Origin: a virus
Reading direction: 5' to 3' (one strand)
Length of the DNA: 64,000 bases
IMG/VR virus record: IMGVR_UViG_3300025929_000014
Span: 41,787 to 105,786 of that record
Shown here: one piece after another, positions 1 through 64,000 of the stretch
Numbering within the stretch: position 1 is the stretch's first letter
How the letters are laid out: every line of letters begins with the position of its first letter
The notes under the pieces: model-generated
Seen by the model: the letters and a program-made list of their open reading frames with translations, nothing else
Told to the model about the DNA's origin: nothing
The model's database searches: none
Translations under genes and position numbers: made by a program

Positions 1-54
1 TTGAATGTTGACGGGTGTTGACCCAACCCCCAGTATGGTATCCAACGGCCTCGC

Positions 55-83
55 TTGACAGGTTGAGATGGATGAAATAGAGT
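55..83 (+). promoter_or_regulatory. Early promoter P1
   Basis: A perfect -35 hexamer TTGACA (55-60) is followed by a 17-base spacer and TAGAGT (78-83) as -10. The same two hexamers with the same spacing recur at 7173-7201, which supports a shared early promoter class read by the host housekeeping sigma factor. It precedes the first gene by 16 bases. A strong Shine-Dalgarno GGAGGTGAT lies at 89-97, just before the ATG at 100. Confidence 0.75.
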
Positions 84-99
84 GTAGTGGAGGTGATAT

Positions 100-1176
100 A
101 TGAAAATGGAAGCCATGGCCCGTAATCTGGTGCCGATCTTAACGCAACTCAAACCCTTAACCAAAGCGGATAGTAAGACGGCGAATCAGTATGTGTTCTT
201 TCGCCCATCGCCCGACGATCCGAATGGCACCATCCTGGTCAGCGCGACCAATGGCCATGTCTTCGCACAGTGCGCGCTCGACGGGCGAGTCGAGGGTCTG
301 CTGGCGGTGTTGCTCGCCGATCTGCTGCCCATCGTGCGCGCGTCGTCTAGCGTTACGGTGTGCCAGCTGGACTGGACGGCAGAGAAGCTCTCGGCGAGTA
401 TCCAGTGCGGCCGAACCACAGGACACATTAAAGCGCTTGCCGAACCAGCGCTCTCGCTCTCCGCACGGCCGCAGGTGCCGGCGACGCATGCCGTCGTGCC
501 CGACGCGAGCTATTTCGGCGCCGCCATCACGTCCACGCTGAAGGCGTTGCCGGCTGCCGAGCAGCTGCGCATCACCGTCGAGCACCATGGCTACCAAATC
601 GTAGCCGACTCCCGGCCGGCGCGGGTAGTGCATGGCGATCAACAGGGCGCTCCCATTACGCTCGCGTCGTCGGTTGCCGGGCTCTTTGCCGGTCAGCTCT
701 TTATGGGTCCGGCGCTCGTTGGCTGGGGCGAGGGGTATGTGCTGGCCACATCCCGGAGCGATCCAGATCTGTGGGTGGCGGCCACCCGATTGCCTGACCT
801 GGAGCCGCGCCTCCTCTTACTCCCGGATGCCAATGCGCAGCCGGCCGCCACCATGCAGGCAGAGGCTCTCCTGGATGCCCTGCAGGCGTTAGAGCGCGCC
901 GATCAGGAGTATGTGCTTCTGCAGTTTAACGTGCATGGCGCGGACGATATGCTGCGCGTGCGGCGCATCGACGGCCAACTGGTTTCCTCCCTCGACTGCC
1001 GCATCAAGGAGCGCACCGAGCGGTCAGCGCTCCTGCACGCGCCGACGCTCCTGGCCTGGCTGAAAACCCTGCCCCGCTACATGCAGATCGACTACTGGCC
1101 GGACTTCGCCTCGCATTATGTCGTGTTCCGGTGTGTCGATGCCCCGCTCACCCTTGCGCTCGCCATCTGTAGCTAA
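100..1176 (+). CDS. Putative DNA sliding-clamp-like (DnaN-like) protein
   Basis: The product has 358 residues, close to the usual 360-370 of bacterial beta clamps. A segment near residue 48 (VSATNGHVFAQCAL) resembles the conserved ATD-G-x-x-L-A strand of DnaN domain 1, and beta-rich segments of similar size follow. It would act as a processivity factor for the phage polymerase encoded at 11504. The start at 100 is fixed by an optimal ribosome binding site and by promoter P1. It is the first gene of the early operon, followed after 11 bases by a small gene and then a helicase. Identity with DnaN is weak by eye, so the call is an inference from length, pattern and neighbours. No other family was recognised. 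Confidence 0.5.
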   Translation: MKMEAMARNLVPILTQLKPLTKADSKTANQYVFFRPSPDDPNGTILVSATNGHVFAQCALDGRVEGLLAVLLADLLPIVRASSSVTVCQLDWTAEKLSASIQCGRTTGHIKALAEPALSLSARPQVPATHAVVPDASYFGAAITSTLKALPAAEQLRITVEHHGYQIVADSRPARVVHGDQQGAPITLASSVAGLFAGQLFMGPALVGWGEGYVLATSRSDPDLWVAATRLPDLEPRLLLLPDANAQPAATMQAEALLDALQALERADQEYVLLQFNVHGADDMLRVRRIDGQLVSSLDCRIKERTERSALLHAPTLLAWLKTLPRYMQIDYWPDFASHYVVFRCVDAPLTLALAICS

Positions 1177-1187
1177 AGGAGAATGTT

Positions 1188-1547
1188 ATGTCAATAGCCG
1201 ACCGCTTGGCGCTGATTGCCGGCGAAATCTCCGCCACTGACAGGGACCTGCACCTACGCGATTTATCGATCATCGAGCGCGCCACCGACGATATCCAGCG
1301 CGCTATTCTCGTGCGGCGCACGCAGCTGGTCGCTGCCCAGAATGCCGATCCTTCCGGCGTGAAGCGCTGCGTCCACCCCATCGAATATCGCAGCTGGACG
1401 GATATGGAGCCCTATGGTCCTCCCAACGAGCATCGCGTGCGCCTGCATTATCAGTGCCATCTCTGCATGGTTCACGCCGATACGCTGACCGCAGCCGATA
1501 GTCCGATGGCTGACAAGGTACGCGAGTTTCTCAGGGATACTCAATAA
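1188..1547 (+). CDS. Hypothetical protein (119 aa)
   Basis: The gene starts after an AAGGAG site and its TAA overlaps the ATG of the helicase gene by one base, so the two are probably translationally coupled. The N-terminal half is predicted helical and rich in Arg/Ile/Leu. The C-terminal half has two Cys in YQCHLC near residue 85, which alone do not make a zinc site. No family was recognised. Its position between a clamp-like gene and an SNF2 helicase suggests a replication accessory, but this is inferred from location only. Confidence 0.75.
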   Translation: MSIADRLALIAGEISATDRDLHLRDLSIIERATDDIQRAILVRRTQLVAAQNADPSGVKRCVHPIEYRSWTDMEPYGPPNEHRVRLHYQCHLCMVHADTLTAADSPMADKVREFLRDTQ

Positions 1548-2920
1548 TGCAGCTGCGTGCCTATCAGCAAGAGGCCGTCCAGTGGCTCCTCGCCCGCAAG
1601 GGCAGGGGCATCCTGGCCTACGATATGGGGCTCGGCAAGACTCCCACTACGCTTTCCGCCATCGCCCAGATGCGCCAGGGCCGAGTGCTCATCTTCGCCC
1701 CGAAGATCGCCTGCGGGGTCTGGCTCCGGGAGGCCGCACAGTGGCTGCCCGCCTGGCCCCAGCTGCTCTACGCCGGCACCAAGAAGGAGCGTGATGGTAT
1801 CTGGCAGCAGTATCTCCAATCAGGCGGTCTCTTGATCACAAACTATCAGATGGCGAAGGAGCTGGTAGAGCGTCAGGCCGTCTGGCCGGTGGTGGTCTGC
1901 GATGAAAGCCACCTGTTGCGTAATCGCAAGACCGGAATGTTTAAGGCCGTCAACTCATTTCGGTCGGGCGCCATGGTGCTGCTCACCGGCTCGCCCATCA
2001 TGAACCATCCCACCGATCTCTGGACACAGCTGAAGCTCATCGCTCCCAAGGAGTTCAGCTCCTTCTGGCGCTTCGCGCAGGAGCACTGCGAGGTCAATCA
2101 GGGCTTCTTCGGCTGGGAGATAGGCGATATCAAGACGCCCGAACACACACAACAAGCGCTCAAGCCCTATGTACTGCGCAAGACGAAGGAGGAGGTGCTC
2201 ACCGAGCTGCCGCCCAAGATTCGCCAGACCATCCCATTCCCCCTGGCCCCAGGCCAGCGCATGCTCTACGACGACCTGGCCGATGACCTGATGGCCACCA
2301 TTGCCTCCATGGAGGGCACAGATATGCTGCTGGCGCCCAACGTGATCGCCAAGATTACCCGGCTCCGTCAGATCTGCGTCACGCCGATTCTCGTGGGTGA
2401 TATCCATTCCAGCGCTATGTTCGATGCCCTGGCGGAGTATGCGGCATCCGACTTCGATGCCGGCCGGCCGATTCTGGTCTTCACGCCGTTCGCCGAAGCC
2501 CTGGATGCCATTCAGGAGCGGCTCCAGCCGCTCTGCGGCGAGCATATCTATCGCATCCAGGGCGGCATGTCCTCCAGGGACACCAACGAGCAGGTGGAGG
2601 GGTTTCAGCGCGATCTCTTCGACGCCAGGGCGTTGCTCTGTACGGTCGGTGTCGGTAGCTCATTCACCGCAACGGCCGCCAAGAGCGTCTACTTCATGGG
2701 CAGCGCCTGGAATCCTGCCCAGAACCTGCAATGCGAGGATCGCGCGCATCGCCTGGGCCAGAAGGGGTCTGTCGTGGTGCGCTACCTGGTCGGTGAGAAC
2801 ACCATCGACGAGCACATCCTGGCCACGTTGGATCGTAAAACGACCTGGGCTGCTCTTGCTTTAGACCCCAAGATGTTGCTGCGTCCGGCAGCCGAGCGCG
2901 TACAGCGCTTTGTCAGTTAG
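1547..2920 (+). CDS. SNF2-family DEAD/H-type helicase
   Basis: This is a 457-residue superfamily 2 ATPase of the SNF2/Rad54 type. Visible motifs in order are: Q-like RAYQQEAV (residues 4-11), Walker A DMGLGKT (26-32), Walker B-like CDESH (near 118), motif III LTGSP (near 145), and in the second RecA lobe GVGSSFTA (motif V) and CEDRAHRLGQ (motif VI). It should translocate on double-stranded DNA using ATP, for instance to remodel protein-DNA complexes during replication or recombination. It is shorter than chromatin SNF2 proteins but typical for phage versions. A second SNF2 protein is encoded in the late region at 62290-64000. Confidence 0.92.
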   Translation: MQLRAYQQEAVQWLLARKGRGILAYDMGLGKTPTTLSAIAQMRQGRVLIFAPKIACGVWLREAAQWLPAWPQLLYAGTKKERDGIWQQYLQSGGLLITNYQMAKELVERQAVWPVVVCDESHLLRNRKTGMFKAVNSFRSGAMVLLTGSPIMNHPTDLWTQLKLIAPKEFSSFWRFAQEHCEVNQGFFGWEIGDIKTPEHTQQALKPYVLRKTKEEVLTELPPKIRQTIPFPLAPGQRMLYDDLADDLMATIASMEGTDMLLAPNVIAKITRLRQICVTPILVGDIHSSAMFDALAEYAASDFDAGRPILVFTPFAEALDAIQERLQPLCGEHIYRIQGGMSSRDTNEQVEGFQRDLFDARALLCTVGVGSSFTATAAKSVYFMGSAWNPAQNLQCEDRAHRLGQKGSVVVRYLVGENTIDEHILATLDRKTTWAALALDPKMLLRPAAERVQRFVS

Positions 2921-2927
2921 GAGCGGT

Positions 2928-3149
2928 ATGGAAGAAATCACAGCGAACATTTATCGGTGGACGGCGAAGGAGGCGCAGCTCATCGCCACCAGACACCTGC
3001 ACGGCATACCGCATGTGGGCGACAGCATTACGTTCTCCGGCTTTATCGAGGGGAGCGCCAACTGGATTGTAGAGCATGTGGAGCATATGGTGGGGGGGCA
3101 CCAAGTCCATTGCGCACACGTATCACGTACTCAGCATCTATGTACATAA
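2928..3149 (+). CDS. Hypothetical small protein (73 aa)
   Basis: ATG at 2928 is chosen because AGGAGCGG sits just upstream. A TTG start at 2910 is possible but lacks a good site. The product contains an even mixture of beta-type segments (HVGDSITFSGFIEGSANWIVEHV) and ends in a His/Cys-containing tail. No family was recognised. It lies in a run of short early genes between the helicase and the MazG-like gene. Confidence 0.65.
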   Translation: MEEITANIYRWTAKEAQLIATRHLHGIPHVGDSITFSGFIEGSANWIVEHVEHMVGGHQVHCAHVSRTQHLCT

Positions 3150-3172
3150 ACCAGGAGAGGAACAAGCATTGT

Positions 3173-3394
3173 ATGACCGCACAACCTACTGATCAAGAAG
3201 AGGTTCGCCGCAAGGTCCGCCTCGCCCATGAAGCGGTGCTGGCAGCCGGCCAGGCGCTCTGCGCCTGCGGCATGTGGACGATGGCCGACACTATCCGCTT
3301 TGCGGCTGAAGTCCTGGAGCGCATGGGTACGGACATGAACCAGTACGAGAAGGTGCGTCTGCGCCGGCAGCAGGAGGCAATCGTCAATGGATGA
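3173..3394 (+). CDS. Hypothetical small helical protein (73 aa)
   Basis: ATG at 3173 follows a ribosome binding site at 3152-3160 (CAGGAGAGG). The product is almost entirely helical, with a central segment of alternating Ala, Leu and Cys (AGQALCACGMW). No domain was recognised. Its 3' end overlaps the next gene by 8 bases, so the two are likely coupled. Confidence 0.65.
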   Translation: MTAQPTDQEEVRRKVRLAHEAVLAAGQALCACGMWTMADTIRFAAEVLERMGTDMNQYEKVRLRRQQEAIVNG

Positions 3395-3611
3395 ATATTC
3401 GACGTGGATTCTCGAAACCGATGACCTGGCCGCGAAGATGAACCAGTTGGCGAATGACTGCTGGCATCCAGTATTCATGGCGCCGCAACAATGGCTAGAG
3501 GAGTATGGACAGGGCGTCGTCGTCTGTGCCTATACCGTGATCTTCTCTCGCCCGCGTCCTATCCCTGTCCCGCCCAAGCCGAAGCGAGAGGTCAAGCCGC
3601 ATGGTCGTTAG
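3387..3611 (+). CDS. Hypothetical small protein (74 aa)
   Basis: The gene overlaps both neighbours, starting inside the preceding gene and ending inside the next. The product has a helical N-terminus, a short hydrophobic strand (GVVVCAYTVIF) and a proline- and lysine-rich C-terminal tail (PRPIPVPPKPKREVKP) that is probably disordered. No family was recognised. Confidence 0.65.
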   Translation: MDEYSTWILETDDLAAKMNQLANDCWHPVFMAPQQWLEEYGQGVVVCAYTVIFSRPRPIPVPPKPKREVKPHGR

Positions 3612-4014
3612 GGCTCCAGAGGACTCTTATTATAGAGCTGCGAGAGGCGAGGAACCGATGTTAGTTCCCGGTGGCGTTATCGAGAAACTAGATAGGAATA
3701 TAGACGCTATCCTTGCGCTGATCCGGGCGCAAAACACGCAGATCGCTCGGCTGGAACTTGCGCAGGTGCCGGCCGCTCAAGCGCTGCCGAATGCTTTACT
3801 ACCCAAGCTGGATTCCCTCATCGACCGTGTGGAGCAGCAGGAACAGGAGTACGGCTATTTGGTGCAGGCGGTCTCTTTGCGCCGGCTGATTCTGGCTCGC
3901 GCCAGCCAGGAGGCGCTTGATCGCCTGGTTATCAGGCTGCCGACCGTCATCATGGTCTCGTTTCTGAGCCTGTTGACGTTTGTGCTGGGGCTCATTGCCC
4001 TCATTGTCGTTTAG
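3601..4014 (+). CDS. Coiled-coil protein with C-terminal membrane anchor (137 aa)
   Basis: Residues 25-105 are strongly helical with heptad-like Leu/Ile spacing, and the last 25 residues (LPTVIMVSFLSLLTFVLGLIALIVV) form one long hydrophobic segment, so the protein is probably tail-anchored in the inner membrane with its coiled coil in the cytoplasm. An internal ATG at 3658 preceded by GAGGCGAGGAACCG could be the true start. The role is unknown. Early membrane-anchored coiled-coil proteins can tether replication or act in superinfection exclusion, but nothing here settles that. Confidence 0.7.
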   Translation: MVVRAPEDSYYRAARGEEPMLVPGGVIEKLDRNIDAILALIRAQNTQIARLELAQVPAAQALPNALLPKLDSLIDRVEQQEQEYGYLVQAVSLRRLILARASQEALDRLVIRLPTVIMVSFLSLLTFVLGLIALIVV

Positions 4015-4024
4015 GGAGGTAGAG

Positions 4025-4327
4025 ATGTTAGATAAACCTTATGGCTCCGAGTTTGGCTTGTCCGGTAACTACACGGCTCCGACCTTTATGGAACCCAGTT
4101 GGAGCTTCGCCGAACTGGTGCGCATCGAGCTGGAGCGCGCTCGCATGAAGCACGGCAACGCGCCCTTCCATTCCCTACACGAGGGCTACGCCATCATCCT
4201 GGAGGAGATTGACGAGCTGTGGGCGGAGATCAAACAGCAGTCGCCACAGATTGCGCGGTTGCGCATGGAAGCCATTCAGGCGGCCGCCATGTTGCAGCGC
4301 TTCGTCGAAGATCTGGGGCTGCTGTAA
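4025..4327 (+). CDS. MazG-like nucleotide pyrophosphohydrolase-type protein
   Basis: The 100-residue product carries the all-alpha NTP-pyrophosphatase pattern: a helix with EGYAIILEEIDELWAEI, giving the EExxE metal-binding motif near residues 62-68, followed by a second helix with AIQAAAMLQRF. MazG-like enzymes of this size hydrolyse (d)NTPs to monophosphates and pyrophosphate. In phages they adjust nucleotide pools or alarmone levels. The start at 4025 follows GGAGGTAGAG. The stop codon overlaps the next start by one base. The canonical downstream ExxD acidic pair is not obvious, so activity is uncertain. Confidence 0.7.
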   Translation: MLDKPYGSEFGLSGNYTAPTFMEPSWSFAELVRIELERARMKHGNAPFHSLHEGYAIILEEIDELWAEIKQQSPQIARLRMEAIQAAAMLQRFVEDLGLL

Positions 4328-4638
4328 TGATGGAAGAAGATATCGTCATCGATCAGCTCAAGGAGCATATTTACGGGCTGGTGGCAGAGCTGAAGCTGGC
4401 CACGAGTCCTATCTATACCGTGAACCTGCTGCATGAATTGGAGTCGTCGTCCGCGTCGCTCCGCTATGCCCTGCATGATACGGTGCGGACGGAGAAGCTC
4501 GCCAGGACGCTCTATGAGACCGATCCGACGCGCGATGTGGATTGGTTCCAGCTGCCGGAGTCGGCGCGTGTGCAGCTGCGCGCGCACGCCACTTCGCTTA
4601 TCGCGCACTATGATGTTTTAGAGAAGATCAATGACTGA
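4327..4638 (+). CDS. Hypothetical helical protein (103 aa)
   Basis: The start codon overlaps the TAA of the MazG-like gene, so translation is coupled. The product is acidic at the N-terminus and helical throughout, without Cys or recognisable motifs. No family was recognised. Adjacent coupling to the MazG-like gene is the only hint about function. Confidence 0.7.
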   Translation: MMEEDIVIDQLKEHIYGLVAELKLATSPIYTVNLLHELESSSASLRYALHDTVRTEKLARTLYETDPTRDVDWFQLPESARVQLRAHATSLIAHYDVLEKIND

Positions 4639-4948
4639 GGCAGATATTGCGCAGGCTACTGCCCTCTATCTAGCGGGGATGTCGCAGGCCAAGATCGGAA
4701 AGAAGTTGCACTATGCAGCAACTACTATCTCGCGTAACCTGCGGCTTGCCGGCGTGGCCACCAAGCGGCCCAACCCGCTCCGGGCACAACAGGCGCGCGA
4801 CTTGCGCGTCCAGCACCGGAAGATGACCTGGGACGCTATCGCGCTGGCGGTTGGCTATGCCAATGGTCCCACAGCGCGCACGTCTGTCGCGCGTACCCTG
4901 GGCGCCGTCCCCTCTCGCCGTAACCTGAAAGTAAGGAATGCCGCATGA
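4631..4948 (+). CDS. Helix-turn-helix DNA-binding protein (105 aa)
   Basis: Residues 8-42 fit a resolvase/transposase-type helix-turn-helix: an ALYLAGMSQAKIGKKL helix pair, a turn, and a recognition helix in AATTISRNLRLAG. The rest is Arg-rich and may hold a second, weaker helix-turn-helix (MTWDAIALAVGYAN). It probably binds DNA, either as a small regulator or as part of a replication complex. It overlaps the preceding gene by 8 bases and the following one by 4. Confidence 0.75.
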   Translation: MTEADIAQATALYLAGMSQAKIGKKLHYAATTISRNLRLAGVATKRPNPLRAQQARDLRVQHRKMTWDAIALAVGYANGPTARTSVARTLGAVPSRRNLKVRNAA

Positions 4949-5100
4949 AGACGACACGCACGATCATTGAAGCCTTACTGGACTGTCTGACGGATCGCGC
5001 TGGGTTTGACGCCTGGTGGGATGAGATTCCCGACGAGATCCAGTGCGACATCAAGGACGACCTGCAGGAAGTCCTGGAGGAGGAACTGGCCTATGACTAA
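4945..5100 (+). CDS. Hypothetical acidic small protein (51 aa)
   Basis: The ATG overlaps the TGA of the helix-turn-helix gene (ATGA arrangement), so translation is coupled. The product has an amphipathic helix and a very acidic C-terminus (IPDEIQCDIKDDLQEVLEEE), with net negative charge. It could be a partner or inhibitor of a nucleic-acid-binding protein, but this is only suggested by charge. Confidence 0.65.
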   Translation: MKTTRTIIEALLDCLTDRAGFDAWWDEIPDEIQCDIKDDLQEVLEEELAYD

Positions 5101-5142
5101 GCCATGTACGCGAGGCGCTTGTATTCGGGAGGAGCTGTAAAG

Positions 5143-5364
5143 ATGTTCCGCACACCGAAGGAACTCGCGCTCCGCTATGCGCGTGAATTAGACCGGCGTC
5201 TGGAGAGCGAGAACTATCACTCGCTGTCCGGCGTCCATGAGGCGCTGTGCAACCTGCTGCTGATAGAGCTGGTGCTGGAGCAGGAAACTCTCCATATCAT
5301 GCGGGAGATTAGCGAGCGTGGCGGCCTGACCAATCTGGAGAACTGGGAGCGGAACAATGGCTGA
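5143..5364 (+). CDS. Hypothetical helical protein (73 aa)
   Basis: The start at 5143 is chosen for the GGGAGGAGC site 5 bases upstream. An in-frame ATG at 5104 lacks one. The product is helical with a Leu-rich middle (ALCNLLLIELVLEQETLHI) that could form a small helical bundle. No family was recognised. The 3' end overlaps the next gene by 8 bases. Confidence 0.65.
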   Translation: MFRTPKELALRYARELDRRLESENYHSLSGVHEALCNLLLIELVLEQETLHIMREISERGGLTNLENWERNNG

Positions 5365-5773
5365 GATCGCCTGGGAGTGGAAGCCCAAGCTCGGCCTGCA
5401 CCATGGAGTCCTCGATGGCACCATTCGCGTAGCAGTCTTCAAGGTCGGCAGCCACTACGAGTGGAAGGTCTTCACGCCGGATGACTCGGCAATCGAGCAG
5501 TCCGGCGAGAAGCCGAATCTCAAGGAAGCCAAGCGAGCAGCCGAAAACTGGCTCAACAAGCCGGAGCCAGAGCATCTCCAGTGCTGTATCTGCGGCGGGG
5601 AGATGGTTACTCGCATCGAATGGCGTGGACCACGCTATACGTTTTGGGTCTCGCATGTACCGGGCGCCGTTGAGTTGCAGGTCGTGGGCGGGAGGCTCTT
5701 TAACCTGGGCTATCGCTGCGCCGCGTGTTGCGACAAGCACAAGGCGGAGCAGCACGATGCCCAGCATGCGTGA
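5357..5773 (+). CDS. Zinc-ribbon-containing hypothetical protein (138 aa)
   Basis: The N-terminal half (residues 1-70) is a small alpha-beta region. The C-terminal half carries two Cys pairs, CCICGG near residue 76 and CAACC near residue 121, spaced like a zinc ribbon with a beta hairpin between them. Such ribbons usually bind nucleic acid or protein. No specific family was recognised. It overlaps both neighbours. Confidence 0.7.
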   Translation: MAEIAWEWKPKLGLHHGVLDGTIRVAVFKVGSHYEWKVFTPDDSAIEQSGEKPNLKEAKRAAENWLNKPEPEHLQCCICGGEMVTRIEWRGPRYTFWVSHVPGAVELQVVGGRLFNLGYRCAACCDKHKAEQHDAQHA

Positions 5774-5957
5774 GCTGCGTATCGCCGCCGCCCGCCAAGG
5801 GTGGCGGGTGCGCAAGACAAACGGCAGCCATTTCCAGTTCGTGCCCGCCGATCCGGCACAGCGCCCTGTCTATGCCGCCAGCACGCCGTCCGACCAACGC
5901 GCGCTGTCCAATGTGCTCGCCGACTTGCGGCGATCCGGCTTTCGCTGGCCTATTTGA
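5757..5957 (+). CDS. HicA-like mRNA interferase-fold protein
   Basis: The 66-residue product matches the small HicA (YcfA) double-stranded-RNA-binding fold: LRIAAARQGWRVRKTNGSHFQF, with the catalytic-type His in GSH (residue 24), then a beta strand and a C-terminal helix with LSNVLADLRRSGF. HicA toxins cleave mRNA. No HicB-like antitoxin is encoded next to it; the gene is followed tail-to-tail by an opposite-strand gene with an 8-base overlap. In a phage it may serve as an RNA-cutting host-takeover protein or may have lost activity. The assignment rests on motif pattern and length. Confidence 0.65.
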   Translation: MPSMRELRIAAARQGWRVRKTNGSHFQFVPADPAQRPVYAASTPSDQRALSNVLADLRRSGFRWPI

Positions 5958-6414
5958 GCAGCCGCTTTGCTGCACGCCCGATGGCATCCTCGTCCGGTCG
6001 GATGTTGATGTTCCAGGTGTTATTGGCCAGCCAGCAGTAGGTCGTGTCCGTCGGATAGTTCTCCAGGCAGCCGGTGGCGAAGAAGGCATAGGCGATATAG
6101 TCGCTGCGCAGCTTCCCTTCGGCATTGACAAAGCGCTGCTCGTTCCGGGTCTTCGGCGCCGGTAGTATCGGCGGATCCTCATTCATAAAATAGGCGCAGG
6201 TGGTGGAGACCGCCTGCGCTTCCTGTTCTAGGGTGTAGCGGGTAGGGCCTCCCCGCCAGTCGTGCATGGCATGGAAGAGCTGGTACGAGGCAATGCCGCA
6301 GCCCTGTATCGCCGCCTCGTAGCGGTTGATGAATTGCTGCGCGTGTGATGATTTCGCCTGTGCCGGCAGTGCGCCGAGCAGCAGTAGTAGGCAGAGAACG
6401 CTCGCTAGTTTCAT
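5950..6414 (-). CDS. Secreted hypothetical protein (moron-like)
   Basis: The product has 154 residues and begins with a clear signal peptide (MKLASVLCLLLLLGALPAQA, cleavage after AQA). The mature part holds four Cys (in QGCGIA, TTCAYF, TGCLEN, TTYCWL), suitable for two disulfides, so it should act outside the cytoplasm. It is the only minus-strand gene inside the early arm and has its own promoter (6435-6463) and ribosome binding site (GGAAAGG). That is the layout of a moron, a gene expressed independently and often altering the host surface or excluding other phages. The start at 6414 is set by the signal peptide and the ribosome binding site. No family was recognised. Confidence 0.75.
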   Translation of the reverse strand: MKLASVLCLLLLLGALPAQAKSSHAQQFINRYEAAIQGCGIASYQLFHAMHDWRGGPTRYTLEQEAQAVSTTCAYFMNEDPPILPAPKTRNEQRFVNAEGKLRSDYIAYAFFATGCLENYPTDTTYCWLANNTWNINIRPDEDAIGRAAKRLLK

Positions 6415-6434
6415 GGTGTATTCCTTTCCGGCCC

Positions 6435-6463
6435 AGTATGGCAGGTTTTTCAGGAGACCGCAA
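6435..6463 (-). promoter_or_regulatory. Promoter of the secreted moron-like gene
   Basis: On the minus strand TTGCGG (6458-6463) is followed by a 17-base spacer and CATACT (6435-6440). The -10 is preceded by TGC, giving an extended -10 TGnCATACT close to the TGnTATACT seen at 53067 and 56741. It faces the gene starting at 6414 and lies in the 112-base divergent gap. Confidence 0.5.
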
Positions 6464-6526
6464 ATGAAACTTGACAGCCCTCTGGGGTATCCCCCATCGT
6501 GGTGGCTATTGGGAAGGAGGCGTCCA

Positions 6527-6841
6527 ATGGAGTGTAAGGAGTTATGGGCGGACGCTGCCGACCGAGCGGTGGAAGATCCCGACTGCCTGCCGATACAGGT
6601 AAACGCCATTAGGTGGCGGGTAAAAGAGTATGCCGTAGTGTTCTTGGGGCCGCGCTGGCATGATTGGGCCTGTAGTTGTCCAGCTGGCGCGCATCCTGTG
6701 TGTAAGCATCGCGCGATGGTAGCCGCCATCGTCTGTCTCGCCGAAGCGGGAGATGGCCTCGCCATCTATCCCTGGGAAGAGGAGGTTGATTGGATGCAAC
6801 ATCCAGCGTATAGTAGGAGGGAGGGAATCCCTGTACGGTAA
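6527..6841 (+). CDS. SWIM zinc-finger protein (104 aa)
   Basis: The product carries a SWIM-type zinc motif, CxCx(n)CxH, seen as CSCPAGAHPVCKH around residues 49-61, preceded by the beta strands usual for this fold (YAVVFLGPRWHDWA). SWIM domains bind DNA or protein partners and occur in helicases and recombination mediators (for example Shu2). Here it stands alone. The ATG at 6527 follows GGGAAGGAGG. It opens the + strand after the divergent moron gene. Confidence 0.75.
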   Translation: MECKELWADAADRAVEDPDCLPIQVNAIRWRVKEYAVVFLGPRWHDWACSCPAGAHPVCKHRAMVAAIVCLAEAGDGLAIYPWEEEVDWMQHPAYSRREGIPVR

Positions 6842-6859
6842 GAAGGAGCGTGGAAAAAC

Positions 6860-7108
6860 GTGGAGGAGCAGGTCAGACCAGACCCGAATCAACAACTGAG
6901 CGCGATGCAAGCCTCGCGCGTGATTGGCGTGACCCGCCAGGGGATCAACAAGCTCATCAGGGATGGGCGCCTGAAAGCCTCGCTGGTGGAGGCGCCCGGT
7001 CCCTATTACTACTACGTTATCCGGCGCGGCGACCTTGACCACTACGTGGCCAATCGGCGCAACGGATGGGGACAGCTGCCGCCAGACTACATCAGCTCGC
7101 TGGAGTAG
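6860..7108 (+). CDS. Excisionase/MerR-type helix-turn-helix protein (82 aa)
   Basis: Residues 12-45 (LSAMQASRVIGVTRQGINKLIRDGRLKA, given in part) match the HTH_17 winged-helix pattern used by excisionases and small phage regulators: a helix, a turn, a recognition helix, then a wing containing PYYYYVIRRGDL. It probably binds DNA as a transcription regulator. The start is a GTG at 6860. It is followed directly by an intrinsic terminator and then a promoter, so it closes one early transcription unit. Confidence 0.75.
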   Translation: MEEQVRPDPNQQLSAMQASRVIGVTRQGINKLIRDGRLKASLVEAPGPYYYYVIRRGDLDHYVANRRNGWGQLPPDYISSLE

Positions 7109-7115
7109 GCTGCTG

Positions 7116-7146
7116 AGCGCCGTCCGTGACGGGGCGGCGCTTTTTC
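7116..7146 (+). terminator. Intrinsic terminator after the HTH gene
   Basis: A stem of AGCGCCG (7116-7122) with CGGCGCT (7135-7141) is followed by a run of T (7141-7145). It lies 8 bases after the HTH gene and 27 bases before promoter P2, so it separates two early units. Confidence 0.85.
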
Positions 7147-7172
7147 TCGCGCAAATTGCCCTGGATCAAATG

Positions 7173-7201
7173 TTGACATATAGATGAAAAACGGTTAGAG
7201 T
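7173..7201 (+). promoter_or_regulatory. Early promoter P2
   Basis: TTGACA (7173-7178), a 17-base spacer and TAGAGT (7196-7201). Both hexamers and the spacing are identical to P1 at 55-83. It drives the recombination, nucleotide and replication genes that start at 7229. Confidence 0.8.
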
Positions 7202-7228
7202 AGAGAAGCAGTGAGGAAAGGGGGAGAA

Positions 7229-8308
7229 ATGGACGAAACATTACCGGGCATTCGCCAGTCAGACATGGGCGCCTACCGCAAATGCCGGCGCTACTGGGAC
7301 TATACGTCCGCTCTGCGCCAGAACCTCCAGCCCGGTGGGCAGGCCATCATCCATTTCTGGTTCGGCACCGGTATGCACTTTGCGCTCGAAGATTTTCACG
7401 GCTTCAATCGCTTCGGCGACCCCCGCCATGCCTTCGCCGCCTATGTGGAAGCCACCCCAGAAGCGCAGCGTCCGCCCAAGTGGGAGGAATATGCCGAGCT
7501 GGCGCCATCCATGCTCGCCTACTATCTGGAGAGCTGGCTGCCGCAGCGCAGCGAATACGACACGCTCTGGGTAGCAGGAAAGCCGCAGCTGGAGGTCAGC
7601 TGGAAGCTGCCCCTGGCCGGTCTTGACCATCCGGTGTCGGGTACGTTCGACCGTCTGGTAACCGATCCCTACGGCCGGCTCTGGATCATGGACTGGAAGA
7701 TGATGGCCACTATCGAGACGGCCAAGCTGGACAACGACTTTCAGGTTACTACCTATTTATGGGCAGCCGAGCAACTCTACGGCAAGGTCGAGGGCCTGAT
7801 CTACGTGCAGTTCAAGAAGGTGGTGCCCAGAGGCCCGGAATGGCTGGAGAAGAGCGGGCGCTTTAGCATGGCGACCAGCGCGCCCGTTTCGTATGGCTCG
7901 TTTGTTGCATCCTTGAAACATCGCTTTGGCACTGTGCCGTCCGAGTATCAGGCGCATCTTAACAAGCTGGCGATGCTGGAGGATGGCGACGGCGACCTCT
8001 TTATCCGGCGCACGCTGGTGCGGCGCAACCGTAACGCGCTCACCCTGCACGGCCAGCACGTCACCGCCCAGGCCCGCGAGATGACCTATCCGCATCTGGC
8101 CATCTATCCCAATCCCACCAAGGACTGTGGCTACTGCCCGTTTCGGGCACCCTGCCTGGCCGCCGATGACGGCGCCGACGAGGCATATCTGCTCCAGGAA
8201 AACTTTGTGAGTAGGAATACCGCAGATGACTGGCGGGACCGCATCAAGTGGCCCGCCGCCAAAGGGGGTGATGTCAATCTACCCGCAGCTCAATTAGCCG
8301 TCGTGTAA
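7229..8308 (+). CDS. PD-(D/E)XK nuclease of RecB/Cas4 type
   Basis: The 359-residue product has the RecB-type nuclease core: an Asp in GTFDRL, then IMDWKMM providing the D-x-K pair, and a Gln-containing helix QVTTYLWAAEQL. An N-terminal Cys (YRKCRRYWDY, near residue 18) and a C-terminal triplet CGYCPFRAPC are placed like the iron-sulfur ligands of Cas4/AddB-like nucleases. It should be a single-strand exonuclease acting with the adjacent Sak4-like ATPase in recombination or DNA end processing. ATG at 7229 is chosen for the GGGGGAG site; a GTG at 7211 is in frame. It overlaps an alternative start of the next gene. Confidence 0.85.
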   Translation: MDETLPGIRQSDMGAYRKCRRYWDYTSALRQNLQPGGQAIIHFWFGTGMHFALEDFHGFNRFGDPRHAFAAYVEATPEAQRPPKWEEYAELAPSMLAYYLESWLPQRSEYDTLWVAGKPQLEVSWKLPLAGLDHPVSGTFDRLVTDPYGRLWIMDWKMMATIETAKLDNDFQVTTYLWAAEQLYGKVEGLIYVQFKKVVPRGPEWLEKSGRFSMATSAPVSYGSFVASLKHRFGTVPSEYQAHLNKLAMLEDGDGDLFIRRTLVRRNRNALTLHGQHVTAQAREMTYPHLAIYPNPTKDCGYCPFRAPCLAADDGADEAYLLQENFVSRNTADDWRDRIKWPAAKGGDVNLPAAQLAVV

Positions 8309-8322
8309 TGAAAGGAACAGCA

Positions 8323-9243
8323 ATGACCACAGAAGCTCCGCCGCTCCCGCCGCCGCCCATAGCGGTGGTAGCGCCCGCACCGCCCATAGCAGCGACCGCG
8401 CCTCCCTTGCCGGCTGCAGCGCCGGCACCCATCCAGCGTCCCTTTACCATCGTGCAGGAAGGCGCGAATCCCAGCGCCTCCGGCCCGCTCAAGATGATGG
8501 TCTATGGCACCTACGGCTCCGGCAAGACTTATCTCGCCGGCACCGCTCAGCAGGTCGAGCAGATGCGCGACGTGCTCTACCTGGACGTGGAGGGTGGCTC
8601 GCGCACCCTGGTCGGGCGGGGCATCGACCGTATACCCTGCCAGAACTTCACCACGCTCAACTGGATTAAGGAGTGGCTCATCCGCCACGCCCAGCTCCGG
8701 GAAGCCGGCAACATCGACGGGCTGCGCAACTGGCAGTCGCAGGTGACCGGTAGCGTGCCGGACCAGCCGCGCCAGTACCGAACGATCATCATCGACTCTC
8801 TCTCCGAGCTGGCCAAGCTGCTGCTGCTCGAACTCTCTGGAGTGAAGATCGGCGCCTCTCACCTGGATGCGCAGATCGATAATCCGCAGAGCGAGGAGTG
8901 GGGGCAGCTCTCTGCCCGCATCAGTCTCCTCGTTCGTACCTTCGTGAACCTGCCGTTCCATATCATCTTCGTGGCGTCGGCCGTCGAGAAGGAAGATGAG
9001 GTCAAGCGCCGCTTCTTCCAGCCGAACTTCAACGGCAAGATGGCGAAGGATGTGCAGGGTTTCCTGGACTGCGTGGCCTACCTCGCCGTGCAGCACAACG
9101 AGGCCGGCGAATCTCAGCGCGTGCTGTCGCTGACGCCGGGCCGCAACTATGACGCCAAGCACCGCTTCACCGGCGCCACCAAAACGCAGATCGCCAACCC
9201 GTCGATGGCCGATATCTTCGCATTGCATACAGGAGGCAAATAA
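8323..9243 (+). CDS. Sak4-like RecA-fold ATPase (AAA_24 type)
   Basis: After a Pro/Ala-rich N-terminal tail (about 45 residues), a RecA-fold core appears: Walker A YGTYGSGKT near residue 62, a strand with VLYLDVEGG, and Walker B TIIIDSLSE near residue 155. The later KEDEVKRR and the region ending in the GATKTQIANPS segment fit phage Sak4/AAA_24 single-strand annealing ATPases. It would promote homologous recombination or annealing on single-stranded DNA. ATG at 8323 has AAAGGA 6 bases upstream; an ATG at 8308 overlaps the previous stop and is also possible. The nuclease upstream and the DUF669-like protein downstream form the usual Sak4 module. Confidence 0.85.
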   Translation: MTTEAPPLPPPPIAVVAPAPPIAATAPPLPAAAPAPIQRPFTIVQEGANPSASGPLKMMVYGTYGSGKTYLAGTAQQVEQMRDVLYLDVEGGSRTLVGRGIDRIPCQNFTTLNWIKEWLIRHAQLREAGNIDGLRNWQSQVTGSVPDQPRQYRTIIIDSLSELAKLLLLELSGVKIGASHLDAQIDNPQSEEWGQLSARISLLVRTFVNLPFHIIFVASAVEKEDEVKRRFFQPNFNGKMAKDVQGFLDCVAYLAVQHNEAGESQRVLSLTPGRNYDAKHRFTGATKTQIANPSMADIFALHTGGK

Positions 9244-9245
9244 CT

Positions 9246-9839
9246 ATGAGCGACCTTCAACTCGTACCCAGCCACAATGGCACTCCCGATTTTCCGGCGC
9301 CGCCTGAGAACTTCTTCGGCGCCAGCTCCTTCGGGAGCGCGCCCCAGAGTGGTTCCTTCGCCCCGAACGCCCAGAGCGGCGATGCCGGCGCCGTCTTCAC
9401 CTTCGGCGACGTGGATCCTGAGTTCCGTTCGGCGCGGCCGGTCTTCCCCAATGGCACCTACGACAGCACGATCATCACCGCCCAGCTCAATAAGGGGAAG
9501 GCTTCCGGCTTCCGCCAGATCAAGCTGAATATCAAGGCATACGACAACGACGGCCGCACGGTGTCGGTCTTCCATTACCTGGGCCTGGAAGGCGACACGC
9601 CGGAGAAGACCAAGGAGAAGCTGGCCGCTACCGTGCGGGTGATCAAGGCCGTCGCGCCCACGCTGGATCTCCGCTCCTTCGTCCCCTCCAACGACGAGCA
9701 TATCGAGCGCCTGTGCGCCGAGCTGGCCAACCGCACCTGCCGGGCCAAGCTGAAGAGCGAGACCTACCAGGGTCAGGCATCCAACAAGGTGGACTTCGAC
9801 GGCATCCTGCCCCCCAGCAAGGGCTTTAGCTTCCAATAA
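9246..9839 (+). CDS. DUF669-like ssDNA-binding protein candidate
   Basis: The 197-residue product starts with a disordered Gly/Ser/Pro/Phe region (residues 1-55) followed by a beta-rich domain beginning FPNGTYDSTIITAQLNKG and a region with cysteines near 158-165. This layout and its place directly after the Sak4-like ATPase match DUF669 proteins, which are thought to bind single-stranded DNA in phage recombination modules. The C-terminal end is GFSFQ rather than a strongly acidic SSB tail. Function is inferred from context and pattern. Confidence 0.65.
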   Translation: MSDLQLVPSHNGTPDFPAPPENFFGASSFGSAPQSGSFAPNAQSGDAGAVFTFGDVDPEFRSARPVFPNGTYDSTIITAQLNKGKASGFRQIKLNIKAYDNDGRTVSVFHYLGLEGDTPEKTKEKLAATVRVIKAVAPTLDLRSFVPSNDEHIERLCAELANRTCRAKLKSETYQGQASNKVDFDGILPPSKGFSFQ

Positions 9840-9847
9840 GTAGCCAC

Positions 9848-9877
9848 GAGGGCCGGCATCACTTGCCGGCCCTCTTT
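9848..9877 (+). terminator. Intrinsic terminator after the recombination module
   Basis: A perfect 10-base stem GAGGGCCGGC (9848-9857) with GCCGGCCCTC (9865-9874), a 7-base loop and three T. The short T run suggests partial termination, allowing lower expression of the genes that follow. Confidence 0.75.
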
Positions 9878-9890
9878 AAGGGGACGAAAG

Positions 9891-10499
9891 TTGTCAGGTA
9901 GCAACCTACCACTGATTGGGCTCAAGGGGCATAAAGGCGCCGGCAAGGATTCAGTCGCGAGTATATTGTGCTGCCGGCCCTACAACTTCGTCCGGCGCGC
10001 GTTCGCCGACGAGCTAAAGCGTGAGGTGTACAACGCATTCGGGTACGCCCTGCTGCTCCAGCTCTACGCCAAGGAACAAATAGAGGGCTGCGCCTTCGCC
10101 GACTGGATGGGGTTCCTCGACGCGCATAAATATGATGCGCCGGATGCAGAATACGGCTGGGTGCGTCCCCTGCTGCAGTTCTGGGGCACTGAGTATCGGC
10201 GCCAGCTGTGTCGGGACGATTACTGGCTGCGCAAAATGGAGGCCCTGCTCATGCCCGGCGTGGTGGTGACCGATATCCGCTTTCCCAACGAGGCGGACCT
10301 GGTGCGTAAGGCAGGCGGCTGGATCGTGCATGTCGAGCGCCCCATGGAGGTAACGCCCGATACGCATGCGTCGGAGGCGCTGCTGGATGCCATTGCCGCC
10401 GACTACACGCTCTATAACGACGGCAGCCTGGAGGATCTGCGTACCGAAGCGGTGACGCTGATCCCCTTCTTGCAAGAACAAGAAGGTGTACGTGGATAG
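9891..10499 (+). CDS. Deoxynucleoside monophosphate kinase
   Basis: The 202-residue product has an N-terminal P-loop GHKGAGKDS (residues 13-21) and the phage dNMP-kinase signature of FADELKREV, LLQFWGTEYRRQ and VVTDIRFPNEADLV. It phosphorylates dNMPs to dNDPs for phage DNA synthesis, as T4 gp1 does. The start is TTG at 9891 with an AAGGGGACG site. It follows the terminator and overlaps the HAD gene by 14 bases, so the two are coupled. Confidence 0.88.
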   Translation: MSGSNLPLIGLKGHKGAGKDSVASILCCRPYNFVRRAFADELKREVYNAFGYALLLQLYAKEQIEGCAFADWMGFLDAHKYDAPDAEYGWVRPLLQFWGTEYRRQLCRDDYWLRKMEALLMPGVVVTDIRFPNEADLVRKAGGWIVHVERPMEVTPDTHASEALLDAIAADYTLYNDGSLEDLRTEAVTLIPFLQEQEGVRG

Positions 10500-11220
10500 C
10501 GCCGGCCTGGTCATCTTCGATTTCGACGACACGCTTGTTGAGACCTCGTTCCTCTACACGGAGGCGACCGACGAGTACGTAGATCTGGTGTCTTTTTGGG
10601 GCTTCGACCGGCAGCTGGTGCGGACCACGTTTCTGGAGCACGACCGGCTGGCGATGGAGACGCACGGCTTCGGGAAGCGTTGCCGCTTCCCGGATTCCAT
10701 GGAGGCGACGCTTCGAGCAATCTGGGTGCCGGGTGGGGCTGTCGGCGTGGAGCCTTTTGCCTGGATGGTCAAGGCCGTCAGGAGCATCGGCTTCTCCGTC
10801 TTCCGGCGCCATTCGGTGTCCAAGCCTGACCTGCACGAGGCCCTGGGCACGCTGCATGGCTTCGGGTACGAGCTGCGCCTGCACACCATGGGCGATCCCG
10901 CAGTGCAACAGAAGCGCATCGACCACGCCGGCATCCGGGAGTATTTCTGGCACATCAACATTCCGTCGGCCAAGGATAGCGACGAGCTGGAGGCCATGTG
11001 CTATGGCTACCCCAAAGGCAGTATCTGGTCCGTCGGCGACTCCGTGCGCAGCGACATTATGCCGTCGCTCATGCTGGGTCTCAAGACCATCCGCGTATAC
11101 GCCGATGCCTGCCGGCCGGGATATGACACGACGCAGGACGTTGCTCATGGCAACTACTGGCACGCGCCGAGCCTGAAGACGGCCGTTGACATCATTTTAG
11201 CGGAAGATGGGTTGCAATGA
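10486..11220 (+). CDS. HAD-superfamily phosphatase
   Basis: The 244-residue product shows the haloacid-dehalogenase motifs: I, FDFDDTL near residues 10-16 with the nucleophile and acid-base Asp; II, LRLHTMGD near 127-134; III, a Lys before motif IV (PSAKDSDEL); and IV, SVGDSVRSD near 184-192. It is a phosphohydrolase, probably on nucleotides or nucleic acid ends. Its coupling to a dNMP kinase suggests nucleotide-pool work. A 3'-end phosphatase role next to the RNA ligase at 14197 is also conceivable. The start is GTG at 10486, or GTG at 10492. Confidence 0.85.
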   Translation: MYVDSAGLVIFDFDDTLVETSFLYTEATDEYVDLVSFWGFDRQLVRTTFLEHDRLAMETHGFGKRCRFPDSMEATLRAIWVPGGAVGVEPFAWMVKAVRSIGFSVFRRHSVSKPDLHEALGTLHGFGYELRLHTMGDPAVQQKRIDHAGIREYFWHINIPSAKDSDELEAMCYGYPKGSIWSVGDSVRSDIMPSLMLGLKTIRVYADACRPGYDTTQDVAHGNYWHAPSLKTAVDIILAEDGLQ

Positions 11221-11504
11221 ACAAGTTTTTACAGTTCGTGGGTGTGATTGCGCTCATGTTTGGCGCCTATATCTTGATGGGCTTCGCCGTACAGCAGCTC
11301 TGGGGTTGGTTCGTCGTCCCGTTCTTTCATCTTAGCGCAATCGGCATCGCCGAAGCCCTGGGGTTGACACTGCTCGGCTCTGCCGCCTCGAACTTCAACC
11401 CGATCAAGAGCGGTGATTTCTCGGCAAGGTTCTTGGTTCTTCTGATGATTTTCCGCCCGGCAGGCATCCTGGCCACCGGCTTTCTCCTGCACCTGTTCCT
11501 GTAA
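11217..11504 (+). CDS. Small membrane protein (95 aa)
   Basis: Three hydrophobic segments are visible: residues 5-30 (FVGVIALMFGAYILMGFAV), about 38-60, and 75-95 near the C-terminus. The protein should span the inner membrane. It overlaps the HAD gene by 4 bases (ATGA) and its TAA overlaps the polymerase ATG by one base. The role is unknown. Its tight coupling to the polymerase suggests it is expressed with replication genes. Confidence 0.7.
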   Translation: MNKFLQFVGVIALMFGAYILMGFAVQQLWGWFVVPFFHLSAIGIAEALGLTLLGSAASNFNPIKSGDFSARFLVLLMIFRPAGILATGFLLHLFL

Positions 11505-14200
11505 TGAGTACCTGCGCTGACTGCCCCTACAAAGGTGACTCCTGCGGCTTTCGCGGACCCATCGACGCCCCCGTCGTGATCGTGGGCGAGGCGCCCAGCT
11601 TCAACGACCTGGCTGCCGGGAAACCGTTCTCCGGTGATGCCGGTCAGCTGCTCAAGGGCGTCATCGCGGCCGCAGGTTATGGCGACCTGCCCATTCTGTA
11701 CACCAATGCCATGGTCTGCAAGCCGGACTTTTCCGATGAGCCGTTCGCCAAAGGCATTGCGGCCTGTCGGATGCGCCTCTTGGCGGAAGTGAACATGTAT
11801 CCCCGCAGGATGGTGATCGCTCTGGGCACCAGCGCACTGCGCGGCCTTATTGGAGGTGCTGGCGAGGATACCAAGCTCAGGGGCCAGTTCCTGAAGCTCT
11901 TCAACGGCACGCCCCTGATGGTCACCTATCGTCCAGGCGCCGTGTTGCGTGCCGTCGGCTATTACCGCCACTTTGCGCGCGATATACGCCGGGCGCTGGC
12001 GGTTGGCGCCGGTGAGCCCCGTCCAGATCCGGGCGAGACGCAGCATGTCGTGCTCGATGCGGCCGGCACACGCGCCCTGGTGCCGAACCTGCTCGCTCTG
12101 CCGCATGGACAGCTGGTGGCATTTGACGTGGAGACTACCGGTCTCAATCCGCGCCTGAACAAAGTAACGTTTCTGGGTATCTCCTACGAGCCGCACCATA
12201 CCTTCATCATCCCGGCCGCGCATATCCCCTTGCTGGCGCCCGCCATGCTGGGCGCGAATGCGCGCTGGGTCGGCCACAACGTCCAGTTCGACGTGAAGTT
12301 CTTGCAGGCGGCCGGCCTCGACGTGCCGCTCCATCACGATACACAGATTATGTCGTATTGCCTGGATGAAGTCCCTGGCGGGCATGGGCTCAAGGCGTTG
12401 GCCAACGAGCACCTGGGCACCAACGACTACGAGGCGGCGCTGGATGTCTATAAGAAGAAGCACGGCATCGTCGGCGACTACAGCCAGATCCCCAACGAGA
12501 TCCTACTGCCCTATCTGGCGATGGATGCCGACTACACGCTGCGCCTGGCGAACCTGCTCCTGCCCCAGGTGGAGGCCCAGCCGGACCTGAAGCACCTCTA
12601 CTATAACACGCTGCTGCCGGCGACCCGCGCGCTCCTCAAAGTGGAGGCTGCCGGGCTCTGGATGGATCCTGAGCGGACTGAACTTGCTCGCGCGTCCATT
12701 ACGGTGGAGCGGGATAACCGGCTGGCCGAGCTGGAGGATCTGGCCTACGGCATCTGGGATACGGAAGCCTATCGTCGGGATACGGGGTCCAGGGCGGGCG
12801 TTAAGGGGCCGTCCGCCGCGCAGGTCGCGCACATCAGTTCGACGGATAAGAAGAAGATCGACTGGATGCTGAAACGTCTGGAGCTGGGCTATGTGCTCCC
12901 CAGCCTGCAGGAGAAGGCGCTGCGCGATGCCATAGCCGCCCTACCGACAGATCGTGTGGCAGGCCACTTCCTGCAGGTGTTGCAGGGCCTGCGCATGGCC
13001 GATAAGGAGCTAAAAGCGCTCAGGAAGGAAGAGCATACGGATAAGGAGGCGATAGACGCCGCCAATGACCTCAAGACGCGTGCCAAGGCGATCTTCGACT
13101 CCTGGGAGCATGCCTACTGGAAGCCGGCCGAGTATCAAGCCGAACGCGAGACCCGCACGGCCGTAGACTTCACGCCGGGCAGCCCGGCACAGGTCTTGTG
13201 GCTGCTCAAGAAGATGGGTATTCCGGTCTCCAATACGCAGGAAGACACCATCAAAGGGTATGCGGCGACAGTGCCCTTTATCGAATCGCTACTGGGCTAT
13301 CGTGGCGCCGTCAAGTCGCTGGGCACCTACGTGGATGCCATTTCGGAGATCGTAGCCAAAGAGCCGGACGGTCGGGTGCATGCCACCTTCCGCTTGACGA
13401 CCGTCGTCACCGGGCGGCTCTCATCGGCCGAGCCCAACCTGCAGAATATCCCACGAGATCCGATGTTGCGGGGTATGTTCGGGGCGCCACCAGGACGCAT
13501 CCTGGTGGAGGCCGATCTCTCGCAGGCCGAGCTGCGGGTGCTGGCCCATCTCTCTGGTGATGCCTTCTTGCGCCAGGTCTATGCCGAAGGGCGCGATCTG
13601 CACAGCGAAATGGCGGCCAGCGTCTTCGGGCCAAACTTCACGCCGGAGCAGCGCACCAAGACCAAGATCCTGAACTTCGGCGTGATCTACGGCATGAGCG
13701 CGCATTCACTCTCCGCTCAGTTCGAGATGCCCCTCAAAGAGGCGGAAGGCATCATCACCCGCTGGTATGAGCGGGTGCCGCAAGCCAAAGCCTACCTGGA
13801 AGCCTGCCGGCAGGCGCCGCTCAAGGGGCATGTGCTGACCACGCCGTTTGGCCGGCGCCGTCGGTACGGGCTGATTACCAACGAGAACATGGATGCCGTC
13901 CAGCGCGAGGCCACGAACTACGCCATCCAATCGACGGCCAGCGACATTGCGCTCCATGCTGCTATCGTGGTGCAGCCCCAGCTGCCGGCGCTGGACGCCT
14001 TCATCGTCAATATCGTCCACGACTCCATTCTGGTGGAGTGCCCCAATGACGCCCAAACGCCCAACCTGGTCGCTCGCCTTCTGGTGGAGACCATGCGGCG
14101 TATCCCCGCCGAGCGTATCGGCTTTACGGTCCCCATGGATGCCGACGCCAAGATTGGCCGCCATTGGGGGCAGATGCAGAAATGGAAGGAGCAAGGGTGA
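11504..14200 (+). CDS. Uracil-DNA glycosylase domain fused to family A DNA polymerase
   Basis: An 898-residue fusion. Residues 1-150 are a family 4/5-type UDG: CADC (4-7), VGEAPSFNDLAAGKPFSGDAG near 27-47, VCKP near 73 and a further Cys about 15 residues on, matching the four iron-sulfur ligands. Residues 200-365 are a 3'-5' exonuclease: ExoI VAFDVETTG (D208, E210), ExoII GHNVQFD, ExoIII YLAMDADYT. The polymerase domain (about 550-898) has motif A EADLSQAELR (D671), motif B KTKILNFGVIYG (Phe kept near 725) and motif C VHDS (D840). All catalytic residues are present. The UDG part could excise uracil or keep the polymerase off uracil-containing DNA. It is the replicative polymerase candidate. 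A GTGA overlap couples it to the RNA ligase. Confidence 0.92.
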   Translation: MSTCADCPYKGDSCGFRGPIDAPVVIVGEAPSFNDLAAGKPFSGDAGQLLKGVIAAAGYGDLPILYTNAMVCKPDFSDEPFAKGIAACRMRLLAEVNMYPRRMVIALGTSALRGLIGGAGEDTKLRGQFLKLFNGTPLMVTYRPGAVLRAVGYYRHFARDIRRALAVGAGEPRPDPGETQHVVLDAAGTRALVPNLLALPHGQLVAFDVETTGLNPRLNKVTFLGISYEPHHTFIIPAAHIPLLAPAMLGANARWVGHNVQFDVKFLQAAGLDVPLHHDTQIMSYCLDEVPGGHGLKALANEHLGTNDYEAALDVYKKKHGIVGDYSQIPNEILLPYLAMDADYTLRLANLLLPQVEAQPDLKHLYYNTLLPATRALLKVEAAGLWMDPERTELARASITVERDNRLAELEDLAYGIWDTEAYRRDTGSRAGVKGPSAAQVAHISSTDKKKIDWMLKRLELGYVLPSLQEKALRDAIAALPTDRVAGHFLQVLQGLRMADKELKALRKEEHTDKEAIDAANDLKTRAKAIFDSWEHAYWKPAEYQAERETRTAVDFTPGSPAQVLWLLKKMGIPVSNTQEDTIKGYAATVPFIESLLGYRGAVKSLGTYVDAISEIVAKEPDGRVHATFRLTTVVTGRLSSAEPNLQNIPRDPMLRGMFGAPPGRILVEADLSQAELRVLAHLSGDAFLRQVYAEGRDLHSEMAASVFGPNFTPEQRTKTKILNFGVIYGMSAHSLSAQFEMPLKEAEGIITRWYERVPQAKAYLEACRQAPLKGHVLTTPFGRRRRYGLITNENMDAVQREATNYAIQSTASDIALHAAIVVQPQLPALDAFIVNIVHDSILVECPNDAQTPNLVARLLVETMRRIPAERIGFTVPMDADAKIGRHWGQMQKWKEQG

Positions 14201-15261
14201 GCAGTTTTGAGGTCAAGGTCTACCCCATAGAGCTGCACCCGCACGAGAACGCGGATGCGCTTGAAATCGGCCGTATACCAGGCCAGGATTATCAGTTTGT
14301 TGTGCGCAAGGGCCAGTTCGTGGACGGCGATCTCTTTGTCTATATCCCCGAACAGGCGGTGCTTCCGCAGGATCTCATCGAGGGTATGGGTTTAACCGGA
14401 ATGTTGCACGGCAGCAACAAAAACCGGGTGAAGCCGATTCGCCTGCGCGGCGTATTGAGCCAGGGTCTGGCGCATAGGCCGGTTGTCTGGCCTCCCGACT
14501 GGGAGCTGGGCATGGACGTTGGCGACGAGCTGGGCATCACCAAGTATGAGCCGGTTGTCCCCACGCATCTGGAGGGGAGGGTCAAGCCGGCACCTAACCT
14601 ACCGCGTGCGCCGGGCGGATCGCTCTTCCAGGGCTACACCGACATCGACAACATCAAGAAGTTTCGCGATGTCCTGCAGCCTGGTGAGCTGGTCTATGTG
14701 ACGGAGAAGCTCCATGGCACCTGCCTTCTGGTCGGCAGCCTGTGTGGCGAGCGGGTGGTTTCCAGCCTGGGGTTGGCCCGGCGTGGCTACATGCTGGAAG
14801 ACGACGGCAACGTCTACTGGGAGACGGCCAAACGCTACGAGCTGCACGACAAGCTGGAGATGATGCTGAAGAGCAAGGGCTGCCAGCAGGGCATGATCTT
14901 TGGCGAGATCATCGGCGTGCAGGATCTCAAGTATGGGCACACGGACGGTCAGACGAGCTTTCAGGCGTTTGACTTACTCCTGGAGGAGTCATATGGCTAC
15001 CAGCCGTATTATGAGTTCCTGCCGCGTTGTCTGAGCTATGGTATCCCCACCGTGCCCCTGCTCTTTATCGGTCCTTATGCGCCGGACCACATCCTCTCGC
15101 TGACGGCCGGCAGCAGTTCGCTCGCTGATGTGCGTCATGTCCGGGAGGGCGTGGTCATTCGTCCAGCAGCCGAGCGCCGCCATCCCGCCTTGGGGCGGGT
15201 GATTCTGAAGAGCATCAATCCCGACTATCTCACGCGCAAGAATGGCAGCGAGTTTCACTGA
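14197..15261 (+). CDS. RNA ligase (DraRnl/Rnl5-like)
   Basis: The 354-residue product has an N-terminal OB-like domain (about 1-130) and then a nucleotidyltransferase domain: motif I TEKLHGTCLLV (lysine near residue 171), motif III-like FQAFDLLLEE, motif IV EGVVIRP and motif V GRVILKSIN. The KLHG form of the motif and the domain order resemble Deinococcus RNA ligase (Rnl5). Such enzymes use ATP to seal 3'-OH/5'-phosphate breaks in RNA duplexes. In phages RNA ligases often repair tRNAs cut by host anticodon nucleases. The GTG start at 14197 overlaps the polymerase stop. Confidence 0.87.
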   Translation: MSSFEVKVYPIELHPHENADALEIGRIPGQDYQFVVRKGQFVDGDLFVYIPEQAVLPQDLIEGMGLTGMLHGSNKNRVKPIRLRGVLSQGLAHRPVVWPPDWELGMDVGDELGITKYEPVVPTHLEGRVKPAPNLPRAPGGSLFQGYTDIDNIKKFRDVLQPGELVYVTEKLHGTCLLVGSLCGERVVSSLGLARRGYMLEDDGNVYWETAKRYELHDKLEMMLKSKGCQQGMIFGEIIGVQDLKYGHTDGQTSFQAFDLLLEESYGYQPYYEFLPRCLSYGIPTVPLLFIGPYAPDHILSLTAGSSSLADVRHVREGVVIRPAAERRHPALGRVILKSINPDYLTRKNGSEFH

Positions 15262-15578
15262 TGATCGAGATACAACCACAGCCCGGCAGCCTCTACTATC
15301 AAACCTTTACTACCGGAGGGACCACTGTGCCCGCAGAAACGCCGAAGACCAAGCGCCTGGAATATGAGCTGAAGCTCTCGATCTCCAGGGACGACATCCC
15401 AGCCGACGACATCGTGGAGGCCCGCAATCAGATAGAGCGCTGGATCTACGAGGGCATGCAGCTCTTGGCGGACCATTTCACTATCGATCCCGACGACACG
15501 GATTTCGTGGATGAGCAGTGTCATGTTGATAAGACCTACATCAACGAGCTGTCGCTCAAGCAAACCTGGGGCGAGTAA
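15261..15578 (+). CDS. Hypothetical protein (105 aa)
   Basis: The gene starts with ATG overlapping the ligase stop and ends with TAA overlapping the next ATG. The product has a flexible N-terminal 30 residues, a beta strand (RLEYELKLSIS), a helix, and an acidic C-terminus. No family was recognised. Confidence 0.7.
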   Translation: MIEIQPQPGSLYYQTFTTGGTTVPAETPKTKRLEYELKLSISRDDIPADDIVEARNQIERWIYEGMQLLADHFTIDPDDTDFVDEQCHVDKTYINELSLKQTWGE

Positions 15579-15778
15579 TGGCCCTTAGAGCGGTCGTCAA
15601 GTATTGCATTACGCTGTCGGCCGGCGTGGAAGACCTTACCGACCTGGCGCCGGCATTGGCCATCCTGCAACGTGACGTGCGCGACATCGACGAGGTAGTG
15701 CATGAGTGCCTCGCGCACATCGACCTGCGCAAGGTGGAGTATTTGGGGGAGAGACGCGATGACACAGATACTGAGTGA
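15578..15778 (+). CDS. Hypothetical helical protein (66 aa)
   Basis: The short product is mostly helical (LAPALAILQRDVRDIDEVV), with no Cys pair or motif. It is coupled on both sides by overlaps of 1 and 20 bases. No family was recognised. Confidence 0.6.
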   Translation: MALRAVVKYCITLSAGVEDLTDLAPALAILQRDVRDIDEVVHECLAHIDLRKVEYLGERRDDTDTE

Positions 15779-16058
15779 CCAGGAACTGTTCACGGCGCTG
15801 CAGGTGATGTTGCGCTCGGCAGTGGAGATCTGCCGTCAGAGCGCTGAAGACATTAGTCCTGTTCCTGCTTCGCGTGCGTTGGTTGATGTATTGGTGCAAG
15901 CCTCATTGCTGCCGGAGTTTGATACGCCTATCTTCAGCGCCTTGAAGCTGCTCGATGTCGCCTGGCATGAGATTTCTCCAAACAGTATTGATTTTGCCGG
16001 TATGGAGGTGCTTTGCACCGCCCTCGCCGATCTCCTGGAGGTGCAGCGTGGCCGCTAA
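15759..16058 (+). CDS. Hypothetical protein (99 aa)
   Basis: ATG at 15759 follows GGGGGAGAG. The product is helical and Leu/Ala-rich with several acidic residues. No motif was recognised. It overlaps the thyX start by 11 bases. Confidence 0.65.
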   Translation: MTQILSDQELFTALQVMLRSAVEICRQSAEDISPVPASRALVDVLVQASLLPEFDTPIFSALKLLDVAWHEISPNSIDFAGMEVLCTALADLLEVQRGR

Positions 16059-16824
16059 GGTCTATATTGTCGGTCGTCCATATATCGACTGGTGGGCCGT
16101 CTCTAACTTCCTTAAAGCGGAGACGGGCGACGGGCTCTCCTGGCAACGTGATGCGGAAGAGGGCGACGAGATTCGTACTGTCTATGATGGGCAGGAGCTG
16201 TGCGAGCTGGCTGGTCGTGTCTGTTATATGAGCTTTGGTGAGAGCCAGGGGCGTAAGACCAACAAGCACTACCTAGACAACATACTGTCCTCCGGGCATG
16301 GGTCGGTGCTGGAGCATGCCAACTGGAACGTGATCGTCACCGGCATCAGCCGCACCTGCAGCCACGAGTTGGTGCGGCACCGGGCCGGCTGGAGCTACTC
16401 GCAGCTCTCGCAGCGCTATGTGGATGAGTCACAGGTTGAAGTCGTAATGCCGTCCGCTATCGCGTCGCTGGGGCGTGACGCGCAGCGTGCCTGGGAAGCA
16501 GATATGCGCGATGCGCGTGAAACCTATAAGCATTGGGCCGATGTGCTCCAGAAGGCGCAACCGGCCGATATGACGACACGCGAGGCCCGCTTGGCTGCCC
16601 GTCAGGCTGCTCGCTCGGTGCTCCCCAACGCGACGGAGACCAAGATCTTCATCACCGCTAACTGTCGGGCGCTCCGTCATTTTTTCACTCTGCGGGGATC
16701 CCTGGCGGCCGAGCCGGAGATTCGCGCCCTGGCACATCAATGGCTTCCGCTGATGCACAAAGAGAGCCCGCATCTCTTCGGTGATCTGCAGATCGTGGAT
16801 GGGGCGATCACATGCGTCTCCTAG
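16048..16824 (+). CDS. thyX: Flavin-dependent thymidylate synthase
   Basis: The 258-residue product is a ThyX. It carries the signature ELVRHRAGWSYSQLSQRYVDE around residues 107-127, HGSVLEH near 87, and NCRALRHFF plus LRGSLAAEPEIR in the C-terminal half. ThyX makes dTMP from dUMP using methylene-tetrahydrofolate, FAD and NADPH. In the signature there are eight rather than seven residues between RHR and the conserved Ser, as in some other ThyX groups. The GTG start at 16048 follows CTGGAGGTGC. Together with the dNMP kinase and MazG-like protein it supplies dNTPs for phage DNA. Confidence 0.95.
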   Translation: MAAKVYIVGRPYIDWWAVSNFLKAETGDGLSWQRDAEEGDEIRTVYDGQELCELAGRVCYMSFGESQGRKTNKHYLDNILSSGHGSVLEHANWNVIVTGISRTCSHELVRHRAGWSYSQLSQRYVDESQVEVVMPSAIASLGRDAQRAWEADMRDARETYKHWADVLQKAQPADMTTREARLAARQAARSVLPNATETKIFITANCRALRHFFTLRGSLAAEPEIRALAHQWLPLMHKESPHLFGDLQIVDGAITCVS

Positions 16825-17111
16825 CCGGTGTGGTGCTCTGGCTGGCGCTGTGCGGCGCACTGCTCTTTGCAGGCGTCTCCATCGCTTACGCGCAGCCGGC
16901 GAATGCGTTGCGTACGGCAGTGCTGCGGCTGCAATGGGACTGGACGCAGTATCGTTGGGGGCCGATAAACCATTACGTCTGGACTAACTACTATGCGTCA
17001 AAGCCGCCGACCTACAGTTCTGTGTGCTGGCCGAAGGCGGGAGGGACCGGTTTCGATTGTCCCTACGATTGGCCGGACGCCCAGCTGCTTCCGACCCGGT
17101 ACGAGCCATGA
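16812..17111 (+). CDS. Secreted small protein (99 aa)
   Basis: A signal peptide is clear (MRLLAGVVLWLALCGALLFA then GVSIAYA, cleavage near residue 27). The mature 70 residues are rich in Trp and Tyr and have two Cys that may form a disulfide. No family was recognised. It follows thyX with a 13-base overlap and overlaps the next membrane-protein gene by 4 bases, so a two-gene envelope unit is likely. Confidence 0.7.
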   Translation: MRLLAGVVLWLALCGALLFAGVSIAYAQPANALRTAVLRLQWDWTQYRWGPINHYVWTNYYASKPPTYSSVCWPKAGGTGFDCPYDWPDAQLLPTRYEP

Positions 17112-17278
17112 AGATTCTCTGGAAGTTCCTTGACGGGATCTATCTCGGAGTCGTCCTGTGGGCAACATTCGCGCTGCTGGTCGAGGGGCAGCAGCAGCAC
17201 CAACTCTGGTGGGCATTGGGGGTCGGCATCGGCATAGGGGAACGCTACGCGCGCTGGATCTACACGAAGGAGGCATGA
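17108..17278 (+). CDS. Small membrane protein (56 aa)
   Basis: Two hydrophobic segments (ILWKFLDGIYLGVVLWATFALL and WWALGVGIGIG) predict two membrane spans with a short Gln-rich loop. ATGA overlap with the preceding secreted-protein gene. Function unknown. Confidence 0.6.
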   Translation: MKILWKFLDGIYLGVVLWATFALLVEGQQQHQLWWALGVGIGIGERYARWIYTKEA

Positions 17279-17295
17279 CATGAAAGTAAAAGGCA

Positions 17296-17550
17296 ATGAT
17301 CGACACATCCACGTTGGCCCAAGAATTGCGCATCGTCCAGGAGAATCTCTCCGCTCCCTACGTCCAGCTGGATCGCCTGTACCGGCGTTACCGTTCGACA
17401 CGTTTGGCTGCCCTGGCCCCAATCTTAGGTCACTATCAGGCCATCAACAGCCTGTTGGCGGACCTGATAGCGGACCTGAAGAACGTGCCGGCGCCCTTGC
17501 TCGCCGGGGAGGATTGCGATGAGCCTGGCGCGCATCCAGTCGGTGCCTGA
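17296..17550 (+). CDS. Hypothetical helical protein (84 aa)
   Basis: ATG at 17296 follows AAAAGG. The product is helical (LAQELRIVQENL and AINSLLADLIADLKN). An overlapping reading frame starting at 17280 has poorer protein character. No family was recognised. Confidence 0.6.
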   Translation: MIDTSTLAQELRIVQENLSAPYVQLDRLYRRYRSTRLAALAPILGHYQAINSLLADLIADLKNVPAPLLAGEDCDEPGAHPVGA

Positions 17551-17746
17551 TGTCACGTTCCAGTATGTGCCGCTCTTCTTCTGCGGCTGGTGGATGCTCT
17601 CCGCCCATGCGCGCACCTATCCGCCCAGGTGGCTGACGTTAGGCTGGGGCTTTGCTCATAGCCGCATGGCCGCTATCTACAAGGCAGAGGCCATACTGGA
17701 GAACCATGGCGCCCTGCAGCCGCCTCCGGTGGTGTTCCATGGGTAG
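17519..17746 (+). CDS. Hypothetical protein (75 aa)
   Basis: ATG at 17519 follows GGGGAGGA. The product has an aromatic-rich hydrophobic stretch (FQYVPLFFCGWWMLSAHA) that could be membrane associated. It overlaps its upstream neighbour by 32 bases and its downstream one by 8. No family was recognised. Confidence 0.55.
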   Translation: MSLARIQSVPDVTFQYVPLFFCGWWMLSAHARTYPPRWLTLGWGFAHSRMAAIYKAEAILENHGALQPPPVVFHG

Positions 17747-18080
17747 GCCCATTGAGCGCTTCTACGCCTATCGCGGCGAGCTGAATGTTGATTCCGTGCA
17801 ACATTTCATGGGTGCCATTTGGAAGGACTACAACCGTACATCGCCGGATGCGCTGCGCTGCGCAAAGGGGACGGCGCTGCTGTTACGCCGCTCGCTGCCG
17901 GCATATCTGTATTTTTACGCCGACATCAATTTCCTTACAGATGACACGATTTCTGCCGTCGTCAATCCCATGGACGGTAGGACGGTGCCTATCGAAGTGG
18001 ACGGCGATCTCCCCCTTGGCACCTTCCTGGCAGAGCGGGATGGCGAGTATTGGGCGCTGGTGCCGGAGGCGACGCTATGA
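17739..18080 (+). CDS. Hypothetical protein (113 aa)
   Basis: The product alternates strands and helices, with a hydrophobic strand LYFYADINFLTDD and a C-terminal segment WALVPEATL. No motif was recognised. It has ATGA coupling to the next tiny gene. Confidence 0.65.
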   Translation: MGRPIERFYAYRGELNVDSVQHFMGAIWKDYNRTSPDALRCAKGTALLLRRSLPAYLYFYADINFLTDDTISAVVNPMDGRTVPIEVDGDLPLGTFLAERDGEYWALVPEATL

Positions 18081-18196
18081 AGAAGAAACCGACAAACGGC
18101 GAAATGCTGCAGATTACCGTTGTATACGGCATCGGTATCGGCATAGCTACCGGTATGCCTTTGTGGTTCTCAACGCCAATAGCGGCCAGCAAATGA
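18077..18196 (+). CDS. Tiny single-span membrane protein (39 aa)
   Basis: A short reading frame with ATGA overlaps at both ends (18077 and 18193), which strongly suggests it is translated. The N-terminus is basic (MKKKPTNGEM) and is followed by one hydrophobic segment (ITVVYGIGIGIATGMPLWF). It may be a small inner-membrane peptide. Function unknown. Confidence 0.6.
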   Translation: MKKKPTNGEMLQITVVYGIGIGIATGMPLWFSTPIAASK

Positions 18197-18777
18197 ATGA
18201 CGTGCTCTTCTCATCGGCCAGCGCCGAGTGGCTCACCCCCGCGCATATCATCAAATCCATTGTGAGCTTCTTTGGCGGCATCGCGCTAGATCCCTGCGCC
18301 GAGTCGCACACCGATCCGAATGTGCCGGCCGCCAAACGCTTCACCAAAGAGGACGACGGCTTGAAACAGGAGTGGGTCGGCAACTCGATCTACATGAATC
18401 CACCGTATGGGCGTGGTATCGGGGTCTGGATTACCAAGCTGCTGGCCGAGCGCCGGCACTATAGCGAGGCCATCACCCTGATTCCGGCGCGCGTCGATAC
18501 CGGCTGGTGGGATACGCTGATGCAGGTCGAGCCCATCTTCTGCCTGTTGACCGGCCGGTTGACGTTCCATTCGACGCATCCTGGCCTGCCGCCCTCACTC
18601 GAAGGCTTGACGCTCGAAGAGGCTGCGGAGCTACAGGAGAAATACCGGAAGGCGCTCAAGGGCCACCTCGATCCCGATACCGCGCCGTTTCCCAGCGCGC
18701 TGGTCTACATCGGCGAGCGCCGCCATCTCTTCGCCCATCATTTCGCCGAGTTCGGGCGCATCTACGCCCAGTATTAG
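18193..18777 (+). CDS. Dam-type DNA N6-adenine methyltransferase (phage T1 type)
   Basis: The 194-residue product matches the phage DNA N-6-adenine methyltransferase family: an SAEWLTP start region, DPCAESHT near residues 33-40, the catalytic NPPYGRG near 69-75 and PARVDTGWW. It transfers a methyl group from S-adenosylmethionine to adenine in DNA, probably protecting phage DNA from restriction or marking it. The start is fixed by the ATGA overlap with the tiny membrane-protein gene. It is the penultimate gene of the early arm and lies just before an anti-defence gene. Confidence 0.88.
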   Translation: MNDVLFSSASAEWLTPAHIIKSIVSFFGGIALDPCAESHTDPNVPAAKRFTKEDDGLKQEWVGNSIYMNPPYGRGIGVWITKLLAERRHYSEAITLIPARVDTGWWDTLMQVEPIFCLLTGRLTFHSTHPGLPPSLEGLTLEEAAELQEKYRKALKGHLDPDTAPFPSALVYIGERRHLFAHHFAEFGRIYAQY

Positions 18778-18788
18778 AAGGAGACCAC

Positions 18789-19010
18789 ATGGAGACCAAG
18801 AGCAAGATAGCGGAGATTCAGCACAACTTCACCTACCATCCCCCGAAGGAAGGACAGCAGGATACGTACAGCTTTCTACGCAAACGTGGGCTTGATTTCT
18901 CGCTGGATATTTTCGCCCTGACGCCCAGCTCGCGTGAGCAATCGCTGGCGCTGACCAAGCTCGAAGAGGCGGTGATGTGGGCGAACGCCGCCATCGCTCG
19001 GCACGGCTAA
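18789..19010 (+). CDS. acb2: Acb2/Tad1 hairpin-type cyclic-nucleotide sponge (anti-CBASS)
   Basis: The 73-residue product carries the Acb2/Tad1 hairpin-domain pattern: NFTYHPPKEGQQDTY in the first half and SREQSLALTKLEEAVMWANA followed by AIAR at the end. Acb2 proteins bind cyclic di- and trinucleotide signals and so block CBASS immunity; Tad1 relatives bind gcADPR and block Thoeris. The two helices of the hairpin are predicted at about 20-40 and 45-70. The start at 18789 follows GAAGGAGA. It is the last gene before the arm-closing terminator and stands beside a DNA methyltransferase, making a small anti-defence pair. The ligand cannot be told from sequence. Confidence 0.85.
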   Translation: METKSKIAEIQHNFTYHPPKEGQQDTYSFLRKRGLDFSLDIFALTPSSREQSLALTKLEEAVMWANAAIARHG

Positions 19011-19030
19011 TAGCGGGTCTCTAGCAGGTA

Positions 19031-19065
19031 AGCAAAACCCCCGTCGCGTTGACGGGGGTTTTGCT
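19031..19065. terminator. Bidirectional terminator between early and late arms
   Basis: A perfect 15-base inverted repeat AGCAAAACCCCCGTC (19031-19045) and GACGGGGGTTTTGCT (19051-19065) with a 5-base loop. It gives a GC stem with a T run on either strand. It sits between convergent genes ending at 19010 (+) and 19091 (-). Confidence 0.93.
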
Positions 19066-19090
19066 GTGGGCGAAGATACAGGCTCTTCGT

Positions 19091-20197
19091 TTACTTCAGC
19101 CACCCTTGCGCGCGTGCGTAGCGCAGACTGCCGGACAGGCTCAGGAGGCCGTGCCCGTAATGGAGCGGGTCCATGAAATGGCTCCAGCCGGCGCCCTTGA
19201 GCAATGCCTCTTTGGCCTGGTCCGGTGTGAGGCCCGCGCTGAGCAGGTCGGCGACGGCGCCCGCCACGAGCGGGGTTGCCATGCTGGTGCCCTCCCAGGT
19301 ACACAGGCCGGCGCAGTTGATCAGTGTGGGGCGCATCGGCGCGATGCCGAAAATATAGTCGCCAGGCGAGGCGATGGCCACGTCCGGCCCGTAGGTACTC
19401 CAGCTGGTGATATGGTTCCACCTATCGGTGGCGGAGACGCGAATTACGCCCGGATAGCTGCCCGGATACATCTGCGCGTTCTGGCCGTTGTTGCCGGCTG
19501 CGGCGACCACGATCACGCCAACTTTTTCCGCGTAGGCGACGGCTGCGGCCGTTGCCGGATCGCTGCTTGATCCGCCCAGCGACATGCTGATGACGGAGAA
19601 GCGATGAATGGCACCCCACATAATGGCGGCCGCCACGTCCCGATCATCGGCGCCTTCGCCGTCAAACACCTTGGCGATAGCTGCCTTTGCCTTCGGCGCC
19701 ACGCCGTAGTAGTCCGCATACTGGCCGTTGCAGACGATCTCGCACAATACGAACGACCCATGCCCAACCTTATCCACATAGGGACTGGCGTTAGGGATGG
19801 TGATGTCTTTGCTGCATGACACGTAGGGGTTATAGGTCTTACACTGTACCGGCACGCTGCCATGCAGGGGGTTCACCGCCAGGCTGGGGAGTACCTGCCC
19901 GGAGAGCACAGTAGTGGCTTCCGTGCGGTCCAGGCCGGTGTCAATGACGAGGACCGAGACACCGTGTCCATCTGCTTCAGCGCTCCAGGCATCCTGCGCA
20001 CCGATGGTGTAGAGATGCCAGTAGAGCTGCGGGAACGGCGACATGACACCGCCAGGTATAGGCGCGGTGAACGGCAGCGCCTGCCCCCAGGTCGTAGTCG
20101 TATACGCACGGCTCGATGCCATGCTGGCTGGGCTGCTGGGAGCGACCACCAGGCCGCAGAAGAGGAGTGTGCAGAGGATGGACAGGACGCGGCGCAT
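19091..20197 (-). CDS. Secreted S8 subtilisin-like serine protease
   Basis: The 368-residue product starts with a signal peptide (MRRVLSILCTLLFCGLVVAP) and has the complete subtilase triad: Asp86 in VLVIDTG, His146 in VGHGS and Ser305 in GTSMATP, with the oxyanion Asn in AAGNNG near 236. It is a secreted endopeptidase. The start at 20197 is chosen for the signal peptide and the 1-base overlap with the upstream stop; a longer frame to 20293 lacks one. It is the last gene of the late arm, next to a papain-like peptidase and glycosidases, so host envelope or surface-layer degradation at lysis is likely. Confidence 0.92.
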   Translation of the reverse strand: MRRVLSILCTLLFCGLVVAPSSPASMASSRAYTTTTWGQALPFTAPIPGGVMSPFPQLYWHLYTIGAQDAWSAEADGHGVSVLVIDTGLDRTEATTVLSGQVLPSLAVNPLHGSVPVQCKTYNPYVSCSKDITIPNASPYVDKVGHGSFVLCEIVCNGQYADYYGVAPKAKAAIAKVFDGEGADDRDVAAAIMWGAIHRFSVISMSLGGSSSDPATAAAVAYAEKVGVIVVAAAGNNGQNAQMYPGSYPGVIRVSATDRWNHITSWSTYGPDVAIASPGDYIFGIAPMRPTLINCAGLCTWEGTSMATPLVAGAVADLLSAGLTPDQAKEALLKGAGWSHFMDPLHYGHGLLSLSGSLRYARAQGWLK

Positions 20198-21024
20198 TAG
20201 TTTGCTCCAAGACTGATGACCCAGGGGTCGAAGGCGAGCTGTGGATTGGCGATGTATGTTTCCGGTAGGTAGACGTAGCCATTGTCTCCCCATGGACCCC
20301 AGGAGCCACGAACAATGAAGGCGGCAATCCCGGTCCCGCGCGCGTTGGGGGTCCAGCCTACACCGCAGAGCGCGTGCCCGCCCTCAAGCTGATCGGTGGT
20401 GGGGTCTGGCTCCGGCACTATGCCGTTGATCGCCGCCCGGTAATAGCTGGAATACAGCAAGATACCGAAGAGGGGGGTGAAGCCCTGGGCAAGGGCCTGC
20501 TTGTAGCCCTCGACGGTGCCGTCCAGCGCGTAGTAGTTCGCGATCTCGTGGTTCTTGGCGTGGTCTATGGCCGACTGTGGTGGGGTCTGGGCGTACTGCC
20601 CAGCCACGTAGGGGTAGTTGTGCCAGGCTGCCGCGCCGAACTGATGGAGCGCTGATACCGCATCGCGGATTGTGGATCCAGCATCGCTGGCGTCTGTGCC
20701 TTCCAGAGAGCGGGAGAACCAGTATTGGAGCTGGAACGATATGTCGAAGTCTTCCAGTGCCCCGTAGTGGAGACTGGGAGCCCACACCGCAGGGATGGGA
20801 AGGTTGTGCCGCTTGCGCCTGCTGCGGCGGTAGGCCGCGCCGGAGGCGAAGGAGGTACAGCTGCCCTCCTGCTCCTGGTTGTAGGCGTCCGGGAACTCAT
20901 TGCGGTAATCAATCGGGCCGGCTACCGGCTGTGCGGTGAAGTGTTCCTTGAACTGGTAGTCGCGGGGATCGGGCAGCGATTTGCGGAGCCCCAGGTAGTG
21001 TCCTTTACTGGTGACAAGTCCCAT
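20197..21024 (-). CDS. Papain-like C1A cysteine peptidase
   Basis: The 275-residue product has the C1A landmarks: Cys56 in QEQEGSCTSFA, His217 in GGHALCGVGW, and the motif normally reading NSWGxxWGxxGY, here RGSWGPWGDNGY with Gly240 where the catalytic Asn is usual. There is no signal peptide and no long propeptide. It probably cleaves proteins; activity may be lowered by the Asn loss. The gene abuts the glycosidase gene upstream and overlaps the subtilase start by one base, so the group is co-translated. Confidence 0.85.
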   Translation of the reverse strand: MGLVTSKGHYLGLRKSLPDPRDYQFKEHFTAQPVAGPIDYRNEFPDAYNQEQEGSCTSFASGAAYRRSRRKRHNLPIPAVWAPSLHYGALEDFDISFQLQYWFSRSLEGTDASDAGSTIRDAVSALHQFGAAAWHNYPYVAGQYAQTPPQSAIDHAKNHEIANYYALDGTVEGYKQALAQGFTPLFGILLYSSYYRAAINGIVPEPDPTTDQLEGGHALCGVGWTPNARGTGIAAFIVRGSWGPWGDNGYVYLPETYIANPQLAFDPWVISLGAN

Positions 21025-21912
21025 TTAGATGACTTCCTTGTAGGCGAAGAATGACGGTTTACCTTCCAGAGCAGTGGGCGCCTCAAGCCCCCAGGTGCGC
21101 AGCCGCCCCTGGCTTACGAAATCAAATAAACTGAACCAATGCGCGACCACCACCTGTGGGTACGCCGCTAGCTCGTGGTACATGGTGGCCAGGTTGGCGG
21201 CCTGCAGCGCTGTGCCGACAACGCCACTCTCCCAGCCCATCTCGGTGATGTAGATCGGCCTATCGGTAATGCTGGCGTAGTAGCCCATGTAATCGTGGAG
21301 CGTCTGTATGTTCACCGGCTTCGCCGGGTCCAGATAGAAGTGGATGCCCACTCCATCGAGGGTAAGGGGATGCTGCATGATCTCCTCGATCCAGGTCACC
21401 TGCCGGATGTATTCGGCTGCCGAGTTGGCGTAGGTGTCCCCGCCGTAGCGGTCTGGATCCCAGGCGAAGACGCCCCCAGTAATCAGCTGGGCGTGCGGCA
21501 CCGATGCCCTGCCGGCGACGTGTACGGCGTAGTAGAGTTTCGCGTAGCTCTGCGCCGAGAGCCGAAACTTGGAGCCGAGCGATGCGGGCTCGTTTAAGAA
21601 CTCGAAAACCTGCACACCCTGCATGCTGGCGGCCAGCAGCTCAAACTGCTGCACGTAATCCTCGACATACTGGCCGAACACCACGCTGTTGGTCGGCGCC
21701 TGCCATTGTGCGGGACCAGCGCCGGGCACGATGGTGAGCGGCACCATGGCGGTGACGTTCTTTCCCCGACTCGTGAGCAGGTTGACGACGCCGGCATCAT
21801 CGACGCTCTGTAGCTCCAGCCGGATATCTTTGGTGCCCAGGGCGTTCAGTGTGCCGAGCATGGACTCGGTAATGGAGCCCGGCAGATAGAGGACGACGCC
21901 TTTGCGTCTCAT
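21025..21912 (-). CDS. Glycoside hydrolase, clan GH-A type TIM barrel
   Basis: The 295-residue product shows the GH-A pair of acids at strand ends 4 and 7: FEFLNEP (Glu108, acid/base) and IYITEMGW (Glu224, nucleophile), and other barrel strands such as VGIHFYLD. It should hydrolyse a beta-linked polysaccharide. There is no signal peptide, so release would need lysis, a holin or virion attachment. It overlaps the DUF1906 gene by 4 bases. The exact GH family cannot be settled by eye. Confidence 0.8.
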   Translation of the reverse strand: MRRKGVVLYLPGSITESMLGTLNALGTKDIRLELQSVDDAGVVNLLTSRGKNVTAMVPLTIVPGAGPAQWQAPTNSVVFGQYVEDYVQQFELLAASMQGVQVFEFLNEPASLGSKFRLSAQSYAKLYYAVHVAGRASVPHAQLITGGVFAWDPDRYGGDTYANSAAEYIRQVTWIEEIMQHPLTLDGVGIHFYLDPAKPVNIQTLHDYMGYYASITDRPIYITEMGWESGVVGTALQAANLATMYHELAAYPQVVVAHWFSLFDFVSQGRLRTWGLEAPTALEGKPSFFAYKEVI

Positions 21913-22844
21913 GCGTCGCTCTGGGCGTAGGTGGCAATAGGCAGCCAGCCATGCACGACGGACTCGCCTTGCAAGAGATGCACTTCGCCCCAGCGATCAT
22001 CCGTCTTTTTGATGCGGCCGGTGGGCACGACCTGGGCGCCCAGCTCCAGATAGACCTTGTTATGGTGCGGGTCTATGGCGGCGTCACTGGTGTGCGCTGG
22101 GACCGCCTTGAGCATGGCCGGTGTGACCATGCGGTAGATCTTGGGGACCACCACTGGCGGCGTCGTGCCGTAGGCCATATCCATCAGTTGCTGCGTGCCG
22201 GTGTTGAAGTCCACGATGTTGCCGACGTTCTCACAGTATTGCCAGGCCACCACGAACTTGGCCCAGGCGCCCAAGAGCGAGACATCCGGCGTGAAGGTGT
22301 CTATGACCTTGCCGAACAGCGCATTCGGCTCTGATTCGCTGCTCCAGATGTAGATGGGAAAGGCCGTTGCCAGCGCTGCGGCGATATAGGCGTCGATATG
22401 CTCTTGCTTCTCGCTATTGAGATAGAGCCCTGCGTTATACTGCGCGCGGTGCATATTGGCGGCGAAACCACGAATCTCGTCGGCAGTGGGATCCATATTG
22501 GTCTCGAAGTCGATGAACCCGCAGACCCCTTTGGGGACGCCGAGCGCCACCAGGCTGTCGATAAAGACCTGCGCGTGATCCCAACCGTCCTGGAAACTGC
22601 CGGCGACATTGGCGGCCGATGTGCGGTTATAGATCGGGATATCGGCTGCGCCGCGCTGATGGTCAAAGGCTACCTCGCCCGGCGTCAGGCCATCCGAAAG
22701 TCCGGCGATGGCTTCGGTGTAGCGGGCGATGAATGCCGGAGCGGCAAAGTTTCCCCGCACGTAGTCATCGACCAGTGTCGTGGTGCCGGGCACGAACGCG
22801 TTGCTTGCAGCCGCACTATCGTAGCCCCAGTAAATAGTTGTCAT
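21909..22844 (-). CDS. DUF1906 glycoside-hydrolase-like (Rv2525c-like) protein, endolysin candidate
   Basis: The 311-residue product begins with IYWGYDSAAASN, typical of DUF1906 (Rv2525c-like) TIM-barrel domains. Later barrel strands are GVCGFIDFETN and FPIYIWSS, with an acidic pair in FIDFE near 130. Residues about 240-311 form a separate beta-rich, SH3-like C-terminal domain (KVYLELGAQVVPTGRIKKTD, HLLQGESVVHGWLP) suited to cell-wall binding. Catalytic domain plus wall-binding domain in the lysis region makes it the main endolysin candidate. ATG at 22844 follows an AAGGAGGAG site; a longer frame to 22958 has none. Confidence 0.78.
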   Translation of the reverse strand: MTTIYWGYDSAAASNAFVPGTTTLVDDYVRGNFAAPAFIARYTEAIAGLSDGLTPGEVAFDHQRGAADIPIYNRTSAANVAGSFQDGWDHAQVFIDSLVALGVPKGVCGFIDFETNMDPTADEIRGFAANMHRAQYNAGLYLNSEKQEHIDAYIAAALATAFPIYIWSSESEPNALFGKVIDTFTPDVSLLGAWAKFVVAWQYCENVGNIVDFNTGTQQLMDMAYGTTPPVVVPKIYRMVTPAMLKAVPAHTSDAAIDPHHNKVYLELGAQVVPTGRIKKTDDRWGEVHLLQGESVVHGWLPIATYAQSDA

Positions 22845-23004
22845 ACTCCTCCTTGAAATGCTCTGTGCGGCAGCGTTCGGCGCGAGCGAGGCGCCACTGG
22901 TAATAGGAATCGCCTCTACAGTAGGCGTGCCACCAATCCGTATATTTTTCGCGCCCACGATGCAGAAATCGTTGTCGTCGGCGCCAGTCGCGTGTGCGGG
23001 TCAT
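22816..23004 (-). CDS. Hypothetical small basic protein (62 aa)
   Basis: The ATG at 23004 follows AGAGGA. The product is Arg- and Tyr/Trp-rich (RDWRRRQRFLHRGREKY) and ends 29 bases inside the DUF1906 gene, whose ribosome binding site lies within it. It may be a small nucleic-acid or membrane-interacting protein. The gene fills an otherwise empty stretch and is only moderately supported. Confidence 0.45.
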   Translation of the reverse strand: MTRTRDWRRRQRFLHRGREKYTDWWHAYCRGDSYYQWRLARAERCRTEHFKEEYDNYLLGLR

Positions 23005-23087
23005 CGAGTCCTCTAGGGCAGTAGCGAGTGCCCTAGAAGTGATCGAATGCTTTCTTCAACGCAGGAGAAACCAGAGTGTCATGCCGA

Positions 23088-23195
23088 CTACGAGGTGACC
23101 ATGGCGATCAACAGTGCCAGCTCTGCTGCGCGATTGGTGGTACGCGCCCAGAGAATGGCGGCCGTTAGCAGTGCCGCCCAGAGCCTGGCGCGCAT
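23088..23195 (-). CDS. Tiny hydrophobic protein (35 aa)
   Basis: A short frame starting one base after the stop of the 146-residue membrane protein: MRARLWAALLTAAILWARTT then a second hydrophobic stretch AELALLIAMV. It has no clear ribosome binding site of its own, so it would rely on coupling. It could be a minor holin-type peptide. Confidence 0.35.
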   Translation of the reverse strand: MRARLWAALLTAAILWARTTNRAAELALLIAMVTS

Positions 23196-23196
23196 C

Positions 23197-23637
23197 TTAC
23201 TTGGCGCCCGGACGCGAGAGCGGCGTACCGATGCCGCCCAGACGGGCGACCAGCAGTACCACGCTGCCGAGCAACATGGGCGCGGCGCCGATGATCTTTT
23301 CGGCCTGGGCATTGCCGGCCAGGTAGGCGACCAGGATGATCAGCGCGCCCAGGATGGCGCCCGCCACGATGGTGATGGCTATGGCTTTCTGGGTCTGCGG
23401 ATCCTCCTCGACGTGGGTAATCACCTTGCTGCCTGCGGCAGCGATGGCTGCCTCGAAGACCGGACGCTGGGCATTGAAATCGGCCTGCAGGCGGGCAACA
23501 TCGCCGGAAAAGGTAGCGGCGACGTTCTGGGCTTCCTGGCGGGCGATGGGCGCCACCAGGTTCTGCAGGGCGTTGGCGGCCTCATTGGCGGCCGAAGGCG
23601 GCGTGAGCACGGTGAGGGAGTCAGGAGTCATGGACAT
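23197..23637 (-). CDS. Holin-like membrane protein (146 aa)
   Basis: The N-terminal 85 residues are helical and Ala-rich. Two membrane segments follow (IAITIVAGAILGALIILVAYLAG and IIGAAPMLLGSVVLLVARLGG) with a short loop, and the C-terminus is basic. The topology and position just upstream of the enzyme block fit a holin or a holin-associated protein. Sequence identity to a known holin family was not recognised. Confidence 0.65.
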   Translation of the reverse strand: MSMTPDSLTVLTPPSAANEAANALQNLVAPIARQEAQNVAATFSGDVARLQADFNAQRPVFEAAIAAAGSKVITHVEEDPQTQKAIAITIVAGAILGALIILVAYLAGNAQAEKIIGAAPMLLGSVVLLVARLGGIGTPLSRPGAK

Positions 23638-23650
23638 GGGGCCTTTTCCT

Positions 23651-23743
23651 TTAGCGGCGGGCGAAATGGGCGAAGATATAGACGAGGCAGCAGACGATGG
23701 CGAGCAGGATGAGGATATCGAGGGGCGTGATGGATGCTGGCAT
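23651..23743 (-). CDS. Tiny single-span membrane protein (30 aa)
   Basis: ATG at 23743 with TAAAGGAC as ribosome binding site. The product is one hydrophobic helix (ILILLAIVCCLVYIFAHFA) ending in two Arg. It resembles small lysis-region peptides. It starts 9 bases after the stop of its upstream neighbour. Confidence 0.55.
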   Translation of the reverse strand: MPASITPLDILILLAIVCCLVYIFAHFARR

Positions 23744-23751
23744 GTGGTCCT

Positions 23752-24231
23752 TTAGGCGGCCGCGATGGTGAGCGCCGGCAGCGCGGAGAGGGGGAGCAGG
23801 TGCTCCTTGGGGACGAAATAGGCGGGGGTGCGGCCGGCGTAGCTCTGCAGCCAGGTCTCTTGCTTGGCGTCCCGGCCCAGCAGGAACCCATGGACGCGAA
23901 AGTTGGGCATCGTGCCGGTAACAAGGAGGAAACATTCGTCGTCGGCGTCGCCCTTGCGCACGATCAGATCCCAATCGTGGCGGGTGCGGGTGCGGATCTG
24001 GAGCTGGCCCACGTCCGGGCGCTTGAAGGTGTCCACGCTGCCGTCCCAGAAGACGTTCAGCGCTTTGGCAGTGGCCATCTCGCCGGCAGCCCCCTCGATA
24101 TGTTCGTTCCAGCCGGGTCCATTGAGGCCAAAGGCCATGCGCAGGCCCTTATTGATGGCGCTCAGTTGGCGGCCGATACCTACTTGTGCGGCGAGCATGC
24201 ACTCATAGGGCGCCAGGGTCACCTCGATCAT
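23752..24231 (-). CDS. Hypothetical protein with possible restriction-nuclease-like core (159 aa)
   Basis: A segment EGAAGEMATAKALN is followed by RPDVGQLQIRTRT and then DWDLIVRKGD. This E...(P)D...QxR arrangement is reminiscent of PD-(D/E)XK folds, but Lys is replaced and the match is weak. No family was firmly recognised. It overlaps the next upstream gene by 4 bases and lies between two membrane-protein genes. Confidence 0.65.
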   Translation of the reverse strand: MIEVTLAPYECMLAAQVGIGRQLSAINKGLRMAFGLNGPGWNEHIEGAAGEMATAKALNVFWDGSVDTFKRPDVGQLQIRTRTRHDWDLIVRKGDADDECFLLVTGTMPNFRVHGFLLGRDAKQETWLQSYAGRTPAYFVPKEHLLPLSALPALTIAAA

Positions 24232-24770
24232 CGTGTCTTCCCTTCACCACGTAGTCGATGGGCGGCGCTTTTACTCGCGGCCCAGAGGAAATAGATGGCT
24301 ATCCCTGCTATCATGACGGCAAGAATGCCGATCCTGATGGCATCGGGGATGCCGGAGACGCTCTGTAGGAGCGAGCCCATGGCGGTGAGCAGGATCAGTC
24401 CGAGCCACTGGGCGGCTTGTTTACGCGCCTGGCGCGCGTCCTGGAGATGTTGCTTGACTTCCTGTACGCGCTCCTCCTCGCGCGCGGCTATTTGCGCGAG
24501 GGTCGGGCCGAAGGTGCGAATGGGCACCAGGGCATCGACGGTATCCTTGATGGCATCGACGGTGGCGGAGATCTTATCCTGCGCGACGCCGAAGTTGGCC
24601 TGCGCGGTGGCGATACTGTCCAGGCGCCCATCCAGGCCATGCACTTCGGCTTTGAGCGCCTCGTGTCCCAGCTCCAGGGATTTGATGCGTGCCAGCGCGT
24701 CCGCCAGGTTGCGTACCAGCTCCGAGACCATTTGCCAGAGGGTGGTTTCGGCGCCGTTCGGAGTTGTCAT
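24228..24770 (-). CDS. Coiled-coil membrane protein (180 aa)
   Basis: Residues 10-120 form a long helix with heptad-like hydrophobic spacing (WQMVSELVRNLADALARIK, IKDTVDAL). Two hydrophobic segments follow (WLGLILLTAMGSLLQSV and IGILAVMIAGIAIYFLWAA) and a basic tail ends the protein. It could be a haemolysin XhlA-like or spanin-like lysis helper. Function is inferred from topology and location. Confidence 0.65.
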   Translation of the reverse strand: MTTPNGAETTLWQMVSELVRNLADALARIKSLELGHEALKAEVHGLDGRLDSIATAQANFGVAQDKISATVDAIKDTVDALVPIRTFGPTLAQIAAREEERVQEVKQHLQDARQARKQAAQWLGLILLTAMGSLLQSVSGIPDAIRIGILAVMIAGIAIYFLWAASKSAAHRLRGEGKTR

Positions 24771-24814
24771 GTGGATGAAACAGCCTTAAATGGATATAAC
24801 GAGACTCCGTATAC

Positions 24815-24829
24815 ATGTTATGGTAACAT
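24815..24829. repeat. Inverted repeat in the 83-base gap before the lysis-region genes
   Basis: ATGTTA-TGG-TAACAT is a perfect 6-base inverted repeat with a 3-base centre, in the gap 24771-24853 between the 180-residue coiled-coil protein gene and the 133-residue protein gene. It may be an operator or a small RNA hairpin. No clear promoter was identified here. Confidence 0.4.
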
Positions 24830-24853
24830 ATCTCGCCATGGATGGAAAGTAGA

Positions 24854-25255
24854 TTAGCCCAGCGGTCCCCCCACGTTGGTGGTCACCGTCGCATGTTCGC
24901 TGGTGTAGTTGGCGCCGGCCGACGTGACGCAATGGATGTAGTACCAGTAGGTGGTGCCGGCCTTGAATTGGAGGGCGGTGTCGCCGGAGACCCCACCGGT
25001 GAGCGTGAAGACGCCTTCGGCCGTATTGGTGCCATTGCCGGCTGGGCTGCCGGCGTTGGTGATCTGTCCGGCCGTCGTCGGGGTCGTGGTGATCGACTTA
25101 CTGAAGAAGGGCGCCGCATCCCCCTCATTGAACTTGAAGCCCAGCGAGACGGAGACAACGGTCTGGCCAGCCGGCAGATTGGTGATGGTATGATCGACGG
25201 CGTAGTCATCGCCGATGTAGAACGAGGCCAGGTCGGCATTAAAACTCACGCTCAT
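24854..25255 (-). CDS. Hypothetical beta-rich virion-type protein (133 aa)
   Basis: The product reads as an Ig/fibronectin-like beta sandwich: alternating strands such as FYIGDDYAVDHTI, VVSVSLGFKFNEGD and TTYWYYIHCVTSAG. This composition is common in phage fibres and receptor-binding accessories. It overlaps the repeat protein gene upstream by 4 bases. No specific family was recognised. Confidence 0.65.
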   Translation of the reverse strand: MSVSFNADLASFYIGDDYAVDHTITNLPAGQTVVSVSLGFKFNEGDAAPFFSKSITTTPTTAGQITNAGSPAGNGTNTAEGVFTLTGGVSGDTALQFKAGTTYWYYIHCVTSAGANYTSEHATVTTNVGGPLG

Positions 25256-26733
25256 GGGAATGGATCCTTTCGTACAATGGCGCCCGAACCGGTCGCAGCG
25301 CTGCTGACGGCGCCCGATCCGCGCGCACTCCTGCTCAGGGCGCCGGACCCGGAGGCACTGTTGCCGACGGCGCCCGCACCCTTGGTAATCACGAGGATGC
25401 CGCCGCCATCTTTATCGACGACGACGGCGATGCTGCCGCCATGGGCTAGTGTGGTGAGTTCGCTGGCGACGAGTTGGTCTGCTCCCAGCGCTTGCAGCAG
25501 ACGCAGCTGCGTTTCGAGCGCCTGCGGCAGGTCTCCTGCTACCGGCTCCAGCGTGAAGATCACGCTTTCCTGCGCTCGGACCAGATCGGCGGCTACCGTG
25601 ACGCTGGTGACAATATCCAGGTAGGTTACTGTGTCTGTGGGGAGTGGTTGATCGCTCGTCGTTGCGGCGAGCAGCGCGCCGAATGTGTCGCCGGCTGGCA
25701 GCGCATCTGCAGCGCTGTTGGCGAGCGCTGTCGCGAACGCGTCGGCCGGAAGGAGAATATCGTTGCCTGCACGCTGCAGGAGTTGACTGGCGGTATCTAG
25801 GGGAGGCGATGCGTCCGCGCTGGCGCTGGCCCCCTGGAAGCCGGCGCTGTCGCTCGCTCCCAGTTGATCGTCGCTGAGGGGCGTCAGCAGCTGCGTCGCG
25901 CTCGTGCGGAGCGCGGGGAGATCGCTGGAGGCCGCACTGAGGAGACCAGCTCCGCTCTCACTGGGTAGCGCCAGGTCGAGCAGCTGCGCTACCTGCAGCG
26001 CGAGCTGTTGATCAAGCGGCGCTGGCGCATCCTGGGCGGTGCCGAACTGGGTCCAGCTCGCGCTCTCCTGGGCCGTTATCTGGTCGAGGCCGACGATAAA
26101 GGTAGTGAGGCTGCTGGTGTTGCTATCCTGTGCCTGCACCTGGTCGAGGCCCACCAGCAGGACGATCAGGTTAATGTTGCCCGTATCCTGGGACGGAACT
26201 GTATCGACTGTCTGCGCCAGCAGTGTAAAGAGCGCGACCTCCTGCGCCGACGGTAGTTCATTGGTGGTGAAGGTGAGGGCGGGCGCGCTGAGATCGCTCG
26301 TGCTGGTGCTATCCTGCGCCGTGCCGGCCAGTACCAGTGTCCGCACATCGCCCGGCGTTGGGGCGTCCTGCATGCTGCCGGAGAGCAGCGCCTGGAGGGT
26401 ATCGGCGGCCGCTCCCGTATCCTGCGTGGTGCCGGCGAGCAGCGCTGTCGCGCTGTCGAGCGGTGCCGGCGTATCCGCGCTGCTCGGCGACAGGACGGCG
26501 CTGCGCGTATCGAGCGCTGCGGGCGCATCTCCGGCACTGCTCAGGACGAGCGGCGCCTGGCTATCGGTCGCGCCCGGAGCGTCGGCTGCGGAGTCTGCCA
26601 GTAGCGCACTGCGCGTATCCTGCGCGGCCGGTGCATCGGCGCCGATGAGCAGCACGATGAGATTGCCGCCAAGCAGCGCGATAGACGGCACATGCCAGGT
26701 ACTTTGCTGGAGCGGGCGCGTGATATAGGGCAA
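25252..26733 (-). CDS. Repeat-rich virion protein (493 aa)
   Basis: From about residue 30 to 420 the protein is built from tandem units of about 19-21 residues with the pattern D-x-P-x-x-x-D-(T/S)-x-x-x-L-L-x-x-(S/G)-(S/A), for example DAPAAQDTRSALLADSAA. The last 45 residues hold a different short repeat (GSGALSRSA, GSGAVSSAA, GSGAIV). The protein is Ala/Ser/Thr/Asp-rich and almost free of Cys and Lys. It is likely an extended fibre or surface decoration. Enzymatic motifs were not seen. Confidence 0.75.
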   Translation of the reverse strand: MPYITRPLQQSTWHVPSIALLGGNLIVLLIGADAPAAQDTRSALLADSAADAPGATDSQAPLVLSSAGDAPAALDTRSAVLSPSSADTPAPLDSATALLAGTTQDTGAAADTLQALLSGSMQDAPTPGDVRTLVLAGTAQDSTSTSDLSAPALTFTTNELPSAQEVALFTLLAQTVDTVPSQDTGNINLIVLLVGLDQVQAQDSNTSSLTTFIVGLDQITAQESASWTQFGTAQDAPAPLDQQLALQVAQLLDLALPSESGAGLLSAASSDLPALRTSATQLLTPLSDDQLGASDSAGFQGASASADASPPLDTASQLLQRAGNDILLPADAFATALANSAADALPAGDTFGALLAATTSDQPLPTDTVTYLDIVTSVTVAADLVRAQESVIFTLEPVAGDLPQALETQLRLLQALGADQLVASELTTLAHGGSIAVVVDKDGGGILVITKGAGAVGNSASGSGALSRSARGSGAVSSAATGSGAIVRKDPFP

Positions 26734-26750
26734 CGGGCGGCGCCTCGCAG

Positions 26751-27035
26751 CTAGGAGTGGTTTTTGGGCAGTGTGCCGATGGTCACCGTGCCGACATAGG
26801 TGGCGCCGGGTGAGGTGCCGTCCCGGCTATAGAGCCGCTCCGGGCGCTGGCGCATAATCGCTTGCCCATCCGGGTACAGCGCAATATGGCCGCCTGGATG
26901 ATAGTAGACGGGATAGATGCCATCGGCGATGTCGTGCCCATCATGTAGCAGATGGACCACGCCCAGATCGTCGGTCACCGTTGTGAAGCCGGCATGCGGA
27001 TGTGGATCGCTCGCTGGGTGATACTCGATGATCAT
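26751..27035 (-). CDS. Hypothetical protein (94 aa)
   Basis: The product is His/Pro/Gly-rich with beta-strand character (GVVHLLHDGHDIADGIYPVYYH, given only in part). It lies one base after the stop of the next upstream gene and probably belongs to the tail-fibre block. No family was recognised. Confidence 0.6.
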   Translation of the reverse strand: MIIEYHPASDPHPHAGFTTVTDDLGVVHLLHDGHDIADGIYPVYYHPGGHIALYPDGQAIMRQRPERLYSRDGTSPGATYVGTVTIGTLPKNHS

Positions 27036-27503
27036 TTAATGCTCCAGGATGGCGATGTTGATATTGAAGGCTACGGACGCGGGCGGGGCGACCACGAACT
27101 TCACGAAGAGAAAGTGGCCGCTGGCCACCTTGAGGCGTTCCAGTTCCTGGGGGATCCAGAGGTACGGCGTCCCCAGGGAATTGAGGCCGGTGCGGCGCCG
27201 CACGGTCGCGCCGGTGCCATCGGTACTGGTGCCGGAGGAATAGGCTTTGCCGGTGGTATTCGCCGTGTTGTTGGTCATGTCTTCGGCGTCTTTAAGCGTG
27301 ATGGTTGAAGTGGTCCAGACGGTGGCGGCCGCCGTCGAGTACCCAATGGTGGCCGCCCAGACGCCGGAGGTGGTGGTGGTCTCCTGGCTGATTTCCAGGG
27401 AAATCACATCGAAGGCGTGGCCGGCGACGGCTGCCAACTCGGCCGCGACATTGACGGCCGCGCCAGGAGTGAAATTGGCGGAGAAGGTTTGCACTGAGGA
27501 CAT
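27036..27503 (-). CDS. Hypothetical fibre-region protein (155 aa)
   Basis: A beta-rich, Thr/Ala-rich protein (AATIGYSTAAATVWTTSTI) with no Cys. The C-terminal part LFVKFVVAPPASVAFNINIA looks like the last strands of a jelly-roll domain. It is probably a structural component of the fibre or receptor complex, judged by location and composition only. Confidence 0.65.
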   Translation of the reverse strand: MSSVQTFSANFTPGAAVNVAAELAAVAGHAFDVISLEISQETTTTSGVWAATIGYSTAAATVWTTSTITLKDAEDMTNNTANTTGKAYSSGTSTDGTGATVRRRTGLNSLGTPYLWIPQELERLKVASGHFLFVKFVVAPPASVAFNINIAILEH

Positions 27504-27512
27504 GGGGTCATC

Positions 27513-28325
27513 CTAGTTGGCGTAGGTGCCGGTATTGAGCATTAGATTTTGAGCGGCATCGGCGAGCGGGTAGGCCATCTGGAAGAAGCGCCGGAGGGGT
27601 GGCTGCTGGATGAGGGCATAGGGTTCCCCGACCAGGGTGGTGACTTCGCCAAGTGAGAGCGCTCGCTGCCAGGCATAGGCGACGCTATAGACGCCGGCTA
27701 CATTCTTGGCGCTCGTTGCATTATTACCGATATGGATCTCACCCGTCGCGGCGCCGGAGAGCGTGGCACTCACGGTAATCTCCGTACGGCCGTTGAGGTA
27801 CAGCGTGCCAACCCCCGCGTTATACACCACGGCTATGTTGTAGGCGGTGCCCGCCACGATAGTAGTGGTGCCTGAGCCGGTGGTATTGCTGGCGCCGATG
27901 CCGATGGATAATGTCAATACTGGACCGCTGGAATTAGTTAGCACCTGAAGAGATGTTATAGATGATGCTGGCCCAGCTGCGAAAAGCCCGGCGACATTGA
28001 CATTGAAGCCGCTATCCAGCAGCGCATGGAACATGAAAGAATAGGGGCCACTTGTAGTAAATGGCACTGACGTGGCTTTGAGCAGATTCGTGCTACCGCC
28101 AGTGATATGTGCGCCGCCGCCGATAGTGGAGCCTCCCCAGGTAGTAGAGCCACTCACACTCGCATCGTTCTTATAGCCGGAGATGTCACTGGCCCGCACC
28201 CCAGAGCCATCGTCCAGGATGCTGGCCCAGACCAGGGCGCGACTGAATGGGGAATCCCGGTCTATCTGCGATCCCCTGGGGGGCTTGTTGTAGCCCCAAT
28301 GGGCGCCGGGTAGGAGCAAAGCCAT
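27513..28325 (-). CDS. LamG/concanavalin A-like lectin domain protein (270 aa)
   Basis: The central 180 residues show the LamG_3 pattern: YSFMFHALLDSG, then LSIGIGASN, AYNIAVVYNAGVGTLYLNGR and EIHIGNNATSAKNVAGVYSV, followed by the family's usual AYAWQRALSLGEVTTL ending. Such domains bind carbohydrate. In this fibre block it probably recognises a host surface sugar. A second LamG protein is encoded at 48670-49389. Confidence 0.78.
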   Translation of the reverse strand: MALLLPGAHWGYNKPPRGSQIDRDSPFSRALVWASILDDGSGVRASDISGYKNDASVSGSTTWGGSTIGGGAHITGGSTNLLKATSVPFTTSGPYSFMFHALLDSGFNVNVAGLFAAGPASSITSLQVLTNSSGPVLTLSIGIGASNTTGSGTTTIVAGTAYNIAVVYNAGVGTLYLNGRTEITVSATLSGAATGEIHIGNNATSAKNVAGVYSVAYAWQRALSLGEVTTLVGEPYALIQQPPLRRFFQMAYPLADAAQNLMLNTGTYAN

Positions 28326-28327
28326 GG

Positions 28328-28705
28328 CTAGTTAAAGGTGTCGATGGTTGCGGTGGTCACCGTGTTGGTGGTGACGCTGTTCGTGGCATCCAGATTGGTT
28401 TGCAGGCCGTGATACTTGCCGGGCGGGAGTTTGATGGTGAATGTCTTTGTCGTACTTGCGGTACTGGGAATGATGTAGGTAGCCAGGGCGATGCTATCAA
28501 CGGTTGAACCGCCCCCTACCGTCGCAAAGATATCGATCTGCAGACCGGATGTGGCAGCGATTGAGACGAAGGTGATCGCTATTTGGATCTGCCCCTCGAT
28601 CTTGTTCGAGAAGTCCACATCGAAGGGGCGCGTCGCTGAAGCGAGAATGGTGGCCGACGCCAGGATATTCCCGACGGTGTTGAAGGTCATCTGCGGGGAG
28701 GCCAC
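28328..28705 (-). CDS. Hypothetical fibre-region protein (125 aa)
   Basis: The GTG at 28705 lies one base after the upstream stop and follows a G-rich stretch; an ATG at 28690 is the alternative. The product is beta-rich and Thr/Ala/Ile-rich (IQIAITFVSIAATSGLQIDI). No family was recognised. Confidence 0.6.
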   Translation of the reverse strand: MASPQMTFNTVGNILASATILASATRPFDVDFSNKIEGQIQIAITFVSIAATSGLQIDIFATVGGGSTVDSIALATYIIPSTASTTKTFTIKLPPGKYHGLQTNLDATNSVTTNTVTTATIDTFN

Positions 28706-28706
28706 G

Positions 28707-29039
28707 CTAGACCCCCGCGAAGATGTTGACGGCCAGGTTGACGCCGGTGGCGATGTCGGTGTCGGTACAGTTGCGGCTATCTGGCCCTGGGTTTGGCACA
28801 TTGCCCAGATACGTGGTGACCAGGGTCGGCACGTTCGCCGCACAGAAGGCGGCGATCTGGGAGGTATATTGCGAGGGGATCAGCACCCATTTGTTGACCA
28901 CCGTGAGGCGCTGGGCATGATTGCTGACGGCGCCTTCGGCATCGACGGCCTGCGCCGTAATATACATCTGGGTGAGCACACGGTTCTGGAACGCCACGTC
29001 CATGCCCAGGCTCCAGGCGGATTGCAGTGTCGAAGCCAT
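28707..29039 (-). CDS. Hypothetical tail-region protein (110 aa)
   Basis: The product is a mixed alpha-beta protein with three Cys in its sequence (FCAAN, NCTDTD). It starts at the stop of the upstream gene (1-base overlap), so it is co-translated. No family was recognised. Confidence 0.65.
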   Translation of the reverse strand: MASTLQSAWSLGMDVAFQNRVLTQMYITAQAVDAEGAVSNHAQRLTVVNKWVLIPSQYTSQIAAFCAANVPTLVTTYLGNVPNPGPDSRNCTDTDIATGVNLAVNIFAGV

Positions 29040-30121
29040 TAAAAGATCGCCGTGTAGGTGGCTTGCAGATTGGTACTGCTGTTCAGCGTCAGGGGTGCGT
29101 TGACCACATGGGCGTAGGCATTATTGGCGGCCGTCCAGGAGCCAGTGGAGGAGACGTTGATCACCCAGAGATCGGTGTAGCTGCCGGCCGTAAAGCCGCC
29201 AGCCGTCGTGAAGGTGAACTGCAGCTGTGCCTTGCGGTTGCCGACGCCTGCGCCGGCCGTGTAGGTAGCCACCAGGGCGGTGCTGATCTGGGCGCCGGTG
29301 GGGGCGGTCGTGGGACCATCTTTGCTCGACGGGCCAGCGACCACGAAATCTCCTGACGCGTGGGCGTTGAGCGTGGTGTAGTTGGTCTGGCTGGTCGAGG
29401 AGCCGGAGAGGAAGATCTGCGCCGCCAGGGAGGTAGTGGTGGAGCCGTTGGCGACTTCGGCGTTGGCCGTGCCAAACCCCAGGATGATGCCGGTGCCAAA
29501 GGTATTGTCGGAGCCTGGATATTTGCCGCCCGTCAGGGTGGGCACGCCGGTGGCGGCATTGCCGGTGTTCTGCAGGGTGCCATCGACGGTAGCGGCCGCC
29601 TTGAAGGTGGAGCTGGCGATGCCGGTTACCAGTGCGGCCGCGCCGCCCGAAACGACGGGGTAGCCGGTGACGGCGCCAAAGACTGAGCTGACGGTCACCG
29701 TGCCGTTGGTGGCGGCCGTTGCCGTAGCCGGCGTGATCGAGAGGTACTGGCCCAGCCAGGTGCCGCCTGCGTTCAGGTGAGCTGCGGCCGACGCGTCGCC
29801 GGTCGAGCCGAAGAACTCGGCCAGGACGCGGTTGAGGAAGGCGTCGGTCTCCACGTTGTGGGTGATGACGCGTTTGATGACGCGCCCGGTGCGCGCGTCC
29901 ACTTCGTCGAGGCGCGCGAGCCCTGCCATGCGCCCGGAACCATGTTGGAGCAGCAGGCGTCCCAGTTCATGCTCGTAGGCATCGCCTGCGCCACCGGCAT
30001 GCTGATTGCTCAGTTGGTTGTGCCAGTAGCCGGGAATATGCACCAGGGTGCGTGGTCCGCCATCGGGTGCCAGGCCGGGCAGATAGAGGTTGTCGTGTTT
30101 ACTCTGGTGCTGGAGTAGCAT
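29039..30121 (-). CDS. Putative tail fibre or decoration protein (360 aa)
   Basis: The N-terminal 110 residues are globular and helical (HELGRLLLQHGSGRMAGLARLD, given in part). The remainder is a long Thr/Gly/Ala/Ser-rich beta region (TATAATNGTVTVSSVFGAV), typical of fibre shafts, with TAGSYTDLWVINVSSTGSW near the end. ATG at 30121 is chosen over a longer frame to 30190 because that overlaps the small upstream gene heavily. Function is inferred. Confidence 0.7.
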   Translation of the reverse strand: MLLQHQSKHDNLYLPGLAPDGGPRTLVHIPGYWHNQLSNQHAGGAGDAYEHELGRLLLQHGSGRMAGLARLDEVDARTGRVIKRVITHNVETDAFLNRVLAEFFGSTGDASAAAHLNAGGTWLGQYLSITPATATAATNGTVTVSSVFGAVTGYPVVSGGAAALVTGIASSTFKAAATVDGTLQNTGNAATGVPTLTGGKYPGSDNTFGTGIILGFGTANAEVANGSTTTSLAAQIFLSGSSTSQTNYTTLNAHASGDFVVAGPSSKDGPTTAPTGAQISTALVATYTAGAGVGNRKAQLQFTFTTAGGFTAGSYTDLWVINVSSTGSWTAANNAYAHVVNAPLTLNSSTNLQATYTAIF

Positions 30122-30287
30122 CAATGATCTCCTGGGGCTGATCGCCGGCTGGAAGGGCAGGCGGGGGAACGGGGCGGGATAGGACGACAAGCGATGGATC
30201 GTTCATGGTCCAGCCCTGCTCGATAATCTGGTGCAGGGTCGGGATAGTGAGATCGCGGGCTGGAAGAACCATGTACTGGAGTTGCAT
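30099..30287 (-). CDS. Hypothetical small protein (62 aa)
   Basis: The product has a helical N-terminus (IPTLHQIIEQGWTM) and a proline-rich tail (RPVPPPALPAGDQP). It overlaps the next gene by 23 bases. It could be a fibre chaperone or linker, but this is not shown. Confidence 0.5.
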   Translation of the reverse strand: MQLQYMVLPARDLTIPTLHQIIEQGWTMNDPSLVVLSRPVPPPALPAGDQPQEIIDATPAPE

Positions 30288-30309
30288 TGGATGGATTCCC
30301 TCTTGGTGA

Positions 30310-31635
30310 TTAGCCGGTCACTGTATAGTCAAAATTGATGGTTCCTGCAGGTACAGTGGTCCCCCAGTAGCCCCACAACTCAAACTGAGTGGTGCTTTTG
30401 TTGACGACAAAGAGCGTTCCCGGAACACCGCTAATGGCTACGCTCCACATAACCTGCACAAACGGGGCGGCACCATATGGAACAGCAAAGGTTACGCGGC
30501 AAACCTGGAGAAAGCCTGGAATTAAGCCCGATCCTGTGACAATCGAGATGGTTCCGCGCATATCATTCCCGACAGAGCCGGATGCAGAGGCACCACTGCC
30601 CATTCCAGAAAGGGCCAAGAATGTGGGGGCTGCACCGGTTGCCAACAAATGCCCGCTGGCTATCGTGAAGTTGCCGGCGACAGAAGAGCTGGCGCCTGCA
30701 GTAACACCTCCGGTAGCATTCACATTGCCGGAAGCACTGATGGTAACTACACTCAGCACTCCCGCTCCGCCGAGCGACAGCTTACTGACACCACCAACCT
30801 GCATGTCTATCAGGTTGCCGCCGAAGCCGGCTGCGGTGTTGCCCGCCAGCAGTGTCCCCGATCCCGATCCCACGAAATGGTTGCCGGAGGAGCCGTCGAA
30901 GGGGCCGGATCCCAGATTGACCACGCCGAAGGCGGCATTGGCGGCGGGCGCCACAGCCACATGCAGTGAGCTGACGGGGCTGGACGTACCGACGCCGACG
31001 CTGCCCGCGTTCTTCAGCAGCTTATTGGCCATGGCGATGTCGCCGCCCATGGTCGCGCCGCCATTCAAGGTCGCCAGACCGGTGAGCGTGGAGGCGCCGT
31101 TGTTGGTGAGGCCGTTGAGCGTGGTTGCGCCGGTGACGGCCAGCGTGGACGGAAAGGCGACAGCGCCGGCATTGCTGCCGGTGAGGTTCATGAAGCCGGA
31201 GCTTGCGGGGAGGGGATTGGTATTGGATACGTCGGTGTAGGAGCTGACGGCCGTGTTGCCGGCGTTGGTGGTGGCGTAGTAGAGCGGTATATTGGCGGTG
31301 ACGGGCGGCGTCGGTGTGCCGCCATGGTTGACCGAGACTACCTGGTAGAGCCCGGTGTTGAGCAGATAGACGTACTGATCCTGGCTGGTGCCGGGACCGG
31401 CATTGAGGGGAACGGTCGTGGCTACGACGTTCAGGTAGAGCGGCGCGGCCGCGCCGGAATTGATCACCGCCTGGCAGGCCGGCTGTGTGACGGTCAGGCC
31501 GGACGCCGATGAGGCAATACCACCGGAGAGGCGATAGGTGATTGCCTGGACAAACGTATTGAGATCGGCGGCGTTGAGATTGGAGCCAGGGGTGCCGCCG
31601 ACTTGATCGGTAAAGACGGGGAAGGTGGTCGTCAT
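30310..31635 (-). CDS. Tail fibre protein (441 aa)
   Basis: The N-terminus (FPVFTDQVGGTPGSNLNAAD) matches the short baseplate-attachment region found in many fibres. A Gly/Ala/Thr/Asn-rich repetitive shaft follows, with units like GATTLNGLTNNGASTLTG and GGATMGGDIAMANKLLKNA. The C-terminal 110 residues (starting GNDMRGTISIVTGSG) form a beta-rich tip that is paralogous to the tip of the protein at 35176-36459. It is likely a host-receptor-binding fibre. Confidence 0.78.
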   Translation of the reverse strand: MTTTFPVFTDQVGGTPGSNLNAADLNTFVQAITYRLSGGIASSASGLTVTQPACQAVINSGAAAPLYLNVVATTVPLNAGPGTSQDQYVYLLNTGLYQVVSVNHGGTPTPPVTANIPLYYATTNAGNTAVSSYTDVSNTNPLPASSGFMNLTGSNAGAVAFPSTLAVTGATTLNGLTNNGASTLTGLATLNGGATMGGDIAMANKLLKNAGSVGVGTSSPVSSLHVAVAPAANAAFGVVNLGSGPFDGSSGNHFVGSGSGTLLAGNTAAGFGGNLIDMQVGGVSKLSLGGAGVLSVVTISASGNVNATGGVTAGASSSVAGNFTIASGHLLATGAAPTFLALSGMGSGASASGSVGNDMRGTISIVTGSGLIPGFLQVCRVTFAVPYGAAPFVQVMWSVAISGVPGTLFVVNKSTTQFELWGYWGTTVPAGTINFDYTVTG

Positions 31636-31648
31636 CTAGCTCACTTAT

Positions 31649-33505
31649 TTAGAGGAAGGTGATGTTGATCGTCGCGGGGTTGTTGTTCGGGTTGATGACG
31701 GAGTTGACCGGTGTCTGCGTGCCCAAGATAAACGCCTTGATGATCACCTGGGCCTGTGCTGGGGTCAGTCCGGGCAGGCCGGTATAGGGGTACGGGGGGA
31801 TGGTGACGTTAAACTGCTGGCTGTTGGTCTGGGCGACAATCACGCCGCCCGAACTGGCAACAGCGGGCGTCACGCCGGCTACCGGTGGGGTAATGGGGCT
31901 GGCGGCGCCGTTGACCAGGAGGGCGATGTCGCCGGCAATATGCGGCAGGGTGCCGGAGGCGTTGCGGCTATTGATCACGCCCGCGAGGCGTGCCTGATAG
32001 GTCTGGATCTGTTCGCCGGAATACTGCGGGAGTCCGAAATCGGCGCCGTAGCCGGCCGCGTATTGATCCACCGCGCTACTTATAGTGTAACTGGCGGCGA
32101 AATCGCTCGTCAGCGTATCGGTCACCGCCCGGTGCGTCGCCAGGGCGCCCAGAATGCCGTTGAGATTCGGCCCCATCACCCAGTCTTTGCCCAGCGCGAT
32201 CTTACCGATGAAGTTGGGATCCCGTTCAGGCACCCAGTAGAAGAGCCAGAGATCCCGGAACCAGGGCTGGGTGGTGGTAATGGCGGGGAAGGTGATCGTC
32301 CACTGGCAGTAGCGGCTGCGCGGGGCGTTGACCAGGCCCACATCGCCGGAGTTCACGGCCGCCACCTGGAGCGCCATATCCTGCGGCGTGAATGTGGTTA
32401 CAGCGTAGGTGGTGTCCTGCGTCAGGGTTGGGACGCCCGGTGAATGGCTGGAATGGACGCCGCTGTAGTGGATAGTCTGGCTGGTGGCCAGCTGGAACTG
32501 GGCCATCGGCTGGTTATCGATCCATTCCGCCAGAAACCACTGCGTATCGGGCTCGCCGCTATCGACGACGGCAGAGGTATAGGCGCCGGCCGCCACGCCG
32601 GTGCCGGACTGCAGGGTGACGCTCTGCACGCCGACCATGGTGGAGTCGGTGATGAGGAAGGCGGTATCGCCGTTCGTGAGCGTGCCGGTGACCTTAAAGC
32701 TGATACCTGGAATGTGCGGTGCTGCCGCGCCGCCTGTAGCGCCGGATCCCGATCCGGTATAGAGCGTCCCCGTCGTGAGGCCGGTATCAACGGTCGTCTC
32801 ACTACCACCTGGGAGCGTTCGCAGCAGATTGAACGTGCCGGCGCCGGTTGCCAGGATGCGCCATTTGGCCGCCAGGAAGGTGGGGTTGGCGAGGATGGTG
32901 ATGTTCGGCGACCAGCCGGTGCCCACGCTGGTGCCCACCGTGTTGGTGACGCTGGAGACGGGGGAGATGGCGACGTTATACTGGCCGGAATGCACGATTT
33001 TGATGACGTGGCTCAGGCCGTCCAGGAAGAGCTGCCCCTGCGGCGTGGCCTGGTAGCAATCCAGCATCAACTGCAGGACGCCATCGACGAAGACCTGCGC
33101 CAGGGCGCCGTTGTGTAGCTCGTTGGCGACCACTACACCGGCGCCACCCGTCTGACCCGACGTAAAGCCCATGCCCGCACCGGTGATGCCGGTGAGCAGA
33201 ATGGTCACCAACTGCGCCGTCGTGGTGAACTGGATCGTATCGCCTGCCTGGATGGTGTAGGCAACGGGGATCAGGTCGGCCCATTTGAGCGTGGTATAGC
33301 CGAGTCCACTCGATTTTGTGGCGCCGCCGGAGCCGCCGAAAAGCTGATCGCCGGTGTAGACGGTGGTCGAGGTGACCGTAAAGCCCGGCGTGATCGAGGG
33401 ATGCTGATACTGCGAGATGTTGACGGTGGTATCGAGGTGGCAGTTGGCGTAGACGGCACCGGGCGTGTTGTAGTCATTGGCGAACCGCCAGCGCTGCACA
33501 TTCAT
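31649..33505 (-). CDS. Baseplate/tail protein (618 aa)
   Basis: The protein begins MNVQRWRFANDYNTPG, then a long beta-rich middle (to about residue 430), then a helical part with QIQTYQARLAGVINSRNASG and a small C-terminal beta domain. It follows the J-like gene (1-base overlap) in the position of gpI/XkdT-U type baseplate components. No exact family was recognised. Confidence 0.65.
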   Translation of the reverse strand: MNVQRWRFANDYNTPGAVYANCHLDTTVNISQYQHPSITPGFTVTSTTVYTGDQLFGGSGGATKSSGLGYTTLKWADLIPVAYTIQAGDTIQFTTTAQLVTILLTGITGAGMGFTSGQTGGAGVVVANELHNGALAQVFVDGVLQLMLDCYQATPQGQLFLDGLSHVIKIVHSGQYNVAISPVSSVTNTVGTSVGTGWSPNITILANPTFLAAKWRILATGAGTFNLLRTLPGGSETTVDTGLTTGTLYTGSGSGATGGAAAPHIPGISFKVTGTLTNGDTAFLITDSTMVGVQSVTLQSGTGVAAGAYTSAVVDSGEPDTQWFLAEWIDNQPMAQFQLATSQTIHYSGVHSSHSPGVPTLTQDTTYAVTTFTPQDMALQVAAVNSGDVGLVNAPRSRYCQWTITFPAITTTQPWFRDLWLFYWVPERDPNFIGKIALGKDWVMGPNLNGILGALATHRAVTDTLTSDFAASYTISSAVDQYAAGYGADFGLPQYSGEQIQTYQARLAGVINSRNASGTLPHIAGDIALLVNGAASPITPPVAGVTPAVASSGGVIVAQTNSQQFNVTIPPYPYTGLPGLTPAQAQVIIKAFILGTQTPVNSVINPNNNPATINITFL

Positions 33506-34683
33506 TATGGTGTCACCGTGACGACGCTGGTCGGGTTGCCATTCAAGCGGTAGATGGTGGTCTGGGCGACGGCGGAGCTGGCGGGGGTCGTCGAGGTCAG
33601 CGTGAAGTTCGAGAGTGAGAAGCCCAGCGCCTGCTGCACGGCCTGCCCCATCAAAAAGACGGTGGTGCCTGCGTTGTGTTTCAGGGCCTGCACGTAGCCG
33701 GCGACGGCTGCCTGGATCTGCGGATCGATGGTGGCGGGCTGCAGCGCGGACGGTCCCGCCCAGGTGACGGTGACGTTGGTCAGGTTGATGGCGTTGAAGA
33801 TCTGCCCGGCGCTGCCGGCGTTGCCGATGCGCGGGGTGATGCCGGGCGGCAGGACGGCCCGCACCGCCGCGTCCACCGTTGCCGCCAGCCCGGTGAGTGT
33901 GGCGCCGGAGAGATAGTTGGTGCTGTCGCCAGATAGTATCGAACCGCCAGAGACGCCCCCATTGGCGCCGGCTGAGTCACACCAGTAATAGTAGATGAAG
34001 CCAGATCCCGACTGGGGGTCGAAAACGTACGCATCATAGACGCCGGGTACGGCCAGAATGGCGGCCGTGATCGCCGCTGTGGTGTACTTGCTGCTAAAGG
34101 CGGCGACCGCCTTGTTGCGCAGCGATTGATCCGTATCGGCGTCGATGCCGCCTGTGGTAATGGCTGCATTGGTGACGGTGTAGGACGCGGTGCTCGATGG
34201 GTTGCTGATGACGGAGATGGCCCCTATCGCCACGTTGCCGGCGCTGCCGGGTAGGTTGGCGACAATGGCGACCGAGTTGGAGGAGGTAGCGCCGATATTG
34301 ATGGTCGCTGCCGCTTGCGTCGTATAGAGCTGTGCGATGGTTGTGACGCCATCACCGACTGTCTGCACCACCGTACCGCTGGGCACGGTAATGGTCGCCG
34401 TAGCGGCCACCTGGACGCTGAATACGACGTTGCCGGTGGCTGCCGAGCCCAGGTTGCGCGCGATGCCATAATTGGCTACCACTGCGTCCAGGTTGGCACC
34501 GGTTGCTTGCAGCACGAAGAGGCTGGGCGTAGCCTGCTGAATCAGATACTGCGTATCGGCATCGGCGGAGAGAAACGCCTGCGCCAGGTTGAAGAGCACC
34601 GACTGGCCTCCGACGGAAGCGGCCGGCAAGTTGGCCGTGATGCGCTGCTGGAACAGCGCGACATTATCTGCAAATGCGGGCAT
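33505..34683 (-). CDS. Baseplate J-like protein
   Basis: The 392-residue product has the Baseplate_J layout: an N-terminal helical region (DADTQYLIQQATPSLFVLQATGANLDAVVANYG, given in part), then a beta region with VPSGTVVQTVGDG, the conserved GGIDADTDQSLRNKA near residue 175-190, GVYDAYVF, and a C-terminal helical domain with AAVAGYVQALK. J-like proteins form the wedge that links hub to fibres. It lies directly after the gp25-like gene, as usual. Confidence 0.88.
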   Translation of the reverse strand: MPAFADNVALFQQRITANLPAASVGGQSVLFNLAQAFLSADADTQYLIQQATPSLFVLQATGANLDAVVANYGIARNLGSAATGNVVFSVQVAATATITVPSGTVVQTVGDGVTTIAQLYTTQAAATINIGATSSNSVAIVANLPGSAGNVAIGAISVISNPSSTASYTVTNAAITTGGIDADTDQSLRNKAVAAFSSKYTTAAITAAILAVPGVYDAYVFDPQSGSGFIYYYWCDSAGANGGVSGGSILSGDSTNYLSGATLTGLAATVDAAVRAVLPPGITPRIGNAGSAGQIFNAINLTNVTVTWAGPSALQPATIDPQIQAAVAGYVQALKHNAGTTVFLMGQAVQQALGFSLSNFTLTSTTPASSAVAQTTIYRLNGNPTSVVTVTP

Positions 34684-34684
34684 C

Positions 34685-35176
34685 TTAGCCGCCTAACGTA
34701 ACGGAGAAGGGCGCGACGAGTTGTGCGGTAGTGCCGGCGCGCGAGATAACGGTAAATTGCACGAGTACCTGTCCGATGGTCAGCACGCTGCCATCGCCGA
34801 TGGTGACCTGCAGGTCGGTGAAGGCTTGCACCTGCTCATCCAGGGCCAGCAGGCCCTGCGCCGCCATCTGCTGTTGGCGCACCAGGAAATAGTTCTGGGC
34901 CTGCGTGACCATGGAGACGAAGATGGATCCCACGTCGCCCGATGGGCGCCCCAATTCGGCGAAGAGCGGGTTGCCGTAGGTGGGATCGAGCGGGTTATCG
35001 CCCTGGGGGGTGAGCAGCCAGCGAACGATATCCTGGATCAGCCGGTTAATGCCGGTGACCAGCTGCAGGTCGCCGGAAGGGCCAAAGGGCGCATCGACGA
35101 CCAGTTGGTTATCGGCGTTGAGGGAGAAGGAGAGCTTGAGGTCGGCGGTTGGGGTCGTGAGCGAGGGGAGCGTCAT
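34685..35176 (-). CDS. GpW/gp25-like baseplate wedge protein
   Basis: The 163-residue product matches the gp25/W family: GDLQLVTGINRLIQDIVRWLLTP, then GDNPLDPTYGNPLFAELG, and a C-terminal strand pair. gp25-like proteins join the sheath to the baseplate. ATG at 35176 overlaps the upstream stop by one base; a longer frame to 35191 is less likely. It sits between the spike/fibre gene and the J-like gene. Confidence 0.85.
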   Translation of the reverse strand: MTLPSLTTPTADLKLSFSLNADNQLVVDAPFGPSGDLQLVTGINRLIQDIVRWLLTPQGDNPLDPTYGNPLFAELGRPSGDVGSIFVSMVTQAQNYFLVRQQQMAAQGLLALDEQVQAFTDLQVTIGDGSVLTIGQVLVQFTVISRAGTTAQLVAPFSVTLGG

Positions 35177-36459
35177 TAGTTCACCACCCAATAATCAAAC
35201 ACCAGAACGGTGCCGTTGACGGGATTCATATTTGCGGACGACACGATAAAACTGCCCGTATTTTTGGTCGTCACAAAGAGACCGCCGACCGTACTGGAAG
35301 CATTACTGTTTGGCTGCAAGAAGACTCGATATGTAGTGTTGCCCTGCGATGTATTAAAATTGAGTGTGACCAGAGTGCCCGTACCAGAAGGTGCGGTGCC
35401 ATAGGTCAACGAGATAGTGCCGGCGATATCGGATCCGGTCACCGACGAGGCGATGGCACCGCCCGATCCTAAAGCGGCCCCGCGCGTGAGGGTGGGGAGA
35501 GAGGCTTGCGTGCTGGCAATGATTTTCGTCTGCACCGTCAGGCCCCCCGCCAGGACGCCGGCTCCATTGGTGTCGATGCTCCACACGGTGTCGGGTGTGC
35601 TGTTGCTGTGACTGATGGAGGCTACACTCAACATGGTGTGGCTGTTCATCTGCAGATTGGCGCCCAGTGAGGCGCCTGCCGTCAGCGTGGCGAGTCCGGT
35701 GACGCCGATGGTGCCGGCGAGGAGGGCATTCCCGGAGCTGTCGATACTCCAGTTACCGGATCCTGCGGTCGCGCCGTCGGAGATAAAGCCCACGTTCTTG
35801 AGGTTATGAGTCTGGGCATCAAGATCGGCACCCAGGGTTGCTCCACCGGTGAGCGTGGAGAGGCCGGTGACCGTGAGCGTGCCCGTATTCGTGGTATTAC
35901 CGTTGAAGGCGATGGTCGAGCTGGAGAGCGTGATCGGGCCGGCGCCTAAGCCAGTACAGGTGAGCAGGATAGGCAGTTTATGCGCGGTCAGCACGATACC
36001 CGTAGAACCGCTCGTGCCCGCAAGGGTCATGCTGGCATTGGGCGCGCCCAGGCCGCTACCGTTTGACGAGAGGGTCCACCCAGGCACTGCCGGATCGTAG
36101 TACAGCTGGGGGAGGCCCACATGGGAAAAGTCCTGGAGCAGGACGGAGACGCCGGTATTGAGCAGTTGAGCGGCAATGCGCCCATCATGGTGATAGATAC
36201 CGCTCTCGCCGGTATTCAGCGTGGGCAGGAGATTTGGCGTATCGGTGGTGGAGATCGTCTGCTGCGGAAAGGGATTCATGGCGCTCTCGTAGAGCGTGAG
36301 CACCTGATCGCCAATCTGCGGGACGGAATGGAAGCCGGAACTGACGCCACCCAGGAACACCCTGGGCACAGGCGGGCCGCCCACGCCCGACTCCGTATAG
36401 GTAAGCGCGAGCTGGCCTGTGGTGTGAGCCTGGACGGTGCCTTTACGCGCGAGACTCAT
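35176..36459 (-). CDS. Baseplate spike-like protein with fibre C-terminus (427 aa)
   Basis: The N-terminal 60 residues (GTVQAHTTGQLALTYTESG, VFLGGVSSGFHSVPQIGDQV) look like the OB-fold of gpV-type spike proteins, and the gene is in that position. After about residue 150 the protein turns into a repetitive shaft (TLTVTGLSTLTGGATLGADL) and a C-terminal tip (GSDIAGTISLTYGTAPSGTG) paralogous to the fibre at 30310-31635. A fusion of spike-like head and fibre tail is unusual. Whether it is a spike or a fibre cannot be settled by eye. Confidence 0.65.
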   Translation of the reverse strand: MSLARKGTVQAHTTGQLALTYTESGVGGPPVPRVFLGGVSSGFHSVPQIGDQVLTLYESAMNPFPQQTISTTDTPNLLPTLNTGESGIYHHDGRIAAQLLNTGVSVLLQDFSHVGLPQLYYDPAVPGWTLSSNGSGLGAPNASMTLAGTSGSTGIVLTAHKLPILLTCTGLGAGPITLSSSTIAFNGNTTNTGTLTVTGLSTLTGGATLGADLDAQTHNLKNVGFISDGATAGSGNWSIDSSGNALLAGTIGVTGLATLTAGASLGANLQMNSHTMLSVASISHSNSTPDTVWSIDTNGAGVLAGGLTVQTKIIASTQASLPTLTRGAALGSGGAIASSVTGSDIAGTISLTYGTAPSGTGTLVTLNFNTSQGNTTYRVFLQPNSNASSTVGGLFVTTKNTGSFIVSSANMNPVNGTVLVFDYWVVN

Positions 36460-38606
36460 CAGTGTGTTCCTATCGAGCCGTTGGGGAGATAGAGTGCGGG
36501 ATCTTGATCGTTACCGAAGCCGGGCGGTGATTCGATCTCGAAATGTAGGTGCGGGCCGGAACTGTTGCCGGTGGAATCGGACTGCGCGATCAGCTGTCCC
36601 TGCTTCACGCTGTCGCCAGCCGCGCAATTAAAGCTGGAGAGGTGGCCATAGAGGGTCATGGTGTTGCCGGTCACGATCCGCACGCAGTTGCCGAAACCAG
36701 TGGTATCCCACTGCGCGAAGATCACCACGCCGCCCGTTGCCGCATAGACCGGTGTACCGGTGGGGATGCCGATGTCGATGCCGGTGTGGAAGTGGGGATA
36801 GCCATGCACGGCAGGCTCTCCGGCATAGGAAGTGGGACCATAGGCTTGTGTAATGGAGTACGGAGGCTGAACGGGAAACTGCATGCCGCCAGCACTGGAA
36901 CTGGCGGGCTGTTGCGGTGGATTGGCCATGTTCGCGCCGGTACTGACCGGCGTCACATTGGTATTGGTGACGGAGGTGGAGCCAGCCGGATCGGTATTGC
37001 CGGAATCGTAGCCAATGGGCGCGCTCTGATACTTCACCACCAGGATGTTGGTGACCGGCGCGTTGGTCGGATTGCTCTGAATGGTGATGGTGGTGGGGCT
37101 GCCCCGTCCGGCATCGACGACCACGTATTCACCGGTGGGCGAAGGACCAATGGGCGCGCTGGTAACGGGATCGCGCAGCTGCACGACGGCGCCTGCGGTG
37201 ATATTGAGATCGGTGCAATCGAGGGAGATAGTGTTAGCGCTGGTCGCCTGCAGGCTGCCGTACAGGTAGGGCGCCGCTTGCAGTACCGGGTTCGTGGCAA
37301 TGGTGTACGGGCCAGGCTGACTGCTGGCGAGGGGTGCCAGCAGCTGGGTGCTCGTCGGTGAGGTGGGCGAGCCGGAGAGGAACTGTTTCTGGATGTTCTG
37401 CGTGATCACCGGGTAGGTGAGCGAGCCGATATAGGGGAAGCTCTGGTCCGCTGCCCGGCCATAGGCCAGGCCCAGCGTCATTACCCAGGACTGGCCCCAC
37501 TCCAGGTTATAGGTGGTGTTGGTCATGTAGTAGCGGCCGGTCGCGAGCGGCGCTTTGAGGCCGGGCGTATTCAGCGTCGCGCCGGCATTGGGAATCGGCA
37601 CATCCACCAGCTTCCCGATGCGAAAGAGCGGATCGGCCGGTATGGTCACCGAGCCCACCAGGATATTGCTGGCATAGACGTTCAGCATCTGCTGCGCCAA
37701 TGTTTGGGCCGCTTGCTTCGCCCGAATCCAGGGCGCGTAGAGGACGAGGCGCCTGGTCTTGAGATGCTGCGCCATGGAGGCCGGCGCTGCTACGTAGGGT
37801 GCCAGCTGGGTGATGGGCACCAGACCATAGCGTACCTCCACTTCGGTCACCACGCCCTGATCGGTCTCTGCCAGGTCGAGCTGTAGGATCTCTTCCTCTT
37901 GCACCGTGCGCGGAAAGAGGTCGGGCATGAAGTAGCCGGGCGTATCGGCGAGATAGCCCATGCGCCGCCAGTAGCAGAAACCTTCCTCGTCGAAGAACAT
38001 CTCCAGCCCGGAGTCGCCGACCAGGGCCTGAATGATCGATGACCAGGTTTGCTGGTCTGGATTGGTAAAGATGCCGGCACTGATCTGGCCCCAGAGAAAG
38101 GCGCCGGAATTGGCCTGCGGATCGATGACGATGTTCTTGATTGGGTAGCCGACTGCCTGCGCAGAGAGCGTGAGAATGGCCGAGCCAGTGATGCCGGTAG
38201 CGCTGTAGAGGGAGAGCCTGACCGTATCACCGGGATTCTGGCGCACCACCTCCCAGAGCTTATAGGGACTGGAGGCGGCAATCTGCACGATATCGCCCTG
38301 ATCGGCGCTAAAGAGCTGGTGGTAGGCATCGACATAGCCTGTCCAGGCCACGCCCCACTCGCCGTGCCGGTTGCGCAGCCGCAGCTGCACCACATCCATC
38401 GCTTGCGGACGGGTCGATTGCCCGTTCGAGCCGGTGAGGTTGCTGATCACGCCATGCGGATCGGCGAAGGTCGCCGTCAGTTGTCCCACGCTGGTGGTGG
38501 AATTGGAGGCCGTGCAGGAGAGCATGGTATTCAGGACATAGGCGCTGCCGTCCTGCTTGATACAGTAGAACTGGTAGTCGGGTTGGAACTCTAGCAGCGA
38601 CGGCAT
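36459..38606 (-). CDS. Tail hub protein with C-terminal M23 peptidase
   Basis: The 715-residue product has an N-terminal gpD/XkdQ-like hub region (QPDYQFYCIKQDGSAYVLN through VTEVEVRYGLVPI) and, at about 585-700, an M23 endopeptidase domain with HFHTGIDIG, LYGHLSSF and GPHLHFEI, so the zinc-binding His and Asp residues are present. It forms the hub and digests peptidoglycan peptide bonds during DNA injection. The start at 38606 overlaps the LysM gene stop by one base. A Pro/Ser-rich linker (about 550-580) joins the two parts. Confidence 0.88.
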   Translation of the reverse strand: MPSLLEFQPDYQFYCIKQDGSAYVLNTMLSCTASNSTTSVGQLTATFADPHGVISNLTGSNGQSTRPQAMDVVQLRLRNRHGEWGVAWTGYVDAYHQLFSADQGDIVQIAASSPYKLWEVVRQNPGDTVRLSLYSATGITGSAILTLSAQAVGYPIKNIVIDPQANSGAFLWGQISAGIFTNPDQQTWSSIIQALVGDSGLEMFFDEEGFCYWRRMGYLADTPGYFMPDLFPRTVQEEEILQLDLAETDQGVVTEVEVRYGLVPITQLAPYVAAPASMAQHLKTRRLVLYAPWIRAKQAAQTLAQQMLNVYASNILVGSVTIPADPLFRIGKLVDVPIPNAGATLNTPGLKAPLATGRYYMTNTTYNLEWGQSWVMTLGLAYGRAADQSFPYIGSLTYPVITQNIQKQFLSGSPTSPTSTQLLAPLASSQPGPYTIATNPVLQAAPYLYGSLQATSANTISLDCTDLNITAGAVVQLRDPVTSAPIGPSPTGEYVVVDAGRGSPTTITIQSNPTNAPVTNILVVKYQSAPIGYDSGNTDPAGSTSVTNTNVTPVSTGANMANPPQQPASSSAGGMQFPVQPPYSITQAYGPTSYAGEPAVHGYPHFHTGIDIGIPTGTPVYAATGGVVIFAQWDTTGFGNCVRIVTGNTMTLYGHLSSFNCAAGDSVKQGQLIAQSDSTGNSSGPHLHFEIESPPGFGNDQDPALYLPNGSIGTH

Positions 38607-38800
38607 TAGTTCGTGGCGTAGGGAATGATGATCACCGTACCGACGGCCAGGTTGCGCCAATCCAGAATCGTGTTGTTGGTGATCTGGATGGCGCGCACGA
38701 AGGTCGGCACGTCGGTATAGCCGGCCGACTGCATATAGCGGCCGGCGATATGCCAGATGGTGTCAAAGGCTTGCCAGGTATAGGCGCGTAAGGAGGCCAT
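38606..38800 (-). CDS. LysM-domain tail protein (64 aa)
   Basis: The product is a single LysM-like module: TWQAFDTIWHIAGRYMQSAG, a helix with VRAIQITNNTILDW, and the closing LAVGTVIIIP. LysM proteins of this kind sit between tape measure and hub in myoviruses (XkdP-like) and help assemble the hub. Here it is a separate gene, overlapping both neighbours by one base. Confidence 0.85.
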   Translation of the reverse strand: MASLRAYTWQAFDTIWHIAGRYMQSAGYTDVPTFVRAIQITNNTILDWRNLAVGTVIIIPYATN

Positions 38801-39351
38801 TAACTGATCCTCGCGACGCCGCCGCCACCACCAGGCACGGCAGGCGGTGTGGTGACGATCTGGCCGCCGCCGCCAGGCAGAATGGGGATGGAGAGCGCCT
38901 GGCTGGCGCTGTTGGCGAGCTTGGTGACGGCCGTCGGCAGCTGCTGCCCATACTCCGCCAGCTCGATGCGATACTGGTTATAGAGGTGCATGTCGCTGGT
39001 AATGGAATCCTCGAAGACGTTCACATAGACGAACTTGGTATCGGTGAAGCGGCTGGGGAACTTGAAGGTGACGATGCGTTCGTTGTTGCCTGCTTTGGGG
39101 CGAAAACGCTCCATGGCGGTGAGCCCTTTGACGCCGGCTACGCCGGTGAAGCCTTCCAGCGAGTAGACGGTCTGCCGGGCGCCGAACGACATGCGGATGA
39201 TGCCGGCCCTGGTGGGCAGATCCACATGAATCGCTTCCGAGCGTTCGGTGTAACTGGTGGGATTGATGTGAAACTGCACGCCGTCGATGCTGCAGGTGAC
39301 GTAATTGCCCCGCTTCTTGGGATCGAGAAAGTCCTGATAGGGATTGCTCAC
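38800..39351 (-). CDS. Tail/hub-associated protein, XkdP N-terminal-like (183 aa)
   Basis: The product starts YVTCSIDGVQFHINPTSYTE and continues with SFGARQTVYSLEGFTGVAG and IVTFKFPSRFTD, a beta-rich pattern seen in tail proteins between tape measure and LysM protein. A Gly/Pro-rich tail (ILPGGGGQIVTTPPAVPGGG) ends it. Together with the LysM gene it could be a split XkdP. This is inferred from order and pattern. Confidence 0.7.
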   Translation of the reverse strand: MSNPYQDFLDPKKRGNYVTCSIDGVQFHINPTSYTERSEAIHVDLPTRAGIIRMSFGARQTVYSLEGFTGVAGVKGLTAMERFRPKAGNNERIVTFKFPSRFTDTKFVYVNVFEDSITSDMHLYNQYRIELAEYGQQLPTAVTKLANSASQALSIPILPGGGGQIVTTPPAVPGGGGGVARIS

Positions 39352-42150
39352 TTAGCGGCTCCGATGGTTCGGGGGGCGTGGGGGCGGCTTTTGCTGGGTC
39401 GGCCCATTGGTGCTGGAGTGTTTGGGGTGGGTGGTGGTCTGGCCGACGGGGACACGCGTGTGATGGGGCGGAATGGTTACCGTGCCGACCTGATTCCCGG
39501 CGCCGTCTTTAACGATCAGCGTGCCGGTGACCACGATATCGACGTTCTGCGCGGCCGCCAGGACGCCCTGCGCGTATGCCGGTCCCTCACCGTAGCCGGC
39601 GAGCCCGGCCGCGAGCGAGCCGCCATTCTTTTTGATTTGCCAGTTGAGATACCACTCGGACGCAACAATCGCCTGCATGGGATCATAGGCATTGAACTTC
39701 TTCTTGTAGAAGGGGCTGGTAGGGTCGCCTTCTACTGAGCCGGGACCGTTGTCGCCTGCGGTAGAGGGAAGAAACTGTCCCAGACCCATGGCGCCACTGG
39801 TCTTGTTGGTAGCGGTGGGATCGAAGCCATTGCTCTCGCGGTTAATCATGGCGAGAAGTACGGCAAGGGGTACGCCGTAGGGATTGATGCGTTTGTTGTT
39901 GGTGGCAGACTCGAAGGCGCTTACATATTGCGACGGCACCGGGTTGTAGCCGCCAGATTGATTTTGCACCTCAATCGTGCCGGCTGGATGCGGACCAATG
40001 AACTGGCGTCCCATGCCCGTCTGGGTGGGATGGAAGCCGTACTGGCCGACGACGGGAATAGCGGAGAGGTCGTACGGCACTTTGCCGACATTAAAGGCCA
40101 GATGACCGCCTGTGACCGGCCCGCCCATCAGATAGCCGGGAGATCCATGCGAAGCAGTGGCCTCTTGGGCACCGTGCGGGATCTGGTTGGGCAGCTGGAC
40201 GTTCTTGAAGTTGGGATTGTGGAGCGTCGTGTCGTTGGGGCTGTCGCTGCTGCTGCCTCCCGGCTGCACGGCGCCCAGAATATCCTGGAGATCGTGGTGC
40301 AGCGTGCCGAGCGTCACCGATGCGGCTTCGGCGGCAATCTTAATCTTGTTCAAGTGATCCACTTGCTGTCCGGCCGCATCCGCCATGGTCTGCTGCCAGC
40401 TCTGCGCGCTGCCCAGTCCCTCGCCCTTCTGGAACTTTGCCGCCAGTGCTTCTGCCTGCTTATCCTTGCCTTTCAGCCAGAGATCGATGAGCTGCAGCTG
40501 CTGTTGCGGCGCCAGATTGGAGATGCCGGTCAGACCCAGATTCTGGATCATGCCCAGGCTTACTTCCCTGGAGGTGGCATCCCTCCCAGGATTGGTGGTG
40601 CGCAGGTAGCGCCCAATGGCATCGAACATCTGATCGGGATGGCCGCCCTTGCCGTTGATACCAATCTGTGCCCCCAGGAACTTACTCATGTCGCCGCCGA
40701 AGAGCAGCGCCGCGTCCTGGATAGCCGATGTGCCGGTGGCGCTCATCACCGGCGACATCAGGTCGCCCACATTGATGCCGGCGCCTCCGGTGACGTTCTT
40801 GGTGAGCAGGCTGGAGATGGATGCCAGACCGGAGATGCCGGAGTCGGGTCCGCCGACGGCCAGCGCCACGCCGTTACTGGCCTGTTCGAGGCTGGTGAAG
40901 GACTCGATCAGTTTGTCGATGCTGACGCCAAAGGTCTTACCCTGGCGCACCAGCTGCTGGAAGACCATGGTGGTCTGATCGACGGAGAGTCCCTGCTTAC
41001 CCATCAAGACGCCGGTAAGCGTGCCGAGCGCGGGAATACCGCTGTCATCGGCGCCGATGGCGCGGCCGAGCGAGAAGGTCGCCCTGGCGCCGCCCACCAG
41101 ATTCTTGGTGCCGGAGACGCCGGCCAGTTCGAGCTGTTTCGCCAGCGCCATGGCGGTAGAGGAGTGATACCAGTAGTTCTGCGCGGCCCCACCTGTGCCG
41201 CCCAGCTGGTTGACCAGATCCATGGCGCCAGCCGGTGACATGCCGGCCGGGTTGGGGGTGCCGGCGCGTAGGTCATATGCCGTCACATGCGCTGCAGTAT
41301 GGATCTTGTTATAGATCTCCTCGCCGATGACGCCGACGCCGACGACGGCGACGCTCAGGGCCGCGATGCCACCGAGAATGCCGAGCATGCCCTCAACCAG
41401 GCCCGCACCGCCAGCTCCTTCGATGGCCGCAGCGTCTCCTCCTGCCTGCGCAAGCGTGGCAGAGCCTGCCGCAGACGAAGACCCGCGCAACATGCGAATG
41501 GCGGAGAGCCCGCTCTGATACACGCCGCCCACCGTACTCCGGCCGGTAAACGCCTGCTGGATGCCACCAAAGATAAGATTGCGGCCAAGGGGACCAGCGT
41601 TGCCGTAGGCCAGGGCGCCCAGCTGCGAGAGCGAGCGGGAGTTGAAGATCGACTTGACCAGATGGCCCTTCTCCTGCTCCAGCAGCTCGCTCTTCTTACG
41701 CCGCAGATCCTCCTCGCCTCTAATCTGCTTATTGAGGGCGTCGATTTGCGCTTGCATCTGCGTGCTGGCACGGTCCACCGAGAGGCGGCGAATGGCCTCT
41801 TCCCTGGGCGTTTCCGGCTCCGGCCCAGGTGGGCTCTTGGCCATCTGGAAGCCGACATTCGGTCCCAGACGCATAAAGGCCGTCAGCTGCTTCACCATGG
41901 TGTCCAGGCTCTGCAGCATATTGGTGAGGTCGGGGTTATTGGCGCGCAGATCGGGCGATCCGGCCAGACGGTTCTGGATAGCGGCCGGCGAGGAGAAGGT
42001 CTCCCGTAGCCCGGCGAACTGTTTATTGCCCAGCTGCACGATCTGTGCTTCGAGCTTGGCTATATCCGTCTGCAGCTGCTTGACTTTCCCCTGGATGGGG
42101 GTAATGTCAGCATCTATTTTGGTGGTAACGCGCTTGGTGTCGCTGGACAT
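39352..42150 (-). CDS. Tape measure protein with lytic transglycosylase domain
   Basis: The 932-residue product opens with a coiled coil (ITPIQGKVKQLQTDIAKLEA), has hydrophobic segments near 255-285 (LGGIAALSVAVVGVGVIGEE) and long helical regions, as tape measures do. At about 770-880 a lytic transglycosylase (SLT) domain appears: AVLLAMINRESNGFDPTA with the catalytic Glu, then SGAMGLGQFLPSTA. It sets tail length and locally opens peptidoglycan. The C-terminal 40 residues are basic and Pro/His-rich. It follows the tail chaperone genes by one base. Confidence 0.92.
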   Translation of the reverse strand: MSSDTKRVTTKIDADITPIQGKVKQLQTDIAKLEAQIVQLGNKQFAGLRETFSSPAAIQNRLAGSPDLRANNPDLTNMLQSLDTMVKQLTAFMRLGPNVGFQMAKSPPGPEPETPREEAIRRLSVDRASTQMQAQIDALNKQIRGEEDLRRKKSELLEQEKGHLVKSIFNSRSLSQLGALAYGNAGPLGRNLIFGGIQQAFTGRSTVGGVYQSGLSAIRMLRGSSSAAGSATLAQAGGDAAAIEGAGGAGLVEGMLGILGGIAALSVAVVGVGVIGEEIYNKIHTAAHVTAYDLRAGTPNPAGMSPAGAMDLVNQLGGTGGAAQNYWYHSSTAMALAKQLELAGVSGTKNLVGGARATFSLGRAIGADDSGIPALGTLTGVLMGKQGLSVDQTTMVFQQLVRQGKTFGVSIDKLIESFTSLEQASNGVALAVGGPDSGISGLASISSLLTKNVTGGAGINVGDLMSPVMSATGTSAIQDAALLFGGDMSKFLGAQIGINGKGGHPDQMFDAIGRYLRTTNPGRDATSREVSLGMIQNLGLTGISNLAPQQQLQLIDLWLKGKDKQAEALAAKFQKGEGLGSAQSWQQTMADAAGQQVDHLNKIKIAAEAASVTLGTLHHDLQDILGAVQPGGSSSDSPNDTTLHNPNFKNVQLPNQIPHGAQEATASHGSPGYLMGGPVTGGHLAFNVGKVPYDLSAIPVVGQYGFHPTQTGMGRQFIGPHPAGTIEVQNQSGGYNPVPSQYVSAFESATNNKRINPYGVPLAVLLAMINRESNGFDPTATNKTSGAMGLGQFLPSTAGDNGPGSVEGDPTSPFYKKKFNAYDPMQAIVASEWYLNWQIKKNGGSLAAGLAGYGEGPAYAQGVLAAAQNVDIVVTGTLIVKDGAGNQVGTVTIPPHHTRVPVGQTTTHPKHSSTNGPTQQKPPPRPPNHRSR

Positions 42151-42458
42151 TAGAGGTCGGGTGCTCCAGCCGCGCGCCTATCGCGCACTATCTGTTCCTG
42201 GATATCGAGCGGAATGTAGGCGGTGTCCGCGTCCCGGAAGTAGGGGTCTTCGGTGCAGAAGAGCGCGAGCGGATCGACCGGCGCGATAGATTTGTCTTCG
42301 CCGCTAATCACCTTGACCGCCTTATCAGGATTATGGGTTGCCAACAGGAAGAGGGCCGCCAGATGGCGCCGATCCTCATCAGCGCGTTTGGCCGCCTCCA
42401 CTTCGTCCTCCCTGGTGTGGAAGAGGACGAATGCCCATTGCTTTGCGGTTAACTGCCC
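42150..42458 (-). CDS. Downstream part of tail assembly chaperone, made by -1 frameshift
   Basis: The frame is open from the slippery area (42455-42461) to 42150 and encodes about 102 residues, starting GQLTAKQWAFVLFHTREDE and continuing MEAAKRADEDRRHLAALF. It lacks a good start; GTG at 42401 is the first candidate and has no clear ribosome binding site. It lies in the -1 frame of the 174-residue gene, just before the tape measure. That is the lambda G/T arrangement, in which a minority of ribosomes shift to make a longer G-T type chaperone. Confidence 0.7.
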   Translation of the reverse strand, partial: GQLTAKQWAFVLFHTREDEVEAAKRADEDRRHLAALFLLATHNPDKAVKVISGEDKSIAPVDPLALFCTEDPYFRDADTAYIPLDIQEQIVRDRRAAGAPDL

Positions 42459-42973
42459 CCTGGAAAACGCGCCGATCCGGTCAAGGGCTCGCCATTCGAG
42501 GACCGTTCGGCGTCGATATTTGGGTCGCTGAGAATCTCGCTGAGTTCTAAAAGCGGCTGCCGGGCTGCCAGGTCGTAGTTGACCAGGATGGCATCCAGGA
42601 GGGGGCCGGGCCAGGTATGCACCCAGTTGGCGCGCATAATCAGCTCGTTGGGATAGAGCGTGCCGGCCGGATCGCGTAAGGGCTCGTTCTTGCTCCAGTT
42701 CACCGGCACATCGTCAACGGCATCGACGGTATAGGCAGCGCGTAGCTCGCCCTCGCGCATGATGCGCTGCTCTTCTGGAAAGCTCTTCACGCGGGAGATG
42801 AGGTCGATCTCCTCCGAGTTGGTGAGGACGTGGTAGGAGATGGTGCGGATGGTATTGCGCCAGATGATGTCGCGCTTAATGGGCGCGAGAATGCCCCAGA
42901 ACTGGAAGAGGGGATCGAGGGGGGTTTCCTCAACAACCCCCTCGTCCGGTGCGCCTTGTTCGTTTTCGTCCAT
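42449..42973 (-). CDS. Tail assembly chaperone (G-like), 174 aa
   Basis: The product lies between the tube gene and the tape measure, is helical and acidic, and carries RDIIWRNTIRTISYHVLTNS and LDAILVNYDLAARQPLLELS. Sequence motifs alone do not identify it. Position, and the overlapping -1 frame at its 3' end, make it the G-like chaperone that binds the tape measure before tube polymerisation. The stop TAA is at 42449-42451, only 4 bases after the slippery G run. Confidence 0.75.
   Translation of the reverse strand: MDENEQGAPDEGVVEETPLDPLFQFWGILAPIKRDIIWRNTIRTISYHVLTNSEEIDLISRVKSFPEEQRIMREGELRAAYTVDAVDDVPVNWSKNEPLRDPAGTLYPNELIMRANWVHTWPGPLLDAILVNYDLAARQPLLELSEILSDPNIDAERSSNGEPLTGSARFPGGS
42455..42461 (-). 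promoter_or_regulatory. Putative -1 ribosomal frameshift site
   Basis: On the minus strand the sequence reads TTTTCCA-GGGGGC-AGTTAA. The zero frame reads CCA GGG GGC AGT TAA. A slip by one base on A-GGG-GGC, or on T-TTT just before, opens the -1 frame reading GGG CAG TTA ACC. The stop right after the site would give the ribosome pause that helps shifting. Confidence 0.6.
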
Positions 42974-43000
42974 AAACTCTCCCTCGTACGCGTGTGGTGC

Positions 43001-43678
43001 TTAGTCGCCATCCCGGTTCATATTGGGGTTGTTGAACGGGAGGGATCCTGGGGTTTGATTGGTCGGCGCTGCGGCTGGGGCTGCACCGCCCGCATCGGCG
43101 AACTTGCCGGCGCCCCAGAGCTGCTGGAGGTTCGAGAGCTGGTATTCGCCGCCCATGTCCGAGCGGTTGTAGCCCTTGCCGATGAAGTTGAAATCTTCGG
43201 AAATCAGCGTCATGGGGTCGGAGAAGCTCCAGGTGTACTCGGTGATCCAGACGGTCATCCAGCTCCAGGTCGCCGTCTCCACCGTCGGTGCGCCGGACGG
43301 ACCCTGATAGTTGAAGCTGTACTGCCAGATGAAGGGGCACATGCGGAAGTCGATATCCGAGAGGTTGCTGTATTCGCGCGCCAGCAGCTCCTGCATATCG
43401 GCGCCACGCAGCTGGAAGCGGGAACCCGATCCCTGCCACTGGCGCATGCCGAAGACCGGCTCGTTCCAGTCGTTGCCGGCCATGGCCCGGAAGTTGGTGC
43501 CATTGCTTTCCGAGATGCGGAATGCCTGCATACCGCCGACAACTTTCGGCGTGCCGCCCGGTGTGAAGATGGAGAGCGAGCCGAAGAGCGTATGGCGTCC
43601 CAGGCTGACATTGCCCTTGCCGACGCCATCGGGGTACGGCACGCCCGGTATATGTTGATTGCGGATAGTGCCTGCCAC
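43001..43678 (-). CDS. Tail tube protein
   Basis: The 225-residue product follows the sheath gene, as tube proteins do. Beta strands such as GGMQAFRISESNGTNFRAM, SRFQLRGADMQELLAREYS and TWSWMTVWITEYTWSFSDP fit a tube fold. The C-terminal 30 residues are disordered and Ala/Pro/Asn-rich. Identity is inferred mainly from gene order. Confidence 0.75.
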   Translation of the reverse strand: MAGTIRNQHIPGVPYPDGVGKGNVSLGRHTLFGSLSIFTPGGTPKVVGGMQAFRISESNGTNFRAMAGNDWNEPVFGMRQWQGSGSRFQLRGADMQELLAREYSNLSDIDFRMCPFIWQYSFNYQGPSGAPTVETATWSWMTVWITEYTWSFSDPMTLISEDFNFIGKGYNRSDMGGEYQLSNLQQLWGAGKFADAGGAAPAAAPTNQTPGSLPFNNPNMNRDGD

Positions 43679-43727
43679 TGTGGGGAACCTCGTGGGAGAG
43701 TACAGTTGTCTTCCGACAACTTTGGGG

Positions 43728-45209
43728 CTAAATGAAAGTGAAGCTCGTGACGATGCTGATGGTGGTGATGGGGAAGCGGGTGATATAGGAGACCGTCACT
43801 GCGTAGATCAGCGTGTTGGGATCGACACTGACGGTGACCGAGTTCACGCCGTTGATGGTGCTGCCCAGGCGCGCCAGCCCCGCCCGCACCGCAGCCTGTA
43901 GCTGCGTGGTGAGCGTCGCCAGGTTCGGCGACGGGCGGCCCTTGAAGGGGCTGACGGCCGCGACGGTGACCAGTGACACCGCGTCGTCGATGTCCTGGAC
44001 ATTGAACTGGTAGAAGGGGTTCACCAGGTTCGAGTTGGTGCCTAGCGTGTAGGGAGCGGTGGAGACCGCATCACGCACCAGCAGCAGGGCGCTGGAGGCA
44101 GGCTGCTCGAAGACCAGGAGTCCTGCTGCGGCCAGCAGATTGAGGTCGGTCGTCTGCAGGGGCGCAGTCTTATCGCTGGGGATGGCCAGCCCGGAGAATC
44201 CGGCGATGGGGAAGCGCGTGGCGGTCTCTTCGGTCGGCCCGACGGCTTTGAGTCCGGCATACGCTGCCGCCAGATAGATGCCGTCGTAGATGGTCGTCGT
44301 ACCGGTGGCGGGGTTGACGGCGAAGGCGCCATCGTGGCCGATACAGACAAACCGGCTGGAGTTCATGTTGTTATAGGAGGTGGAGAGGCTGGCGAAGGTG
44401 GTGCCCAGGGCCGGCCCCAGAATGGCCTTGCGGAACTGGTTGATGGAGAGGGCAGCCGTGATGTGGCTGGAGAGGGCGCCGGAGATGGTGGAGGCATCGA
44501 AGCCGGCCCAGATATAGTCCACGCTAAAGGCCAGCGAGTTGGCCAGCGCAGCCGCGACACTCGCATCGCCGGCTGCCGTGCCGAGCCCATCGGCGCCGCC
44601 GGCCAGGGCCTGGTTGACGACCGCAGCCGGGATATTCGCGCCCAGGGCGCCGGTTACCTGCACAGCGCTGCCCGGATTATTGAGCGGATTGGCGCCATTG
44701 ATGGCGGCCTGGATTTTGGCGTTGCTCGTCAGGTCGTAACTGGTATTGGCGTAGGTCTGGAGGACGGTTGTGCCGTTCAGGATCTGAATCTGCGTGACTA
44801 CTGTGGCCGCGACGGTAACGGTCAGCTTCAGCGCATTGCCGGCCGAGCCGGCGAACATGCCGATACCGACCAGATTAAAGCTGGTGCCGGAAGTCTGGGC
44901 CACCACCGCAGCCGTCGCGCGCGTGACGCCGGTACGGCAGACCAGGAGGTTATAGGCGCTATTCGTGGTAGGCTGGCGCTGAATGGAGGCGTAATAGCCG
45001 CCGAGCGGAATAGAGTAGCCGGTGCTGGTCGCCTGACCGGGATCGCCGAAAATGGACGCCAGCTGGGCGAGCGGGATGAGCACCGGAGTATCCGGTCCCT
45101 TGGGCGCCGTGCCCAGCAGCAGCAGGGTCTTACCAGGCACGCCGCCAATCAGCTGCTGGCTGGCACCCTGCGAGATAACGGTGACCGAAGGAGGGGCATA
45201 CGTGGCCAT
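43728..45209 (-). CDS. Tail sheath protein
   Basis: The 493-residue product has sheath landmarks: a start with YAPPSVTVISQGAS, GKTLLLLGTAPKGPDTPVLI, the SIFGDPGQATSTGYS region, ATRFPIAGFSGLAIPSDKT in the middle, and a C-terminal domain with LVNPFYQFNVQDIDDAVS and VDPNTLIYAVTVSYITRFPI. It forms the contractile sheath, so the particle is a myovirus. The gene is followed by the tube gene after a 49-base gap. Confidence 0.92.
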   Translation of the reverse strand: MATYAPPSVTVISQGASQQLIGGVPGKTLLLLGTAPKGPDTPVLIPLAQLASIFGDPGQATSTGYSIPLGGYYASIQRQPTTNSAYNLLVCRTGVTRATAAVVAQTSGTSFNLVGIGMFAGSAGNALKLTVTVAATVVTQIQILNGTTVLQTYANTSYDLTSNAKIQAAINGANPLNNPGSAVQVTGALGANIPAAVVNQALAGGADGLGTAAGDASVAAALANSLAFSVDYIWAGFDASTISGALSSHITAALSINQFRKAILGPALGTTFASLSTSYNNMNSSRFVCIGHDGAFAVNPATGTTTIYDGIYLAAAYAGLKAVGPTEETATRFPIAGFSGLAIPSDKTAPLQTTDLNLLAAAGLLVFEQPASSALLLVRDAVSTAPYTLGTNSNLVNPFYQFNVQDIDDAVSLVTVAAVSPFKGRPSPNLATLTTQLQAAVRAGLARLGSTINGVNSVTVSVDPNTLIYAVTVSYITRFPITTISIVTSFTFI

Positions 45210-45218
45210 GGAGTGTCC

Positions 45219-45866
45219 TTAAATGATGATGGTCGTGTCTGTAGCCTGGGCATAGGGGGGTGTGCCGGCGTCGGTGGTGACGGTGGGGAAGATAGTGAAG
45301 CCGGTTGGCACCAGGGGGTTCTGGCTCCACTGCATGAAGAGATCGCATTCCAGGGGTAGGGTCAGCTCGTAGACCTGCCCTTCGGGGCGGGGCTCGTCAA
45401 GATTGGCGGACGGCGCGTCTACAGCGCCAAAGCCGGTAACGATAATGCCGCAGAGGCCCAGGTTATGCAGGACGGCCTGTTCCCATTGGTTGCCGGAGGT
45501 GTCGGTGCTGTAGCCGGCGAGAATACCGGAGACCAGCGCGTCGAGGAGATACCAGCGTTCGGCGTCTTTGCGCGCCTTGATGATCAGCACGATGCGGCTC
45601 TCGCTGGCGCGTACCTGATAGACGAAGGTGTTGGTGAGGGGATCGAGCAGCTGCAGGTTCATGCCGCTCATAAAGCGGATGGCGCCGGGCTGCACGGTAA
45701 CCACCACTTCGGAGAACTCGCTCTCCAGGTCGGCGTAGATGGAGCGCATCGGCACCGTAATAGGCTGACCAAACTCGTCCAGGAGGTTGTCGAGAATCGG
45801 CTGCAGACAGGCAATGGCGTTGTAGATCACCGCTTCGTAGAGATTGAGGTAGGGGCCAGCAGACAC
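45219..45866 (-). CDS. Putative tail terminator or completion protein (215 aa)
   Basis: The product is a mixed alpha-beta protein with LYEAVIYNAIACLQPILDNLL at the N-terminus and SRIVLIIKARKDAERWYLLDA in the middle. It sits between the HK97 gp10-like gene and the sheath, where tail terminators are found. No exact family was recognised. Confidence 0.65.
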   Translation of the reverse strand: MSAGPYLNLYEAVIYNAIACLQPILDNLLDEFGQPITVPMRSIYADLESEFSEVVVTVQPGAIRFMSGMNLQLLDPLTNTFVYQVRASESRIVLIIKARKDAERWYLLDALVSGILAGYSTDTSGNQWEQAVLHNLGLCGIIVTGFGAVDAPSANLDEPRPEGQVYELTLPLECDLFMQWSQNPLVPTGFTIFPTVTTDAGTPPYAQATDTTIII

Positions 45867-46277
45867 TTAGAACTTCTTTTGTGTACGGCTATCAACATTC
45901 GCGAGCAGGTTTTGTACGCGCGCGGACTGCCAGGCGGCATCGAGGAAAGGGTGTGCTTTGGTGCCAGGGTGCTTGACCTGCGCTACTACCTGGTTGCCGG
46001 AGCGCCCAAAGAAGCTCAGGGCTTTTCTGGACTTGGGGCGAATGCGATGCGGCTTGGTGCCGGTTTCCCGATACCAGGCCAGCGTGGGCAGGAGCAGCTG
46101 CCCTTTCTGAGCGCCCTGCTCCTCCCAGCGCACGGAGCGCGCGAGCGAGGCCGGCAGCCGGCTGCGGACTTCTTGTGCCCAGGCCCGTCCGACGTTATGA
46201 AACGTCTGGCTCTGTGCCTTCTTGTCCGGCAGGAGCTGCTGCACTAGCTGGTTGAAGTGGGTCGCTAAGATGCCCAT
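45867..46277 (-). CDS. HK97 gp10-like head-tail completion protein (136 aa)
   Basis: ATG at 46277 (MGILATHFNQLVQQLL) has GAGGA just upstream and overlaps the upstream gene by 83 bases; a TTG at 46298 is also in frame. The C-terminal VKHPGTKAHPFLDAAW is the typical motif of the gp10 family, which helps join head and tail. It lies between two connector-type genes. Confidence 0.78.
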   Translation of the reverse strand: MGILATHFNQLVQQLLPDKKAQSQTFHNVGRAWAQEVRSRLPASLARSVRWEEQGAQKGQLLLPTLAWYRETGTKPHRIRPKSRKALSFFGRSGNQVVAQVKHPGTKAHPFLDAAWQSARVQNLLANVDSRTQKKF

Positions 46278-46479
46278 AATCCTCGACCGGCGCGTCAATC
46301 GGCGCAGGAGGAATGAAGAGCGGCTGGGGGAGATAGTCGGTGTAGCCGCGTTTGTAGAGGGCCGGCAGATGCCAGCTGTATACCTCTATTGTACCAGTTG
46401 CCGGATCAGTCGGATAAAAGGTGCCGTCAACGCCGGTAACGGCTTTGCCGCGCGGAACGGTGAGTCGTATCTTTTCCAT
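46195..46479 (-). CDS. Hypothetical head-tail region protein (94 aa)
   Basis: A small protein starting MEKIRLTVPRGKAVTGVDGT with strand-rich N-terminal half and a Pro/Ala-rich, probably disordered C-terminus. It overlaps the gp10-like gene. No family was recognised. Confidence 0.6.
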   Translation of the reverse strand: MEKIRLTVPRGKAVTGVDGTFYPTDPATGTIEVYSWHLPALYKRGYTDYLPQPLFIPPAPIDAPVEDYGHLSDPLQPASAAAPAGQEGTEPDVS

Positions 46480-46491
46480 GCTTTTCGCTCC

Positions 46492-47040
46492 CTATGTCGT
46501 GGGAATACTGTAAATGATGTCGCCGGGCTTGCGCGCTTCGAGGGCCACCGTCCAGACAATGGTCTCCCCCCAGACCTGGGCCGGCGCGAGGTGATCGGCG
46601 ACCACGCAGCGCGAGCCGTCCGGGCGAATAATTACGTCGAACTTCTTGAGGCTGTAGGGGGGCTGGTAAATCAGCACCGGTCCCTCATAGTTAATGGCGC
46701 CGTAATCCTTCAGCTCGCTGCTGGTCGGCTTATCGTTGATGCCGCAGAGCAGTGTCTGGGGCGCCATATAGCCCAGGCGCGTGAGGCTGGTGGCCGGATC
46801 GGGGGCTTGCCAGCCGACGCCGAAGCTGCCATCGGAGAGTCCGGTCACCTGCTTACGAATGGGATCCCAGGACGGTGTATGCGTGGCGCCGGGTGTGAAC
46901 TGGTTGATGGCGGGAAGCTGAAGGCATTGCTCGTTATAGCCTCTGAGTACCCAGCCCATCCAGAACGCGCCGAAGACGCGCGCCAGGGGATGCGCGAGCT
47001 TTGGATACTGCAGCTGGCCGCCGAGAACGGGACTGGACAT
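46492..47040 (-). CDS. Head-tail connector-region protein (182 aa)
   Basis: The product is beta-rich, with ARVFGAFWMGWVLRGYNEQC near the start and PVLIYQPPYSLKKFDVIIRP, then GETIVWTVALEARKPGDIIY, at the end. The last part resembles a head-closure beta barrel. It lies between the glycosidase-like gene and the small connector genes. Function is inferred from location. Confidence 0.6.
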   Translation of the reverse strand: MSSPVLGGQLQYPKLAHPLARVFGAFWMGWVLRGYNEQCLQLPAINQFTPGATHTPSWDPIRKQVTGLSDGSFGVGWQAPDPATSLTRLGYMAPQTLLCGINDKPTSSELKDYGAINYEGPVLIYQPPYSLKKFDVIIRPDGSRCVVADHLAPAQVWGETIVWTVALEARKPGDIIYSIPTT

Positions 47041-47043
47041 CGC

Positions 47044-48669
47044 TTAATGCACCGGGTAGGGACGATTGGGGCCGGGCAACACGGTGGGCACCGGTGTGGG
47101 GATGGGCGTCGGCGTCGGCGGCGTCTGCAGCACCAGCACCGCGCCTGCCGTCGTGCCCAGGGCGATGGTCGCTCCCTGCGCTGAGCCGTAGAGATCGTTA
47201 TATGAGCCTGCCGGCAGCGTCACTGTATAGCTCACCGTCGAGCTGGGATTGGCGAAGACAATGCCATTGGTGAACACCCGCTCGTAGATCGTCCCGGCTG
47301 GAGAGACGTTCGTGTACGGCACATACCGGCCGATGGGTGTGCCCAGGTTCGCGCTGTACTCCGTGAAGTTGCTGCTCCCCCAGATGCAGCTGTACTGCTG
47401 TATCCCGCCTTCCCAGAAATAGGTGGAGCTATTCTCGATGAGCAACGTATTGGCGAGCGCCCATTGTGTTTCGGCGTGCGTGATGGTCGGCAGGGTACAG
47501 CCGCTGAACGCCCCTGGCTCCTCGTTGGAAGAGAGCAGCGCGTGCCAGGTCGAGCTATGGAGCCAACCGTCGAGGAAGGTCCACATGGTAGTGAGATTCG
47601 AGTCTACGATCTGCGGCAGACAATTCGCGCCGCACGCCGTGAAGCCGTTTTCCATGAAGTCAATGGGTATCTGGTTTAACAGCGTTTGTGAATCGGTCAC
47701 GTAGCTCGGATTATAGGTGAAGTTATAGGAGACCAGGGCTGCGGGGAAGTTCGTATGCAGCCACGCGGTATACGCCGTTGCCATGGCGATTTCCGTTGCC
47801 CGATAATTCGGGTCGTTGTTGACCGCCAGGTACTGATCGCAAAAACCCTCAATCGGGTGCCAGGTCCAGCTGGCATTGTTTTGACAGCGCTGCTGCGCGG
47901 CCACAGCGTTTGGCCCGGTGGCATAATAGCCGCAGCGCTGACCCGTATACGCGCCGTCGTTCGCCACCTGATAGTTGTCGAAGCTGATGCCATCGAACTT
48001 AAAGCCGACCATGGACTTGCCGTCCACATTGCCCACCAATGTGCCGGTAAGGGCAGGCTTGAGCCACGTCTGCTCGATGTAGTTCTGGACGGCAGGATTG
48101 GCGCCGTCCAGCGGCATTTTCGGGTCGTTGCTGAACTCCCAGGCGACATCTTGCCCCGGCAAATTGGCGCCCCCACTGGGGGCAAACAATCCACTGGTAG
48201 CGGTGGCAAAGGTCACATTATCGCCGATAGTGGCGCAGGTGAAACCGGATTGGCTGGCCGTGATCTCGATCCAATCGGGATGATTGGCGACATACCAGGA
48301 AAGTGGCTGCGCCGCCGTGAAGTTACCGCCAGTAAACGCCTGATCCCGGTCGCCTTCCTGGTAGAACAACCTGGAAATGGTACTCGTGGCTTGCGGGAAA
48401 ACGCTCGAAAACACCAGCTGGACATTCGGCGTGGTGGAGAGTTCGGTGGAGGGCGTGGCGTTTCCTGAGCCTGGTGTCTCATACGGCTCGAAGAGCGCGA
48501 TAGCCCCCTGTGCAGTGGAATCGCCCGGCAGCACAATGCCGGCGAAATGGCCGGCTGGCGGTGTGCTGGCGTGGAGTGGGAGGATGGTCACCAGCACCAG
48601 GGCGAGTGCCATCAGCCCATGCACGATGGAATGGATAGTGGTAGATCGCGAGAGAGAAGGAACAGTCAC
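47044..48669 (-). CDS. Secreted glycoside-hydrolase-like protein (541 aa)
   Basis: The N-terminus has a signal-peptide-like segment (IVHGLMALALVLVTILPLHA, cleavage near residue 35). The middle looks like a TIM barrel: DWIEITASQSGF, then VGFKFDGISFDNY with an acidic pair near 205, FPAALVSYNFTYNPSYV, and PIDFMENGF. This resembles GHL-type putative glycosidases. A beta domain (SSTVSYTVTLPAGSYNDLYG) and a TPTPIPTPVPT tail end it. A secreted enzyme gene in the middle of head-tail genes is unusual, so it may be a late insertion or a secreted partner of the LamG protein upstream. Catalysis is not certain. Confidence 0.7.
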   Translation of the reverse strand: MTVPSLSRSTTIHSIVHGLMALALVLVTILPLHASTPPAGHFAGIVLPGDSTAQGAIALFEPYETPGSGNATPSTELSTTPNVQLVFSSVFPQATSTISRLFYQEGDRDQAFTGGNFTAAQPLSWYVANHPDWIEITASQSGFTCATIGDNVTFATATSGLFAPSGGANLPGQDVAWEFSNDPKMPLDGANPAVQNYIEQTWLKPALTGTLVGNVDGKSMVGFKFDGISFDNYQVANDGAYTGQRCGYYATGPNAVAAQQRCQNNASWTWHPIEGFCDQYLAVNNDPNYRATEIAMATAYTAWLHTNFPAALVSYNFTYNPSYVTDSQTLLNQIPIDFMENGFTACGANCLPQIVDSNLTTMWTFLDGWLHSSTWHALLSSNEEPGAFSGCTLPTITHAETQWALANTLLIENSSTYFWEGGIQQYSCIWGSSNFTEYSANLGTPIGRYVPYTNVSPAGTIYERVFTNGIVFANPSSTVSYTVTLPAGSYNDLYGSAQGATIALGTTAGAVLVLQTPPTPTPIPTPVPTVLPGPNRPYPVH

Positions 48670-49389
48670 TTATGTCACCTGCGTGCGTAAGCTAAGTGGG
48701 CCGTTAGTAGTCCAGGCTGAAGTACCATTGATAGTCCCGTTCAGCGCCAGCGAACCGGTGCCGTGCGCGGTGGTCAGCGTGCCTTCTTGCAGGCTCCAGC
48801 GCAGCAGCATGTTCGTGGATTCCAGGCCGGAGTTGCCGGTGAGGCACCATGCTTTCATCTGGCTATCGTTGAGGCGTGTGTTATAGACGCGCACATCCGC
48901 GATCTGGCCCCAGTACCACTGGGCGGTCACGCCTGCGTTTTGACGCGCGCCCACGAAGAGCGCCAGGCTCGTCGCCACGATAGTGGGCATGGCCGTCAGC
49001 AGCGGCCCATACGGACTACCGTTGAGGTAGACCTGCGCATTTCCAGAAGCATCGTTGCCGACGGCGATGTGATTCCAGGTGCCCTGCACCAGGTCTCCCA
49101 GCGCCCCCACCTCTTGGTGGGTGCTTTGTGTGCGCCAGGAGATCGCTTTCCCGGTGCCGCTGAAGAGCTGCAGCGTCCAGCCGTTGGTGCCGTCGCCATG
49201 ATCGATGAGGCCATAGACCTGGCCGCTGACCTGGGCGTGGGCCAGGTTAAACCAGCCGCCCACGCTCACCGCTGTGGGGGCGAGGGCGGATGACGCGGCG
49301 CTGGTAATATCGCAAGTCGCGCCATCGGTTAACAGGGCGATGGGCAGGTTCTGCGCCATAAAGCGCGAGCCGGAAGCTGAGCGGGGCAT
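48670..49389 (-). CDS. LamG/concanavalin A-like protein (239 aa)
   Basis: The product shows the LamG_3 arrangement: VSVGGWFNLAHAQVSGQVYG, GWTLQLFSGTG, GTWNHIAVGNDASGNAQVYL followed by NGSPYG, ALFVGARQNAG and GQIADVRVYNTRLNDSQM. It should bind carbohydrate. It is encoded between a repeat fibre and the secreted glycosidase-like protein, so the three may form a surface-recognition unit. The last base before its stop adjoins the glycosidase start. Confidence 0.82.
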   Translation of the reverse strand: MPRSASGSRFMAQNLPIALLTDGATCDITSAASSALAPTAVSVGGWFNLAHAQVSGQVYGLIDHGDGTNGWTLQLFSGTGKAISWRTQSTHQEVGALGDLVQGTWNHIAVGNDASGNAQVYLNGSPYGPLLTAMPTIVATSLALFVGARQNAGVTAQWYWGQIADVRVYNTRLNDSQMKAWCLTGNSGLESTNMLLRWSLQEGTLTTAHGTGSLALNGTINGTSAWTTNGPLSLRTQVT

Positions 49390-49398
49390 CGTTACCTC

Positions 49399-52068
49399 CT
49401 AGCGCCCAAAGACGGTGATGTCGGGGGTAGTCCATGTAACGCTCGCGCCCAGCGTGAGTGCCATGGTGATGCCGGTGGCAAATTGACAGTGAACCGGTAT
49501 GGAAAAGGGCTGGGCGACGGCCGCCTGCGCACCGTTCGGGAGCGAGTAGATGGCTACCACCTGGCCGGAGGCTGCGATGTTGTCATAGACCGTCAGCGTG
49601 GTAAAGCCGGTGGTGCCGCCACTTGCCGTACAGAGATTGTTGATGCTGATGTAGTCCACGTAGCCAGGGGATGCCTTGACGAAGGCAGTACCGGTGGCCA
49701 CGATCCGCCCCAGGTAGGTATAGCGCTGCTCAACAACCTGCTTGTTGTTGATAATGTCCTCGCCGGCCAGGAGGCCGAGCAAGTTGACGCCCTGACGGCT
49801 GCCCGCGCCGAAGCTGGCCCGAATGGTCACTGGCACAGAGTCGCTACCGGAGACAGTCATCACCACCTTGATGGCATAGACGCCCCTGGTTTCCGCGCGC
49901 CAGAGTTGCTGGCCCGGTCCAGTCGCCTGGAGTGCCCAGGTATGCAGGCCGACATCGACCCGCTCCATGTAGAACGGATACCAAAAACCACTAATATCCG
50001 TCTGGGCGAAGAAGCTGAGGCTCGATCCGCTGGTGAATGTACCGGCAGTGGTATCGAGCGCTACATCCACGCTGGATTCGCCCAGGCCCAGGAACGTCGC
50101 TGCTGCTCCTGCACCCGGTGTGGCGCCATTGAAGGTGGAGTACAACGTGGTCGTGCCGGTGGCCAGTGTCTGGCGGATGATCGCGTTATCCGTCGCGGCC
50201 GCCACATTGGCCAGCACCTTCAAGTTGCCGCTGGCGTCCGCCTGCAGATCGACCCGCTGGCCATTGGTAGGAGCCGGCGCAGTAGTGTTGAAGACGGCGC
50301 CTACCTTGACCGGAGACCCGGAATCGGTCGCCAGGGAGGCCACGTTGCCGACCATACGCACATTGCGGTTGGCGTCAATACCAATGGCTGCTGCCGTCCC
50401 CGTCGTGATCGTGTCGGGGGTCGTTTGATAGAGGCCCGCGACCGGCGTATCGTTGGTCGTGCCGGTGGTAAACGCCCCTTTATCGGTCAGCGATGTACCA
50501 CCCGCTGCGGCCCCACTCTTGATATTCACGTCGATAGCGGCGCCGGTGGAGGTGATGGCCGTGCCGGTGCCGTCGGTGAGGCCCACCTTGGCGATGCCGC
50601 TTGCAGCTGTGGCGACGGCCGCGCCATTGATCTGCGTATGGTTCACGCCGACGGTCGTACCGGAGGCATCCACGCGCAGCAGACCGGCTGTGGTCATGCT
50701 CAGCGGATTGGTGTTACCCGTCACATAGGTCGGGGCTGCGGTAGTGACAGCTGCCTGAGCAAGCGGCCCCTTTTCGCCGGCCGTTGTGGATGCCTGGGCA
50801 ACCAGCAGGCCGTTGACGCTGGTATCTGCCGCAGCGCCTGATGGGAGGGGCAGGGCGGCGACACTCACCGGCTGCGTCACGGCTGAGCCGTCAATGCGCA
50901 GGGCGCCGGCCGTCGTGAGCGAGAGCGGATTGGTATTGCCGGTAACATAGGTCGGCGCGGCTGTGGTGACCGCTCCTTGATGCAGCGAACCTTTCTGGCC
51001 CGAAGTGGTAGATGCCTGGGAGAGGAGCAAACCGTTGACGCTGGTATCCAATGCCAGCGAGCCTGCCGTGCCGATATTGGCGGTGACCGCGCCGGAGATC
51101 GGCTGCGTGACGCCGGAGCCATCGGTCTTGAGGGCAGTCATGGAAGCGATACCCTGGACAGAAAGCACATCAGCGCTCGCCGTGCCTGCGGTGCCCAGTG
51201 CCGGCTGCTTGGCGGCCGTCGAGGCGCCTGCAGGAAGCGGCAAGGACGCCGCGCTGACCGGTTGCGTGACGCCGGAGCCATCGGTGCGCAAGGCGCCGGC
51301 TGTGGTCAGCGAGATGGGATTGGTGGTAGCAGTCGTATAGGTGGGAGCGCCGGTCGTGGTCGCGCCCTGCGCGAGCGGACCCTTTTCGCCGGCCGTTGTG
51401 GATGCCTGCGCGACGAGGAGACCATTGACACTGGTGTCGGCTGCGGCGCCGGTGGGCAGGGGTAGACTGGCGGCGCTGACGGGCTGCGTCGTGGCGGATC
51501 CATCGGTCTTGAGGGCCGTCATCGACGCGATACCCTGCACGGAGAGGACATCGGCGCTGGCAGCGCCGGCCGTGCCCAAAGCGGGCTGCTTGGCCGCGCT
51601 GGCGGCACCTGTCGGGAGCGGTAGGCTGGCTGCGCTGACCGGCTGGGTGACGGCGCTGCCGTCTACTTTGGCGGCACCGCCTGCGGACACCGCCATCTCA
51701 TTGGCGCCGTTATAGACGGCCGTGCGCAGGTTCTTATTGGTCAGCGACTCCAGCAGCAGAGGCTGCAGGTTGGCGCCGTCTGAGGCACCCATGAATGTGG
51801 CGCTGGCCGGCGCTGCCGTGCCGGTGGTGGAGACGCTGGCGTTGCCGCCTGTGCCGCCTGCGGCCACGTTAACCAGTAGGTTGCCGCTGCTATCCAGGCC
51901 CAATGGGTGCAAGATATTCGAGGGATTCTTGGCGACGGCGACGGTGCCGGTGGGTGTAGTCTGCGTGGTGCCGTCGGAATACTGGGTGCCGGAGCCGGAG
52001 GCCACATAGGGCAAGCCCGAATTGGGATCAATCAGCTCGACGCCGAGAATGTTAGGGGATGCGCTCAT
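49399..52068 (-). CDS. Repeat-containing virion decoration/fibre protein (889 aa)
   Basis: The N-terminal 139 residues are unique. Residues 140-470 are built of two unit types in the order A-B-A-B-B: A, about 52 residues, with QPALGTAGAASADVLSVQGI; B, about 75 residues, with DTSVNGLLVAQASTTAGEKG. Each starts with a variant of VTQPVSAASLPLPTGAA. After about residue 640 a globular domain with SSLSFFAQTDISGFWYPFYM and a final beta domain follow. It probably forms a flexible surface fibre. It lies between head-tail adaptor and LamG genes. Confidence 0.75.
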   Translation of the reverse strand: MSASPNILGVELIDPNSGLPYVASGSGTQYSDGTTQTTPTGTVAVAKNPSNILHPLGLDSSGNLLVNVAAGGTGGNASVSTTGTAAPASATFMGASDGANLQPLLLESLTNKNLRTAVYNGANEMAVSAGGAAKVDGSAVTQPVSAASLPLPTGAASAAKQPALGTAGAASADVLSVQGIASMTALKTDGSATTQPVSAASLPLPTGAAADTSVNGLLVAQASTTAGEKGPLAQGATTTGAPTYTTATTNPISLTTAGALRTDGSGVTQPVSAASLPLPAGASTAAKQPALGTAGTASADVLSVQGIASMTALKTDGSGVTQPISGAVTANIGTAGSLALDTSVNGLLLSQASTTSGQKGSLHQGAVTTAAPTYVTGNTNPLSLTTAGALRIDGSAVTQPVSVAALPLPSGAAADTSVNGLLVAQASTTAGEKGPLAQAAVTTAAPTYVTGNTNPLSMTTAGLLRVDASGTTVGVNHTQINGAAVATAASGIAKVGLTDGTGTAITSTGAAIDVNIKSGAAAGGTSLTDKGAFTTGTTNDTPVAGLYQTTPDTITTGTAAAIGIDANRNVRMVGNVASLATDSGSPVKVGAVFNTTAPAPTNGQRVDLQADASGNLKVLANVAAATDNAIIRQTLATGTTTLYSTFNGATPGAGAAATFLGLGESSVDVALDTTAGTFTSGSSLSFFAQTDISGFWYPFYMERVDVGLHTWALQATGPGQQLWRAETRGVYAIKVVMTVSGSDSVPVTIRASFGAGSRQGVNLLGLLAGEDIINNKQVVEQRYTYLGRIVATGTAFVKASPGYVDYISINNLCTASGGTTGFTTLTVYDNIAASGQVVAIYSLPNGAQAAVAQPFSIPVHCQFATGITMALTLGASVTWTTPDITVFGR
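50658..51651 (-). repeat. Tandem A-B-A-B-B coding repeat
   Basis: In the 889-residue gene about 990 bases encode alternating units of about 156 bases (A) and 225 bases (B). At the protein level copies are 70-95 percent alike by eye. The alternating order points to duplication of an A-B pair and then a further B. Confidence 0.75.
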
Positions 52069-52077
52069 ACGGGGCTC

Positions 52078-52710
52078 CTACGCGTCGCCTGGGGCGACGT
52101 ATGGCTGCAGGATCTGCTCGGCCATGTCGAAATAGATGCTGCGTTTGCCGAGCGAGAGACTATTGGATCCCCCCTCAGCAGAGACGGAGATAGAGGTGGC
52201 GCCGGCTGGGTTGATATCGAACATCAAGAGGCCCTGCACGATGAGGGAGGTTGCCAGTTTGATGTCGTCGGGAATCGGGTTGTAGCCGGCAGTATAGGTG
52301 TAGGTCATGGTGACGGGCGGCCCGTAGCGATTGATGTAGCCGGGCACGCCGAAGCCGTTGCCGGGCAGGCCCTGGCCGGTCCAGTAAAAGAAGCGGGCGG
52401 GCGGGCGGTCCACATCGACCAGCGTGGGATCCAGGATGATGGGCGGGTTGGTGGAGTCGCGATACTGATAGGAGAGTGCGGAGACCGAGACGATGGGCCA
52501 CTGCCGCGCATGCCCGACGATCTCGCCGTGCTTGTTGACGATCATCTGTGCCGACTCGGTGTAGCTCTGCAGCGTGAAGGTGCGGCGCGTGAAGTTATCC
52601 ACGTAGGCGCTGGCCATACGGACAAGCCGGGTGACCTGGGTGTTGGAGACGGCCGCATTGGAGACGGGGAAGAGGCCGGCGACATCGAGCGCGTCGCAGT
52701 ATAGGCTCAT
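52078..52710 (-). CDS. Head-tail adaptor (gp6-like connector)
   Basis: The 210-residue product starts YCDALDVAGLFPVSNAAVSN, with helices VTRLVRMASAYVDNFTRRTF and DIKLATSLIVQGLLMF, the usual frame of phage connector/gp6-like adaptors that dock under the portal. A central beta insertion (about residues 60-140) carries VTMTYTYTAGY. It overlaps the small upstream gene by one base. Confidence 0.78.
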   Translation of the reverse strand: MSLYCDALDVAGLFPVSNAAVSNTQVTRLVRMASAYVDNFTRRTFTLQSYTESAQMIVNKHGEIVGHARQWPIVSVSALSYQYRDSTNPPIILDPTLVDVDRPPARFFYWTGQGLPGNGFGVPGYINRYGPPVTMTYTYTAGYNPIPDDIKLATSLIVQGLLMFDINPAGATSISVSAEGGSNSLSLGKRSIYFDMAEQILQPYVAPGDA

Positions 52711-52913
52711 TAGGTAGTGGGAGCGGGTTTGGGCAGCTCAAAGCCGCCAAAGAGACGCCGGCTGGAGGCTACCACGCGGCTCTTCTTGAGCGCCTCTGCG
52801 GTGGTGGAGGGAATGGTCACCTCGCCGTTCTTATCGGCCGCGTAGTTCTTGTTGCCGAAGGACGTAACGCCGGTGCAGTTGGGCAGTTGGATCTGGACCT
52901 TCTCGTAGGTCAT
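52710..52913 (-). CDS. Hypothetical small head protein (67 aa)
   Basis: ATG at 52913 follows CGGAGAAA. The product has two short strands (EKVQIQLPNCTG, NGEVTIPS) and a basic region (LKKSRVVASSRR). It is the first late gene left of the tRNA island and could be read from the minus-strand promoter at 53067. No family was recognised. Confidence 0.65.
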   Translation of the reverse strand: MTYEKVQIQLPNCTGVTSFGNKNYAADKNGEVTIPSTTAEALKKSRVVASSRRLFGGFELPKPAPTT

Positions 52914-53066
52914 GGGGGCGTTTCTCCGTAGGATTAGAGGGGGCCACAGGAGATGGAGGGAGCACACCTCCTGTGGGGGAGGAAGCGACGCGGGCGCAAT
53001 CAGGTGGGAGGAGGAGGAGCCCCACGAGCGATCATCCGCGTCTAACACGGCGCCGCGCTATTGTTA

Positions 53067-53075
53067 AGTATACCA
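53067..53075 (-). promoter_or_regulatory. Minus-strand extended -10 promoter in the island
   Basis: On the minus strand TGG-TATACT (TATACT at 53067-53072, TGG at 53073-53075) is an extended -10. It faces the small head gene at 52913 and the rest of the late genes. Its left arm ATACCAC (53070-53076) pairs with GTGGTAT (53105-53111), so both divergent promoters share an inverted repeat. A -35 is not evident. Confidence 0.5.
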
Positions 53076-53105
53076 CGTCCATATTGGCCTGTTTCATCCA
53101 CGATG

Positions 53106-53114
53106 TGGTATGAT
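53106..53114 (+). promoter_or_regulatory. Plus-strand extended -10 promoter for the tRNA-like genes
   Basis: TGG-TATGAT (53106-53114) is an extended -10 located 20 bases upstream of the first tRNA-like gene. A weak TTGGCC at 53084 could serve as -35 with a 19-base spacer. It is the mirror of the minus-strand promoter at 53067. Confidence 0.5.
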
Positions 53115-53133
53115 CATGGGGTGCGCAAGGGGA

Positions 53134-53208
53134 TGCTGATTGGTGTTCTGGGAACACAACCCGATATAAAGGGACGCCAGGTAGGTTCGATTCCTGCATC
53201 AGCAGCCA
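53134..53208 (+). tRNA. tRNA-like gene 1 (anticodon position reads ATA)
   Basis: A 75-base cloverleaf: acceptor TGCTGAT/ATCAGCA (perfect), D arm GTGT/ACAC, T arm GTAGG-TTCGATT-CCTGC, discriminator G and encoded CCA. The anticodon arm is abnormal: ACCCG-ATATAAA-GGGAC pairs badly, and only CCC/GGG (three pairs) forms, leaving an 8-base loop GATATAAA. With T33 kept, the anticodon would be ATA (Tyr, codon UAU). It may be degenerate or specialised. Confidence 0.6.
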
Positions 53209-53231
53209 TGCGCGGCCGCACACCGCGCATG
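53207..53231. repeat. Hairpin between tRNA-like genes 1 and 2
   Basis: CATGCGCGG (53207-53215) pairs with CCGCGCATG (53223-53231) over 9 bases with a 7-base loop. It begins in the CCA end of the first tRNA-like gene and could guide processing or act as a weak attenuator. Confidence 0.55.
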
Positions 53232-53235
53232 CACA

Positions 53236-53310
53236 GGATGGATAGCTCAGGGGTGAGAGCGCCGGATTCTAAACCGAAGGGCGCAGGTTCGAGTCCTGCT
53301 CCATTCGCCA
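53236..53310 (+). tRNA. tRNA-like gene 2 (anticodon position reads CTA, amber type)
   Basis: A 75-base cloverleaf: acceptor GGATGGA/TCCATTC (one G-U), D arm GCTC/GAGC with AGGGGTGA loop, T arm GCAGG-TTCGAGT-CCTGC (perfect), discriminator G and encoded CCA. The anticodon arm CCGGA-TTCTAAA-CCGAA does not pair as it should; shifting by one base gives three pairs and an 8-base loop ATTCTAAA. With T33 and A37 kept, the anticodon is CTA, reading UAG. It looks as if one base at position 39 were missing. Confidence 0.65.
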
Positions 53311-53410
53311 GTCTTGAGGCGGTGTGGTGTACGCTAACTAGGAATAAGGCACTGGGGAATGTCCTAGCATCTGGCCCCTAGCCTCGCAGGTTCGTATCCT
53401 GCCAAGACTG
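53310..53410 (+). tRNA. tRNA-like gene 3 (class II-like, expanded anticodon loop)
   Basis: The acceptor AGTCTTG (53310-53316) pairs fully with CAAGACT (53403-53409), and the T arm GCAGG-TTCGTAT-CCTGC is perfect. The D arm is likely GCG/CGC. A stem CTAGG/CCTAG in the anticodon place closes a 20-base loop instead of 7, and a short hairpin GGC/GCC fits a class II variable arm. No CCA is encoded. The anticodon cannot be assigned. Its first base coincides with the last A of gene 2. Confidence 0.45.
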
Positions 53411-53416
53411 CATAGA

Positions 53417-53453
53417 CAAAGAAGCCCGCATCACTACGATGCGGGCTTCTTTG
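53417..53453. terminator. Bidirectional terminator after the tRNA-like genes
   Basis: A perfect 16-base inverted repeat, CAAAGAAGCCCGCATC (53417-53432) and GATGCGGGCTTCTTTG (53438-53453), with a 5-base loop and T/A-rich ends on both strands. It would stop + strand tRNA transcripts and also minus-strand capsid transcripts. Confidence 0.9.
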
Positions 53454-53467
53454 CGCGCTCAACATAG

Positions 53468-53523
53468 ACGCTGCCCGCTCATCGTTTGGTTGAGAGACCG
53501 CGTTATTGATGAGCGGGCAGCGT
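53468..53523. repeat. Long inverted repeat with 24-base loop
   Basis: ACGCTGCCCGCTCATC (53468-53483) pairs perfectly with GATGAGCGGGCAGCGT (53508-53523). The loop of 24 bases lies between. It has no T run, so it is more likely an RNA structure or protein target than a classic terminator. Confidence 0.8.
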
Positions 53524-53567
53524 GCCGTAACCGGCAAGGTGGAGTATGGGCGTGCGGGGCGTACCTG

Positions 53568-53608
53568 TCACGTTCTACAGGGCATGCGTAATGCCCTGTA
53601 GAACGTGA
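53568..53608. terminator. Perfect 18-base hairpin after the capsid gene
   Basis: TCACGTTCTACAGGGCAT (53568-53585) pairs perfectly with ATGCCCTGTAGAACGTGA (53591-53608) around a 5-base loop. It begins 3 bases after the capsid stop codon on the minus strand. It lacks a U tract, so it may stabilise the capsid mRNA or slow polymerase rather than terminate fully. Confidence 0.7.
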
Positions 53609-53611
53609 TGC

Positions 53612-55144
53612 CTATGAGATGCTGAAGCCCAGGAGGACAGCATTGATAAGCGGCAGGTAACAGAGCAGAGCCCCGTTATTGCGGATCTCCACCGGCCAGT
53701 TGGGGTCGGTTGGCGGATAGTCAAGTTCGAGATAGTCATAGACCCACTCGCTCGACCACACGCTCGGAATATCCGAGCCGGGATACCAGTTCGGCATCTT
53801 GCTGGAGAGCATGACCATCACGCCCTGGGGCAGGGTCGGGTGGACGCGCACGTCGCACAGCGTACCGGTCACGCCGTTGGTCAGCCGGCTCACACGGAAG
53901 TTACCGACTGCCTGGTTCGGGGAGCCTTCCGGCTGCACGAAGAAGGGGGTAGAGGCCAGTGAGCGGTTGATGACCAGCGCCTCAGCCTGGTTGATCAGGA
54001 TCATGTCCGGGTCGCCCTTGGCGGCACCCCACACCAGCCCGAAGGTGGTGTCGATGTCGCTCGGCGCCGACGCCGAACCCATGTACAGACCGAGCGGATT
54101 GCCCGACGTATTCAGGTTCAGATTCTTCTGGAACACGGTCGCGCCGGAGTTGGCGGCCAGCAACTGCTGGATGATGCCCGGATAGGCGCGCGAGTCGGAC
54201 GAGGTGTTGCCGGAGAGACCAGTCACCGACGCTGCGGCCACTGAGCCGGCCGTGTAGGTGTTGATCACCGCGCGGCCGCTGAAGGGCAGGCGAATGAAGT
54301 TGGTGTCGGCATGCGCCTTGTAGTAGAGGACGTAGCCAATGGCACCCTGCTGGGTAACCGGCGTGACCACGATCTGGTTGGCGCCAGTGCCAGCGGCGAT
54401 GGCGGCGGTCGTGTAGATCGCGCTGATCGGGCTCTCGGCTGTGAAGGTGTTCACGCTGGTCGAGAAGTTGAACCCGTAGTCGGGGCCGGTGCGGACAGTG
54501 TAGTAGAAGTCGAAGCCTGCGGCGAATGCGCCCAATCCACCACCGGTGGTATTGACCACGACCTGCGTCGCCGTCAAGGTAGCGGGAGCAGCCTGCGCGC
54601 CACCGATGGTGACGCCGGTGGAGGGAGCGGTGCCGCCTGTGCCACCGGACGAGGCGCCGGTGAGGCCGGTCGTCGGGTTACCGAAGAGCAGGTTGTCCTC
54701 TTCGGCGATCATGAAGGAGCGGAGCAGGTTGGCGACGGCCAACGCCTTCATGTCTACCTGACCAGCAGATTGGTACTGGCCCTCGAAGCTGATGCGGCTC
54801 TTGAGCGCCTGAATCTTATAGGGCATCAATACATCGACGGTGGTCACATCGACCAGACCGCCGGAGACGCCTTCTGACGACCAGGAGGGAGTGCGCGCCG
54901 AGTTGTAGTTCGTGACGGCCTTGAACTCGGTGGCCTTGCCGTAGCCCTTGCGGCGGGGGATGAAATTGCGGACGGGGGTCAGGACGGGGGCGAGCAGGCG
55001 AGCGCCGGGCTCCAGGTTGTAGGGGATTAGCCCCAGGCCGGTCTGGAAGTCTTTGACGACATCCGGCAACACGGCAGCCTGACCGCCAGCATAGACGCCT
55101 TTTACCACGTCAATGGTCTGCTGCAGATCTTGTGCGAGACTCAT
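53612..55144 (-). CDS. Major capsid protein (HK97 fold)
   Basis: The 510-residue product shows HK97-type features: a helical N-terminal arm (LAQDLQQTIDVVKGVYAGGQ), the E-loop/P-domain region with YKIQALKSRISFEGQYQSAG, and the A-domain segment SKMPNWYPGSDIPSVWSSEW. Residues about 175-315 form an inserted beta-rich domain (TATQVVVNTTGGGLGAFAAG), probably exposed on the capsid. The strong AAGGA site and following hairpins fit high expression. The stop is TAG. It follows the protease gene after a 33-base gap, as usual. Confidence 0.88.
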   Translation of the reverse strand: MSLAQDLQQTIDVVKGVYAGGQAAVLPDVVKDFQTGLGLIPYNLEPGARLLAPVLTPVRNFIPRRKGYGKATEFKAVTNYNSARTPSWSSEGVSGGLVDVTTVDVLMPYKIQALKSRISFEGQYQSAGQVDMKALAVANLLRSFMIAEEDNLLFGNPTTGLTGASSGGTGGTAPSTGVTIGGAQAAPATLTATQVVVNTTGGGLGAFAAGFDFYYTVRTGPDYGFNFSTSVNTFTAESPISAIYTTAAIAAGTGANQIVVTPVTQQGAIGYVLYYKAHADTNFIRLPFSGRAVINTYTAGSVAAASVTGLSGNTSSDSRAYPGIIQQLLAANSGATVFQKNLNLNTSGNPLGLYMGSASAPSDIDTTFGLVWGAAKGDPDMILINQAEALVINRSLASTPFFVQPEGSPNQAVGNFRVSRLTNGVTGTLCDVRVHPTLPQGVMVMLSSKMPNWYPGSDIPSVWSSEWVYDYLELDYPPTDPNWPVEIRNNGALLCYLPLINAVLLGFSIS

Positions 55145-55177
55145 GGGATTCCTTAAAGGAGGAGGAGGGGGATGACG

Positions 55178-56641
55178 TTATGCCTTGCCGTAGACGTGCT
55201 GGTGGATGTACTGCGTAGCCATCGACAGCTTGTCGTCTTCGGAGGTGCTCTCAAGCGCCTTGTTGAGGTGGCTATCTACCACATCACGCTCGGCGGCATT
55301 GAGGGTGAACTGTTTGTTGACGGCGAAAGCGATTTCGGCGTTGGCAACACCCTTGAGGACACCGCCAGACCCTTCCACCTTTGCCAGACGATCCTCGATG
55401 CTCGCCACTTCCTCAGCGAAGAAGCTCTTGAGCGTATCGGCGAACGCGGCCTTTGTGGAATCGGGCGTGACAGCCTTCGTGAGGTTGCCGCCAAACAGTG
55501 CGGAGAAGGTATCCATGGCTGCTTCCTTGGCGATCTTGTAGATCTCCTCAGCCGATAGATCAAAAGGAGAGCCGGCGTCGGCAGCCTTGCTCGAAAGCAG
55601 GGGCTGATGACCTTGCCAGCCGGTGGAATCCAGGGAGGGATGGCCGACTTCAGGCGGAAAGCCTGTATCGGTGAGCGGCTCATTGCCGGAACGCACGGTC
55701 GCGGGGTTGGCGTTGGGCGAGAAGCCGGCAGCCGTACGCGTATCGAGCCGGTCGGCCAGCGCGCGAATCTGGCGCACGATGCTATGCACATCGGTGTCGG
55801 TATTTACTTCGGGAAAGACCTCCGGCCCACGCGCCGGAGGGGTGGGATCGGTGGAGGTCTGGTGCGCGGCGTGTATCGCGTTCGCACGCTCGAATGCCGC
55901 GAAATCGGCGGCGGGAGAAGCATCGGCCTGCGGCGTACGCGGTACGGCGCCCTTGCCGGTCAGTTGATCGTCGTCCATGTCGGCTCCCGCGCCATTGGCG
56001 CCAGCGCAGTCACAGCAGCCCGCGCCAGGAGGGCAGGTGCATTGTTTCTTGTCTTTATTGCAGCAGGCGCACATGTTATCGACGGTGCCGGGCTGCGTAT
56101 CGGTCAGTTCGTGGTGTTCGTGGCTATGCACGGATTTTCCGGTGAGGGAGTCGCCGGTCTGGCAATCGATCCAGTCGTTGCCGACGGCCTTGCAGATGGC
56201 GAACTTGGCTTCCATGTTGGCAGGATGATCGACGACGGAGACCTCGACGAGGTTGCCGCCCACGATCCGGCCTTTCGGCGCGTTGGGGGTGCCATGGATG
56301 ATGGTGGGGTTCTTGACGCCGATGGAGAAGCCGGAGAGCACGCCGTTGGTGATCAGCTTCCAGGCATCGTCATCGACGATCTTGGCGCGAATCACCGGCA
56401 CGCCGTCGGGGGTATCCATATTGACGGAGACCGCTTTACCGACTGGCTTCTTGGGATCGTGCTGCTGGCGGATATTGCCGAAGCCGGCCCAGGGAAGTAC
56501 CGCCTGGCGCAGCCACGCCGTATCGACGATTTGACCGTCGAGATCGGTATTATTGGGGCCGGAGATTGGCCCTTCGATCTCGCGCGTGGAGGCATCCATC
56601 TTGGTGATGGGCGCCCAGAGTTGCATTTGGGGATCGTCCAC
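55178..56641 (-). CDS. Prohead protease with scaffold-like C-terminus
   Basis: The 487-residue product starts with a XkdF/S78-like protease: GFGNIRQQHDP (His), GVLSGFSIGVK (Ser) and LVEVSVVDHPANMEA. Between about 190 and 220 there is a Cys-rich stretch (NMCACCNKDKKQCTCPPGAG followed by CCDCAG). The C-terminal 200 residues are helical and acidic like a scaffold (FFAEEVASIEDRLAKVEG). It would cut scaffold and capsid during head maturation. The start is GTG at 56641 with TAAGGA. A promoter lies 95 bases upstream. Confidence 0.88.
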   Translation of the reverse strand: MDDPQMQLWAPITKMDASTREIEGPISGPNNTDLDGQIVDTAWLRQAVLPWAGFGNIRQQHDPKKPVGKAVSVNMDTPDGVPVIRAKIVDDDAWKLITNGVLSGFSIGVKNPTIIHGTPNAPKGRIVGGNLVEVSVVDHPANMEAKFAICKAVGNDWIDCQTGDSLTGKSVHSHEHHELTDTQPGTVDNMCACCNKDKKQCTCPPGAGCCDCAGANGAGADMDDDQLTGKGAVPRTPQADASPAADFAAFERANAIHAAHQTSTDPTPPARGPEVFPEVNTDTDVHSIVRQIRALADRLDTRTAAGFSPNANPATVRSGNEPLTDTGFPPEVGHPSLDSTGWQGHQPLLSSKAADAGSPFDLSAEEIYKIAKEAAMDTFSALFGGNLTKAVTPDSTKAAFADTLKSFFAEEVASIEDRLAKVEGSGGVLKGVANAEIAFAVNKQFTLNAAERDVVDSHLNKALESTSEDDKLSMATQYIHQHVYGKA

Positions 56642-56740
56642 AAGTCGTCCTTAGACGGAAATGGCAAACGTTGTGCCGAGCGAGGAAGGTGCTCAGGACT
56701 AGGCGTCGTGGGAGTTGACGCCTGACAACATTCTAGTATT

Positions 56741-56749
56741 AGTATAGCA
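56741..56749 (-). promoter_or_regulatory. Late promoter upstream of the prohead protease
   Basis: Minus strand TGC-TATACT (TATACT at 56741-56746, TGC at 56747-56749) is an extended -10 in the 126-base gap 56642-56767. The same motif type is found at 53067 and, as TGCCATACT, at 6435. No clear -35 is visible. It would raise transcription of protease and capsid genes. Confidence 0.5.
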
Positions 56750-56767
56750 GGTCAAAACAAGCGCGAT

Positions 56768-59700
56768 CTATGCACTACGACGCAGATGCGCGTTGTGCTC
56801 GGCGATTTGGTCGGCGTGCGCGGCCATGCGGCGCCAGGAGACGTTCTGATCGCCCCGTTGCTGGTGCTCGTTGGCCCAGAACCGCAAGGAGCGCTCCGTT
56901 TTCTTGAGCATCTCGCTGCCTGACTCATTGCCGGTATAGCGCTGAGGATTGCGGTCGTGCATCAGCATCTCCGCATAGCGGTGACCCTCCAGATCCTGGC
57001 GCGGGACGCCGGCATGGTGGAGGAGCGCCTTCAGGCCCTCGTGCAGAATCTGCTTTTTCTGCGCTTCGGGATCGGCGATGTTCTTGCCGGCCACGTAATG
57101 GCGCCCGACCTCCTTGCCGGCGTTCCAGGCCGACTGATCTCCGAGATCGCCGGCCGCGTGCCCGGTCGGAGCGGCCGTCATGCGGTAGGAATCGCCTCCC
57201 TCATAATTGAGGTGGTGGACACCGCCCTGCCCGAACTGCGAGACTTCCCGATGCAGATCGCCCAGGGCCTGTTCGTAGCCGGGAGCGTCTTTTGGATTGA
57301 CGCCGGCTGGGCGGGGAACGGTGCGCCCATGGAAGCGCACCGGCGCATCACTGCCAGGCTGGCGGTACTGCAAGCTGGGAGTTGCGGTGCCTTCCTCGCT
57401 GCGCACGGAATCGCCGGGAGAAAAGGCTTCGGGAGTAGTGGCGAACTGGCCGCCCTGCACGACCTTGCGGTGCGCTGCCAGGCGGTCCCGGTCGCTAACG
57501 GGAGACGCTGCCGGTGTGGGCTTTGCAGGGGCAGATGCCGGTGCCGGTGCCGGTTTGGCGCTGGCGCCCGCTACGGGCGTGCCGGCGTTGTCGATGGTGC
57601 CATCCCAGGCCGGAGGCGTTGCGGCGGGAGCAGCTGTCGCGGCGGCGGGTTTCGCCACGCGCGGGAAGGTGGCGGGCTTGACGGATTTAGGTGGTGTTGC
57701 GGGAGCCGCAGTAGCTGGGCCTGGCGCTGGGGCTGAAGCCGCTGGTGCAGCCGATGCTGGGGGCGGAGCCGAAGCAGCTGGTTTTGCTGCTGCCGTACCA
57801 CTCTCTTCCTCCTTTGCATAGCGGTCCCTATGCCGCCCCGCCTCAATGGCGTCCATCCCTATCGCATTCCAAGCGGCCATATTGTGTCTTTGGCCAGACG
57901 CAATAAGTGTTTTCGCCTTTTGGTAACGCGCTTCTGGAGAATTATCTGGCGCAGCTGCTTCGGGCGCCTGTGTCTGCGGTTCTGGGGCATTGGCGCCGGC
58001 AGTATGCCGGTCTACCGCAGCCGCCCAATCGTGGGCTGGGCCGTGATTGGGATTGACCTCGCCGCGCGCTTGGGCTATCGCACCGTAGTGCTCTGCCAGA
58101 GGCTTGGCGTGTGCGAGGGCGGCAGTGTGCTGAGCAGGAGAGAGACCAGTGGCCCAGGATCCCGCGCCGGCCGCCTGATGCCCAGCCGTGTGCTCGGCGA
58201 CCTGGGCAGCAGTGAGTGTTCCCGCTTGCGGCTTTGCCGCAGACGGTGTTGGGGCGGGTTCCGGCTTAGCTGTAGAAGCTGTCTCCGGCTTGGCGGCGTT
58301 ATCGGGGTGGGCCGCTATCAGCCTATTCATAAGACTGACATTCTGCTTGGCTTGATCGACCGTCGTCTCGTGGCGTCCGAGCTTCTCATCCCAGTCTTTG
58401 CCGCCCTGTATATGGTCGTAGCCGCCCCTGGCACGAGGAGACTTGGCCTCGTCTTCGTTGTCCTGATGATCTTCCAGCGCGCGTTGCGCATTTTGCAGAT
58501 CAGTCGTGGCGGCGGCATGGCGGTTCTGCAGGGATGCCATCGGTTCGGGATGCGCCTGATGGTGCGCCATCAAGGCGTCCTCCAGCTGCCGGCGCTGGGA
58601 GCTAAGATTGGCGCGCTGCGCGCTGGGTCCAGGTTGAATCCCCTGGAAACCCCTGGCAGTCGCTGTGAGCTTGTTATAGAGGCTGGTACGGTGCGCTTCG
58701 GTGTTGTTGGCTGCCGCCATTTCTGCCTGGTCGCGACCGCTCGTCCTGTAGCCTCCGGCACGCGTACTCGGCTTTTCGCCAGCGCCCTGCGCCATATGCA
58801 ACTTGTCGTTCTCCGTCTGCAGCCGGGCATGCTCGGCGGAAAGCTGATCGTGCTGTACTTGCAGGGAGTGGACCTGGGTGCGGGCGCCGGCATGCTGCGC
58901 GGCCTGCAGCTGCGCGCCGACGTTATTCATGCGCTCGACATGGCTTGCCAGCGCCGCGTCATGGGCGGCTACGTCCTGCGCCTTGACTGGCGCAGCTGCC
59001 GGTTTGGCGGGCGCTGGGGCAACCGGTTTAACGGGAGCGGGAGCTGCCGTCTTCGGTGCGGGTGCGGGTGCGGGTGCGGGCTCCGGCTTGGATTCCGGTG
59101 CGGGAGCTGCTGCTACCGGCTGCGGATTGCTCAGCTCCGGCAGATGCTTCTCGAACAGCTCTTGATCTTTACCGGCTTCAGCCTGGGCGCCAGGTAACGC
59201 GCGCTGGGCCATGTCATCGTGATGCTGTGCATGTTGCTGCAGCTCGTTGAAGGCTTCGGCATGCTCGTGGTAAGCGGCATGATCGCCCTCAGCCGGCTGA
59301 TGCTGCTCGTTGAGCGCGTGTGCCGCCTCCTCATACATGCGTCCGGCCCGCACATGACCGTTATAGAGATGGGTGTTCGGCATCTGCTCGCGAATAGCCT
59401 GCGAGAGCGGGTTATTGACCGCATCGAGGTGCGGATGCGAGTGTTGCAGCGCAGCGCCCAGATCCTCGTGCAGCTGATCGTGCCCATGCTGCATGGGGGT
59501 TTTGGCGTTGATATGCTGATAGGCTTGCTGCGCGAACTGGCGCGGGCTGAAGGCAGGCTCGGCAGCCGGCGCAGCCGCAGGAGGCGGTGCCTCTGGCGCT
59601 GCAGGCTTGGGTGCTTCCGGCGCTGCGGGCGACGGCGCACTAGGAGCCGGTGGCGCTACCGGTTTTGGTGCCGGAGGCGGTGCTGCTTGTGCCGGAAGCG

Positions 59701-61693
59701 GTGGCGGAGCAGATACCTGCGGAGCCGGCGCGGGTGCGGGTTTGGGCGCTAGAGCAGGGGGAGCGACTGGAGCCGGCATTGGGGGAGCGCTCGACGCAGG
59801 AGCAGGTGCGGCTGCCGGTTTCGGTGCAGGCGCCGGAGCGGGACCGGCCTGCGGCGAGGCACCGGCAGGTTTGGCGCCATTTTGCGGCTTGACCTGCCAG
59901 GGGGGTGGAGCTGTGTAGGGCTTCTGCTGTGGAACGGATTGGTGCGCGACAGCCGGCGTCGCCTCGTCGCCATGATAGGCGGCGCTCAGCGTATCGCTGG
60001 CCTGATCGGCTTTCTTCTCCATGCCGCGCGCGAGGGCGCGATGCAGGTTGGCGGTCGGCCCGTTGCCGGCTGCCCGATGCGCCTCTTCCAGATGCGTATG
60101 CGCGAGATAGTGGCCGAGATCACCGCCCTGTTGCTGGGCGAACTGCTTCCACTGGTCGTAGCTGCCGGCATGCTGCGAGCCGGCGACTCCCCGGAAGTTC
60201 TCCGGTGGATAGTATTTGCCGATATACTCGCCCAGGGCCGCTCCGGCTTTGCCTTTCGCTTCGGCGCTGGCTTGCTGGGAGGCGGACTGCTGTGGCGCAC
60301 CGCCTCCAGAAGCGGGAGCGCCTCCAGGTGCGGATGGCCCTGCAGATGGTCCTGCAGACGGCTGCGCGGAGCGGGGCTGTGACGGCGCTCCAGACGCTGC
60401 TGTGGGCGCTGCTGGGCCAGCCTGATGCTGTTGTGGAGGGGCGCCTGCTGGAGCTGGAGCTGGAGCAGGCGGTGCTGGCGGAGCAGCCTGCGGTGACATA
60501 GCGGGAGCGGGAGCGGGCGCAGCTTTCGGTGCCGGAGCGGGAGCGGCTTGCGGTGGCGACGCCGGTGCAGGTGCAGGGGCAGGGGCAGGGGCAGGTTTGG
60601 GCGCAGCTGCGGCCTGTGGAGCGGGTGCCATGGGCGCGGGGGCTGGTGCTTCAGACGCTGCTTCGGCTGGAGGCGTTGCAGGTGCCATGGGAGCTTCCAT
60701 AGGGGCTGCGGGTGCCATTGGAGGGCTTCCAGCCTGTGGCGCCTGTTGTGGCGCTGCTGACGGCATCTGCGGGGCGACACCCTGATCGAAATTGGTCTGC
60801 ATGCCGGGTACATGGCCGCTACTGCCGGTCTGGGTGCCGCCTGGTGCTGGTGCCATGGGGGCGGGAGCGCCTGATGCTTGTGGTGCTTGCGGGGCTGCGG
60901 CCGCTTGTGCTGCCGGCGCCGCCATGTGCGGCATGCCGCCGTAGAACGCCCCCTGGAAGCTGGCCGGCATCGGCTGCCCGGTCTTCGAGGAGTATGAGTC
61001 GCGGAGCGAGCTTTCGAGGTTGCGGGCCACCTGTCCCCTGGCCATGCGGGGCGGCTTGCCCTCCATGGCGGGTGCGGCTTGCGCTGGGGCAGCTTCTTCC
61101 GCCTGTGGCGCTTCTGCTTCAGCTGGTGCTGCTTGCGCTGCCGGTGCGCCGATGCCTGCCGGGCGTGGACCACCACGCCTGGGAGCGCCAGCGCTTGGCG
61201 TAGCCGGCGTGGGAACCGGCGTACGCATGGCGGCCGCCCTGGTCGGCGTGGCATGCTGGGCGGGATCGAACTCCCGGTAATTGGGATGCGCGTTATGCCC
61301 TTCCGGCGTGGTGCCCGATGGGTGGTGCGTGATGGTCACCTTGTGCTGGATATCGTGTGGCACCGGTGGCAGGTGCTTGATATTCGCGCCGATCAGGTGC
61401 GCCGGGCCTTTGGTGACCACGCCGCCCGCACCGACAAAGATATGGGTGACCATCTCGCCGTCGTCGTCTGGCGTGGCGTGATGAATGGTGATCCAGTGTC
61501 CGCCACCACCAGCTGCCTTCCCCAGATCGATGCCCAGCGCCATACAGGCGTCGGGATCGGGGAACAGGCTCTTGATGATGTCGAGCTGGCGATTATAGAT
61601 GGCCGCATGCTGCGCCGCTCGAAACAACGCAAGCGCCTGCACATCGGCAGGGTCATCGCGGACGATGACGTGCTGGGGAACGGGTTGACGCAC
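56768..61693 (-). CDS. Giant Pro/Ala-rich virion-associated protein (1641 aa)
   Basis: The N-terminal 135 residues form a small domain (GGHWITIHHATPDDDGEMVT, IFVGAGGVVTKGPAHLIGAN). Residues about 150-490 and 590-760 are extremely rich in Pro, Ala, Gln and Gly (APAPAPASPPQAAPAPAPK) and certainly disordered. Helical islands occur between (AHLEEAHRAAGNG-type; HLYNGHVRAGRMYEEAAHAL; coiled QSLQVQHDQLSAEH-type near 930). The last 200 residues are helical and basic. It is likely a head-associated or ejected protein. GTG at 61693 has an AAGGAG site. No enzyme motif was recognised. Confidence 0.75.
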   Translation of the reverse strand: MRQPVPQHVIVRDDPADVQALALFRAAQHAAIYNRQLDIIKSLFPDPDACMALGIDLGKAAGGGGHWITIHHATPDDDGEMVTHIFVGAGGVVTKGPAHLIGANIKHLPPVPHDIQHKVTITHHPSGTTPEGHNAHPNYREFDPAQHATPTRAAAMRTPVPTPATPSAGAPRRGGPRPAGIGAPAAQAAPAEAEAPQAEEAAPAQAAPAMEGKPPRMARGQVARNLESSLRDSYSSKTGQPMPASFQGAFYGGMPHMAAPAAQAAAAPQAPQASGAPAPMAPAPGGTQTGSSGHVPGMQTNFDQGVAPQMPSAAPQQAPQAGSPPMAPAAPMEAPMAPATPPAEAASEAPAPAPMAPAPQAAAAPKPAPAPAPAPAPASPPQAAPAPAPKAAPAPAPAMSPQAAPPAPPAPAPAPAGAPPQQHQAGPAAPTAASGAPSQPRSAQPSAGPSAGPSAPGGAPASGGGAPQQSASQQASAEAKGKAGAALGEYIGKYYPPENFRGVAGSQHAGSYDQWKQFAQQQGGDLGHYLAHTHLEEAHRAAGNGPTANLHRALARGMEKKADQASDTLSAAYHGDEATPAVAHQSVPQQKPYTAPPPWQVKPQNGAKPAGASPQAGPAPAPAPKPAAAPAPASSAPPMPAPVAPPALAPKPAPAPAPQVSAPPPLPAQAAPPPAPKPVAPPAPSAPSPAAPEAPKPAAPEAPPPAAAPAAEPAFSPRQFAQQAYQHINAKTPMQHGHDQLHEDLGAALQHSHPHLDAVNNPLSQAIREQMPNTHLYNGHVRAGRMYEEAAHALNEQHQPAEGDHAAYHEHAEAFNELQQHAQHHDDMAQRALPGAQAEAGKDQELFEKHLPELSNPQPVAAAPAPESKPEPAPAPAPAPKTAAPAPVKPVAPAPAKPAAAPVKAQDVAAHDAALASHVERMNNVGAQLQAAQHAGARTQVHSLQVQHDQLSAEHARLQTENDKLHMAQGAGEKPSTRAGGYRTSGRDQAEMAAANNTEAHRTSLYNKLTATARGFQGIQPGPSAQRANLSSQRRQLEDALMAHHQAHPEPMASLQNRHAAATTDLQNAQRALEDHQDNEDEAKSPRARGGYDHIQGGKDWDEKLGRHETTVDQAKQNVSLMNRLIAAHPDNAAKPETASTAKPEPAPTPSAAKPQAGTLTAAQVAEHTAGHQAAGAGSWATGLSPAQHTAALAHAKPLAEHYGAIAQARGEVNPNHGPAHDWAAAVDRHTAGANAPEPQTQAPEAAAPDNSPEARYQKAKTLIASGQRHNMAAWNAIGMDAIEAGRHRDRYAKEEESGTAAAKPAASAPPPASAAPAASAPAPGPATAAPATPPKSVKPATFPRVAKPAAATAAPAATPPAWDGTIDNAGTPVAGASAKPAPAPASAPAKPTPAASPVSDRDRLAAHRKVVQGGQFATTPEAFSPGDSVRSEEGTATPSLQYRQPGSDAPVRFHGRTVPRPAGVNPKDAPGYEQALGDLHREVSQFGQGGVHHLNYEGGDSYRMTAAPTGHAAGDLGDQSAWNAGKEVGRHYVAGKNIADPEAQKKQILHEGLKALLHHAGVPRQDLEGHRYAEMLMHDRNPQRYTGNESGSEMLKKTERSLRFWANEHQQRGDQNVSWRRMAAHADQIAEHNAHLRRSA

Positions 61694-61755
61694 TGAATGT
61701 TGCTCCTTGACAACTTACCGCATACGAAGCGATGCGGCAGGCTATCGACTGGTAA

Positions 61756-62286
61756 CTACTCGTCGAAGAACGAGAAGACCTCGCGCACGTCCTCGACGCT
61801 GGCGCATTTGCTCAGCTCGTACTGGACGTAGGAGGCTACGCCGTCGGGGATGACGGCACTGCTAAAGGGTACAACGGCTTTCTTGCCGCTGCGGGTAGCC
61901 TTGACGGCTTTGCGTTCCCAGCGGGCCAGATCCGCTTCGGCTTCTTCCGAGAGATCGTCCGCTTCGGGATAAGGCACAGGGGGCGTGGGGGAATCTTCGG
62001 GATCGTGATAGGTGTAGGTGCCGCCCGGATGATACTCGACATCGGGATGCCAATCTTTGAGCCAGGAGGGACAATGGACACCCAGGCGCTCGCACTCATA
62101 GCGCATCCAGGCCAGATGCTTGCGGCGCTGGTCGGTGCTCATGGAGGCAGGCGGCTGCTGCTGGTACATCAGGTAGATCCAGCGCTGCAGGTTGGCGCGA
62201 TCTTCCTGATCGGCCGGCTCACCCATGGGCTGCTGCTCGTCGCCCTGCTTGACGTGGGTGAAAAAGGATTTCGGCTGGGATTCCAT
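61756..62286 (-). CDS. Head-associated protein (176 aa)
   Basis: The product is helical and charged. The C-terminal region LSEEAEADLARWERKAVKAT, then VIPDGVASYVQYELSKCASVEDVREVF, resembles the C-terminal segment of phage portal or head-morphogenesis proteins (W-x-x-x-A-x-x-x-x-K then a helix with A-x-x-x-E-V-x-x-x-F). It may be a split portal accessory. It begins 3 bases after the SNF2 gene stop. Confidence 0.6.
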   Translation of the reverse strand: MESQPKSFFTHVKQGDEQQPMGEPADQEDRANLQRWIYLMYQQQPPASMSTDQRRKHLAWMRYECERLGVHCPSWLKDWHPDVEYHPGGTYTYHDPEDSPTPPVPYPEADDLSEEAEADLARWERKAVKATRSGKKAVVPFSSAVIPDGVASYVQYELSKCASVEDVREVFSFFDE

Positions 62287-62289
62287 TAG

Positions 62290-64000
62290 TTACTCATCTC
62301 CAAACTCTGTGAAATCCTCGCCGTCGTCGTGGCCGGGCCGCTTCTTTGATTCTACATCGAAGCCGGTGCTGATTTCCACCCTGTTTTCGCCTGGCTTGCC
62401 TTCCAGAATCCGGCCGCCGACGGAACGCTTTTGATCGAGGCGGGCAGCCATCTTATGGTCGTTGGTGTTCTTGCCTTCAGTGGTCACTGCGTGCAGCAGC
62501 ACATGCCGGGTCGTGCGGTCCTGGCCCAGACGGCTGATACGCCGGTCGGTCTGGTCTTGCTGACCATAGAGCCACTCGCGGTTGAGGTGGATCATCAGGT
62601 CACCGCCGCCACCGGGATCGTCATGATGACCCTGCAGATTGACGCCTTCGGAGGCCGCTTTGGTGATGATCAGCACGCGCAAGGGATCCCTTGGGTTGTT
62701 ATAGCGATTGATTAGCTCCTGGCGAGCGGTATTGTTGCCGGTCTCCAGGATGGCCACCTGATCGCTGCGCAGGCCGTTGCGCTTCATCACGCCGTCGCGA
62801 ATCAGCTTGAGGTGCATGCCCTCTTGCTTGCGCATCTTGCCGGACTTCGGGTCGAGCTTTTCGGGACCATTGTTATGGCCGGTGTAGATAACGGCGCCCT
62901 TGCCGCCATTGGTGAAGTGCTGCTGGATGATATTGGACGCCTCTTGCACCTTGGTCGAAACACCATCTGTCTCGCGTGCATACTCATTGACCAGCCGGCG
63001 TATCTCATGGCCGCCACCCAGCACCGTCATCTCTTCGCTGTTCGGCACCTTGGAGAGATCCAGAAGGCGGGGATCGACGGCAATCTGCTGCATGCGCAGG
63101 CCGAGCGTGACCAGCATCTCCTTCTTCTCTTTATTCGAGCCGCCGCCCCCCTCATCATCGCCGCCATCCTGATAGTCGCGCATGCTGGAGAGGATCGCCG
63201 TGCCGGCTTTCTTGAACATCGTATAGAGCTTGCTCTGGGCGGGGCTCATGGTGATGTTCCGCGCCTCTTCGATACGCGGCGGGATGGTCAGACCGGCGCC
63301 CGCCAGCTGCTTTTTGGCGTGCGGATCGTCGGCGGAGAGATAGAACATGGCCGGCTTGGCGCGGTCGCATAGCTCATCCAGGTTCTTATAGGCGGCATCG
63401 ACGCTATTGCCGTCGGCGCCGGCACGCTGGTCTACATAGCGGCTGATGAACTGGGCGCGCGTGCCCAGGAGGCCCGGCGAGACCATTTCGGTCATCTGAT
63501 GCACGTCCTGCGGCTTGTTGTGCATCGGCGTGCCGGTGAGCAACTGCATGCTCGACATGCCCATCAGATGCTCCCGGAAGGCTTTGGAGCGCTGCGAGGT
63601 GGGATTCTTGAGGTTATGCGCCTCGTCGATGATCAGGTGATCGGCGCCAAGACTCATCAACGCGTCCAGCTTACTGTCGTCATCGGCCGTATCTTCAGGA
63701 TCGCCCTTGCTGGCGATCTCCTGGTCGATGGCGGCAATACGCGCCACTGCTTTATTGTGGAAATCGCGCTGCGCCTGATTGCCTTGCAGCGAATGGCGCA
63801 GATCGTCCTCGAAGCCGGCGACGCTTGCCTGGTGCATCTCGCGCTCGGTCCTGAGCGCCTGAATCTCTTTATTGAGCCGGTCGCGCGAGGTGGTGGCATT
63901 CATGTCGCCGTAGCCGGCAATCACGATGTCGGCGGCGCGCATCTTCTCTTCTTGCGTCTCGGTGTCTTCCGGCTTCTGGCGGCCATCGGCCGTCAGCGCG
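62290..64000 (-). CDS. SNF2-type helicase, late-region, 5' end cut by window
   Basis: The frame stays open to the window end, so the N-terminus with Walker A is missing; an internal ATG lies at 63942. Visible motifs are DHLIIDEAHNLKNP (motif II, DEAH), QLLTGTPMHNKPQD (III), AVIYTGHNNGPEKL, and in the second lobe VLIITKAASEGVNLQGHHDD (V) and QQDQTDRRISRLGQDR (VI). It is an SNF2 ATPase separate from the early one at 1547. Its place beside head genes suggests it is packaged or helps DNA ejection. Insertion segments such as GGDDEGGGGSNKEKKE occur. Confidence 0.88.
   Translation of the reverse strand, partial: ALTADGRQKPEDTETQEEKMRAADIVIAGYGDMNATTSRDRLNKEIQALRTEREMHQASVAGFEDDLRHSLQGNQAQRDFHNKAVARIAAIDQEIASKGDPEDTADDDSKLDALMSLGADHLIIDEAHNLKNPTSQRSKAFREHLMGMSSMQLLTGTPMHNKPQDVHQMTEMVSPGLLGTRAQFISRYVDQRAGADGNSVDAAYKNLDELCDRAKPAMFYLSADDPHAKKQLAGAGLTIPPRIEEARNITMSPAQSKLYTMFKKAGTAILSSMRDYQDGGDDEGGGGSNKEKKEMLVTLGLRMQQIAVDPRLLDLSKVPNSEEMTVLGGGHEIRRLVNEYARETDGVSTKVQEASNIIQQHFTNGGKGAVIYTGHNNGPEKLDPKSGKMRKQEGMHLKLIRDGVMKRNGLRSDQVAILETGNNTARQELINRYNNPRDPLRVLIITKAASEGVNLQGHHDDPGGGGDLMIHLNREWLYGQQDQTDRRISRLGQDRTTRHVLLHAVTTEGKNTNDHKMAARLDQKRSVGGRILEGKPGENRVEISTGFDVESKKRPGHDDGEDFTEFGDE

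Follow-up and report, generated by a model that had tools for sequence, protein, structure and literature searches.

What does a uracil-DNA glycosylase (UDG) domain do at the front of a phage DNA polymerase: does it remove uracil, sense it without cutting, or hold the polymerase on DNA? The question is raised by a gene in a 64,000-nucleotide stretch of DNA (the window) taken from a virus record of 105,786 bases (IMG/VR IMGVR_UViG_3300025929_000014). Phage fusions of this kind are already known, from SPO1, the relatives of PaBG and the phiLo polymerase. The polymerases of Shbh1 and SPO1 carry an N-terminal UDG domain, for which a processivity role has been cited (PMC5135824), and a role in repair has been suggested for the UDG-exonuclease-polymerase proteins of the Lupandier group, 11 phages that include PaBG (PMC7412058). 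Elsewhere, vaccinia UNG acts in replication (PMC10253040) and template uracil stalls the archaeal family B polymerases (PMC3950489).

A survey of active-site residues makes the choice between repair and processivity for a fused UDG testable. The natural fusions span the states that separate repair, sensing and tethering: a full pocket, a pocket without the Fe-S cysteines, and the cysteines without a pocket. In the window protein the cysteines are present and the residue that sets cutting apart from binding has been lost, whilst the T5 polymerase seemingly carries a pocket-less remnant.

Gene and domain architecture

The gene is a single open frame of 898 codons on the + strand, with an ATG at 11504 and a stop codon ending at 14200. 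The original prediction, made from the letters of the sequence, had this frame joining a UDG to an exonuclease-polymerase; its coordinates were exact and three Pfam domains lie along the protein, all above their curated cut-offs: UDG (PF03167; residues 18-150, E 8.9e-17), DNA_pol_A_exo1 (residues 187-356, E 4.2e-17) and DNA_pol_A (residues 553-890, E 4.7e-78). The features of the gene are as follows.

11504..14200, + strand: UDG-exonuclease-family A DNA polymerase (three Pfam domains over cut-off; full-length AF2 model with pLDDT 89.3 and pTM 0.84)
11504..12013, + strand: UDG domain, residues 1-170, family 4 fold (AF2 and Foldseek)
11513..11524, + strand: C4-x2-C7, first predicted Fe-S cysteine pair (kept in about 98/110 distinct fusions)
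11588..11629, + strand: motif 1 GEAPSFNDLAAGKPF region, Glu29 to Phe42 (alignment to fusions and standalone UDGs)
11606-11608, + strand: Asp35, at a position that is Glu in the family (alignment to fusions and standalone UDGs)
11705..11707, + strand: Asn68, the uracil-binding Asn (T. thermophilus N80), retained (alignment)
11717-11719, + strand: C72, of the second predicted Fe-S pair (alignment)
11765-11767, + strand: C88, of the second predicted Fe-S pair (alignment)
11930..11932, + strand: Arg143 (codon CGT), at the site of the catalytic His (T. thermophilus H155; alignment)
12062..12571, + strand: 3'-5' exonuclease domain, residues 187-356, with D208/E210/D279/Y337/D341 (PF01612, invariant residues)
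13160..14173, + strand: family A polymerase domain, residues 553-890, with D671/K721/Y729/H839/D840 (PF00476, invariant residues, Klenow as best PDB fold match)

All of the catalytic motifs ascribed to the exonuclease-polymerase were indeed found: every exonuclease and polymerase residue listed is present, invariant or nearly so among 72 aligned proteins, and these are the residues that mark a proofreading family A polymerase. A PDB fold search with the full-length model gave the Klenow fragment as its best match. The order UDG, exonuclease, family A polymerase in one frame is common to more than 100 viral loci. Taken together, the sequence and fold matches are far from chance and the three-domain architecture is real; the gene product is a proofreading phage DNA polymerase of family A that carries a family 4-type UDG module at its N-terminus.

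A structure prediction and fold search of the N-terminus had been recommended as a check, and they place it in the family 4 UDG fold. AlphaFold modelled residues 1-190, with 97 aligned sequences, at a mean pLDDT of 93.4, and in a Foldseek search of the PDB this model was closest to the T. maritima UDG (1l9g; E 5.7e-16, TM 0.77) and also matched the phiLo phage polymerase (PDB 9QHS; E 1.8e-8). In phmmer, the family 4 UDGs of T. maritima and T. thermophilus were matched among the PDB sequences, and the NCBIfam family 4 model TIGR00758 scored 70.2 bits, under its cut-off of 125.3. The alignments used for structure models comprised the window protein and the proteins of the fetched loci only. Cysteines expected at 4, 7, about 73 and about 88 lie at C4, C7, C72 and C88, and the domain is predicted on this basis to hold an iron-sulfur cluster.

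UdgX proteins trap uracil-DNA covalently by means of a loop His (H109 in M. smegmatis) that follows the Asn and precedes the last cluster Cys. The alignment places no such His among residues 68-88 of the window protein, and UdgX-like covalent trapping was rejected on this ground.

An altered pocket

In T. thermophilus UDGa the pocket consists of E41, G42, E47, F54, N80 and H155 (PMC5387724), at whose positions the window protein has Glu29, Ala30, Asp35, Phe42, Asn68 and Arg143. The set Glu29/Glu35/Asn68/His143 thus reads E, D, N, R and is incomplete, the motif 2 His having become Arg143 and the Glu of the motif 1 helix Asp35 in the alignment. The UDG is therefore not as intact as it had seemed in the original prediction, for which a different fold, or the absence of the motif A/B residues from homologues, was to have been fatal: the fold is that of a UDG and most homologues have the residues, whereas the window protein has altered ones.

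These changes are rare. Among 71 aligned close fusions, position 35 is Glu in 71/71 and position 143 is His in 71/71, and only the window protein departs; it also departs from these fusions at G32S and A145G. Every clear standalone family 4 UDG retrieved from bacterial genomes carries both the Glu and the His. The combination of Arg143 and Asp35 was seen on one metagenomic contig.

The effect of such changes can be gauged from the T. thermophilus enzyme, in which H155S lowers k2 from 0.23 to 7.2e-5 per s, about 3,200-fold, and leaves Km nearly unchanged (0.97 to 0.76 uM), and in which E47 lies at C5 of uracil and excludes thymine (PMC5387724). UDG families 2 and 6 lack the motif 2 His, and family 2 cuts nonetheless, slowly (PMC5387724). 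Judged by alignment, the window UDG retains the residues that hold uracil and is without the residue that drives cutting. By analogy with the mutant enzyme it is probably catalytically silent yet folded, and able to bind DNA or uracil.

Survey of UDG-polymerase fusions

Across 110 distinct fusions, the motif 2 His is kept in 99, Glu29 in 92 and Asn68 in 95, with all three retained in 82; Arg at the His position was found in 0/110. Asp35 occurs only where the His has been lost too (4/4 sequences, from about two lineages), and Glu at position 35 without the His is seen in only two fusions. The Fisher p-value computed in this comparison takes no account of kinship and is too strong. The pocket residues E, E, N, H are retained with at most one cluster Cys in seven fusions, and nine, including the window protein, have the full set of four Cys and no more than two of these pocket residues. 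At the level of sequence there is thus a double dissociation, loss of the pocket with the cluster cysteines kept and the reverse both being recurrent. Since nine lineages close to the window protein have a complete pocket, silencing is not the rule of the family.

On the polymerase tree (FastTree, with long branches) several changes of UDG state are needed, their counts being approximate, and some related polymerases have no detectable UDG. Amongst the tree rows without a UDG, L090 and L168 are artefacts of the removal of duplicate UDGs and some others are truncations at contig ends; L046, L075, L116 and L123 are short or degenerate and were not trusted as independent pocket losses. Retention of the pocket with loss of most or all of the cluster cysteines is seen in several lineages (L145, L147, L151, L159, L028, L126 and L129).

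The T5 polymerase

T5 DNA polymerase is a well-studied, processive laboratory model enzyme, and Pfam detects no UDG domain in it. When 14 T5-like N-terminal domains were made into a profile, this could nevertheless be aligned to the C-terminal half of the UDG profile of the fusions (hhalign probability 86%, pairwise E 5e-6); its score of 40.8 exceeds those of 100 column or block shuffles (at most 24.0), of the reversed profile (13.7) and of unrelated slices (at most 18.4). The likeness is confined to this half: the T5-like domains are without a recognisable motif 1 and without the cysteines, and their motif 2 reads SPA or NPA in place of HPA. In the T5 polymerase itself the matching region (L295:9098-9535, alignment A7) has lost the pocket. 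From the profile match, the N-terminal domain of T5 polymerase may be a reduced, pocket-less UDG remnant. A fold search of BFVD with the full model of the window protein returned many phage polymerases at TM 0.66-0.71, compared with 0.57 for Klenow, as would be expected if a UDG-like domain were similarly placed in them, the aligned ranges not being given.

Gene neighbourhood

Around the polymerase gene are an upstream HAD-type hydrolase gene and the following.

7229..8308, + strand: PD-(D/E)XK exonuclease, upstream (PF12705 E 3.8e-19, phrog_1218)
8323..9243, + strand: Sak4-like annealing protein, upstream (PF13479, phrog_124)
9891..10499, + strand: deoxynucleoside monophosphate (dNMP) kinase, upstream (PF21448 E 2.7e-18, phrog_139)
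14197..15261, + strand: RNA ligase, downstream (PF09414 E 1.8e-19)
16048..16824, + strand: ThyX thymidylate synthase, downstream (PF02511 E 8e-53; start codon uncertain, the frame being open from 15955)

The rest of the record encodes a PrimPol-D5 protein, a terminase, a portal-like protein and an integrase. The integrase, of the tyrosine type, and the PrimPol-D5 protein (L104:8603-9796 and L105:17663-19954 of the same virus record) indicate that the phage may be temperate and that it has its own primase-helicase. There is one PolA match on the record, and neither DnaE nor a beta clamp domain was found on its 105.8 kb, which may be incomplete; with one PolA and no DnaE, the PolA is likely to be the replicase. 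An open frame at 100-1176 of the window has a weak match to phrog_947, a phage DNA polymerase processivity factor (E 2.9e-6), and no Pfam or NCBIfam match, and may by this resemblance encode a divergent clamp. At 53236-53310 of the window ARAGORN predicts a gene resembling a tRNA, with an anticodon of two bases; this call is possibly spurious.

The view that the phage cares about uracil in its DNA had been drawn from the presence nearby of ThyX, a dNMP kinase and a MazG-like protein. The first two are there (PF02511 E 8e-53 and PF21448 E 2.7e-18) but the third was not found: PF03819 gave no match, and the open frame at 15261-15578 has no Pfam match. The argument is weak, since the record, possibly incomplete, has no detected MazG, dUTPase, dCMP deaminase, second UDG or AP endonuclease. 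Nor is a strong, conserved link to the nucleotide pool apparent, as within flanks of roughly 4-8 kb ThyX lies near 9 of the 110 fusion loci and a dNMP kinase near 2 of the 110.

Role of the fused UDG

We propose that the module of the window protein is folded, with a predicted iron-sulfur cluster, but that its uracil excision is silenced or strongly weakened, and that it serves as an appendage which binds DNA or uracil without cutting and helps to hold the polymerase; on balance we consider this likely. The His that would stabilise the uracilate leaving group is replaced by Arg143 and the Glu that would exclude thymine from the pocket by Asp35, leaving Glu29, Phe42, Asn68 and, if occupied, the cluster as what would be the binding half of the enzyme. 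Such an appendage could keep the polymerase attached to the template, and perhaps make it pause at template uracil; the apparent persistence of a pocket-less UDG remnant in T5-like polymerases speaks for it. The first suggestion, that the polymerase checks or removes uracil while copying, is plausible for the family as a whole: with Glu, Asn and His retained together in 82/110, the uracil pocket may be functional and linked to the polymerase. Removal is unlikely for the window protein, whose leaving-group His is Arg. The alternative offered with it, a UDG that only senses uracil, would fit this protein better, and we infer that tethering or sensing is likelier here than uracil removal.

The most serious competitor, possible but a good deal less probable, is a purely structural module for DNA binding or processivity in which the pocket is irrelevant, as vaccinia D4 is used in its replication complex. 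Processivity has already been suggested for such domains (PMC5135824) and vaccinia UNG is a processivity factor (PMC10253040); pocket-less relatives with all four Cys recur, T5-like polymerases appear to retain a reduced, pocket-less UDG-like domain, and a search of the record for a beta clamp domain gave none. However, most fusions have a pocket, and seven have kept it after loss of the cluster cysteines, which argues that in the family the pocket is under selection. Glu29, Phe42 and Asn68 are still present in the window protein, and the frame at 100-1176 has its weak match to a processivity factor family (E 2.9e-6).

A more specific form of sensing is doubtful, though conceivable: a family A replicase with a non-cutting read-ahead sensor that binds uracil or, given Asp35, a 5-substituted pyrimidine in the template and pauses, as an independent counterpart of the archaeal family B sensor. 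The possible analogy is with an N-terminal polymerase pocket that senses uracil without cutting (PMC3950489), but both the polymerase family and the pocket are unrelated to those of the window protein.

That the module is an active glycosylase coupled to replication, acting before or behind the polymerase, with Arg143 either standing in for the His or being a sequence error, is unlikely. The full pocket of most fusions (Glu29, Asn68 and His in 82/110) and the repair role proposed for the PaBG polymerase (PMC7412058) speak for it, and a single transition would turn CGT into a His codon. However, loss of the His in H155S costs T. thermophilus UDGa more than three orders of magnitude, a lone read error is improbable given three more departures at conserved sites (G32S, E35D and A145G), and neither an AP endonuclease nor a second UDG was found on the record to complete repair.

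The fused UDG might instead be a functionless leftover in the course of being lost, which we think improbable. Catalytic residues have been lost, some related polymerases have no detectable UDG, and the identity of the window UDG to its relatives is below that expected from the polymerase (rank 7/72). The shortfall, though, is just 4 points, so that overall the domain is changing at a nearly normal pace and not by simple decay, and although the branch is long, at about 1 change per column, the fold, the four Cys and the uracil-binding residues have been retained. A pocket retuned to thymine or a 5-substituted pyrimidine, in phage or host DNA, is very improbable: with Asp35 the side chain that shields the base at C5 is shorter (PMC5387724), and this change is coupled to loss of the His in the four sequences from about two lineages, and PDB 9QHS is entitled 'phiLo family-A DNA polymerase with modified template', but a non-exhaustive scan of the proteins turned up no recognisable gene for pyrimidine hypermodification.

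Relation to known systems

The non-cutting appendage that we favour can be set beside several known proteins. The polymerases of SPO1 and Shbh1, of PaBG and the Lupandier group, and of the Brevundimonas phage MaInes (ON529866) share with the window protein the N-terminal UDG, the 3'-5' exonuclease, the family A polymerase and a similar length. MaInes retains the Glu, Asn and His, whereas the window protein has Asp35 and Arg143; SPO1 retains the His, with the G42 and N80 positions changed and Cys lost, whereas the window protein retains the Asn and Cys. The polymerase of Thermus phage phiLo (PDB 9QHS) is likewise a UDG fused to a family A polymerase, and its UDG matches the window model, but it is longer (1142-1175 aa) and its pocket is intact (GEAPGNDE, TNV, NHPS). 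The T. maritima and T. thermophilus UDGa enzymes have the same fold, the four cluster Cys and the equivalents of Glu41, Phe54 and Asn80, but stand alone and have Glu47 and His155 in place of Asp35 and Arg143. Vaccinia D4 UNG, bound to A20, is also a glycosylase that serves in a replication complex (PMC10253040), but as a separate family 1 protein that is still active. The searchable literature, which covered open-licence papers only, contained no mention of a silenced pocket beside retained cluster residues, of the counts over 110 fusions or of the T5 remnant, and this is weak evidence of novelty.

Other fusions

The scan of genome contigs returned mostly ordinary bacterial Pol I, and a search with the MaInes UDG domain alone as query gave no matches. 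Some of the fusions depart in other ways. In family 2 glycosylases the catalytic Asn lies in motif 1, at a position matched by the Asn of the sequence QENP. This is the motif 1 of the SPO1-like polymerases of L021, L033, L091, L098 and L102, in which the uracil-binding Asn has become Ala or Ser; on these residues, they possibly have a changed base specificity. In one polymerase (L006:858-3257) the UDG is C-terminal (Pfam UDG at 632-776, after DNA_pol_A at 230-597), apparently an independent fusion, and a 395-aa phage protein (L010:1542-2726) has an NTPase-like region followed by a C-terminal UDG domain.

Follow-up and report, generated by a model that had tools for sequence, protein, structure and literature searches.

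What does the last gene before a strong DNA hairpin encode in this phage genome, a sponge for the cyclic nucleotides of host immunity, a relative of such sponges with a different ligand, or a protein of some other function? The question is raised at positions 18789-19010 (+) of the window, the whole 64,000-nucleotide stretch of DNA that was analysed, taken from an IMG/VR virus record of 105.8 kb. Here a 73-residue open reading frame runs from ATG to TAA (METKSKIAEIQHNFTYHPPKEGQQDTYSFLRKRGLDFSLDIFALTPSSREQSLALTKLEEAVMWANAAIARHG). The product carries both the YHPPK and SREQSLALTKLEEAVMWANA segments, and these, the exact coordinates and a match to Pfam PF24729 confirm the Acb2 hairpin pattern reported in a preliminary description, which had named the gene an Acb2/Tad1-type anti-CBASS sponge in a small anti-defence cluster at the end of the early arm.

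The reading frame opens 11 bases after the stop codon of a co-oriented neighbour (18193-18777, +) encoding a Dam-type DNA N6-adenine methyltransferase of 194 residues (PF05869, E 1.7e-17; phrog_111, DNA methyltransferase), which had been correctly described as adjoining. The junction, 18775-18788 (+), comprises the stop codon of the Dam-like gene and the sequence AAGGAG, a strong ribosome-binding site a few bases 5′ of the ATG. This arrangement suggests that the two genes are co-transcribed and that translation of the second starts at 18789. A longer frame from GTG 18507 (167 residues) was rejected, as it traverses the Dam gene out of frame and it is the ATG that has the ribosome-binding site.

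Between convergent gene sets, at about 19031-19065, lies a near-perfect DNA hairpin of 15 bp with a GC-rich stem and A and T runs on either side (MFE -38.4 kcal/mol, z -6.06). It is likely a bidirectional terminator, in agreement with the terminator previously placed just after the gene; a simple terminator scan missed it because its T-run sits inside the stem. The 73-residue gene is the last of a rightward run that includes a uracil-DNA glycosylase-DNA polymerase A fusion, an RNA ligase and ThyX, and the genes beyond the DNA hairpin, among them a subtilase and a papain-like protease, read leftward. The assignment to the end of the early arm fits this order, with rightward replication genes before and leftward genes after.

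The fusion is an 898-residue reading frame (11504-14200, +) that combines a uracil-DNA glycosylase domain and a family A DNA polymerase including a 3′-5′ exonuclease. Directly past the DNA hairpin, at 19091-22958 (-), are the leftward genes of the subtilase (S8) and the papain-like protease (C1), together with two whose products weakly match glycoside hydrolases; protease genes of this kind are unusual for a phage. The RNA ligase gene (14164-15261) is about 3.5 kb upstream of the 73-residue gene and in Gordonia phage Gray (L083) an RNA ligase gene is adjacent to the relative, a proximity that is probably coincidence.

Profile, fold and conserved oligomer-interface residues support membership of the Acb2/Tad1 hairpin domain family. 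The profile search advised in the preliminary description matched PF24729 (Acb2/Tad1 hairpin) with 63.9 bits against a gathering cut-off of 27 (E 1.6e-17) over the full profile, positions 1-58. T4 Vs.4, the positive control, scores 71.4 bits (E 7.1e-20), and profile position 1 corresponds to residue 7 of Vs.4 and residue 15 of the window protein, position 58 to residues 83 and 71. PADLOC and NCBIfam gave no match for the hairpin protein. The best PHROG is phrog_1454 (E 1.6e-24); PHROG 717, which holds Vs.4 (E 2.3e-32), is matched at E 0.045 only. By PHROG assignment the protein is outside the founder group. Could a chance helical reading frame, with no relation to Acb2 or Tad1, have been taken for a relative? 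Single-sequence similarity to the solved Acb2/Tad1 chains is indeed weak (E 0.045), but the score stands 37 bits over the cut-off of a curated profile, relatives number in the hundreds and PF24729 finds Vs.4 in register; these family statistics refute the idea, to which we attach next to no probability.

An AF2 model predicted from an alignment of 55 members (pLDDT 95) has helices at residues 2-13, 23-44 and 49-72. The predicted chain displays the layout of the Acb2 protomer, with a short N-terminal helix and a long two-helix hairpin (PMC12043709, PMC10419184). A Foldseek comparison with solved structures places three Vs.4-cGAMP chains at the top (prob 0.98-0.99, TM 0.63-0.66), with E-values >0.1. 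VIA realignment also ranks Vs.4-cGAMP (7uq2) highest, with rmsd 3.8 over 63 aligned residues and Z 6.7, a value in the range of unrelated helical bundles. Acb2 8h2x gives Z 6.2 (rmsd 4.7, 64 aligned) and Tad1 7uav, for which the hairpin alone (residues 29-73) is matched, Z 5.0 (rmsd 3.0, 45 aligned). The E-values and Z are modest, which is usual for a small helical protein. The fold match is insufficient by itself and the profile result bears the weight.

The closest known proteins share some features with the window protein and differ from it in others. With T4 Vs.4 it has in common the register of PF24729, a short helix followed by two long antiparallel helices, the hexamer-interface alanines and the pair Y16/R31. 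However Vs.4 has 88 residues, and the turn between the long helices is tighter in the 73-residue protein. The Pseudomonas phage Acb2 proteins of PaMx33/PaP2 type (8h2j/8h2x) share the protomer layout and a tyrosine and basic residue 15 positions apart, whereas the sequence signal is almost nil (hhalign probability 0.1). 'Acb2 homolog 43' (9ptq, 76 residues) is similar in length and, of the solved proteins, gives the family profile its strongest sequence match (E 9.1e-6), but the match is confined to the hairpin and there is FAT in place of the WAN motif; a literature search for PDB 9ptq found no paper. The C-terminal hairpin motif of Tad1 (7uav, 8kbb-8kbh), SRE...T...EEA.MW, is closely similar. 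Tad1 in addition has an N-terminal antiparallel β-sheet domain (PMC12043709), and since the window protein is all-helical, with no strands, it was ruled out as a Tad1 orthologue.

The contacts to cGAMP in T4 Vs.4 involve Y8, H11, K23, R79 and F82, whilst L29, A66, A73 and A77 are hexamer residues and mutation of A66/A73/A77 abolishes the hexamer (Jenson and colleagues, PMC10097602). Loss of the ligand-binding residues in a structural model had been named beforehand as a point against a sponge, and the result is mixed. In the profile register two of the five contacts are kept, Y8 as Y16 and K23 as R31 (Lys to Arg), and three are lost, the positions of H11, R79 and F82 being taken by P19, A67 and A70. 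The dinucleotide pocket is reduced to its stacking tyrosine and a single basic residue. Taken alone, the N-terminal stretch aligns with Vs.4 no better than chance (1448 of 5000 shuffles were as good), so the equivalence of Y16 and Y8 rests on profile register and fold. The hexamer residues are kept or conservatively replaced (L29 as F37, A66 as A54, A73 as A61, A77 as A65), the three alanines all being retained.

Ten positions are invariant across the 55 members (P19, Q23, R31, R49, E50, T56, W64, A65, N66 and I69). Y16 is tyrosine in 54 of 55 relatives, and positions 26 and 35 are basic in most relatives though not in the window copy. The SRE...T...EEA.MW stretch is nearer to the Tad1 hairpin than to Vs.4; the invariant R49, E50, T56 and W64 are common to the Tad1 hairpin and only partly to Vs.4. 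The position of R49 is that of R67 in Pseudomonas Acb2, an arginine taking part in cyclic trinucleotide binding, and is occupied by an aspartate (D61) in T4 Vs.4. The designation Acb2/Tad1-type therefore stands for the hairpin domain but goes too far beyond it, given a PHROG other than that of Vs.4, two of five cGAMP contacts and no Tad1 β-sheet.

The family is widespread. Relatives were found in 190 IMG/VR stretches, the best 80 of these 190 being 49-64% identical, in 323 phage records, among which phages of Mycobacterium, Paenibacillus and Gordonia predominate, and on bacterial contigs from many phyla. The hosts of phages with a member of the PHROG 1454 branch include Mycobacterium, Gordonia, Paenibacillus and Streptomyces, and many metagenomic phages carry one too, a breadth that contrasts with the description of Acb2 as relatively rare and limited to specific phage groups (PMC11722364). 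One mycobacteriophage record labels a relative 'cyclic nucleotide inhibitor', and a published description of mycobacteriophage BigBubba gives the product of gene 102 as a CBASS antagonist that putatively sequesters cyclic nucleotides (PMC11953737). The BigBubba product, gp102, is homologous over 86% of the query with 42% identity; it and other actinobacteriophage 'CBASS antagonist' genes belong, however, to a different host, and the function there is also putative. Annotators of phage genomes already label the family putative Acb2 or CBASS antagonist, and the window gene is an ordinary member, adding one more to the list. The interest is at the level of the subfamily, since the PHROG 1454 pocket differs from those of the solved Acb2 structures.

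Some relatives carry additional sequence. An IMG/VR relative (L056, 4629-5195) is a 188-residue reading frame with a HAD/polynucleotide-kinase-phosphatase-like domain (PF18143 weak, phrog_415) and the hairpin (PF24729, E 9e-24); such a sponge-phosphatase-like fusion would be unusual, and an internal start may apply instead. Three others (L008, 4890-5195; L009, 4261-4644; L067, 872-1288) have N-terminal extensions of 30-80 residues before the hairpin, with no clear family match and uncertain starts.

Is the neighbouring methyltransferase part of a defence module? Among 34 virus records carrying a hairpin relative, many of them fragments, a Dam-type gene passes the Pfam cut-off in only one; the hairpin occurs in none of the 31 records, again many of them fragments, that carry a relative of the window Dam; and a comparison of 63 loci showed no shared neighbour cluster, with every neighbour family confined to 5 loci or fewer. 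On these counts a conserved Dam/sponge module was rejected. The pairing is particular to the window genome and, as Dam is not a conserved partner, the proposed small anti-defence cluster rests on that one genome; conserved linkage is not supported. The Dam protein may guard against restriction.

The further suggestion that the host group uses CBASS or Thoeris does not follow from the gene. Just 6 of 40 bacterial genomes with a hairpin relative have an SMODS-type CD-NTase, by a Pfam SMODS count that is rough, misses other CD-NTase families and has no matched control. Such a gene would fit with selection by nucleotide-signalling defence at some point in the host range, and no particular system is indicated.

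We consider it probable, by analogy with T4 Vs.4, that the gene encodes a protein of the Acb2/Tad1 hairpin family that acts as a cyclic oligonucleotide sponge. The gene would be expressed early, and the 73-residue chains, each a short N-terminal helix and a long two-helix hairpin, would assemble into a compact hexamer as in T4 Vs.4. Pockets between the protomers of this hexamer would take up the cyclic oligonucleotides that serve the host as immune signals. The signals would be sequestered, not cleaved, effectors would stay inactive and an anti-CBASS effect would result. Family, predicted single-chain fold and conservation of the interface alanines are directly supported. The varied places at which relatives sit in many phages suit an accessory anti-defence gene, whereas the scarcity of CD-NTases in carrier genomes (6/40) speaks against a sponge.

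With the dinucleotide pocket incomplete, 3′3′-cGAMP is not assured as the ligand. A sponge of the same fold might instead take a ligand outside the cyclic dinucleotides (3′3′-cGAMP among them), for example a cyclic trinucleotide held at a trimer interface through the SRE...T...W motif common to Tad1. This would be a sub-case of the sponge function, not exclusive of it, and is a serious possibility, if somewhat short of an even chance. Retention of only two of the five Vs.4 dinucleotide contacts argues for it, as do invariant residues at R49, E50, T56 and W64 that match the Tad1 hairpin and only in part Vs.4, and Acb2 and Tad1 do bind trinucleotides at a site apart from the dinucleotide pocket (PMC12043709). 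On the other hand Y16 and R31, at two dinucleotide-contact positions, are almost invariant. More tentatively, PHROG 1454 as a whole could be a broad branch of the hairpin fold with a rebuilt pocket, having no equivalent of F82, R79 or H11 and an invariant SRE...T...WAN, that sequesters an immune nucleotide other than 3′3′-cGAMP, possibly one that so far has no matched sponge.

The incomplete pocket and the low CD-NTase frequency in carriers would also be compatible with a hairpin-family protein that has lost nucleotide binding or never had it, and serves the phage in another role, for example as a small oligomer with a structural or regulatory function. The gene has structural neighbours in some phages; in Gordonia phage Gray it comes right after the portal gene. 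We regard such a role as unlikely. Ten residues, the charged or polar R31, R49, E50, T56 and N66 among them, are invariant in 55 diverse relatives and suggest a conserved ligand site, and there is no conserved neighbour gene pointing to a structural function. A cyclic oligonucleotide sponge is the reading we prefer.

With respect to the phage itself, a near-identity DNA search in phages gave no match, a search with the major capsid protein found no relatives in IMG/VR and one with the tail sheath no match in phages. Terminase relatives in phages reach about 32% identity at most, those of Halorubrum, Tunturiibacter and Thermus phages coming first, which does not fix the host. The part of the record to the left of the window contains apparent genes for a large terminase and a tyrosine integrase, which makes a temperate lifestyle probable. 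Within the window, ARAGORN calls a tRNA-like gene with a two-base anticodon at 53236-53310 (+), probably degenerate or a false call, and at 56768-61693 (-) there is a reading frame of 1641 residues in which Ala-Pro repeats are very abundant.

Follow-up and report, generated by a model that had tools for sequence, protein, structure and literature searches.

A three-gene tRNA-like array with altered anticodon arms in a contractile-tailed phage and its possible relation to the non-decoding stable RNAs of T5 and T4

The tRNA clusters of phages T4 and T5 hold stable RNAs that are annotated without a function. One of them is T5 rna1, an annotated stable RNA of 144 nt in the tRNA cluster (AY692264 30504-30647; 5505-5648 of our locus L040). 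It consists of a pairing acceptor, a T arm GAAGG-TTCAACT-CCTTC, a class II variable arm and a D arm of the Leu/Ser type (CCG-GAATTGGTAGA-CGG), and it carries no CCA. The anticodon arm is long and extended, with an invariant apical loop ACAUCCAC and no usable anticodon loop. Homologs occur in T5-like and Klebsiella phages (L053-L057), and rna1 matches 490 phage records. An alignment of six phages revealed compensatory changes at nine pairs altered on both sides, six in the extended arm and three in the acceptor; 95% of the cells in this alignment pair, versus 36-52% in sliding controls. Normal Leu tRNAs, those of Rctr197k, also receive 22-37 bits from the rna1 covariance model, which shows that rna1 descends from a tRNA. 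T5 rna1 is thereby shown to be a tRNA-derived RNA with a conserved, covarying arm in place of the anticodon arm.

The two other stable RNAs considered here are T5 rna2 and T4 rnaC. T5 rna2 (125 nt; L040 7963-8087) has an acceptor, a T arm with a covarying stem and a second T-loop-like hairpin, and it is present in 432 records. An unannotated member scoring 52 bits was found in the T4-like Acinetobacter phage Henu6 (L052 2402-2536). In the rna2 structure used, the D-arm helix is out of register, the pair counts understate the pairing and the model is slightly off. In T4 rnaC (species 1 RNA, 139 nt; L043 2409-2547), the T arm CCGGG-TTCGAAT-CCCGG is perfect, the acceptor pairs in part, and a long hairpin resembles a variable arm. 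Neither rna1 nor rna2 matches an Rfam family at the gathering score, and literature searches on anticodonless phage tRNAs and on the stable RNAs of T5 gave nothing on point.

The array described here lies in a 64-kb stretch of DNA (the window), which comprises bases 41787-105786 of an IMG/VR record of 105,786 bases in all. It belongs to a contractile-tailed phage encoding a capsid protein, a tail sheath and a tyrosine integrase. The capsid protein is 34-37% identical to the major head protein of Alicyclobacillus phage MMB025 and to a THSA-485A homolog. Scans of viral contigs with the capsid, the tail sheath and a capsid profile returned no close relative of the phage; relatives of the DNA polymerase are only 25-36% identical, and a terminase search of genomes led to one distant MAG. 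A plus-strand unit of about 350 bases sits between the capsid gene and the head-tail connector genes (52913 and below), both of which are on the minus strand.

The unit contains three tRNA-like genes, arranged head to tail on the plus strand (Table 1). They had been described in the earlier note as genes with normal bodies and complete acceptor and T arms, two of them with an encoded CCA, whose anomalies were limited to the anticodon arm. We scanned both strands of the window for a 7-bp acceptor stem combined with a 5-bp T stem and a TTC loop. Exactly three places were found, all in this array, while random sequence of like composition yields 0.017 matches per window. The acceptor-plus-T-arm architecture is not a product of chance, and the three genes are real. 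Their acceptor and T arms are indeed complete, as 36 of 36 pairs form across the three genes with G-U allowed, and the CCA is encoded in genes 1 and 2 (GCCA each) and absent from gene 3. The description as normal bodies holds for gene 2, which retains U8, A14, G18G19 and A58, and fails for the two others: gene 1 has lost A14, and gene 3, by our reading of its sequence, U8, A14 and A58. ARAGORN and Rfam RF00005 likewise accept gene 2 alone and leave genes 1 and 3 uncalled. A 5-bp anticodon stem with a 7-base loop is found in none of the three. No other tRNA above threshold was detected anywhere in the 105,786-base record, and no tmRNA was found by ARAGORN.

Table 1 Coordinates of the tRNA-like array and associated features in the window
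Feature	Position	Strand	Basis
ATP-dependent RNA ligase, Rnl5/DRB0094 type, replication region	14197..15261	+	TIGR02306, 203.5 bits (cut-off 151)
Promoter-like element CGTGGTATACT, divergent, serving the connector operon (52913 and below)	53067..53077	-	inferred from position
TTGGCC, 19 bp upstream of the extended -10 element TGTGGTATGAT	53084-53089		
Extended -10 promoter-like element TGTGGTATGAT	53104..53114	+	exact match
Gene 1, tRNA-like, 75 nt, CCA encoded	53134..53208	+	scan, folding
8-bp hairpin ATGCGCGG/CCGCGCAT, between genes 1 and 2	53208..53230	+	fold of the whole unit
Gene 2, tRNA body with CCA	53236..53310	+	RF00005, ARAGORN, comparison with phage Arg(CCU), Val and Asn tRNAs
Gene 3, tRNA-like, about 100 nt	53310 to about 53409-53412	+	scan, folding
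Perfect 16-bp hairpin AAAGAAGCCCGCATC..GATGCGGGCTTCTTT, terminator-like in both directions	53417..53453	+	inverted repeat
Major capsid protein gene, TAG stop, convergent with the tRNA-like unit	53612..55144	-	protein similarity

Gene 2 is the most tRNA-like of the array. It scores 54.9 bits with RF00005, whose gathering threshold is 29 bits, and has the acceptor GGATGGA/TCCATTC, the T arm GCAGG-TTCGAGT-CCTGC and a terminal GCCA. ARAGORN reports it as 'tRNA-???' with a 6-base loop. The anticodon arm is 16 nt long, one base short of the normal 17, and can be read in two ways: as a 7-base loop TTCTAAA with the anticodon CUA and base 39 absent, where the covariance model places the gap, or as a 6-base loop TTCTAA with an A31-A39 mismatch. 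Position 27-43 is C-A, and the anticodon stem has at most three pairs. Normal phage Arg(CCU) tRNAs contain TCGGT-TTCCTAA-ACCGA where gene 2 has CCGGA-TTCTAA-ACCGA; the missing base could therefore equally lie in the anticodon, and CUA is one of two readings. The proposal that gene 2 lost position 39 and bears a CUA anticodon is thus right about the shortened arm, while the loss of base 39 is not separable from that of an anticodon base, and CUA depends on which of them is missing.

In gene 1, by comparison, the acceptor TGCTGAT/ATCAGCA pairs throughout (7/7) and is followed by GCCA at the 3' end, and the T arm GTAGG-TTCGATT-CCTGC has a 5/5 stem with one G-U. The D stem GTGT(T)/(A)ACAC closes a changed, 7-base D loop. 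The anticodon arm is mispaired, with only CCC/GGG remaining. Position 39 had been regarded as lost here too; the total length of gene 1 is standard for its D loop, so no lost base is required, and the arm is mispaired instead. In the fold of lowest energy, a helix TGGTGTTC/GGACGCCA plus GGG/CCC takes the place of the D and anticodon arms and links the D region with the variable region, while the acceptor and the T arm are retained. This fold has an energy of -26.3 kcal/mol versus -21.6 for the cloverleaf, and a z of -3.07 versus shuffles. A relationship to tRNA-Sec, the top Rfam match of gene 1, was rejected, with a score of 17.9 bits against a gathering score of 47.

Genes 2 and 3 overlap by one base, the final A of the gene 2 CCA. 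The acceptor of gene 3 is AGTCTTG/CAAGACT, its T arm GCAGG-TTCGTAT-CCTGC, and its D arm is of the Leu type (GCG-GTGTGGTGTA-CGC). The enlarged anticodon arm starts with CTAGGA (53338-53343). It had been drawn as a 20-base loop closed by CTAGG/CCTAG; the enlargement and the closing helix stand, whereas the stem extends to 6 bp (CTAGGA/TCCTAG) and the loop shrinks to 18 bases. A longer rod-like arm is the other option and folds better (-33.8 versus -27.8 kcal/mol). The fold of gene 3 is no better than that of shuffles (z -0.41), and no Rfam family matches it. Given its missing U8, A14, A58 and CCA, the anomalies of gene 3 go beyond the anticodon arm, to which the earlier note had confined them. 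An archaeal-type intron, with an insertion after position 37, was considered for gene 3 and is unsupported; the capsid relatives are all bacteriophages.

The array appears to have its own transcription signals. We infer that TGTGGTATGAT is the promoter of the tRNA-like unit; this call comes from its position and its pairing with the divergent copy CGTGGTATACT and not from motif rarity, the promoter-like motif with one mismatch being no rarer than chance in the window. Transcription is predicted to start at about 53121, 13 bases ahead of gene 1. The hairpin ATGCGCGG/CCGCGCAT overlaps the final A of the gene 1 CCA. At the other end, the hairpin AAAGAAGCCCGCATC..GATGCGGGCTTCTTT is similar to the terminator portion of the Rfam family Thr_leader, with a score under the gathering cut-off. 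A Thr_leader near 53417-53530 was rejected, the match being limited to this hairpin. Between the terminator and the capsid stop lie two more perfect inverted repeats, at 53568-53608 and 53468-53523 (18 and 16 bp), which makes three strong hairpins within 190 bases.

Among the stable RNAs of T5 and T4, it is T5 rna1 whose architecture gene 3 fits. Both belong to a phage tRNA unit and have an intact T arm, a pairing acceptor and a D arm of the Leu/Ser type; the anticodon arm, putatively so in gene 3, is extended and offers no loop that could serve for decoding. Both lack CCA, and the helix CTAGGA/TCCTAG is common to their arms. They differ in that rna1, at 144 nt, has a 6-bp class II variable arm and the loop ACAUCCAC, neither of which occurs in gene 3. 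T5 rna2 and T4 rnaC share with the window genes the location in a phage tRNA cluster, the T arm and a whole or partial acceptor, and they have a long and odd middle part and, like gene 3, no CCA, but they are 125 and 139 nt long, and beyond the T arm their sequences are unlike those of the window genes. In a genome-scale search at default settings, the rna1 and rna2 covariance models picked up no window gene; scores for gene 3, of 14.3 bits (rna1) and 14.9 bits (rna2), appeared only in an unfiltered search of 551 bases. Judged by these models, genes 1-3 are not members of the rna1 or rna2 families. Ordinary phage tRNAs are the other point of reference. Gene 2 passes the RF00005 family score, and the short array and encoded CCA are likewise ordinary, whereas the anticodon arm is wrong in three of three window genes.

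Whether anomalies in one arm point to selection, as had been argued, depends on the stems used for comparison. Broken pairs amount to 5 of 15 in the anticodon arms and 0 of 47 elsewhere (p = 0.0005), a contrast to be read in the knowledge that the acceptor and T arms served to find the genes and are intact partly by definition. The fair comparison is therefore that with the D stems alone, which gives p = 0.046. The concentration of anomalies in the anticodon arms of genes 1 and 2 is thus supported, if weakly, and is suggestive of selection but short of decisive; the departures of gene 3 are not limited to that arm. At other phage loci, the anticodon arms are normal in all called tRNAs of Rctr197k (41/41), L058 (8/8) and T4 (8/8). 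Another phage contig (L025 3527-3613) carries a Leu-type tRNA with CCA and a 6-base anticodon loop CGAAAG, which given one more pair could alternatively be a GAAA tetraloop. Searches with DNA patterns of genes 1, 2 and 3 and a blastn search of phages with gene 3 found no homologs; the pattern matches were chance hits inside coding DNA, ordinary tRNAs, or nothing.

Our comparison gives the best support to an option absent from the earlier note, namely that the array might encode non-decoding stable RNAs of the T5/T4 type. That genes 1-3 are non-decoding tRNA-like RNAs forming a small transcription unit is the reading we tentatively prefer, at somewhat less than an even chance. It is favored because every acceptor, T and D stem is paired, even in gene 3 with its lost U8, A14, A58 and CCA; decay of that extent, if unconstrained, should also have disrupted stem pairs. 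The restriction of acceptor-plus-T-arm structures to these three in 64 kb, the unit's own promoter-like site and hairpin terminator, the precedent of T5 rna1, the retention of the T arm and at least a partial acceptor in T5 rna2 and T4 rnaC, and the Rnl5-type RNA ligase encoded by the phage argue in the same direction. Against it stand the gene 3 arm, which folds without thermodynamic excess, and gene 2, which looks like a tRNA a single deletion away from normal, as well as the lack of homologs and the failure of the rna1 and rna2 models to find the window genes. Ordinary decay of three tRNA genes acquired from a host or from another phage is the main rival; it explains nearly as much and comes only slightly behind in probability. 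The collections searched yielded no relative of the locus. Gene 2 would have lost one base, the D and anticodon arms of gene 1 would have diverged, and gene 3 would have received an insertion after position 37 that left a remnant Leu AAG anticodon followed by G37. Gene 2 can indeed be derived from a common tRNA type, Arg(CCU) for example, by a single deletion plus one or two substitutions; tertiary bases that are normally conserved are missing in genes 1 and 3, and the 6-base loop on L025 is a case from another phage. Phage tRNA pseudogenes are also on record, one per repeat in phage XacN1 (PMC5852040) and three and one in T4-like phages (PMC1524935). Like the window genes, these fail the criteria for tRNAs; in the window, however, three of three genes in a single array are odd and every acceptor, T and D stem is intact, and the unit retains both the promoter-like site and the perfect terminator hairpin. 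A further explanation, that normal tRNA genes were misread in sequencing or assembly, fits the metagenomic origin of the record and the single missing base of gene 2, but genes 1 and 3 would need many changes and the neighboring long coding frames are intact, which makes this the slimmest of chances.

The remaining readings keep the RNAs in translation. Decoding tRNAs with altered arms might escape or feed host anticodon nucleases and possibly be repaired by the phage RNA ligase. Some phage tRNAs are mutated in the anticodon loop and have been predicted to resist such nucleases (PMC10264068); they resemble the window genes in that the changes fall in the anticodon arm. The ligase is encoded, with further matches to Pfam RNA_ligase and to Naegleria RNA ligase structures, and gene 2 is otherwise a good tRNA. 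The published nuclease-insensitive tRNAs, however, carry loop substitutions in arms that still support decoding (PMC10264068), whereas the window genes have broken pairs, altered arm lengths or wrong loop sizes. Nuclease resistance had been offered in the earlier note; in the published sense, it does not match these arms. The conserved tertiary bases missing from genes 1 and 3 also speak against decoding, and a T4-type kinase-phosphatase partner was not recognized, the HAD protein at 10486 being merely a generic hydrolase. We consider this reading improbable. Decoys for nucleases, another of the original options, are a possible role of the window RNAs. Frameshift or amber suppression would have gene 2 read UAG, or UAGA through an 8-base loop, and extend the capsid protein. 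CUA tRNAs do exist in phages (XacN1, PMC5852040), and gene 2 gives CUA by one reading or UCUA in an 8-base loop. The capsid gene ends in TAG, as had been noted, and its frame is open for 50 codons to a TGA at 53461-53459. Of the 73 predicted genes, 32 have an open frame of at least 50 codons after the stop, and the capsid extension is therefore nothing unusual. UAG itself is an ordinary stop, neither recoded nor avoided, that ends about 20 of the 73 genes, the tail sheath and capsid genes among them. A perfect 18-bp hairpin lies directly after the capsid stop and would have to be crossed by the read-through extension. Gene 2 lacks the combination of CUA, a 7-base loop and a paired stem that characterizes an amber suppressor, and CUA itself hinges on the missing base. 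Suppression at the capsid stop is very unlikely, and we do not retain it.

Under the preferred, non-decoding reading, tRNA-derived RNAs would be made from one small transcription unit, and at least two of them would have lost the ability to decode. The retained acceptor stem, T arm and D stem might allow host tRNA-processing enzymes to recognize, excise and protect the RNAs, and the tRNA ends would then act as a scaffold for processing and stability. Meanwhile, the anticodon arm would have been shortened in gene 2, rearranged in gene 1 and built out in gene 3. Such stable tRNA-shaped RNAs would most likely act not in decoding but through proteins that recognize the tRNA body, such as processing enzymes, tRNA-cutting defense nucleases or the phage RNA ligase. 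The ligase is a possible partner; its presence makes a link to RNA repair conceivable and is no evidence for it. Expression, processing, stability and a binding partner of the three RNAs are put forward here on the strength of sequence features. A wider proposal, which we regard as possible but rather doubtful, is that phage tRNA cassettes commonly hold tRNA-shaped, non-decoding RNAs in which the anticodon arm is replaced by a functional arm, and that the present cassette consists entirely of such RNAs, which would serve as mimics or decoys toward host enzymes that bind tRNA or toward defense nucleases, possibly in concert with the RNA ligase of the phage. Should the window cassette prove to be of one kind with T5 rna1, in a phage that is unrelated, tRNA mimics that do not decode would represent a general strategy among phages.

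Two further features were observed elsewhere in the window. An Ala/Pro-rich open frame of 1641 residues (56768-61693) adjoins the head genes. A small protein encoded at 18789-19010 contains an Acb2/Tad1 hairpin domain, known from sponges that counter defense by taking up cyclic nucleotide signals.
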